Source: Verrucomicrobiota bacterium (GTDB taxonomy: Bacteria; Verrucomicrobiota; Verrucomicrobiia; Limisphaerales; CANJSG01). Taken from it: a stretch of DNA of 34,096 nt. The position numbers and the translations under genes were made by a program. The stretch lies in NCBI GenBank assembly GCA_947476875.1, contig CANJSG010000018.1:1-34096 (forward strand), given 5' to 3'. The notes under the pieces were generated by a model. It was not told where the DNA came from. It was given only the letters and a program-made list of their open reading frames with translations, and did not search any database. Shown here piece by piece: positions 1 to 34,096 of the stretch (position 1 is the first letter of the stretch; each line of letters starts with the position of its first letter).

Positions 1-690
1 CTGCTGGCCTGCATCTTCGACCTCTTCGACGGGCGGGTCGCGAGGATGATCGGCGTGGAAAGCCCGTTTGGCCGCGAGTTCGATTCCTTGGCGGACGTGG
101 TTTCGTTCGGGGTGGCTCCGGCGTTCTTGGTGCACCGCGTCGTGTTGGCCGACCTTTTTCCCGAGCACACCCAGATTGGTTGGCTCATCGCTTCGGCCTA
201 CCTGCTGTGCGGGGCGTTTCGTTTGGCGCGTTTCAACTGCCTGGCGACGATGGCGGGCGGCGGTAGTGGGAAGGAGTTCCTGGGATTTCCGATTCCGGCG
301 GCGGCCGGCCTGGTGTCGTCGCTGACGTTGCTGGTGATCCAGATGAACGAGAAGGAACGTTCGCTCGGGAACTGGAACTACATGCTGGGCGCGGTGCTCG
401 TCATGTTGTCCGTGATGATGGTGAGCACGGTGAAGTATCCGAGCTTCAAGTCCCTCGGGTTTCGTTCGCGCAGCACGTTCCTCAAGACCATGCTGGGCGC
501 GCTCATGGTCGGCAGCCTGGTGATCTTCCGGGAGAAGCTCCTCTTCTACGTCCTGCCGGCGACCTTCACGCTGTATCTGCTCTGGGGGTTCGTCCGGACC
601 CGCGTTTCGCGCAAGCTGCGTGACGATGTCGAGGAGGATGAAGACGACAACGACGACGAGGGCGAGGGCACGCCGGCCGGGAAATCGTAA
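1..690 (+). CDS. pssA: CDP-diacylglycerol-serine O-phosphatidyltransferase, 5' truncated by window edge
   Basis: The frame is open from base 1, so the gene starts before the window. The first codons carry the complete CDP-alcohol phosphatidyltransferase signature D-x2-DG-x2-AR-x8-G-x3-D-x3-D (bases about 19-96), which binds the CDP group and the divalent metal. Several hydrophobic membrane segments follow. Enzymes of this family make phosphatidylserine from CDP-diacylglycerol and serine at the inner membrane, the first step to phosphatidylethanolamine. The serine specificity is inferred from overall resemblance to PssA (the 'FGREFDSLADVVSFGVAP' stretch), not from a substrate residue. The C-terminus ends in a very acidic tail (about 15 Asp/Glu near the end) that is not part of the catalytic fold. 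The LysE-like gene starts 5 bases downstream, so the two are probably co-transcribed. Confidence 0.88.
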   Translation: MLACIFDLFDGRVARMIGVESPFGREFDSLADVVSFGVAPAFLVHRVVLADLFPEHTQIGWLIASAYLLCGAFRLARFNCLATMAGGGSGKEFLGFPIPAAAGLVSSLTLLVIQMNEKERSLGNWNYMLGAVLVMLSVMMVSTVKYPSFKSLGFRSRSTFLKTMLGALMVGSLVIFREKLLFYVLPATFTLYLLWGFVRTRVSRKLRDDVEEDEDDNDDEGEGTPAGKS

Positions 691-695
691 TCCAA

Positions 696-1370
696 ATGGA
701 TCATTTCCAGCAGCTCATGGTCACCTGGGGCATCGGCCTCGCGGTGGGATTCGCGATCTGCATCCCCGTCGGACCGATCAATGCCTCGATCGTCAAGGAG
801 GGTGCCCGCCGGGGTTTCTTCTGGGCCCTGATGATCGGCCTCGGGGCGACGGTGATGGAGATCATCTACTGCGCGATGGCCTTCGCGAGTTTCGCCGCTT
901 TCTTTACCAGTCCCAACATTGTGGCGGTCATGGAGCTGGGGAGCTTCTGCCTGATGTTCTTCCTCGGATTGAAATACCTGCTGACCCCCGGAGTGCCCAA
1001 GGAACCGCACAGCGCGGAAATCGTGCAGGAGAAACTTCACCCGCACTCCGCTTTCATGATCGGTTTCGTGCGGACGATGGGCAACCTCGGCATCCTGCCG
1101 TTCTGGATCGCCATCGCGGTGTTCTTCATGTCGCGCGGCTACGTGAAGCCCACGCTGGAGAGCAAGACGTTCTTCATCATGGGAGTGACCCTCGGCGTGA
1201 CGCTGTGGTTCGTCCTGCTCGCCTACGTCGTCGGGCAGCTCCGCAAAAAACTCACGGAGAAGACCCTGATCGTCACCATCCGCGTCTCCGGCGCGATGAT
1301 GCTGATCTGGGCGGGGTTCATCGCGGTGAAAATCGTGAGCCTGTTGGCCAAGAAGGGAGTTGGCGGCTGA
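696..1370 (+). CDS. LysE/RhtB-family amino acid exporter
   Basis: A 224-aa integral membrane protein of normal length for the LysE family. Near the N-terminus it has the family hallmark 'PVGPINASIVKEGARRGF' (about residues 25-42), a glycine/proline-rich turn after the first helix. About six hydrophobic segments follow. LysE family members export amino acids or similar small molecules using the proton motive force; the substrate cannot be told from the sequence. The ATG at 696 lies 5 bases after the pssA stop, consistent with an operon, although no clear Shine-Dalgarno sequence is visible. It converges with the minus-strand cNMP-binding-domain gene, with only 17 bases between the two stops. 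Confidence 0.8.
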   Translation: MDHFQQLMVTWGIGLAVGFAICIPVGPINASIVKEGARRGFFWALMIGLGATVMEIIYCAMAFASFAAFFTSPNIVAVMELGSFCLMFFLGLKYLLTPGVPKEPHSAEIVQEKLHPHSAFMIGFVRTMGNLGILPFWIAIAVFFMSRGYVKPTLESKTFFIMGVTLGVTLWFVLLAYVVGQLRKKLTEKTLIVTIRVSGAMMLIWAGFIAVKIVSLLAKKGVGG

Positions 1371-1387
1371 GGGTGCGGCGAAGCGCT

Positions 1388-1891
1388 TCAGGGTTCTTTC
1401 AACGCGGACAAGGCGACCAGCTTGCGGCGGACGGACTGGAGGCGGTGAACAACGATGGTGCTCATGCGTTTCATCATCTCGAAGCCGAGGTCGTGGTCGT
1501 TCTCACACTCCTCGCGGAGGCGTGTGCCGTAGAAGAAGATGGCCTCGACTTCGGTTTCGGCCGTGGCATCGAAGAGCCAGGAATACGGGGGAATGAGCCA
1601 GGACCACCCCAGCACGTCGCCGGCGCCGATCTTTTGGAGTGTGACGGAACGGCCTTCGGGCACCGGTGCGGCCAGGACTACGGACCCGGTAAGGATCAGG
1701 TAGAACCGGTTCGCCGGGTCCCCTTCCACGAAGATCTGTTGGCCGGGCTTGAAGCGGATGAGCATTCCGGTCGCCGCAAGCTTTTTGAAGACATGGGGCG
1801 AAAGATCCCTGAGAAACGGATGCCCGGCCATTGCGGCTTCGAGAGCGGGATTATAGCTGGGTGGAACTTCTTTGCGGGTGTCTTGGATCAT
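1388..1891 (-). CDS. Cyclic nucleotide-binding domain protein without DNA-binding domain
   Basis: A 167-aa protein that is a single cNMP-binding beta-roll (about residues 25-145). The start of the roll 'FKPGQQIFVEGDPANRFYLI' and the following 'LTGSV' are typical of the Crp/Fnr sensor domain. No helix-turn-helix follows the C-helix, so it is unlikely to be a transcription factor by itself. In the phosphate-binding cassette ('GAGDVLGWSWLIPPYSW') the arginine that normally contacts the cyclic phosphate is not visible; aromatic residues occupy that stretch. Ligand binding is therefore doubtful or of another kind. It is the last gene of a minus-strand cluster with a universal stress protein and a radical SAM protein, which suggests a stress or redox context. 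Confidence 0.75.
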   Translation of the reverse strand: MIQDTRKEVPPSYNPALEAAMAGHPFLRDLSPHVFKKLAATGMLIRFKPGQQIFVEGDPANRFYLILTGSVVLAAPVPEGRSVTLQKIGAGDVLGWSWLIPPYSWLFDATAETEVEAIFFYGTRLREECENDHDLGFEMMKRMSTIVVHRLQSVRRKLVALSALKEP

Positions 1892-1903
1892 GGGGAACTC
1901 CGG

Positions 1904-2071
1904 TCATTGGTGGCGGTAGATGATGTCGGTGGGGCGGAGAAAAGCATCCCGATGCACTGTGACACGGTTCTTGCCGGGATCAAAACGCCCTTCCACCGAC
2001 GACGCCACACGGCGGCCGAAAGCGTTGAACCCGACCTCGCCGAGCACTTCGCTGTGGAAGAAAGATGGCAC
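1904..2071 (-). CDS. Possible small protein, 55 aa, GTG start
   Basis: The frame between the radical SAM gene and the cNMP-domain gene is open and its translation looks protein-like: 'GEVGFNAFGRRVASSVEGRF' followed by 'VTVHRDAFLRPTDIIYRHQ'. I chose the GTG at 2071, which has AAGGA just upstream, although the spacing of about 2 bases is short. The frame continues upstream into the radical SAM gene, so another start is possible. The stop is 12 bases before the ATG of the next gene, which fits a compact operon. I do not recognise the family. It could be a conserved small protein or just an open stretch. Confidence 0.35.
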   Translation of the reverse strand: MPSFFHSEVLGEVGFNAFGRRVASSVEGRFDPGKNRVTVHRDAFLRPTDIIYRHQ

Positions 2072-2111
2072 GTTCCTTGGCTTGGAACTGGGGTTTGCGG
2101 ACTCGAATTCC

Positions 2112-3005
2112 TCAGAAGACTTCGGCCCTGAGGCCTGAAACCCGGCGGACCGTCCTGGCGATGGCCGACAAGGCCTGCAAGGGAAGGTGTCCACAGGCCG
2201 GGTTCATGGTCGGACGCGTGGCCGAGTAGATTTGGACGAGGGGGATCTGCGCACCAGAATCTTTGAGGTCTTTGAGCCGTTCCGCGTAGGCCAGAATTTC
2301 CGCCTCGCTCGGGCCGCGGCCTGAAATAGCCGGGAAAAGGCTCTGGATCATCACGGGCCGCTGGCGGGCCATGAGGCGGATGTTCTCGATGACTTTCTCC
2401 AGCGGCATCCCCGCGCGGTTGATGTTGTCCATGTAGGACTGGGTTCCCGCCTCGAGCTTCGCCCAGATCTCGTCTCGGCTCGTGAGAAGGGCGATGCCCT
2501 TCTGCACAGAGGGTTGCTCGAAACCCGTTCCGTTGCTGATGACGACGATCTTGAAGAATCCACCGTCGATCGTGGCGCGGACGTGGACGACGCTTTCGAT
2601 GGCCTCGGCGAACTGAAGACAGAGCGTCGGTTCGCCGTCGCCGCTGATCGCGACATGGCGAAGCTCGAGCAAATCGGGCGGAAGAAGGTTGAACGGCGAT
2701 CTGGTGCCGATGGCTCCCGACCGGACGAACGCGATCGTATCGCGGAGTTCGTCTGCCATGGCGCGCAGGTCGATCTTGGCCGGTGCGGGCGCCGGCCGCG
2801 AGTGGTTCACCTCGCAGTAGGCGCAGTCGAAGTTGCACTGGCGGTCCGGGTTGAGGTTGACCCCGACAGACAGCCCGCGGGCGCGGGGAGAAATCACGAC
2901 GTAAATCTGGCGGTTGTCGAGGAAGTCGCGCGGGCAGCCATAGGCGGTCGTGCCGCGCTGCCGTGGAGCCGCTCCCCCGGTGACCAGGATTCGAGCGTCG
3001 GCCAT
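2112..3005 (-). CDS. Radical SAM protein
   Basis: A 297-aa protein with the radical SAM cluster motif C-x3-C-x2-C ('CNFDCAYC', about residues 57-64), which holds a [4Fe-4S] cluster that cleaves S-adenosylmethionine. It also has the 'SGDGEPTL' motif (about residues 120-127), matching the SAM-binding glycine-rich strand, and later 'VVISNGTG'. The preceding 'GLSVGVNLNP' resembles the group of COG0731 (TYW1/MoaA-like) radical SAM proteins. No extra C-terminal cysteine cluster is obvious, so I cannot name a substrate. The ATG at 3005 lies 4 bases after the stop of the universal stress protein gene on the same strand, so they are most likely co-transcribed. Confidence 0.85.
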   Translation of the reverse strand: MADARILVTGGAAPRQRGTTAYGCPRDFLDNRQIYVVISPRARGLSVGVNLNPDRQCNFDCAYCEVNHSRPAPAPAKIDLRAMADELRDTIAFVRSGAIGTRSPFNLLPPDLLELRHVAISGDGEPTLCLQFAEAIESVVHVRATIDGGFFKIVVISNGTGFEQPSVQKGIALLTSRDEIWAKLEAGTQSYMDNINRAGMPLEKVIENIRLMARQRPVMIQSLFPAISGRGPSEAEILAYAERLKDLKDSGAQIPLVQIYSATRPTMNPACGHLPLQALSAIARTVRRVSGLRAEVF

Positions 3006-3009
3006 GGGA

Positions 3010-3564
3010 TTACTCTTTCAGGAACTCGTGTTCCTGCGGCCGCACCACCAGGACCGGGCAAGGCGCATGGCGCACGATGGTTTCGGCGTTGCTGCCCAGC
3101 AGCGCGTGTTTCAGGCCGGTGTAGCCGTGGGTGGAAATGACAATCAGGTCCGTTGCGAGCTCCTTCGCGATCTCGGCGACGGCCCTCGCGGGGCGTCCGA
3201 GGCGGATCTCGACGGTGGTGGGGGTCCCGTCCTTCTCGACGCCTTTCGCCAAGCTCCGAAGGCGTGTTTCGGCACCCTGCCGAAGGTCCTTCTCGAGGCT
3301 CGAGTAGTCGAAGATGGCCATGTCGGCGTAGGAATAAGACAGCTCGACCACGTGCAGCAGCACGATGCGGGCTCCGAACTGTTTCGCGAAACCGCGGGCG
3401 TAGAGGAGGGCCTTCTCGGAGCATTCCGAGAAATCCACCGGCACCAGAATGCTCTTGAGGGTGATGGGCGACCCCACGGCAGAGCTGGCGGCGAGCATGG
3501 GCGTGTCCTTGCGGGCGGCTTCCCGTGGGGCTTTCCCGATCTTTTTCGAAGGTTTGTCTTTCAT
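3010..3564 (-). CDS. Universal stress protein (UspA family)
   Basis: A 184-aa protein from the ATG at 3564 (an in-frame ATG at 3618 would add 18 residues that do not look like the family). After a basic N-terminal tail the Usp fold begins with 'ILVPVDFSECSEKALLYA'. It ends with the nucleotide-binding pattern G-x2-G-x6-GS ('THGYTGLKHALLGSNAETIV') and the final strand 'PCPVLVV'. This pattern suggests an ATP-binding member. Usp proteins support survival under starvation, oxidative or respiratory stress in the cytoplasm. It is the first gene of the minus-strand cluster leading to the radical SAM and cNMP-domain genes. Confidence 0.88.
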   Translation of the reverse strand: MKDKPSKKIGKAPREAARKDTPMLAASSAVGSPITLKSILVPVDFSECSEKALLYARGFAKQFGARIVLLHVVELSYSYADMAIFDYSSLEKDLRQGAETRLRSLAKGVEKDGTPTTVEIRLGRPARAVAEIAKELATDLIVISTHGYTGLKHALLGSNAETIVRHAPCPVLVVRPQEHEFLKE

Positions 3565-3779
3565 GGTGTCGCGCCTTTGTGAGCTGACGCAGGCCACATG
3601 GCCCGCATCCGGAGCCACTTCGCCTCCGGGGTTGGATTTCAGCTACACTGGGGTTGCCGATCAGTGACTGATTCTTGCGGGAAGGAAAACTGATTCTGGA
3701 CCGTCCGGAACAAGTCGTGGCCGGACTTGATCAATTTCGGCGGAGCCGCGCAGCCGCCGTTTGCGCCAGTTTGGCCCGG

Positions 3780-3905
3780 ATGAACGTGCCCAAGACTTCC
3801 CGGTTGTTGATTCCTGAACCCCTTCGGCTGGTGATCCTCGGCGCGTGGATCGTCCTGGTGCTGGTCTCGATCGCCTGCTTCGTCGTGTCAGTTCCGCTCC
3901 TCTGA
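3780..3905 (+). CDS. Possible small single-pass membrane protein, 41 aa
   Basis: From the ATG at 3780 the frame encodes 41 residues. A short polar head ('MNVPKTSRLLIPEPLR') is followed by one long hydrophobic stretch ('LVILGAWIVLVLVSIACFVV'), a convincing membrane helix, and then the stop. A longer reading from TTG at 3675 is possible but adds a segment with no protein-like features. There is no good Shine-Dalgarno sequence. It lies alone between the divergent stress cluster and the ACIII operon. I do not recognise it, and it may be a chance hydrophobic frame. Confidence 0.3.
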   Translation: MNVPKTSRLLIPEPLRLVILGAWIVLVLVSIACFVVSVPLL

Positions 3906-4199
3906 TCGGACTTCCCCATTTCCCGCGATCGAATGACAAGAAACGCTGATCCTAAAGGCGTAATCGGGCGTTGCCGACTAATGGAAGTCGTAACGAAGCC
4001 GAATTAGTGAAAAATTTCACAAACTATTCTTGCTTCAAAAAAGCGGCGGCTTAAAAACGCGGGCGGCAGGTGAGACCTCGTTGGTCATGCCTGCCGACGG
4101 ACACGTTCAAAACCGGGCCTCGTCGAACTTTCGAGGCTGTGATCCCAGCGCCGTTCGGGCTTAAGGGTATCGCGTTTTAGAGTCATCCGGAGCACTGAA
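3906..4199. other. Intergenic region upstream of the ACIII operon
   Basis: This stretch of about 290 bases is visibly richer in A/T than its surroundings, mainly at 3940-4060, and should contain the promoter of the ten-gene respiratory operon. I see no convincing -35/-10 pair that I would commit to. The only clear structured element is the palindrome at 4007-4020. No open reading frame with protein-like content was found. Confidence 0.5.
4007..4020. promoter_or_regulatory. Perfect palindrome GTGAAA-AA-TTTCAC, candidate operator
   Basis: Two perfect 6-base arms separated by two A residues lie about 180 bases before the actA start, in the A/T-rich part of the intergenic region. A symmetric site of this size could be bound by a dimeric regulator. 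It is not the FNR/CRP consensus, and no regulator gene is adjacent, so this is only a candidate. Confidence 0.3.
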
Positions 4200-4846
4200 A
4201 TGTCAGACATTTTTCCGAAATGGACCAATTCGCTGCCTTTGAAGGTCGGCATTGGTGCCGCGCTTCTTGGCACTTTCGCGCTGGGCGCCGTCTGGTATTA
4301 CTTCACCCCGAAGTATACCCGTGTCGGCTACAAGCCCACGCAGCCGGTGGCGTTCTCGCATGACATCCATGCGAACCAGCTCCAGATCGATTGCCGCTAC
4401 TGCCATAACAACGTGGACAAGTCGTGGTTCTCGAATGTTCCAGCCGCGAACACCTGCATGAACTGCCACAGCATCGTGCTGAAGGATTCGCCTAAGCTGG
4501 AATTGGTCCGCCAGAGCTACACCACCAGCAAACCGATCGAGTGGGTGCAGATCCACAAGGTGCCCGACTACGTCTATTTCAACCATTCCGTGCATGTCAG
4601 CCGCGGCATCTCGTGCGTCGAGTGCCATGGCCAGATCAACCACATGGACGAGGTCTACCACGCCAAGCCGCTGAGCATGTCCTTCTGTGTGGACTGCCAT
4701 CGGAACCCCGAATTGGCGCTGCGGGACCCCAAGGATGTCTACAACCTCGATCTTAAGGTCGACGCCGAGAAGCAGTTGAAGAGCGGCTTGAAACTGGCCC
4801 ACGACTGGAAGGTGAACGCGTCCCAGAACTGCTCCGCTTGTCATCG

Positions 4847-4850
<4 letters not shown>
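4200..4850 (+). CDS. actA: Alternative complex III subunit ActA, pentaheme cytochrome c
   Basis: A 216-aa protein with one N-terminal membrane helix (about residues 13-34) and five CxxCH heme-binding motifs at residues 65-69, 86-90, 139-143, 163-167 and 211-215. This is the ActA pattern: a membrane-anchored pentaheme cytochrome on the periplasmic side of alternative complex III, which wires electrons from the iron-sulfur subunit ActB towards the monoheme subunit. It is the first gene of the operon. Its stop codon overlaps the actB start (ATGA), which implies translational coupling. The family role is established for ACIII of Rhodothermus and Flavobacterium; the assignment here rests on heme count and gene order. 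Confidence 0.93.
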
Positions 4851-8316
<3,466 letters not shown>

Positions 8317-8317
<1 letters not shown>

Positions 8318-9798
8318 TGGCCTCTGAAGCTGCAGTTTCAACGGGACTTCCGAAGGTCCAGGCTCCTCCGGCCGAGCTGGAGCGCGAACCGTTGGTCCAC
8401 CATAACCGCTCGCTTGCCTGGATCACCAACCAGGTGGCCGGCGTGGCCGAAGGCAGAACACCCAAATGGTGGTGGCCGGCCTTCCTCATCAGCGCCTGCG
8501 GAACACTGATGCTGTTCACGATGGTGACCTACCTGATCTCGACCGGTGTCGGGGTCTGGGGGCTGAACCAGCCCAACGCCTGGGCGTGGGACATCACGAA
8601 CTTCGTCTTCTGGATCGGCATCGGCCATGCAGGAACGTTGATCTCGGCCGTGCTCTTCCTGCTCCGGCAGAAGTGGCGCACCTCGATCAACCGCGCCGCC
8701 GAAGCGATGACCATCTTCGCCGTCGTGTGCGCCGGTATTTTCCCCGTCGTCCACACCGGCCGTGTCTGGTTCGCGACGTTGCCCGGCTACTTGATCCCGT
8801 TCCCCAACTCGAACGGCATCTGGCCGCAGTTCCGGTCGCCGCTCCTCTGGGATGTGTTCGCCGTTTCGACCTATGCGACGGTCTCGACGCTTTTCTGGTA
8901 TGTCGGGCTTGTCCCTGACCTCGCGACGATGCGTGATCGCGCAAAAAGCAAACTCCGCAAGTTTTGCTACGGCCTCTTTGCCCTCGGCTGGAGCGGCTCC
9001 AACCGCAACTGGAGCAACTACGAGAAGGCCTACCTGATCCTGGCCGGCCTGAGCACGCCGCTCGTGTTGTCCGTCCACTCCATCGTCTCGTTCGACTTCG
9101 CCGTCTCCCAGCTTCCGGGCTGGCACGCCACGATCTTCCCGCCCTACTTCGTCGCCGGGGCGATTTTCTCCGGCTTCGGCATGGTGCTCACCCTGATGAT
9201 CCCGCTGCGTTCGCTCTGCAAGCTGGAGGATCTGATCACCGTTCGGCACGTGGAACTGATGTGCAAGGTGCTCCTCGCGACGGGTTCCATCGTCGGCTAC
9301 GCCTACATCATGGAGTTCTTCATCGCCTGGTATGGCGGCAATCCCTACGAGCTTGATGTGTTCATCAAGAACCGCGCTGCGGATCCTTGGATTTTCGGAC
9401 CGATGTTCAAGGTCGATCCCGCGCCCTACTGGTGGGCCTATTGGAGCATGATGATCTGCAACGTGATCAGCCCGCACTTCTTCTGGTTCAAGAAACTCCG
9501 GACCAGCATGGTGTTTGTCTGGATCATTGCCGGGTTCGTCAACGTCGGCATGTGGTTCGAGCGGTTCAACATCATCGTCACTTCGCTGCACCGGGACTTC
9601 CTCCCGTCGAACTGGGGCATGTTCAGCCCGACCTGGGTGGACATCATGACCTTCACCGGATCGTTCGGTTTGTTCATGACTCTGTTCCTTCTGTTCATGA
9701 AATTCCTGCCCGTGATCGCCATCTCCGAAGTGAAGGGTGTGACGCCGCAGGCCGATCCCCACCATCCACTCGGCGGCGCCAAGGGAGGGCATCACTGA
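8317..9798 (+). CDS. actC: Alternative complex III subunit ActC, NrfD/PsrC-like quinol-binding membrane protein
   Basis: A 493-aa polytopic membrane protein of the NrfD/PsrC family, with about ten hydrophobic segments after a polar N-terminus of roughly 50 residues. In ACIII this subunit sits beside the FeS half of ActB, binds menaquinol or another quinol, and may take part in proton translocation. The start ATG overlaps the actB stop (TAATG), with AAAGGAG just upstream as a clear ribosome-binding site. The position between actB and actD is the standard ACIII order. Histidine-rich ends are present, for example a short C-terminal 'HH'. Confidence 0.93.
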
Positions 9799-10379
9799 TG
9801 AGCAACACGACTCAATCAACCGTCTCGACAGGTTCGACCACGGCGGTTTCGAGGCCCCATTCGATCCTCGCGGAATACACCACCCCAGCCGACCTGATGC
9901 ACGCGGCCGAAGTGGTGCGGGACGCGGGCTACAAGTATTGGGACGTATATTCTCCGTTCCCGATCCACGGCATGGACGACGCAATGGGCCTGGGCAATTC
10001 CAAGGTCGGTTATTTCACGTTCGTTGGTGGCTGCACCGGGTTCACGGCCGGCATGTCCATGATCTGGTGGATGAGCCAGTATGACTACCCGATCGTCGTG
10101 GGTGGTAAACCGCTCTTCAGCCCGCTCTACGCTTTCCCGGTGAGCTACGAAATGACGATTCTCCTATCGGCTTTCGGAACCCTCTTCGGCATGGCATTCC
10201 TCAACAAGCTGCCGCGCTGGTATAACCCCCTGTTCAAGAACAAGCGGTTCCACGCCGGCGCCCAGAACGACAAGTTCTTCATCGCGATCGAAGTGACCGA
10301 TCCGCGCTACTCCGAAACTGAAACCCGCAAGCTGCTCGAGTCCACCGGCGGCAAGCACATCGAGCAGGTGGAGGAATAA
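9798..10379 (+). CDS. actD: Alternative complex III subunit ActD (DUF3341)
   Basis: A 193-aa protein with the DUF3341 pattern: a soluble N-terminal part containing 'AAEVVRDAGYKYWDVYSPFP', two hydrophobic helices (about residues 72-92 and 115-137) and a short cytoplasmic tail. ActD is a two-helix structural subunit of ACIII. The ATG at 9798 overlaps the actC stop (TGATG), with GGGAGG upstream. The frame extends further upstream inside actC, but that part is not protein-like. The stop overlaps the actE start (TAATG). Confidence 0.92.
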   Translation: MSNTTQSTVSTGSTTAVSRPHSILAEYTTPADLMHAAEVVRDAGYKYWDVYSPFPIHGMDDAMGLGNSKVGYFTFVGGCTGFTAGMSMIWWMSQYDYPIVVGGKPLFSPLYAFPVSYEMTILLSAFGTLFGMAFLNKLPRWYNPLFKNKRFHAGAQNDKFFIAIEVTDPRYSETETRKLLESTGGKHIEQVEE

Positions 10380-11023
10380 TGCGCTACTTCCTCGTTGGAT
10401 TCTTCGTTCTCGTAGTCGGTGTCGTGGCGGTCGCGGGCTTCCGCGGCAGCTACACCAAGAACACCCCGATCGAACTGTTCCCGGACATGGACCGCCAGCC
10501 CAAGCTGCGTCCCCAGGAACCGAACAAGTTCTTCGCCGACGGTCTGGCGTCCCGCCTGCCCGTTGCAGGAACCGTTTCCCGCTCTCCCGGCGTCCAAGTC
10601 GGAGACGAGAAGGTATTCCGTCATCAGACCCATCCGTTCAACACCGGCAAGCTCGCCGGCAAGACGAACTTCGTCGAAATCATCCCGACGGCGGTCACCG
10701 CCCAGTTCCTCGAGCGCGGCCAGCAGCGCTACAACATCTATTGCTCGCCGTGCCACAGCTCGGTGGGCGACGGCAAGGGCGTGACCTCGAAGTATGGCAT
10801 GACCGCCACGGCAAACCTCCACGATCCCCGCATCGTGAAGATGGCCGACGGCGAGATCTTCAACACGATCACGCTCGGCAAGAACACGATGTTGCCCTAC
10901 GCCGACAAGTTGGAACCCTCCGACCGCTGGGCTGTCATCTCCTACGTCCGCGCATTGCAGCGCGCCCGTCTCGCCACCAAGGACGAAGTCCCGGCGGACA
11001 TCATGGCCACCCTGAAGAAGTAA
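10379..11023 (+). CDS. actE: Alternative complex III subunit ActE, monoheme cytochrome c
   Basis: A 214-aa protein with an N-terminal membrane anchor (about residues 3-22), a linker containing 'NTPIELFPDMDRQPKLRPQE', and one heme motif CSPCH (residues 122-126). A methionine in 'NTMLPYADKL' is the likely sixth iron ligand. The 'FPDMDRQPKLRPQ' stretch and the 'WAVISYVRALQ' tail are typical of the ActE subunit. In known ACIII this monoheme cytochrome takes electrons from ActA and hands them to the terminal oxidase or a soluble cytochrome. Its gene is overlapped by actD and followed 13 bases later by actF. Confidence 0.92.
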   Translation: MRYFLVGFFVLVVGVVAVAGFRGSYTKNTPIELFPDMDRQPKLRPQEPNKFFADGLASRLPVAGTVSRSPGVQVGDEKVFRHQTHPFNTGKLAGKTNFVEIIPTAVTAQFLERGQQRYNIYCSPCHSSVGDGKGVTSKYGMTATANLHDPRIVKMADGEIFNTITLGKNTMLPYADKLEPSDRWAVISYVRALQRARLATKDEVPADIMATLKK

Positions 11024-11036
11024 ATTTTCGAGAACT

Positions 11037-12287
11037 ATGGCCTCCCACGCCAAAGAAGAAGTCGCAACGCTGAAGCTCGCTCCGATCTGGAGCAAGCTGC
11101 CGCTCATCCTGACCATCGTCGGTCTGGTGGTTGGTGCCGCCGCCTTCCTTTTCAACAAGGACCACGGCAAGCAGCTCGCCTACTCCTACCTGACCGCCTA
11201 CATGTTTTTCCTGAGCCTCGTGTTCGGGGGCTTGTTCCTGGTCCTGATCCATCACCTCTTCGACGCCTATTGGACCGTTCCGCTGCGGCGAATCATCGAG
11301 AATCTCGCGATGCTCGCGCCGGTCATGTTCCTTCTGTGGCTGCCGATCGTCGGCTTCGCGTGGAGCGACCAGATCCAGCTGTATCCCTGGTTCTTTGCGG
11401 ATGTCCATACGGACCATGCCCTGGCAGCCAAACAGCCGCTGTTCACACGGCAGGGCTGGGTGATCATGATCACCGCCTGTTTCGCGATCTGGACGTTCCT
11501 TGCTTGGAAGTTCCGTTCCAACACCACCGGACAGGACCGCGACGGTTCGTCTAAGTGGACCTTCAGCAATCGCGTCCATGCCGGCTACGGGATCTTCCTT
11601 TTCGCATTCTCCGGCACATTCCTCTGCTTCATGCTGATGAAGTCCCTGATGCACCAGTTCTTCAGCACGATGTATGGCGTCTACTATTTCGCCGGCAGCG
11701 TGTGGCTGACCTACGGCACGCTCTACATCATCGCCATGCTGCTTCACCGGACCGGTCCGCTGAAGGCGGTCGTGACCAAGACCACCTTCCATGACATCGG
11801 CAAGATGTTCTTCGCGTTCACGGTCTTCTACGCCTACATCACGTTCTCCCAGTATTTCCTCATCTGGAACGCCAACATGCCGGAAGAGACCTTCTGGTTC
11901 ATCCGTCGCGAGGCTGGTTCCTGGTATGGTGTCGGTATCCTGATGATCTTCGGCCATTTCTTCCTGCCCTTCCTCGTCATGCTGCGGCAGGACGCGAAGC
12001 GCAGCATCGCCGTCATCGGACCGGTGGTCGCCCTCGCCTGGGTGATCCACTACATGGACATGCAGTTCAACATCATGCCCGTCCTGCACAAGGATGGCTT
12101 CGTCCTTCACTACGGCGACATCGGCTGCATGGCCTTCATCGGAGGTATCCTCGCGATGGCATGGCTGAAACTCTTCAAGGCCAACCCGCCCTATCCTCAG
12201 AAGGATCCGCGCATGGCCGAGTGTCTCGGCGTCTACGTGCCTCCCGCGAAGGGGTCGATGGCAGCAGCCCACCTGGGCATCAAGTAA
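11037..12287 (+). CDS. actF: Alternative complex III subunit ActF, NrfD-like membrane protein
   Basis: A 416-aa polytopic membrane protein with about ten hydrophobic helices, related to ActC. Conserved-looking polar residues lie inside the membrane part, for example the 'HHLFDAYWTVPLRR' segment near residue 75 and 'SDQIQLYPWFF' near residue 113. ActC and ActF form the paired NrfD-like core of ACIII; ActF is the second membrane module and is thought to be involved in proton movement. It is the last canonical act gene here. A small membrane protein gene follows after 12 bases. Confidence 0.92.
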   Translation: MASHAKEEVATLKLAPIWSKLPLILTIVGLVVGAAAFLFNKDHGKQLAYSYLTAYMFFLSLVFGGLFLVLIHHLFDAYWTVPLRRIIENLAMLAPVMFLLWLPIVGFAWSDQIQLYPWFFADVHTDHALAAKQPLFTRQGWVIMITACFAIWTFLAWKFRSNTTGQDRDGSSKWTFSNRVHAGYGIFLFAFSGTFLCFMLMKSLMHQFFSTMYGVYYFAGSVWLTYGTLYIIAMLLHRTGPLKAVVTKTTFHDIGKMFFAFTVFYAYITFSQYFLIWNANMPEETFWFIRREAGSWYGVGILMIFGHFFLPFLVMLRQDAKRSIAVIGPVVALAWVIHYMDMQFNIMPVLHKDGFVLHYGDIGCMAFIGGILAMAWLKLFKANPPYPQKDPRMAECLGVYVPPAKGSMAAAHLGIK

Positions 12288-12299
12288 CCTTTTGAAACC

Positions 12300-12659
12300 A
12301 TGAGCAGCGAAACCAAGAAGCCGTTCGGCATCTACCTCATCGGTATCGTCGGCGCGATCGCCATCGGTTACGGGACGGTCCGCCTCGCGACTCGGCAGGT
12401 CACTCCGCCCGACATCGCCGCCCAGCGCGTCAGCGAGCGTCTCAAGTTCCGGCAGGAAGTGACGGACGCGACCACCGCGACCCTGACCAACGCCGCCATC
12501 ATCGATCCGCAGCGCGGCATCTACCGTCTTCCCATCAATGCCGCGATGGAGTTGACCCTTCGTGAGTGGCAGAACCCCGCTGCCGCCCGCAAGGTGCTGC
12601 TGGAACGGTTGGAAACCGCCACGGCCAAACTGCCCGAGAAGCCCAACGCGTTCGAGTGA
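12300..12659 (+). CDS. Small membrane-anchored protein of unknown function in the ACIII operon
   Basis: A 119-aa protein with a short polar N-terminus, one membrane helix (about residues 9-27) and a mostly helical soluble domain of about 90 residues. The most striking stretch is 'RGIYRLPINAAMELTLREW' (about residues 71-89), which looks like a conserved motif. The placement, 12 bases after actF and overlapping (GTGA) or directly touching the CcoN-like gene, says it belongs to the same complex. It has no Cys and no heme motif, so it is not an electron carrier. It may be an accessory or assembly subunit linking ACIII to the CcoN-like part. I do not recognise a named family. Confidence 0.8.
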   Translation: MSSETKKPFGIYLIGIVGAIAIGYGTVRLATRQVTPPDIAAQRVSERLKFRQEVTDATTATLTNAAIIDPQRGIYRLPINAAMELTLREWQNPAAARKVLLERLETATAKLPEKPNAFE

Positions 12660-12670
12660 GCCGCGCCTTC

Positions 12671-14107
12671 ATGCCCGCTTCACCCTCCATTCAGGCGGAA
12701 GTTGCCCGCGAGGTATCCGGCAAGTCCAACGAGGACTCCGCCGCGAAGATCCCTCTCCTCCTCTTGTCGGTTTTTGGCGCCGCCTGGTTTGTGGCATCGG
12801 CGTTCCTGTTCTTCCTGTCGGCGATGAAGATGCACGGACCCAATCTGGGCGCTGCATTCCCATTCCTTTCCTACGGCCGCCTGCAACCGGCCGCGATGAA
12901 CGCCTTTCTTTATGGCTTCCTCAGCCAGGCTGGAGCGGCGCTTGGGATTTGGATACTGGCCCGGACCGGTAAGACGAAGGTCGCACTGCCGGCAGTGTTG
13001 GCCTTTGGCGGCGTGCTATGGAACGGAACCGTTCTTGTGGGAACTTTCGGCATCCTCGCCGGCTACAACACGGGGCTGCCCTGGTTGGAAATGCCCGCCG
13101 GCGCCCAGGCGATGCTGTTCGTCGCGTCGATCGTGATCTCGGTTTGCGGGCTCCTCACCATCGCCTCTCGCACCGAGCGGACCCTGTATCCTGCTGCGTG
13201 GTTTATCATCGGCGCCCTATTGACGCTGCCTTGGATGCTTGGAACCGCTAGTTGGACGCTCCTTGGGCAGACGGTTCGCGGCGCGGTCCAACTCTCGGTC
13301 AACGGCTGGTTCATCAACAGCATGACTTGGCTCTGGTTCGGATTCCTCGGGCTAGGAGCCTTGTTCTACATCATTCCCAAGACTTCGAAGACCGGCCTCC
13401 ACAGCCGTTCGTCCGCCAGCTTCGCCTTCTGGACTCTGGCAATCCTCGCGGGCTGGGGCGGTGTCCACTCGGGCGCTCCGCTTCCGCGCTGGATCATCAC
13501 GATCAGCGAGTCGGTCAACTTGATCTTCCTCGTTCCCATCGCGCTGGTCGTCCACAACCTGTGGAATTCGACCGATGGCGAAGCGGTCTCCGAAAAGGAA
13601 TCGCTGTCCCTCCGTTATGCGCGGTTCGCCCTCACGGCGTTGATCTCCTACGCCCTGTTGAGCGTGTCGTTCTATCTGCGCAGCCGGAACCTGACCCTGC
13701 AGCTCACGTTGTTCAGCCCCGGTATCACGTTCATGCTCCTGTTCGGTTTCGTGGGTTTCTCCATCTTGGCCGGCTACAATCTGATGTTGCCGGCGCTGCT
13801 CGGACGGACCTTCAGCCTCGGAGGCATCGCCGTTTCGCTCGTCGCACTGTTCATGACCAGCATTCCGCTGATCCTCGGCGGATTGAAGCAGGCCTCGATC
13901 TGGGGCGACGAATCCAAGACCTCGGCCGATGTCGTCAAAGGCCTCGTCCCCTACATGGGCATGAGCACCCTCGGTTTTCTGACCCTGCTCGTCTTGTCCG
14001 TGCTGGTGCTGCTCCGGATCGTCCGTGAGCTCAAGACGGTCGTGCTCGAGGATTGCGGCTGCGCGACGTGGGCCTCCGACAGCTCAGAATCCAAGGAGAA
14101 GCAATGA
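12671..14107 (+). CDS. CcoN-like protein (cbb3 oxidase subunit I homologue) lacking most heme/copper ligands
   Basis: 478 aa from the ATG at 12671; a GTG at 12656 that overlaps the previous stop is an alternative start. About twelve membrane helices follow the CcoN layout, and landmarks match: 'YGRLQPAAMNA' against FGRLRPLHTNA, 'FYIIPK' against YYFVPK, 'GWGGVHSGAPLPRW' against IWAGPHHLHYTALPDW, 'LPALLGR' against IPKLFGR. By this alignment the low-spin heme b ligands become A75 and F354, the heme b3 ligand becomes I352, and the CuB ligands become N216, H266 (kept) and S267. The cross-linked Tyr becomes A260. The protein has only four histidines in all. It should not bind the usual cofactors or reduce oxygen. 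The frame is intact and ATGA-coupled to the CcoO-like gene, so it looks maintained as a structural subunit. Confidence 0.88.
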   Translation: MPASPSIQAEVAREVSGKSNEDSAAKIPLLLLSVFGAAWFVASAFLFFLSAMKMHGPNLGAAFPFLSYGRLQPAAMNAFLYGFLSQAGAALGIWILARTGKTKVALPAVLAFGGVLWNGTVLVGTFGILAGYNTGLPWLEMPAGAQAMLFVASIVISVCGLLTIASRTERTLYPAAWFIIGALLTLPWMLGTASWTLLGQTVRGAVQLSVNGWFINSMTWLWFGFLGLGALFYIIPKTSKTGLHSRSSASFAFWTLAILAGWGGVHSGAPLPRWIITISESVNLIFLVPIALVVHNLWNSTDGEAVSEKESLSLRYARFALTALISYALLSVSFYLRSRNLTLQLTLFSPGITFMLLFGFVGFSILAGYNLMLPALLGRTFSLGGIAVSLVALFMTSIPLILGGLKQASIWGDESKTSADVVKGLVPYMGMSTLGFLTLLVLSVLVLLRIVRELKTVVLEDCGCATWASDSSESKEKQ

Positions 14108-14832
14108 ACCACGGTACGCTCATCTTCCTCGGACTTCTCCTGACGTTTCTCGGCTCCTGGTCCGGGATGGTCCTCGCCCCGCAGGTCCAGATCGGGCGCC
14201 AGCAACCCGACGTCCAGCTCCAGCCCTTGAACCGTCCGCCGGCCGAGGGCGATGTCGGTGAAATCTATCCCCAAGCCCGCGCCGGACTTGCCGCGCAGGG
14301 CCGTGAGATCTACCAGCGCGAAGGGTGCTACTACTGCCACAGCCAGCAGATTTCGCCGCATCCGGCCGATGCCCGTTGGACCCAGTTGAACCGCTTCAGC
14401 GTCCATCGCGACTACCTCTTCGATCAGCCCGCGATGTTCGGCGTGCAACGTCTCGGACCCGATCTGTCCAACATCGGACTGCGGCAGCCCGACGAAAACT
14501 GGCACCTCGTCCACCTCTTTGCCCCCAACGCGTTCATGGACGGCAAAGCCGGCAACAAGTCGACCATGCCCCCGTATCCGCACCTTTTCGATTACCGGAA
14601 GATCATGCCGCAGGGCGGCTCCACTTCGGCCCTGAAGCTTCCCGAGTCCGTCATTCTCCCCAAGCAATACCAGGACGGCTACGAAGTCGTTCCGACCTCC
14701 GAAGCCCGGGCTCTGGTGGCCTACCTGAAGAGCCTCCATCAGGACGTGAACCTGTTCGAGGCGCCGATGTATGCGCCCAAGGCCAAGACCAACGTGGTCA
14801 GCCAGACCGCGACCAATGGAGCCGCAAAGTAA
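14104..14832 (+). CDS. ccoO: CcoO-like membrane-anchored monoheme cytochrome c
   Basis: 242 aa from the ATG at 14104, which overlaps the previous stop (ATGA) and has AAGGAG upstream. One N-terminal membrane helix (about residues 4-25) is followed by a cytochrome c domain. The heme motif is CYYCH (residues 75-79) in the CcoO context 'GREIYQREGCYYCHSQQ'. Further CcoO marks are 'RLGPDLSNIG' and 'KSTMPPYPHLF', whose Met is the likely sixth ligand. CcoO normally carries electrons to CcoN in cbb3 oxidases. Here its partner CcoN-like protein lacks the metal sites, so the electrons must go elsewhere. The symbol reflects homology; the function may differ. Confidence 0.88.
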   Translation: MNHGTLIFLGLLLTFLGSWSGMVLAPQVQIGRQQPDVQLQPLNRPPAEGDVGEIYPQARAGLAAQGREIYQREGCYYCHSQQISPHPADARWTQLNRFSVHRDYLFDQPAMFGVQRLGPDLSNIGLRQPDENWHLVHLFAPNAFMDGKAGNKSTMPPYPHLFDYRKIMPQGGSTSALKLPESVILPKQYQDGYEVVPTSEARALVAYLKSLHQDVNLFEAPMYAPKAKTNVVSQTATNGAAK

Positions 14833-14841
14833 CGCCGAGCC

Positions 14842-15450
14842 ATGAGCGAACTCTCCAACAAGTCTGCGGTTGAAAATGACTCGGAGCCGAAGGTGGGGCT
14901 TACCCCGGCTCCTCTCTGGGCGGTGACCCTTCTCGGGATTCTCGTCTACGCCTTGATCGTCCGTTCGATCAATTCAGGCGGGGATTTTGATCCAAATGTC
15001 TACGGACGTTTCGAAACCCCCAAAGAAGTTCAAGACGGACATCCGGCGGTCGTTCTTCCGGATTGGTTTGTTCCTGGCCGGAAAGTCTATGGCACCTACT
15101 GCGTTGGCTGCCATCAGGGCAACGGCGCCGGTGCTCCCGGCCAGTTCCCGCCCTTGGCGAAATCGGACTGGGTCAATGTGGAAGGACCGAACCGAATGGT
15201 CCGCATCGTCCTCAATGGCCTCCAGGGACCACTCAAGGTAAATGCCGTGGACTACAACAACGCGATGTTGGCTTGGCGGGACCAATTGACGGACCAGGAC
15301 ATCGCGAACGTCATCAGCTATGTCCGCAACGAGTGGGGCAACAAGGGATCCGCCGCGACCGCCGCCGAAGTGAAGGCGATCCGTGATGCGACCAAGGACA
15401 AGGGAGAGCAGTGGACCGAAGGCCAGCTCCTTCAGATCCCGGTCAAATAG
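14842..15450 (+). CDS. Membrane-anchored monoheme cytochrome c, CcoP-position subunit
   Basis: A 202-aa protein with a membrane helix at about residues 24-42 and one class I cytochrome c domain. The heme motif is CVGCH (residues 87-91). The Met in 'NNAMLAW' is the likely sixth ligand, and 'LTDQDIANVISYVRNEWGN' is the typical C-terminal helix. Canonical CcoP has two hemes; this protein has one, so it is a reduced or different third subunit. It lies 9 bases after the CcoO-like gene and is the last gene before the terminator. It probably docks with the CcoN/CcoO-like pair and moves electrons in or out in the periplasm. Confidence 0.87.
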   Translation: MSELSNKSAVENDSEPKVGLTPAPLWAVTLLGILVYALIVRSINSGGDFDPNVYGRFETPKEVQDGHPAVVLPDWFVPGRKVYGTYCVGCHQGNGAGAPGQFPPLAKSDWVNVEGPNRMVRIVLNGLQGPLKVNAVDYNNAMLAWRDQLTDQDIANVISYVRNEWGNKGSAATAAEVKAIRDATKDKGEQWTEGQLLQIPVK

Positions 15451-15474
15451 TCTCGATCCCCGGACACAGTTTCG

Positions 15475-15502
15475 AAAGGCAGCCCACCATGGCTGCCTTT
15501 TT
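15475..15502 (+). terminator. Rho-independent terminator of the ACIII operon, probably bidirectional
   Basis: A perfect 10-base stem (15475-15484 with 15491-15500, AAAGGCAGCC/GGCTGCCTTT) with a 6-base loop and a T run 25 bases after the last cytochrome gene. On the minus strand it ends in A/T too and lies just past the rsgA stop, so it can serve both converging transcripts. Confidence 0.9.
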
Positions 15503-16569
15503 CATGTCTTGCTCCAGGTTTCATCCCGTTCGAACACCAGCCGCTTCTTGATGCGGCGCTCCTGCACGGACGCCCGGCCTTGTTGGCGTCCACGAAGGAC
15601 CGCCGCCTCGGCCTTGAGCTTGAAGTAGTGCTCCAGTCGATCCACCGGGAGCGCGCCCGACTCCAAGGCCCCGCGCACGGCGCACCCGGGATCGTTCGCG
15701 TGACGGCAGGTCGTGAACTTGCACTTGAGCGAGAGCGCCTCGATGTCCGCGAACGCCTCCGCCAATTCCGCTTCCGTGATCCAGATCTGGAGTTCGCGGA
15801 TGCCCGGCGTGTCGATGGCGAGCGCGCCGTTCGGCAGCGGCATCAGCTCACGCTGCGTCGTGGTGTGGCGGCCCTTCTGGTCGTCTTCGCGGACTTCCTG
15901 CACGGGAAGCATCTCCTCGCCGCAGATGCGGTTGATGAGCGACGATTTCCCCACGCCCGAGGGACCGATCAGCACCGTGGTGTCGCGAGGGTCGAGGTGG
16001 GTGAGAACCTCCTTGTAGCCGCGCTTGCGGACGGTGCTGATGACGATGATCGGAAGATTGGGGATGGCTTTCCGCAGCAGATCGGCTCCCGACTCCGCAT
16101 TCTCCACGAGGTCCGCCTTCGTCAGCAGCAGGACGACCTTGGCCCCGGAATCCGCCGCCACGGCCACGTAACGTTCGATGCGCCGGACGTTCAGTTCGGA
16201 GGCCAGCGACGCCAGCACGAAGACGACGTCGATGTTGCTGGCGAGGATCTGTTCGTCCGTCTCATTGCCGGCGGAGTTTCGGGAAAGGCGGGTCCGGCGT
16301 TTCGTGACGTAGTGGATGACGGCCTTCTTCTCGTCTTTTGGCAGCTGGACCGCGACCCAGTCGCCCACGACAGGTCGCTCCGCATTGTTGCGCAACGCGT
16401 GACGGAGCCGTCCCGTGACCGTGGCCGGAACAAGTCCGAGCTCGGGCGTGACGATCTGGTAACCTCCACGATGTTCGATGGCCACCCGGGCGGGCACGAT
16501 CCCGGGTTTGGCGAACGGCTTGAACGCCTCCGCGTGAAACGCATTCCAGCCAAAATCTTCGAGGGTCAT
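15502..16569 (-). CDS. rsgA: Ribosome small subunit-dependent GTPase A
   Basis: A 355-aa circularly permuted GTPase. The N-terminal OB-fold (about residues 45-105, 'RPVVGDWVAV') is followed by the GTPase motifs in permuted order: G4 'LLTKADLV', then G1 'GPSGVGKSSLINR', then G3 'DTPGIREL'. A C-terminal zinc-binding region 'CKFTTCRHANDPGC' supplies the Cys/His ligands. RsgA binds the 30S subunit late in maturation and hydrolyses GTP there. Length and motif order are standard. It converges with the cytochrome operon and shares its terminator. Confidence 0.95.
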   Translation of the reverse strand: MTLEDFGWNAFHAEAFKPFAKPGIVPARVAIEHRGGYQIVTPELGLVPATVTGRLRHALRNNAERPVVGDWVAVQLPKDEKKAVIHYVTKRRTRLSRNSAGNETDEQILASNIDVVFVLASLASELNVRRIERYVAVAADSGAKVVLLLTKADLVENAESGADLLRKAIPNLPIIVISTVRKRGYKEVLTHLDPRDTTVLIGPSGVGKSSLINRICGEEMLPVQEVREDDQKGRHTTTQRELMPLPNGALAIDTPGIRELQIWITEAELAEAFADIEALSLKCKFTTCRHANDPGCAVRGALESGALPVDRLEHYFKLKAEAAVLRGRQQGRASVQERRIKKRLVFERDETWSKT

Positions 16570-16672
16570 CGGGTATTCGGACTTTGGCCTTCTATCTTCG
16601 ACATGGCGGCGAAACTGCCACGCTCACCGGAAAAGAAAACAGCGGAAGAAGCGGAAGGACGTCGGTCCGGTA

Positions 16673-16694
16673 GGGCGGACCTGCTGATCCGCCC
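16673..16694. repeat. GC-rich intergenic hairpin (GGGCGGA ... TCCGCCC)
   Basis: Two perfect 7-base arms with an 8-base loop. There is no T run, so it is not a classic terminator. It resembles the hairpins at 26795-26817 and 31971-31992 in arm sequence and placement, suggesting a dispersed intergenic element. Confidence 0.5.
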
Positions 16695-16854
16695 CATTCT
16701 CAGCAAAGACAAGCGTGCGATGTCTTTGCCGCGAGGGCTGCCGACTTCCAGATCAGGACAAGTCCCGGTGAGGCTCACGACGAGTGCGGTTCGTTGACCG
16801 GAGTCCGGACGCCCCGTTCGTCCCGCGCCGCGCTTGGGACGGAGATCAGGGCCG

Positions 16855-16878
16855 CGCGGCAGCACAGCCCTACCATGT
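16855..16878 (+). repeat. Short dispersed intergenic repeat, copy 1
   Basis: The segment with core CAGCCCTACCATGTTG matches 31944-31967 (CAGCCCTGCCATGTTG) at about 20 of 24 bases. Both copies lie in non-coding gaps and in the same orientation. No function is evident. Confidence 0.45.
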
Positions 16879-17035
16879 TGCAGGTTGCACCTGCGGCTAC
16901 TCATGTTCGGCTCCTGCGGAGCCGCAGTTGTAGATGTCGGGCTTCACGAGGCACAAAGTCGTCGCTTGGATGCTCGATGTTTCCCGTGGCGTCCAATCCC
17001 AGCCTTTTCCTTCGACACTTCGCCTTCGGCCTTCG

Positions 17036-18415
17036 TCACTTCGCCGACGCTTTCGGCAGTTCCTGCCAGAGATACGCGCCCATCCGCATGCCGGCCTTGA
17101 ACAGGTCGAGGTCGAACTTCTCGTTGGGCGAGTGCGGATTGTCGTCCGGCAATGACAGGCCCAGCAGCAACGTGTCCGCACCGAGCACTTTCTTGAAGTC
17201 GACGACGATGGGGATGGAGCCGCCCTCACGCATCACTGCCGGCTCCTTGCCGAAGGCCAGCCTGAGCGTGCGGAGCGCCGCCAGCGCAGCGGGACTGGTG
17301 GGGGAGACGAGGTAGGGTTCGCCGCCGTGGTTGTCGCCGAACTCGATCTTCACCGTGGGTGGACAGATCTTCCTCAGGTGCGCGGTGATCAACTTCTGCG
17401 CCTTCTTCGGCGTCTGGCCCGGCACGAGGCGGAAGGTCAGCTTCGCGCTCGCCCACGAAGGCACGATGGTCTTGCTGCCCTTGCCCTGGTAACCGCTGGT
17501 CAGGCCGTTGATCTCGACCGTGGGCCGGGCGCTTTTGCGTTCGATGGTCGTAAAACCCTTCTCGCCGAAGAGCGCCTTCACCCCGAGGAACTTCGCATAC
17601 TTCGTATCGTCGTGCGGCAGGCGTTTGAACGATTCGCGCTCGAACTTGGAGAGGGGCAGCACGTCCTTGTAGTAGCCGGGAATGGTGATGCGGCCGTCCT
17701 TGTCGCGGAGCGAAGCCAGCATCTGGCTCAGGACCATCGCGGGATTGTCCACCGTGCCGCCGAAGAGTCCGGAATGCAGGTCGCGGTTCGGCCCCGTCAG
17801 CTTCACCTCGATGGCCATGATGCCGCGCAGCGCGTAGGTCAGGGCCGGGAGGTTCTTCTGGGGAATGCCGTTGTCGGAGATGACGATGGTGTCGCACTTC
17901 AACGCGGCCCGCTGCGACTTGATGAAGGGCACCAGGTTTTTGCTGCCGACTTCCTCCTCGCCTTCGATGACGAAGGTGAGGTCGCAGGGCAGTTCGGTGC
18001 CGGTCTTGAGATAGGCCTCGACGGCTTTCAGGTGGGCGAAGTTCTGGCCCTTGTTGTCGCAGGCGCCGCGGGCGAAGAGGTTGCAGCCTTGGACGCGCGG
18101 CTCGAAGGGCGGTGTCTTCCACAGCTCGAACGGCTCGGCCGGTTGCACGTCGTAGTGGCCGTAGACCATGTAGTGCGGCTTCTTCTTCCCGACTGTGCGC
18201 GGCGTGCGGGCCACGAGGATGGGATTGCCCTTGGTCGGATGCAGCTCGGCTTCGAGGCCGATGGCGCGGCAGTGCCTCAGCAGCCAATCACCGCAGGCCG
18301 CCATGTCCTGGGCGTGCTCCGGCTGGGCGGAGACGCTGGGGAAGCGGAGGTAATCGCAGAGTTCCTTCAGGAACCGGTCGTAGTTCGCGTCGAGGTAGTC
18401 GAGGACGGCTTGCAT
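17036..18415 (-). CDS. M20-family dipeptidase
   Basis: A 459-aa metallopeptidase of the M20A dipeptidase type. Metal ligands and catalytic residues are visible in order: 'YGHYDVQP' (His87, with Asp89 supporting), 'GACDNKGQ' (bridging Asp120), 'EGEEEVGS' (general base and metal-binding Glu, about 153-155), 'ISDNG', and the C-terminal His in 'PHSPNEKFDL'. The insert 'GPNRDLHSGLFGG' belongs to the dimerisation (lid) domain of this subfamily. Such enzymes hydrolyse dipeptides in the cytoplasm; no signal peptide is present. The exact substrate is not readable. The AsmA-like gene lies 10 bases upstream on the same strand, so the two are probably co-transcribed. Confidence 0.93.
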   Translation of the reverse strand: MQAVLDYLDANYDRFLKELCDYLRFPSVSAQPEHAQDMAACGDWLLRHCRAIGLEAELHPTKGNPILVARTPRTVGKKKPHYMVYGHYDVQPAEPFELWKTPPFEPRVQGCNLFARGACDNKGQNFAHLKAVEAYLKTGTELPCDLTFVIEGEEEVGSKNLVPFIKSQRAALKCDTIVISDNGIPQKNLPALTYALRGIMAIEVKLTGPNRDLHSGLFGGTVDNPAMVLSQMLASLRDKDGRITIPGYYKDVLPLSKFERESFKRLPHDDTKYAKFLGVKALFGEKGFTTIERKSARPTVEINGLTSGYQGKGSKTIVPSWASAKLTFRLVPGQTPKKAQKLITAHLRKICPPTVKIEFGDNHGGEPYLVSPTSPAALAALRTLRLAFGKEPAVMREGGSIPIVVDFKKVLGADTLLLGLSLPDDNPHSPNEKFDLDLFKAGMRMGAYLWQELPKASAK

Positions 18416-18425
18416 CGCAGGAGGG

Positions 18426-21191
18426 TTATTTCTTCAGGAACGGGTTGAGAAGGTTTTGCAGCGGATTCGCGGGCGGCTGATTGGTCGCGGGAACGGTCGT
18501 GCCGGGCGCGTTCCTGGACGTGGCGGCGGGCGGAGTGTTGGTCTTGCTGCCCCCGAAAAGTCCGCCGAGTCCGCCGACGACGTTGCCGACGGCGCCGGCT
18601 CCGCCTTTGAGAATGCCGCCGCCCAAATTGGCGGCGGTTCCAAGCGGTGTGGATTTGAGGACCATCATCGTGATCGTCGCGGCGTCGAGGGAGACGTCGG
18701 GCTTGCCGATGGTGCCCTTCATTTTGATGAAGTCGGGCAGGGCGACATACTTCACGTCCTCGGGCGTGTTGTCGGGAAGGAGGTTGGATTTCTTCGCCAG
18801 CGAACGGCGGAGTTCCATCTTCGGGCTGAGGCCGGTGAGGAGCGAGTTGGTCAGCACGTCGTCGAGGTTGATCACGCCGGTGACATTGGCACGGAAGGCC
18901 TCGCTCTCTACCACGGTGGACTTGAGGTCGATCCGGCCGTTGCCGAGCGCGACCTGGGAGTAGATCGCGTTGAGCGGCGATTGCGCGATGTCGGAGATGC
19001 GGAGGGCGAGTCCGATCACGGTCAGGACCGGTTTCCACTTCTCGGAGACGATCTGGATGTTGACGTTCGTCAGGCTGAAGCCGAGTTGGCCGGAGAGGTT
19101 CTTCTTGAGGTCCAAGGTGGATACGCCCGCGCCCTTGAGGTTGGCGGAGGCGAGGATGTTTCCATCGAACTGGCCTTTGCGCTCGGGCGCGAAGGAGTTG
19201 ATCGCAGGAGCGGTCGGCACTTTGTCCGCCTTGAAAGCGATGTCGTAGGTGTAGCCGGATACGCCGAGATCAAGGACGGCCGAGGCGGTGACGGGCGCGC
19301 CGTTGAGGGAAAGTTGCAGCGGCTTGACCGTGACTTTGCTGCCGACGATCTGGGTGTTGAGCTTCAGGTTTGCGATGTCGATCTCACGGAGGAAGACGTG
19401 GCCGAGGGCGACGGCGAGGTCGAACTTGCCGACGGGGAGCTTGATGGCGACACCGGAATTGGTCGAAGCGGACTCAACCGGGGCGGTGTTGGGATCCGTT
19501 GCGGGACCGCCGGTGGCGATGGCGTAAAGATCGGTCAGGTCGAGCGCATCGGAAGTAATGGCGAGGTTGCCGGAGATGGCTCCGGGCTTGGCCAGGTCGA
19601 CCTTGCCTGTGACGCGAAGTTCGTTCTTGGCGCGGGCTGTGGGCGGGAGCAGCAGGCGGAGGCTTTTCAGATCAATGGCGTCGCCGGCCTTGGCGACGTC
19701 GGCCGAGAAGGAAAGTTTCAACGGGGCATCCGGGCTGGTGGCTTCGGGCGCCTTGGTGACGAAGTCGTTGACGGTGAACTCCGACTGGGCCGCGATGCTG
19801 CCGCCGGCGCCGAGCTGGATCTTGGTGGAGCCGTTGAGCGAGATCGTGACGAGGTCGCGTCCGCCGAGCTTGGGACCGGCGAAGGCTTTCACGAGGTCCT
19901 GGTTGAGGCCGGTGAGCTGAAGCGCGACGGAACCGGTCGTATCGACGAGATTGACGCTGCCGCTCGCGGAAACGGTGCCGCCGGATTTGCCGCCAAGCGT
20001 CGGTTCAGCGGAGAACTTCTCGATGGTGAGGACGTTGTCCCTGAGCTGCACCGCGTAGGTAACGGCCGCATCGAGGACGGGAGTGGCCGCGCCGCCGGCG
20101 GGCTGCACGCTGATGGCTTTGCCGGTGAGTGAACCGCTTAGGGCGATCTGTTTTCCGGCGTTGGCGAGCGTGATGTCGGTGGTCGAAGTAATCGAGGTGT
20201 CGCCGAAATCCATCCCAACCATCGGACCGACGATGCCGAAGAGGCGCTTGTCGATGCCGCTCAGTTCCACCTTCAGCTTTCCTTCCAGCTTGGCGGCGTC
20301 GAACGGCCCCGAAACCTTCACGCGGGCGAGTTCGGTGCCGGCTTTGGCGAGCGTGAGGCCGACGTTCTTGAGTTCGGTGGGTGAGAGTTCCGTGTCGAGG
20401 GCGACTTGGAACCCCTTGAGCTGGGCGAGGGAACCGGTGGCGTCGGCGAGGTCGGCCTTGATTCCGCCCTTCGCATCCTTGGGCAGGAGCGCCTGGGTCA
20501 GCTCGAACTGGATGTCGCCGTTCAAGGAACCGGCGGCGGTGAAGGCGTTGGTGCCGCCGGTCTGGGCCGACTTGAGCGCGGCCCCGAGCTTGAGCGCGGA
20601 ACGGGCGCCGTTGACGAGCTGGTCGAGGGTGAGGTTGAGCCCGGAGATTTCGTGGACGGCCTGCGAACCGTCCTTGGCCTTCATCGTGACGACGACCGTG
20701 GCGTTCTTTAGGGAGATGTTCTTGATGGCGAGGCCGGGGGGCGTTGAAGACGCGGAGGACGACTTGGACGAAGAGGAAGAAGGCGGAGGCGTGGGGAGGT
20801 TGCTGGTGCCGTCGGCGTTGAAGACGAGCTTGATGACCGGCGAATCCACCGTGACCTCGTCGACGGCGATCTTGCCGCCGATGATCGACATGAGGCTGTA
20901 GCGCACCCGGAGTTCCTTCACCGTGACGAGCGGCTCGGGGCCGGTGGTCTCAAGCTTGAAGCCGGAAAGGTTCAGGCTGGAGAACGGGCTCAGCGCGACT
21001 TGGTCCGCGGTCACTTTGCCGCCGATGGCCGTGCCGACCTTGGTCAGGACGACGCCCTTGATGAACGCGCCGCTGGTTCCGACGAAGTAGGCGAGAACAA
21101 GCAAGACGCACAATCCGCCCGCCGTGATGCCTCCGATCTTGATCCATTTCTTGCCGCCTTTTTTGGGCGTTTGGTCCGCTGTTGCGCTCAT
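18426..21191 (-). CDS. AsmA-like protein
   Basis: A 921-aa protein with a basic N-terminus, one membrane helix (about residues 18-41) and a very long repetitive beta-rich periplasmic part. The features match the AsmA/TamB group: 'VALSPFSSLNLSGFKLE' near the start, repeated 'GxLxxKxI' type strands, and a C-terminal AsmA-like section around residues 690-850. It ends in a Gly-rich segment ('NLGGGILKGGAGAVGNVVGG') and a Pro/Thr-rich tail. AsmA-like proteins span the periplasm and help move phospholipids or fold proteins at the outer membrane. The assignment is by overall character, and details of the family are uncertain. It is the upstream partner of the dipeptidase gene. Confidence 0.75.
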   Translation of the reverse strand: MSATADQTPKKGGKKWIKIGGITAGGLCVLLVLAYFVGTSGAFIKGVVLTKVGTAIGGKVTADQVALSPFSSLNLSGFKLETTGPEPLVTVKELRVRYSLMSIIGGKIAVDEVTVDSPVIKLVFNADGTSNLPTPPPSSSSSKSSSASSTPPGLAIKNISLKNATVVVTMKAKDGSQAVHEISGLNLTLDQLVNGARSALKLGAALKSAQTGGTNAFTAAGSLNGDIQFELTQALLPKDAKGGIKADLADATGSLAQLKGFQVALDTELSPTELKNVGLTLAKAGTELARVKVSGPFDAAKLEGKLKVELSGIDKRLFGIVGPMVGMDFGDTSITSTTDITLANAGKQIALSGSLTGKAISVQPAGGAATPVLDAAVTYAVQLRDNVLTIEKFSAEPTLGGKSGGTVSASGSVNLVDTTGSVALQLTGLNQDLVKAFAGPKLGGRDLVTISLNGSTKIQLGAGGSIAAQSEFTVNDFVTKAPEATSPDAPLKLSFSADVAKAGDAIDLKSLRLLLPPTARAKNELRVTGKVDLAKPGAISGNLAITSDALDLTDLYAIATGGPATDPNTAPVESASTNSGVAIKLPVGKFDLAVALGHVFLREIDIANLKLNTQIVGSKVTVKPLQLSLNGAPVTASAVLDLGVSGYTYDIAFKADKVPTAPAINSFAPERKGQFDGNILASANLKGAGVSTLDLKKNLSGQLGFSLTNVNIQIVSEKWKPVLTVIGLALRISDIAQSPLNAIYSQVALGNGRIDLKSTVVESEAFRANVTGVINLDDVLTNSLLTGLSPKMELRRSLAKKSNLLPDNTPEDVKYVALPDFIKMKGTIGKPDVSLDAATITMMVLKSTPLGTAANLGGGILKGGAGAVGNVVGGLGGLFGGSKTNTPPAATSRNAPGTTVPATNQPPANPLQNLLNPFLKK

Positions 21192-21388
21192 TTGTCAGGA
21201 GAGCTTAGCGGACGCGGCCGGGAGGTCCAGAGTCGGGAACGGGTCGGATTTTGGCCTGCTCGGGTCCACGAAGGAGAGGCGTTTCGGGTTGAGTTCGAGG
21301 TGGGAATTTGAAAGATTTTGATACATTAGGTCTGTTTTCGGGGCACTTAAACCGCGTTTCCGCGCCCCCACAAGACCGGAAACCCGAC

Positions 21389-24300
21389 ATGAACAGCCTA
21401 CGCTCCGTCGTTTCGCGCGTCCGTTTCATCGCTGCAATCCTGGCCGTCCTAGCCGGATTGGCCTTGGCTCCCGGCCTTCGGGCCCAGGCTCCGGAGATCT
21501 ACTTTGCCGCGCACCCGGCCAGCGGCACGCGCAACCAGGCGAACCCGAATGAAACACATGTCGAGGCTTACGCCTGCGTCAGCGACGCCGTAGGCAACAC
21601 CTACGTGGCCGGCAGTTCCTCCGGCATCACCGTCTGGGGCACGAACTCGGTCACCTCGATCGGGGGCGGCGGCAACGACGACATGGTCCTGGTGAAGTAT
21701 TCGCCGGCGGGCGAAGTGCTCTGGGTCCGGAAGGCCTCCGGTGTCTACAAAGAGGAGGGACGCGCCTTGGCTTTGGACGGCAGCGGCGGAGTTTATCTTG
21801 CCGGAACGACGACCAGCGATGTCCTGCCGCTCAGCACGAATCGTTCGGTCTTCAACGAGGCCACCACGGTCGCATTCTTCCTCGCGCGCTACGACGGAAA
21901 CGGAAACCTCCTCTGGGTGCACCGCGGCGGTTCTTGGATGGTCACGCCCTTCATTGCTGGAAGCTCGGCCAACGTTTGGCCCAACAGCATGGCGGTCGAT
22001 TCTGCGGGTAATCCGGTCGTGGGCGGACGGTTCAATGGCAATCCGATGTTCGGTGGCTCGCGCATCACAAACATTTACAACGTCAACACCGTCTACACGA
22101 ACGGCGTGGTCCTCTCGAACCGGTTCCAGACCGTGAGCACGAGAACGGAAGATCTGTTCCTCGCCAAGTTCAGTTCCGCGGGAAACATCCTCTGGGCCAC
22201 GAACCACGGCAGCACCGACGTCGAGTTCGTCTCCGGCATCGCGCTCGACTCGCTCGACAACATCTACGCCGCCGGTGCCTTCAACAAATTCACGACGCTC
22301 GGCGCTTCAAACTTCACCAACTCGGCCTACGCGCCGTTCCTCGCGAAGTTCAACTCGAACGGAGTCCCCATCTGGGCATCAAACCTCTCCGAGCCCACGA
22401 ACAACAACCTTGGAAACGCGTGGAGCGTGGTGGTGGATTCGGCGAACCGTCCGACCGTGGCTTTCACGACGCAACCCACGCCATTCCGGCTGGGCGTGGA
22501 CTCGTTCACCAACCGTATATCGTCGCCGAATTTCATCATCTCCAGCGGCTTCGCTCAGTTCGAGACCAATGGAGCTGTGCGCTGGATGAAGCAGGCGCCA
22601 TTCAACGTGGAACGCCTCGTGGCCGGTTCTCCCAACAGCTTTGGACTCACCCTCACGCGCGACGGAGCGGACAACCTCTACGCCCGCAGCGCGGGTTACG
22701 TCACGACCAATGGCAATTCACTCGGCAAGGCCGGCATCCACGTCTTGAAGATGACGTCCGCCGGCGTGCCTCTCTGGACGAATTCCGTCACCCCCCTTGC
22801 CATCAGTTTCGTTGACAGGACGATCAGTGATCCATTCGCGCTTCCGGCCATCAGCCTCGACGGCTTCGGGCGGATCGCGGTGGTGGCCAGCATCAGCGGC
22901 GATCCAACTGCGACAGCGGCCATCGGTTGGACCAACATCACGACGGCCTTCACCAACGGCTTCGGCTACAACCAGCTCCTCTACCGGATGGAATCGAACT
23001 ACGTGGCCGTCGCGCCGCAGTTCTTCAGCCAGCCGACCAACATGGTCTTCCAGCCACCGCAGGGTTTGACGAACACGACGCTTTCGGGCCGCGCCTGGCC
23101 CGTGGCCGACTACCGCTGGTATATGGTCAGCAACGGCGCCGCGATCCGCGTCAGTTCCAACTCCGTCTTCAGCATCCCCACGGGAACAACCCTCGCCCAC
23201 ATCACCTCGTATTACTGCGTCGCCTCGAACCTGGTGCAGCAGACCACGAGCACGGTCGTCATCGCCCAGGCCAAGCTCGCGCTCTATCCGGTGACCAACG
23301 CGGTGACAAACCTCCTGATGGGCAGCTCCACCACCTACACCATCAACGCCACAGGCACGACCGCCTTCAGCTACCAGTGGCGGATGAACGGGACCAACCT
23401 CCCGGGCGAGGTCAATGCGTCGTTGGTCGCGAACTATCCGACCATCACCAGCGGCACGAACCGCTACGATGCGATTGCCTGCAATGCCTTTGGATGTCTC
23501 ACGAGCTCTCCGCCCTTCACCGTCACGGTGAAGGGTATGGGCACGATCGATATATCCTTTCCGCTGCTTGCGGCGGGTCGCCAAGTCCTGGTGGAGCCGG
23601 ATGGAAGTCCCGTGGTCGGAGGCGCGCAGTTGACCCGCTACTCGACCAACGGCGTCGCCGTCACCAACGGGTTCTACAAGCCCGGCCAGATCGCCCTCTT
23701 CTATCCGGCCGGCATCACCGGCCGGGGCTCGAACGTCGCTTTTTGTCGCGACCCTGATGGAAAGCTTGTCGTCGGCGGCAGCTTCAGCCGCCTCAACACG
23801 AACGGCGTGACAGGGCCGACTTTGAACCAGATGGCCCGCTTCAATGCCGACGGGACGATTGATCCCACGTTCACAAACGGGACGGGAGTTAGCTTCACCC
23901 TGAACAACACCGGGGAAGAGAGCATCAGCGCGATCGTCCGCTTGTCGTCGGGAAAATATCTGGTCGGCGGAAACTTCGAACGTTTCCACGGCGTTAACCG
24001 GACCAACATCGTCCGCCTCAACGACGATGGTTCCGTCGATCTGTCGTTCCAGGGGCCGGCGTTCCTGAAGCCGCAGGTCTACAATTCGTATTACGGAATC
24101 GGGTCCATCGTCGTGCGTTCCAACGGCGGGATCGTGGTGGCGCACCACTACCTCGACGTCGGCACGAATCTCTACCGTGTGTGCATCGCCGGACTGACGA
24201 CCAACGGCGCCATGGACCAGGCGTTCAATGACAATCTCCCCGCTGTCGCGCCGGGTGGCGGATTGCAGGGCTGGGGCAGCCTGGCTTCTGGGCGTTCACT

Positions 24301-24895
24301 GGCCATCCAGCCGGACGGAAAAATCGTTCTCGCAGGCATGTTCAACGTTCCTGTCGGTCCGGGCTACGGGGCCTTGGTCCGTCTCAACGACGACGGAACT
24401 CTCGATCCGTCCTTTTGGGCGGGATCTGGCATGGGAGCCCTGCTCACTGCGGTCGCCGTTCAAGACGATGGCAAGCTGGTCATTGGTTCCATTCAATCAA
24501 TCGGGCGGGTCAACACGAACGGGACGACCGACAGCACTTTCCTGTCCGATGTTGTCTTCGGTGGGGCGGACGCCTTGAGAGGCATCGCCGCTGACAGGGA
24601 CAAGATCTACGTGACCGGCTCGTTCGGAACCTACCGGCTCATCGGCAGACTGCCGTCCAAGGCGGTGAACCAGCCGATCTTCAACTCCGGCACCGCAGTG
24701 CGTTTGCCGAACGGGCAGTTTGGATTCACCACCTGCGGGCTGCCCGGCCAGACGCTGGTCATCCAGGCATCAACCAATCTGGTGAACTGGGACTCCATCA
24801 GCACCAACGTCGTCGTCAGCGGCTGCATCGACTTCCTCGATACGCAGGCGCCGCAGATCCCGAACCGCTACTACCGCGTGCTTGTGCAGCCGTGA
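21389..24895 (+). CDS. Large secreted protein with SBBP propeller, Ig-like and delta-60 repeats
   Basis: 1168 aa from the ATG at 21389, which opens a clear signal peptide ending at 'RAQA' (about residue 35). Residues about 40-560 hold repeated units such as 'VYLAGTTTS' and 'LFLAKFSSAGNILWATNHGS', typical of SBBP-type beta-propellers. Residues about 600-740 contain Ig-like segments ('FSYQWRMNGTNLPGE'). Residues about 745-1100 carry delta-60 repeats ('KLVVGGSFSRLNTNG', 'MARFNADGTIDPTF'). The C-terminus 'LVIQASTNLVNWDSIS ... NRYYRVLVQP' is a tail common on secreted Verrucomicrobiota proteins. It is probably exported and surface-attached or released; ligand and role are unknown. Confidence 0.85.
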   Translation: MNSLRSVVSRVRFIAAILAVLAGLALAPGLRAQAPEIYFAAHPASGTRNQANPNETHVEAYACVSDAVGNTYVAGSSSGITVWGTNSVTSIGGGGNDDMVLVKYSPAGEVLWVRKASGVYKEEGRALALDGSGGVYLAGTTTSDVLPLSTNRSVFNEATTVAFFLARYDGNGNLLWVHRGGSWMVTPFIAGSSANVWPNSMAVDSAGNPVVGGRFNGNPMFGGSRITNIYNVNTVYTNGVVLSNRFQTVSTRTEDLFLAKFSSAGNILWATNHGSTDVEFVSGIALDSLDNIYAAGAFNKFTTLGASNFTNSAYAPFLAKFNSNGVPIWASNLSEPTNNNLGNAWSVVVDSANRPTVAFTTQPTPFRLGVDSFTNRISSPNFIISSGFAQFETNGAVRWMKQAPFNVERLVAGSPNSFGLTLTRDGADNLYARSAGYVTTNGNSLGKAGIHVLKMTSAGVPLWTNSVTPLAISFVDRTISDPFALPAISLDGFGRIAVVASISGDPTATAAIGWTNITTAFTNGFGYNQLLYRMESNYVAVAPQFFSQPTNMVFQPPQGLTNTTLSGRAWPVADYRWYMVSNGAAIRVSSNSVFSIPTGTTLAHITSYYCVASNLVQQTTSTVVIAQAKLALYPVTNAVTNLLMGSSTTYTINATGTTAFSYQWRMNGTNLPGEVNASLVANYPTITSGTNRYDAIACNAFGCLTSSPPFTVTVKGMGTIDISFPLLAAGRQVLVEPDGSPVVGGAQLTRYSTNGVAVTNGFYKPGQIALFYPAGITGRGSNVAFCRDPDGKLVVGGSFSRLNTNGVTGPTLNQMARFNADGTIDPTFTNGTGVSFTLNNTGEESISAIVRLSSGKYLVGGNFERFHGVNRTNIVRLNDDGSVDLSFQGPAFLKPQVYNSYYGIGSIVVRSNGGIVVAHHYLDVGTNLYRVCIAGLTTNGAMDQAFNDNLPAVAPGGGLQGWGSLASGRSLAIQPDGKIVLAGMFNVPVGPGYGALVRLNDDGTLDPSFWAGSGMGALLTAVAVQDDGKLVIGSIQSIGRVNTNGTTDSTFLSDVVFGGADALRGIAADRDKIYVTGSFGTYRLIGRLPSKAVNQPIFNSGTAVRLPNGQFGFTTCGLPGQTLVIQASTNLVNWDSISTNVVVSGCIDFLDTQAPQIPNRYYRVLVQP

Positions 24896-24922
24896 CGGTC
24901 AGCCACCGGCCCGTCCGTCACG
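24891..24922. terminator. Possible bidirectional terminator hairpin between converging genes
   Basis: Two perfect 8-base arms (CGTGACGG at 24891-24898, CCGTCACG at 24915-24922) with a 16-base loop span the stop codons of the propeller gene and hldD. No T run follows, so its activity is uncertain. Confidence 0.35.
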
Positions 24923-25856
24923 CCGCCCGTTTGCCTTCAAGGATCGCAACGTAGTCGGCGATGCCCAGGACCGGCGGGAACGCGGGCACATGGCCGAGCT
25001 CGACCCGGGCCTTCGTCATGTCGGCCTCGGTGTGCGGTTGGTAGAAGGCGTAGGGATTGTCGATGTAGTCGGGCTCCAGGTTCGTGCCGAGATTCTTGTT
25101 CAGCTCGGCGATCATCTCGTTGAACGAAAACGCGACGCCGGACCCGCAGTTGTAGATGGCCGCCTTGGGAGCCGACGCGGCGCGGATCGTCAGGGTGACG
25201 ACGTCCTTCACGTAGACGAAGTCGCGCTTGTGTTCGCCGCCACGGAAGACGCGCGGCCGTTTGCCCGCCTTCATCTGGGTGTAGAGCTGGAAGATCATGC
25301 TCGCGGCGGCCATCTTGTGGGGCTCGCGCGGGCCATAGACGTTGAAGTAGCGCAGGCCGACGATGCGCCACGAGGGGTTCTTCCGCGCAGCGGCGCGTCC
25401 GAGGTTGTCGAGCTGCACCTTGGTGAAGGCGTAGACGTTCGCGGGCGCCGGCGGCTGGTCTTCGCGGTTCACCTCGGCCGTCGAGGAGATGCCGTAGGTC
25501 GCGGCCGAGGAGGCGTAGACGATGGGAGTCTGATGCGGCTCGGCGAACTCGAGGAGCTTGCGGAACCCTTCGATGTTGTCGTGCGACTGGAGGAACTGGC
25601 CGTGCTCGGTCGTGTCGGTGATCGACGCCTCGTGGAAGATCGCGTCGAAGGCGAGATCCTTGAACTGCTTGTGCCAGTCGAGCCGTGAGACGTCGGCCGC
25701 CACGAAGTCACCCTTGAAGCCCTGGAGATTCTTGAAGCTGCCCGAGCGAAAGTCGTCCACCACCACGATGCGGGCTTCCGGGTGGAGCTCCTGGAGCTTG
25801 AGGGTGAGGTTCGAGCCGATGAACCCGGCGGCGCCGGTGACGAGGATGTTCTTCAT
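24918..25856 (-). CDS. hldD: ADP-L-glycero-D-manno-heptose-6-epimerase
   Basis: A 312-aa extended short-chain dehydrogenase. The N-terminal NADP-binding motif is 'VTGAAGFIGSNL' (G-x2-G-x2-G, residues 7-18). The active site shows 'YASSAATYG' with the catalytic Ser/Thr, and 'VYAFTKVQLD' with the Y-x3-K pair (here Tyr and Lys in YAFTK). The segment 'GPREPHKMAAASMIFQLYTQ' followed by 'KRDFVYVKDV' is typical of HldD/RfaD rather than other epimerases. It converts ADP-D-glycero- to ADP-L-glycero-D-manno-heptose for the inner core of lipopolysaccharide, in the cytoplasm. This implies an outer membrane with heptose-containing LPS. It is divergent from the glycosyltransferase gene. Confidence 0.9.
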   Translation of the reverse strand: MKNILVTGAAGFIGSNLTLKLQELHPEARIVVVDDFRSGSFKNLQGFKGDFVAADVSRLDWHKQFKDLAFDAIFHEASITDTTEHGQFLQSHDNIEGFRKLLEFAEPHQTPIVYASSAATYGISSTAEVNREDQPPAPANVYAFTKVQLDNLGRAAARKNPSWRIVGLRYFNVYGPREPHKMAAASMIFQLYTQMKAGKRPRVFRGGEHKRDFVYVKDVVTLTIRAASAPKAAIYNCGSGVAFSFNEMIAELNKNLGTNLEPDYIDNPYAFYQPHTEADMTKARVELGHVPAFPPVLGIADYVAILEGKRAA

Positions 25857-26015
25857 TTCAGTGCGGAGAGATTACGGTCCCCGGCGGGATCGGCGAAAGC
25901 GGGAATTGGCCTGAGTCCATGGAGAGCCGTGCTCCTCCGAACTTCGTGCCCTTCTTGGATAAACCAGCCCGCCGTGGCGGTTGACTTCCCTCCACCGTGA
26001 CCAACCCTTCGTCCC

Positions 26016-26756
26016 ATGTCTCAGCGGTTGGCCATCTCCATCGTCGTTCCCGCGTTTAACGAGGAACGGCTGCTCGTCGAATCCCTCCGGGCGGTGAAGG
26101 CGGCGGCGGCGGCCATCTCCGATGCCGGGCTCGGCTGGGAACTCGTCGTCTGCGACAACAACTCCACCGACCGCACCGCCGAGATCGCCCGCAGCGAGGG
26201 AGCCAAGGTCGTCTTCGAGCCCGTCAACCAGATCGGCCGCGCACGCAACACCGGTGCCGCCGCCGCCTCGGGCGAGTGGCTCCTCTTCATCGACGCCGAT
26301 TCCCAGCCATCCCGCGAGCTGCTGGCCGACGCGGTGGAATTGACCCGCCGCCGCGACGTCCTGCTCGCCGGCGCGACCGTGGCGCTCGACGCCGGCGACC
26401 TTGCCGCGCGCGCCGTCTGTGGCCTGTGGAACACTGTCAGCCGCCTTCGGAGGCTGGTCGCGGGATCGTTCATCCTCGTCCGCACGGCGGCGTTCCGCGA
26501 AGTGGGAGGGTTCGATCTGAAATTCTTCGCCGGCGAGGAGCTCGACTTGGCGCTGCGGCTCCAAAAGCGTGTGGGCCGGCGTGAGAAGCAGCGGACGGTC
26601 ATCCTGCACCGCCATCCGCTCGTCACCTCCGCCCGCAAGCTCAAGCTCTACAGCAAGGGCGAGATGGGCCGCTTCTTCATCAAGTCCATCTTCCGACCGA
26701 TGAAGACCGCCTCCAGCCGCGACGAGTGCTCCATGTGGTATGACGGCCGTAGGTAG
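26016..26756 (+). CDS. Family 2 glycosyltransferase
   Basis: A 246-aa GT-A fold glycosyltransferase. The N-terminus 'ISIVVPAFNEERLL' and 'VVCDNNSTDRTAEIA' form the nucleotide-sugar site; 'LLFIDADSQPS' contains the DxD metal motif (about residues 93-95). Later 'GGFDLKFFAGEELDLALRLQ' supplies the ED acceptor-site motif. There is no membrane helix of note, so it probably acts at the cytoplasmic face. The sugar and acceptor cannot be read. It faces away from hldD across a 159-base gap, so a shared link to cell-envelope sugar assembly is possible but not shown. Confidence 0.85.
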   Translation: MSQRLAISIVVPAFNEERLLVESLRAVKAAAAAISDAGLGWELVVCDNNSTDRTAEIARSEGAKVVFEPVNQIGRARNTGAAAASGEWLLFIDADSQPSRELLADAVELTRRRDVLLAGATVALDAGDLAARAVCGLWNTVSRLRRLVAGSFILVRTAAFREVGGFDLKFFAGEELDLALRLQKRVGRREKQRTVILHRHPLVTSARKLKLYSKGEMGRFFIKSIFRPMKTASSRDECSMWYDGRR

Positions 26757-26794
26757 GCCCGGCATGGGTCGCAACCCTCCTCGCCCGGCGAGGC

Positions 26795-26817
26795 GGGGCG
26801 GGCTTCCAGCCTGCCCC
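26795..26817. repeat. GC-rich intergenic hairpin (GGGGCGGGCT/AGCCTGCCCC)
   Basis: A 10-base stem with one G-T pair and a 3-base loop lies 38 bases after the glycosyltransferase stop. There is no T run. It could stall transcription or be part of a dispersed repeat family with the hairpins at 16673 and 31971. Confidence 0.5.
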
Positions 26818-26905
26818 GTGCCGACAATGGCATCCGCTCTGGAGACCGTCCTGTCAGGTCCGCACCGGTTGGTTCCATGTCTGGAGCCGACCAGGCAGAC
26901 AGGAT

Positions 26906-27034
26906 GCACTGCACTACCTCGGAGCAGCCGCTTCGCGCCTGCTTTCTCGACGGACTCGTTCCGGTTTAGCGGAGTGGAGCGGCAACAAGCTCCCCACGCA
27001 CGGCCCGCTTGTCGGGAAGAAGTTTCAAGGCGGC
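26906..27034 (+). repeat. About 130-base repeat, left copy (inverted relative to 28028-28157)
   Basis: Read on the plus strand, this copy matches the reverse complement of 28028-28157 over its whole length, with only scattered mismatches (roughly 90% by eye). Core stretches such as GTTCCGGTTTAGCGGAGTGG and CAACAAGCTCCCCACGCACG are identical. The two copies flank the CPBP gene. The outer ends are GCACTGC and GCAGTGC. No target-site duplication is evident. Confidence 0.85.
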
Positions 27035-27116
27035 CCGGCGGGAGCCTTCGCCCTACCAGCCTGTGAACTCCGCACTTTCGCCGGAGGCCCCGCTGCGTTA
27101 CCCCTGTATCCGCGAC

Positions 27117-28019
27117 ATGGAAACCACTCCTCCTCCAGTCCCTTCAGCCATTCCTCCGATCCCCGAGACCGCGCCCGTGGCGACCGTCGCCAAATGGCGT
27201 TGGCTGGTCCACCTGCTGATCGTCGGGCCCTACCCGATCTGGATCGGGCTGCTCAGCCACTATGGATTCCGGTCTGTCGAAAGCGGCGGCCCCGCCCTCG
27301 GGGGCAACGTGAGTGATCTCATGATGGGTTCCCTGCTCACCCTCGCCACCTTCTTCATCCCATTCGGCCTCGCGTGGATCGCCTCCCGCGCCACCCTCGA
27401 CGACCTCCGGCTGCGCTGGAAAGGCGGCTTCAAACCCTTTGAGAACTTCATGCCCCGTCCGCTCGCCGCACTGGGAACCGGGGTCGTCTACTCCATCGCC
27501 CTCCGCATCGGCGCGGTCCTCCCCATCGGCATCATCATCGGAGCGCTGATGCTCTTCGGAAAGATCCAGTCAGACGGCGTTGAAACCTACATCACCGAGA
27601 ACCGCCCCAACGTCGAGGCCATCGTCGATGTGGCCTCCCTGCGCAACGATCCGGCCTATCTCATCCTGATGCTGACGTTCGTCAGCTTCGTCGTGGCCGG
27701 GCTGCGTGAGGAGCTGTGGCGCTCCGCCACGCTGGCGGGAATGGAGCGTCTTTTCCCCGGCGGGTTCGGCACCAAGATCGGCCGCTATGTCGCCGTGCTT
27801 ATCATCGCCGTCGCGTTCGGCCTCGGGCACCTGTCGCAGGGGCCGATGGGCGTCGTGCTCACCGGATTCCTCGGCGTGGGCCTGGGCGTGATCATCGTCT
27901 TCCACGGCAGCATCTGGCCCGCCGTGATCGCCCACGGCCTCTTCGACGCCACGAGCTTCGCCCTGATCCCCTACGCGCTGGAACTGATGAAGAAAGTCCA
28001 GCCCGTCACCGGCCATTGA
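27117..28019 (+). CDS. CPBP-family intramembrane metalloprotease
   Basis: 300 aa from the ATG at 27117; the frame is open further upstream but runs into the repeat. After a Pro-rich N-terminus there are about eight hydrophobic helices. The three CPBP (Abi/CAAX prenyl protease 2-like) motifs are present: EExxxR-like 'REELWRS' (Glu198, Glu199, Arg202), 'FGLGH' (His238), and 'HGLFDATSF' (His273, Asp277). These residues coordinate a metal or activate water in the membrane. Bacterial members include bacteriocin-immunity and membrane-protein-processing proteases; the substrate is unknown. The gene lies between two inverted copies of a repeat. Confidence 0.85.
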   Translation: METTPPPVPSAIPPIPETAPVATVAKWRWLVHLLIVGPYPIWIGLLSHYGFRSVESGGPALGGNVSDLMMGSLLTLATFFIPFGLAWIASRATLDDLRLRWKGGFKPFENFMPRPLAALGTGVVYSIALRIGAVLPIGIIIGALMLFGKIQSDGVETYITENRPNVEAIVDVASLRNDPAYLILMLTFVSFVVAGLREELWRSATLAGMERLFPGGFGTKIGRYVAVLIIAVAFGLGHLSQGPMGVVLTGFLGVGLGVIIVFHGSIWPAVIAHGLFDATSFALIPYALELMKKVQPVTGH

Positions 28020-28352
28020 GGCAACGAGGCCGCCATGAAACTTCCTCCCGACAAGCGAGCCGTGCGTGGGGAGCTTGTTGCCTCTCCACTCCGCTAAACC
28101 GGAACGAATCCGTCCAGAAAGCAGGCGCGAAGCGGCCGCTCCGAGGCAGGGCAGTGCCCGGCATACTGGACCCTTGGAATGAGTGTTCCCAACAAGCACG
28201 GGTGGATGCGCGCAGGTTGGGAGGAAGCTCCGGCGGACGGCTACGAGCGGCGGTGCTGGCGCCCGGCCACGTCGCCAAACGCAGCCCGAGCACCCGGCCA
28301 GCGGGAGCCGCTGAGATTGCCAAGGCGGAGACGAGCGCCCGCTGCGCCGCGC
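28020..28352. other. Intergenic region between CPBP gene and truncated reductase
   Basis: It contains the right copy of the inverted repeat (28028-28157) and then about 190 bases with no recognisable gene. Open frames exist in this stretch, but their composition (Arg/Pro/Ala-rich) is that of GC-rich non-coding DNA. Confidence 0.55.
28028..28157 (-). repeat. About 130-base repeat, right copy (inverted relative to 26906-27034)
   Basis: The reverse complement of this segment matches the left copy nearly throughout. It starts 8 bases after the CPBP stop codon and ends about 190 bases before the truncated reductase remnant. Whether it is a mobile element, a palindromic repeat family or a recombination scar cannot be told from two copies. 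Confidence 0.85.
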
Positions 28353-28649
28353 GTGCATGGCCGGATCATCGCCTGTGGCGGGATCTCCTCCTACAACGAC
28401 GAGAAACCAAAACCCGGTCCCGCCAACCTCTTCAACATGACGACCAAACGGCTCACGATGAAGGGACTGATCGTCGGCGATTGGCTCGATCGTCAGAGCG
28501 AATTTGAAAAGGAGGCGGGCGGCTTTTTCCGCGCCGGAAAGCTCAAGCACAAGGAAACCGTGGTGGCAGGAATCGACCAAGCCGTGGACGCATTTCTCGG
28601 GCTCTTCACCGGAAAGAACTCAGGCAAGATGGTCGTGAAACTGACGTGA
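28353..28649 (+). pseudogene. 3' remnant of a CurA/LTB4-dehydrogenase-like NADPH-dependent reductase
   Basis: The last 98 codons match the C-terminal end of medium-chain NADPH-dependent reductases of the CurA/leukotriene B4 12-hydroxydehydrogenase type: 'GRIIACGGISSYND', 'GPANLFNMTTKRLTMKGLIV', 'HKETVVAGIDQAVDAFLGLF' and 'GKNSGKMVV'. A full enzyme has about 330 residues. Upstream of about 28353 the homology stops abruptly and the frame turns into low-complexity GC-rich translation next to the repeat, so the nucleotide-binding and N-terminal domains are missing. It is almost certainly a deletion remnant. The frame itself is still open to the end. Confidence 0.8.
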
Positions 28650-28686
28650 TGCTGCCCGGCTAACGCCAGAGAACGAAAACGAATTT

Positions 28687-30069
28687 ATGCCCTACCAAAG
28701 TATCAATCCCGCCACCGGCAAAGTCTTGAAAACCTTCAAGGAGCTAACCGCCGCCCAGCTCGAACAAGCACTCCGCACCGCTGCGACCTGTTACACCACC
28801 TGGCGACATACGTCGTTTGCCCACCGTGCAACCGTCGCTGCGAAGGCCGTGGCCATCCTGCGCAAGCGCGCGGACGAGTTCGCCCGGCCGATGACGATCG
28901 AGATGGGCAAACGCATCGAAGAGGCCCGCGATGAAGTCGCGATCAGCGCCGACATCATCGACTACTATGCCAAAAACGCCGAACGCTTCCTGGCTCCCCA
29001 AAAGCTCAAGCCCAAGTCGGATCAGGCCGTGATAGAAAGCAGCCCGCTCGGCGTCCTCTTCGGCGTTCAACCGTGGAATTTTCCCTACTACCAACTCGCC
29101 CGCTTTGCTGCGCCAAATCTGATGGCTGGCAATGTCGTGATGGTGAAACACGCTGGCTGCGTGCCGCAGTGCGCCCTGGCTTTTGAGCGACTGTGGCGGG
29201 AGGCCGGCGCGCCCGTGGGTGCCTACACCAATCTTTTCATCTCCCACGACCAGGTGAACGAGGTCATCGACGACCCGCGTATCCAGGGCGTGGCGTTGAC
29301 CGGTGGCGTGGACGCTGCGCGGGGAGTCGCCGCCCGCGCCGGCCAGAACGTCAAGAAGACCACCATGGAGCTGGGCGGCAACGATGCCTTCATCGTGCTC
29401 GCCGACGCCGATCTCGACAAAACAGTCAAATGGGCCGTCTGGGCCAAAATGAACAACATGGGCCAATGCTGCGTCGCCGCGAAACGCTTCATCATCGTCG
29501 GAAAACTCTACGACCGCTTTCTCGCCAAATTTCAAGCGGCACTCGCGGCGTTCACGCCGGGCGACCCGATGGACCCGGCGACGACCCTCTCCCCGCTGTC
29601 CACTGAAGCCGCCTTGGCCACATTGCTCGCCCAGGTAAAACGCGCCGTAGCCAAGGGCGCGACCGTGGTGCTCGGCGGCAAGCGCATCGCCCGCCCCGGC
29701 TCCTACATGCAGCCGACGATTCTCACCGACATCTCCCCAAAAAACCCCGCCTACCGCGAAGAGTTTTTCGGCCCCGTCGCGCTGCTCTTCCGCGTGAAGA
29801 ATGAAGAGGAAGCCATCGCCCTCGCCAACGATTCGGACTTCGGTCTGGGTGGTTCCGTTTTCACTCAGGACATCGCGCGCGGCCAGCGCGTGGCCCGCCG
29901 CCTCGACACCGGCATGGTCTTCATCAATCACCCGACCTGGACGGCCGCGGAACTGCCGTTCGGCGGCATCAAGCATTCCGGCTACGGGCGCGAACTCTCC
30001 AGCTTGGGCATCCAAGAGTTCGTGAATAAAAAACTGGTGCGCGTTTCCTCGCTCGATGCGTCCCCCTAG
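28687..30069 (+). CDS. NAD(P)-dependent aldehyde dehydrogenase, succinate-semialdehyde dehydrogenase-like
   Basis: A 460-aa enzyme of the ALDH superfamily, close in length and style to the YneI/Sad succinate-semialdehyde group. Visible motifs are the catalytic asparagine in 'QPWNFPYYQ', the general-base Glu in 'MELGGNDAF', the catalytic Cys in 'NMGQCCVAAKRF', and the 'EEFFGPV' cofactor motif. The usual TGS of the nucleotide site reads TGG ('VALTGGVDAARG'). It oxidises an aldehyde to an acid in the cytoplasm; the exact aldehyde is not certain. Lysine codons are 15 AAA to 12 AAG by hand count, whereas most neighbours prefer AAG, a mild hint of different origin. An alcohol dehydrogenase follows after 39 bases. 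Confidence 0.9.
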   Translation: MPYQSINPATGKVLKTFKELTAAQLEQALRTAATCYTTWRHTSFAHRATVAAKAVAILRKRADEFARPMTIEMGKRIEEARDEVAISADIIDYYAKNAERFLAPQKLKPKSDQAVIESSPLGVLFGVQPWNFPYYQLARFAAPNLMAGNVVMVKHAGCVPQCALAFERLWREAGAPVGAYTNLFISHDQVNEVIDDPRIQGVALTGGVDAARGVAARAGQNVKKTTMELGGNDAFIVLADADLDKTVKWAVWAKMNNMGQCCVAAKRFIIVGKLYDRFLAKFQAALAAFTPGDPMDPATTLSPLSTEAALATLLAQVKRAVAKGATVVLGGKRIARPGSYMQPTILTDISPKNPAYREEFFGPVALLFRVKNEEEAIALANDSDFGLGGSVFTQDIARGQRVARRLDTGMVFINHPTWTAAELPFGGIKHSGYGRELSSLGIQEFVNKKLVRVSSLDASP

Positions 30070-30108
30070 TCACGTGAAAACGTTTTCCGAAAAAACCCAG
30101 CTTCAATT

Positions 30109-31161
30109 ATGAAAACTAACGCTTACGCGGTCACGGCCGCCAACTCCCTACTCGCACCATTTCAACTCCAACGCCGAGATCCCGGGTCTCACGATGTGGA
30201 AATGGAGATTCTGTTCTGCGGTGTCTGCCACTCGGATGTGCATACCGTTCGCAACGAATGGCTGGGAACGACTTACCCCTGCGTTCCCGGCCATGAAATC
30301 ATCGGTCGTGTGACCCGGGTCGGCAACCAAGTGAGGAATTTCAAAGAGGGCGAAATTGTCGGCGCCGGTTGCCTGGTCGATTCGTGCCGCACCTGCGCGA
30401 GCTGCAAGGTGGATCTGGAGCAGTTCTGCGAAGCCGGCGCGATCTTCACCTACAACTCGCCCGACAAGCACTCGGGAGGAATCACCTACGGCGGTTATTC
30501 CGACAGCATCGTCGTAGACGAAGCGTTTGTGCTCGCCGTCCCCCAGAATCTCGATCCCGCGGCGGCGGCTCCTTTGCTCTGTGCCGGCATCACCACCTAC
30601 TCGCCGTTGAAGCACCACAAGGTGACCAAAGGGCAGAAGGTCGGCGTGGTGGGTCTGGGCGGACTGGGGCACATGGGGGTGAAACTGGCCAAGGCGTTCG
30701 GCGCGCACGTCGTCGTTTTCACCACGTCGCTCAACAAGGTGGAGGATGCGCTGCGACTGGGCGCCGACGAGGTCGTCCATTCCAAGGACGAGGCCGCCAT
30801 GAAGAGGCACCTGAACAGTTGCCACTTCATCCTCGATACCGTGGCCGCGAAGCACGACCTCAACGCCTATCTCGTCATGCTCCGGCGGGACGGAACGCTG
30901 ACCCAGGTCGGTGTGCCGTCCGAGCCGCTCGCGGTTGACGTCAGCAACCTCATCTTTGGCCGCCGCAACTTGAGCGGCTCGCTCATCGGCGGTCTCAAGG
31001 AGACCCAGGAAATGCTCATTTTCTGCGGCCAGCACAACGTCACCGCCGATATTGAACTCATCCCGATCCAGCAGATCAACGCAGCCTACGACCGCCTCGT
31101 GAAGAGCGACGTGAAATACCGCTTCGTCATCGACATGGCCTCGCTGAAGCAGGCGTCTTAA
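30109..31161 (+). CDS. Zinc-dependent alcohol dehydrogenase (YahK/cinnamyl alcohol dehydrogenase-like)
   Basis: A 350-aa medium-chain dehydrogenase. Catalytic zinc ligands are visible in 'CGVCHSDVH' and 'PGHEIIG'. The structural zinc lobe 'CRTCASCKVDLEQFC' carries four Cys. The Rossmann motif 'GVVGLGGLGHMGVKLAKAFG' binds NADP(H) or NAD(H). The pattern is that of the YahK/AdhC aldehyde reductase group, which interconverts aldehydes and primary alcohols. It follows the aldehyde dehydrogenase gene on the same strand, so together they could oxidise an alcohol to an acid or clear toxic aldehydes. The substrate is inferred only at that level. Confidence 0.93.
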   Translation: MKTNAYAVTAANSLLAPFQLQRRDPGSHDVEMEILFCGVCHSDVHTVRNEWLGTTYPCVPGHEIIGRVTRVGNQVRNFKEGEIVGAGCLVDSCRTCASCKVDLEQFCEAGAIFTYNSPDKHSGGITYGGYSDSIVVDEAFVLAVPQNLDPAAAAPLLCAGITTYSPLKHHKVTKGQKVGVVGLGGLGHMGVKLAKAFGAHVVVFTTSLNKVEDALRLGADEVVHSKDEAAMKRHLNSCHFILDTVAAKHDLNAYLVMLRRDGTLTQVGVPSEPLAVDVSNLIFGRRNLSGSLIGGLKETQEMLIFCGQHNVTADIELIPIQQINAAYDRLVKSDVKYRFVIDMASLKQAS

Positions 31162-31354
31162 AAATCAGCCTCGAAATCGGCTCAGGCAAATCCGGTCCGA
31201 GCGGTGGCAGGTGATGTTTGAGGTGCGCGAAGATTTTGGACCGCGCCGCGTAGCAACCCGCTGCTGGTCAAATCGGGACGAATAACTGCGAACTAAGGAA
31301 CGAGTTTACCTGCGGCTTGGAAGGCCACCCTGCCTTGCACCGCCGCGTTTCCGC

Positions 31355-31915
31355 TCAGAGAGGCAGGATCTCGACGATCTCGGCGAGGGCCTGGCCGGCG
31401 GGATTGCTCAGCGTGTTGCGGCGTGCATAAAGGACGGCTCCTACGCCGGCTCCAAGCAGCGGCCCGGTGAACGTGTCCGCCGCGATGCGGAAGAATCCAT
31501 TCGGCCGGCTGGTGAAGGCAACCTTCTGTTCCGTCAACACGCGACCCACCGGGACTTTTCCCCCGAGGATGAGCCGGCGGGGTTCGGCCTCGAAGCGGTC
31601 GAGGTGGATGAGGATGGCGCCGAACTCGACGGACTTGCCGCTCTTCTCCAAACGCAGCAGCACCTCGCGCTGATAGACGTCGCCATCAACGCGGCTGGAG
31701 AGGACCTCGAGCTTCAGGCGGTCTCCGTGGAAGTTCTCCAGCGTCGAGGTCATGTCGCTGAGATGAACGAGCAATGAGCGATACGGCTCGGGCATCCTCG
31801 CTCCGTCGATGGGCTCCAATTCCGGCAAGGCCCGACCTGCCGAGGCGTAGAACTGGTCCAACGGAAACGCGAGGGAGTGGATCACCCGAGGATTGAGCTG
31901 CTCGCTGGAGTTCAT
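31355..31915 (-). CDS. Chorismate-lyase-like (UbiC/UTRA fold) protein
   Basis: A 186-aa protein. Its pattern matches the chorismate pyruvate-lyase-like superfamily: 'LLVHLSDMTSTLENFHGD' (about residues 48-65), 'YQREVLLRLEKSGKSVEFGA' (about 81-100), 'VPVGRVL' (about 120-126) and the final 'ARRNTLSNPAGQALAEIVEI'. Related enzymes cleave chorismate to 4-hydroxybenzoate or 3-hydroxybenzoate plus pyruvate. The arginine in 'YQREV' and the C-terminal Glu of 'VEI' are in the places where such enzymes bind and act. The substrate is not proven. The gene lies downstream of a HemN/HemW-like radical SAM gene on the same strand. Confidence 0.65.
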   Translation of the reverse strand: MNSSEQLNPRVIHSLAFPLDQFYASAGRALPELEPIDGARMPEPYRSLLVHLSDMTSTLENFHGDRLKLEVLSSRVDGDVYQREVLLRLEKSGKSVEFGAILIHLDRFEAEPRRLILGGKVPVGRVLTEQKVAFTSRPNGFFRIAADTFTGPLLGAGVGAVLYARRNTLSNPAGQALAEIVEILPL

Positions 31916-31943
31916 CGGGCTCGAATGAAGTCGAGGACTTCAC

Positions 31944-31967
31944 GGCAACGCAGCCCTGCCATGTTGG
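31944..31967 (+). repeat. Short dispersed intergenic repeat, copy 2
   Basis: This is the second copy of the element at 16855-16878 (core CAGCCCTGCCATGTTG). It sits in the 99-base gap between the radical SAM and chorismate-lyase-like genes, immediately before the hairpin at 31971-31992. Confidence 0.45.
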
Positions 31968-31970
31968 GTG

Positions 31971-31992
31971 GGGCGGAGCCGTTGCTCCGCCC
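31971..31992. repeat. GC-rich hairpin (GGGCGGAGC/GCTCCGCCC)
   Basis: A perfect 9-base stem with a 4-base loop lies between two minus-strand genes, just past the radical SAM stop codon. On the minus strand no T run follows. It could reduce transcription into the next gene, or be one of the dispersed hairpins also seen at 16673 and 26795. Confidence 0.55.
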
Positions 31993-32014
31993 GTTTGAAA
32001 CACCTGGCAACGCC

Positions 32015-33364
32015 TTACGCATACCTTCCCGTCCGATGCTCCGGCTTGAAGAACTCCTGCAACAGCCGGTCCACTTGGAGGAGGCCGTCGCGCGTGAGGC
32101 CGATGGTGTCGCCGTCTTCCACGAGGAAGCCCTGCTCCTTGATCCACGCCAGCGGCGCGGCGAACTGGACGCGCGGATCAGTGCCGAACTTCTGGATGAA
32201 GGCCGACGCTTCGGCGCTGCCAAGCTTGAGCTGGAGGATAAATTCGCGGAGGAACTTTTCGTCTTCGGGCACGACGTAAGCGCGGTAGGTCGGGAGCTGG
32301 CCGGCGTTCACCGCGTCCACGTAGGGCTGGAAGTCGTGGTGGTTCTGGTAATGCACGCCGTTCAGATGGCCGAAGCTGGCCACGCCGATGCTCAGGAGAT
32401 CCGCGCCGTTGAAGAGCCCTTGGCGATACTCGAACTTCACCTTGGCCGGGTCCTTCACGACAGTCGTGGTGCTGGTGACGGTGTAGCCGACCTTCTCGAA
32501 TTCGCTGTAGGCGTAGTTGACCCAGCGGCGCTTGGTCTCCCAATCGGCCACGGGCGCGACCAGTTTGCCCTCGGCCTTCATCTGTTTGTAGATGCCCGTA
32601 TTGTAGGGCACCTCCATCTGGTAGATCGTCAGCGAATCCGGCTGGAGCGCGACGGCCTTGGCCACGGTTTCTTTCCACAGTTCCTCGGTCTCTTCGACCA
32701 TGCCGGCGATGAGGTCGATGTTGATCTGCGGGAACCCGATCTCGCGGGCGAAGGCGTAGGCGCGCTGCACTTCCTTGGAACGATGCGCGCGGCCGTTGAT
32801 CTCCAGGATGTGGTCGTCGAAGTGCTCGATGCCGAGGCTGAGGCGGGTGACGCCCATCTCGCGGATGGCGCGGAGCTTGTGGTCGGTGAGCGTGCCGGGC
32901 TCGGCCTCGAAGGTGATCTCCGTGGCCTCATCCCAGGAGAGCTGCCGCTTCATGCCTTCGGTGAGGAAGCGGAGCTGGTCGGGCGAAAGGTAGCTGGGTG
33001 TGCCGCCGCCGAAGTAGATGAAGCGCGGCTTGCGTCCGCCGATGACGGCCTTGTTGGCGTAGAAGGCGAGGTCCTTCAACAGCGTGTCGATGTAGCCCTT
33101 GATGTCCTCGGCGTTCTTGTCGGTATAGACGCGGAAATAGCAGAAGTGGCAGCGCTTCCGGCAAAAGGGAATGTGGGTGTAGAGCCCCAGCGGCACGCCC
33201 GGCGCGGGCGCACGGTCGAGCGCGGCGTGGAAGTCCGGGATCGCCTCGGCCTTCCAGAAGGCGAACGGCGGGTAGTTCGCGACGAAATAGTTCCCGGCGG
33301 TCGTTTCCTTCTGGATGGGAGGACCGGCGGTCTTCGGCGGCGGGGCGATGGTGATGGTGTTCAT
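32015..33364 (-). CDS. HemN/HemW-like radical SAM protein (coproporphyrinogen oxidase family)
   Basis: A 449-aa protein. The radical SAM motif is 'IPFCRKRCHFCYFR' (Cys at about 68, 72 and 75), then 'YFGGGTPSYLS', 'FEAEPGTLT' and 'GVTRLSLGIEHFDDHIL', all typical of the HemN/HemW superfamily. True HemN coproporphyrinogen III oxidases have a fourth Cys two residues on; here Phe is found, as in HemW and HutW-like members, so it probably is not the classical heme-synthesis enzyme. Product names in databases often read 'coproporphyrinogen III oxidase-like'. It is paired with a chorismate-lyase-like gene downstream, which hints at an aromatic or cofactor-related reaction. Confidence 0.85.
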   Translation of the reverse strand: MNTITIAPPPKTAGPPIQKETTAGNYFVANYPPFAFWKAEAIPDFHAALDRAPAPGVPLGLYTHIPFCRKRCHFCYFRVYTDKNAEDIKGYIDTLLKDLAFYANKAVIGGRKPRFIYFGGGTPSYLSPDQLRFLTEGMKRQLSWDEATEITFEAEPGTLTDHKLRAIREMGVTRLSLGIEHFDDHILEINGRAHRSKEVQRAYAFAREIGFPQINIDLIAGMVEETEELWKETVAKAVALQPDSLTIYQMEVPYNTGIYKQMKAEGKLVAPVADWETKRRWVNYAYSEFEKVGYTVTSTTTVVKDPAKVKFEYRQGLFNGADLLSIGVASFGHLNGVHYQNHHDFQPYVDAVNAGQLPTYRAYVVPEDEKFLREFILQLKLGSAEASAFIQKFGTDPRVQFAAPLAWIKEQGFLVEDGDTIGLTRDGLLQVDRLLQEFFKPEHRTGRYA

Positions 33365-33368
33365 ACGG

Positions 33369-33572
33369 CTAGAGCTGGATTAGGCGATATTCTCGCGCCT
33401 TTCTAAGGATGTCTTCCGGCGACTCGTTTTCGTTGTCATGGAAGATGAGGTCTGAAATCCGCGGACAGCGAAGTTCAACTTTGAGCGACTCGATCCACTG
33501 GCTCGCTTCTTGGTCGGAACCTTTTCCGCTCCTGAGAAGCGAGATTAGCCTAAGCAGTTTTTCGTCGCTCAT
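33369..33572 (-). CDS. Colicin/pyocin immunity-like small protein
   Basis: 67 aa from the ATG at 33572; the longer form to 33632 is not protein-like at its start. The fold pattern of nuclease-colicin immunity proteins is recognisable: a first helix 'KLLRLISLLRSGKGSDQEAS', a second 'QWIESLKVEL', then the hallmark 'ISDLIFHDNENESPEDIL' and a final 'REYR'. In Im2/Im9-type proteins the matching region is SDLIYYP...SPxxIVxxxxxWR. Such proteins bind and block the nuclease domain of a cognate bacteriocin in the cytoplasm. No toxin gene is visible in the window, so it is an orphan. It ends 4 bases before the radical SAM start. Confidence 0.65.
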   Translation of the reverse strand: MSDEKLLRLISLLRSGKGSDQEASQWIESLKVELRCPRISDLIFHDNENESPEDILRKAREYRLIQL

Positions 33573-33707
33573 AGGATGTTGGCTGCTTGGTGAAAGGACA
33601 ATGGCTTGGCCCGCAGCACGCAGGGTTGCCATTCAACCGCCCCTCGACCCGAATAGGCGCTGCTTCAGCTGCGAGCCGCTTGGCCAGTTCAGGTGAAATT
33701 CGCGTCC

Positions 33708-34096
33708 TCATTTCTTCACTCCAAAGCAGTAGACGGTGCCGTCTTCAGATCCGATGACGAACTTGCCGGCGGCCACGGCGGGCGAGCTGCTGATCGACTG
33801 GCCGACTTCGTAGTTCCAAACCTCTTCGCCGCTTTTCAGGTTCACCAGATAGACGCGGCCGTCTGCAGATCCGACGACGACCTTGTCGCCTGCGACGACG
33901 GGCGACCCGTCTATCTTGCCACGTGTGCTGAAGGTCCAGACCTGTTCGCCGGTGGCTTTGTTGACGCAATGCAGCCGCTTGTCGCGTCCGCCGAAGAGGA
34001 CCTTGTCGCCGACGATGGCGGGCGAGCCGACGTAGGGAAACGCCCGCTGCTTGTAGCGCCAGACGGTGTTCGTCTTCACGAGGTCGATGCAGAGGA
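33708..34096 (-). CDS. PQQ-like beta-propeller repeat protein, truncated by window edge
   Basis: The frame ends with a stop at 33708 and is open to base 34096, so the 5' part lies outside the window. It shows three successive PQQ-type propeller blades: 'SPAIVGDKVLFGGRDKRLHC', 'SPVVAGDKVVVGSADGRVYL' and 'SPAVAAGKFVIGSEDGTVYC', each followed by a 'GEQVWTF' or 'GEEVWNYE' turn. This is the Trp-docking repeat pattern of BamB-like or PQQ-like propellers. Such proteins are common secreted or periplasmic proteins in this phylum and also occur fused to kinases. The full domain make-up is unknown. Confidence 0.85.
   Translation of the reverse strand, partial: LCIDLVKTNTVWRYKQRAFPYVGSPAIVGDKVLFGGRDKRLHCVNKATGEQVWTFSTRGKIDGSPVVAGDKVVVGSADGRVYLVNLKSGEEVWNYEVGQSISSSPAVAAGKFVIGSEDGTVYCFGVKK

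Follow-up and report, generated by a model that had tools for sequence, protein, structure and literature searches.

Composite transposons and MITE-type passenger elements place inverted arms around one passenger gene. Among REP sequences, REPINs are REP doublets that replicate (PMC3116915), and GTAG repeats occur in the Verrucomicrobia, namely in Opitutus terrae (PMC3733652). REPtrons and TIRtrons are RAYT or TIRYT transposase genes with REPs or long TIRs on either side; the name TIRtron is used for loci with TIRs, and long TIRs composed of a degenerate GTAG unit and another stem-loop have been described around these transposases (PMC3733652). Fold-back inversions and inverted duplications form a further point of comparison, drawn from a literature that, in the part sampled here, is mainly eukaryotic.

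The window analyzed here, i.e., the whole 34,096-nt stretch of DNA from a Verrucomicrobiota bacterium, contains a gene for a CPBP membrane protease between two inverted arms. The locus is similar to REPtrons and TIRtrons in having one gene between inverted arms with REP pieces and hairpins, and the same genome holds RAYT genes in that geometry; in contrast to those systems, the gene between the arms encodes a protease (PF02517) and not a Y1 transposase, and the arms are longer than, and unrelated to, the RAYT arms of the same genome. It shares the inverted arms and the single passenger gene with composite transposons and MITE-type elements, but it has no transposase, neither a target duplication nor a second copy was found, and its ends lie inside REP elements. 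As in fold-back inversions and inverted duplications, an inverted copy of a short tract lies beside a breakpoint with sequence loss, and the anatomy of the CPBP locus suggests a comparable mechanism. Among the entries listed by keyword searches of one open library, no title or beginning of an abstract dealt with a REP-flanked passenger gene of this kind.

Inverted arms around the CPBP gene

A repeat search identified positions 26906-27035 and 28028-28157 as the sole long inverted pair in the window. The first-pass annotation of this DNA had described two near-identical reverse-complement segments with a CPBP protease gene as the only gene between them. Both points were borne out, with the left arm ending at 27035 and not at 27034, and with the CPBP gene as the only one between the arms that has a family match (PF02517). 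The features of this part of the window are as follows.

26016-26756, plus strand: family 2 glycosyltransferase gene, the upstream neighbour (PF00535, E 1.8e-24)
26906-27035, plus strand: left arm of the inverted repeat (repeat search, arm alignment)
27117-28019, plus strand: CPBP/Rce1-like membrane protease gene, 300 codons (PF02517, E 2.5e-13; homologues)
28028-28157, minus strand: right arm of the inverted repeat, stopping inside both REP elements (repeat search, arm edges)

The arms, each 130 nt long and separated by 992 nt, are 93% complementary, and their alignment contains nine mismatches and no gaps; at most 24 consecutive positions are identical. The chance expectation of such a pair over all placements, a binomial estimate based on the base composition of the window, is about 1e-49 and thus negligible. 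The right arm begins 8 nt behind the CPBP stop codon. We further examined close inverted repeats, defined as at least 45 nt long, less than 6 kb apart and with E<=1e-6, in a sample of 41 stretches including the window (834,096 nt, about 20% of the 4.17-Mb genome). Only three were observed, the CPBP arm pair being the longest, and the geometry of the CPBP arms is unusual for this genome.

The gene itself looks resident. Its GC content (0.650) and third-position GC content (0.854) are both within the range of the neighbouring genes. A CPBP match was detected in 9 of 58 genomes in the search of relatives, the own genome included, and 75 loci with CPBP relatives were collected from genome contigs, the best at 47-49% and nearly all labelled Verrucomicrobia. 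No hit to the arms or their families was found around the homologues at any of the 75 loci at E<=0.01 (best E 0.035), and only one of the 70 loci with enough flanking sequence (L138) carried a flanking inverted repeat, 46 nt long at 83%. Comparison of gene order across the 75 loci showed no common neighbour beyond alcohol dehydrogenase matches of 23-24% at three loci. The first CPBP motif is EExxxR, with three residues between EE and R; in the protein encoded at 27117-28019 and in four aligned homologues it reads REELWR, with two.

The geometry permits recombination between the arms, which would flip the CPBP gene and thereby switch its transcription, and a 130-nt inverted repeat is long enough for this in principle; inversion between terminal inverted repeats has been reported for insertion sequences in the part of the literature consulted (PMC3004938). 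However, the arms have drifted to 93% identity with no identical run above 24 nt, a search limited to sigma-70-like promoters detected none in 26700-28700, and no recombinase match appeared among the neighbouring genes scanned. We consider an invertible segment very unlikely. A role at the RNA level, in which arms within one transcript would pair into a long panhandle or a 3' stem and so protect or silence the CPBP mRNA, has in its favour that the arms are complementary by construction and that a stem can form immediately downstream of the gene from the right arm and its left edge. For the left arm and its flank, however, a structured RNA was rejected, as the fold was no better than those of shuffled sequences (z -0.51). 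This, together with the lack of a terminator-like site on the CPBP strand and of arms around the homologues, makes such a role very unlikely. Searches with known RNA families gave no match in the window.

Composition and distribution of the arms

Inspection of the arm sequence revealed a mosaic in each arm, which starts with the end of a REPIN-A element and continues with a hairpin tract, termed C, then a stretch of about 50 nt that occurs only in these two arms, and finally the beginning of a REP-B element. The parts on the left side of the locus are listed below.

26787-26925, no strand: REPIN-A element with left REP 26792-26816 and right REP 26893-26918, edges approximate (copies of 77-79% in C7, C36 and C13)
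26926-26975, no strand: hairpin tract C within the left arm, edges approximate (copies in C13, C280 and C66 follow the stop codons of long open frames)
26969-27028, minus strand: open frame of 20 codons within the left arm, ending in TAA; speculatively, what is left of the 3' end of a lost gene (frame reading)
27029-27057, minus strand: REP-B copy, corresponding to the right half of REPIN-B, with the left half absent here; the arm ends inside it (REP-B search)

On its outer side, the left arm consists of the right end of a REPIN-like REP-A element at about 26787-26925. REP-A and REP-B are palindromic, tagged GGTAGGGC and dispersed, and mostly form inverted pairs about 100 nt apart. The GTAG-type palindrome of REP-B gave 71 matches at up to two mismatches, compared with none in a reversed control, and REP-A gave 18 matches at up to three mismatches. 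Twenty inverted pairs of REP-B were collected; in one of them the partners are 244 nt apart, and one pair at a contig end gave no extracted sequence. With GTAG-tagged palindromes, many dispersed copies and mostly inverted pairs, both elements have the properties of REPINs and GTAG REPs. The whole 130-nt arm, in contrast, is a junction of parts of two such elements with other sequence and, instead of being dispersed in many copies, occurs as one pair only, with its two full copies both in the window.

Hairpin tract C begins with CCGGAAC (CGGAAC in C66) and is located directly behind the stop codons of long open frames (L003/C13, L071/C280 and L077/C66), while the frame preceding the second tract C on C13 has only 11 codons. 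The tract may be a terminator-like or an insertion-site-specific repeat. A covariance model of the REP-A end plus tract C, built from five sequences, gave 20 hits in the own genome at E<=1. Of these, 12 had E values below 1e-3, and the five training sequences are among the 12. The 20-codon frame in the arm tail was also considered as the 3' end of a lost gene. This idea stays a speculation because the 20-residue peptide has no match elsewhere in 320 genomes (E<=0.05), the frames of the arm tail have no Pfam match and, in our reading of the arm alignment, three of the four mismatches inside the frame alter a residue.

The first-pass annotation had called for a genome-wide count of the repeat, and this count returned two full copies, both at the CPBP locus. 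Searching the own genome (317 contigs) with positions 26880-27060 as a query gave 62 matches, of which two span the full arm. Three further matches (two on contig C13, at 75% and 80%, and one on C36, at 82% over 48 nt) cover part of the arm together with the flank outside it, and nearly all the remaining matches cover just the final ~35 nt, i.e., REP-B, a separate repeat. The arm was not found in 57 relatives by DNA search at E<=0.001, nor did a search of 320 genomes of the order at E<=1e-4 find the full arm in any of the other 319, none of which belongs to the same family. Additional copies may be missing from the assembly because it is fragmented and 85.5% complete. The ordinary explanation envisaged earlier, an abundant intergenic repeat family beside a CPBP locus that is conserved without it, thus holds in part: the arms carry dispersed REP pieces and armless CPBP homologues exist, but the full 130-nt arm is not abundant and forms a single pair.

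These data bear on the possibility that a rare composite repeat, made up of the REP-A end, hairpin C, the private tail and the REP-B start, was inserted twice, independently and in opposite orientation, on the two sides of the gene. Such a repeat would be a REP-type element of larger size, of which this assembly retains few copies. The succession of REPIN-A and hairpin C recurs elsewhere in the genome, tract C often lies directly behind stop codons, as does the right arm behind the CPBP stop, and the assembly is incomplete, all of which is consistent with this reading. However, the last ~50 nt of the arm, which belong to neither REP-A nor C, occur only at the CPBP locus, and it would be a coincidence for the sole two copies to have landed less than 1.3 kb apart; we consider two insertions rather unlikely. 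The left arm runs on into REPIN-A on its outside and into REP-B on its inside, while the right arm stops inside both elements, which suggests that the right arm is the copy.

Truncated reductase cluster beyond the right arm

The sequence to the right of the arm pair contains a gene cluster whose first member is incomplete, as listed below.

28158-28334, no strand: tract unique within the sampled sequence of this genome, apart from one 29-nt match at 86% (DNA comparison)
28335-28649, plus strand: truncated gene for an NADP-dependent double-bond reductase, of which roughly the final 100 codons remain (PDB 7e4d, E 1.9e-23; breakpoint by DNA comparison)
28687-30069, plus strand: aldehyde dehydrogenase gene, second in the conserved cluster (PF00171, E 1.6e-134; 86% in L232)
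30109-31161, plus strand: zinc alcohol dehydrogenase gene, third in the conserved cluster (PF00107, E 1.1e-24; 85% in L232)

The reductase remnant starts 178 nt past the right arm. The open frame at 28179-28649 matches only residues 256-356 of the 362-residue PDB 7e4d chain, and DNA homology to the reductases of relatives begins abruptly at about 28335, corresponding to residue 237 of 335 in the intact L232 protein, so that approximately the first 235 codons of the first gene of the cluster are missing. The N-terminal reductase domain PF16884 was not found in the own genome. The reductase segment was detected at E<=1e-10 in 34 of 320 genomes of the order (own included), mostly inside open frames of more than 300 codons. 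In L232 (G308), a whole reductase gene is followed by the aldehyde dehydrogenase (86%) and alcohol dehydrogenase (85%) genes in the same order as in the window, and reductase and aldehyde dehydrogenase occur together in L231, L233 and L234, the L233 hit being in two pieces. In contrast, among 29 loci of relatives with short flanks, only five had an aldehyde dehydrogenase hit beside the reductase (L202, L203, L204, L218 and, over 41 residues only, L205). At the last of these (L205/L235; G285, contig C106), the whole reductase is followed by just residues 419-459 of the aldehyde dehydrogenase, as if that gene had been mostly deleted.

The CPBP block adjoins a rearrangement breakpoint, since the reductase is cut to about 100 codons here and is whole, with the same two genes behind it, in a relative. 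Positions 26700-28335 gave no DNA match in six reductase loci of relatives, and neither the CPBP nor the glycosyltransferase gene was found at relatives' reductase loci, which indicates that the glycosyltransferase-CPBP block became attached to a cluster already missing its 5' end, although an artificial assembly join at 28158-28335 is possible. The first-pass annotation had likened the locus to a passenger gene in a composite non-autonomous element or to an invertible segment. The arms and their geometry are real, but a composite mobile element is not supported: the outer arm edges share no word longer than 5 nt that might represent a target duplication, no second location was found, and the truncated reductase 178 nt beyond the right arm points to a rearrangement with loss and not to a clean insertion.

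Taken together, the arms probably, though by no means certainly, arose when a REP mosaic was duplicated locally in inverted orientation, so that it now surrounds a resident CPBP gene, beside an old rearrangement breakpoint. The hairpin-rich REP tract may have served as a switch point, by fold-back or template switch, during replication or break repair, which would have left an inverted copy about 1 kb away. The copying could have taken place in the same event as the reductase loss or in a related one, and the arms would later have drifted to 93% identity. The locus has the anatomy of such a duplication, in that one arm still lies within the repeats from which it derives, the other is truncated and a breakpoint is nearby, and we infer a common origin of the arm copy and the breakpoint 178 nt from it. 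This reading is supported by the confinement of both full arm copies in the genome to this locus and their absence from 319 other genomes of the order, by the left arm running into complete repeat elements on both sides where the right arm does not, by the abrupt start of homology at about 28335 together with the L232 gene order and the missing N-terminal reductase domain, and by the CPBP relatives without arms in many Verrucomicrobia and a GC content like that of the neighbours. Against it, the left-to-right direction of copying is read from the arm edges, and a later loss of the sequences flanking the right arm would give the same picture; in a fragmented assembly, other copies may be missing and a join may be artificial. 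We infer no dedicated mobility, inversion or regulatory function of the arms. If the locus is ordinary in this sense, it illustrates clearly that REP-rich tracts occur at rearrangement junctions and can mimic a composite transposon.

RAYT loci in the same genome

Six Y1_Tnp matches were detected in the own genome, five of which pass the cut-off. The arm test covered four of the six Y1_Tnp loci, those on contigs C187, C27, C29 and C61; the other two are on C6 and C269. The RAYT (Y1_Tnp) genes on C187 (L059) and C27 (L060) are flanked by inverted repeats of 89-91 nt with 78% and 87% identity and are similar to the published TIRtrons in these flanks. The locus on C29 has an unevenly placed 32-nt inverted pair, and no flanking inverted repeat was found at the C61 locus. 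The other two close inverted repeats of the 834-kb sample flank RAYT-like frames on C9 (Y1_Tnp E 0.0087) and C38 (E 0.012), neither of which reaches the Pfam cut-off. Within this sample, about a fifth of the genome, the close inverted-repeat geometry is therefore otherwise that of RAYT loci, a coincidence that local inverted duplication leaves unexplained. Between the CPBP arms and the RAYT arms, only word matches at chance level were observed, with no real shared sequence.

These loci raise the question of whether the CPBP locus is a REPtron- or TIRtron-like unit in which the CPBP gene replaces the tyrosine transposase and which is moved in trans, via single-stranded DNA, by the RAYT enzymes of the genome. 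The inverted repeats around the RAYT genes of C187 and C27 and around the sub-threshold frames of C9 and C38, the REP ends within the CPBP arms, and the long TIRs of a degenerate GTAG unit and another stem-loop described around such transposases (PMC3733652) all argue for it. On the other hand, the putative unit was found at one location only, no clean empty site was seen in relatives, all from outside the family, its arms have no real sequence in common with the RAYT arms, and REPtrons are said, in the part of the source consulted, not to transpose as units (PMC6006769). We regard movement by RAYT enzymes as improbable, and it is equally doubtful that the arrival of such a unit at this site removed the 5' part of the reductase gene. 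If this reading were true, domesticated RAYT transposases, thought to move only short REP elements, could carry host genes.

The 1185-residue frame at L197:607-4164 (C38) matches alanyl-tRNA synthetase (PF01411, E 3.7e-173) and contains an in-frame RAYT-like stretch at residues 563-625 (Y1_Tnp E 0.012), with 51-nt inverted repeats at its two ends. This essential gene thus appears to contain an entire REPtron-like unit that is read through. REP inserts within genes are known (PMC3733652), and no description of a RAYT gene inside another gene was found in the part of the REP literature examined. At L167:15120-15708 (C9), a 143-codon RAYT-like frame lies between 67-nt inverted REP doublets, which belong to a third family, tagged GGTGG.
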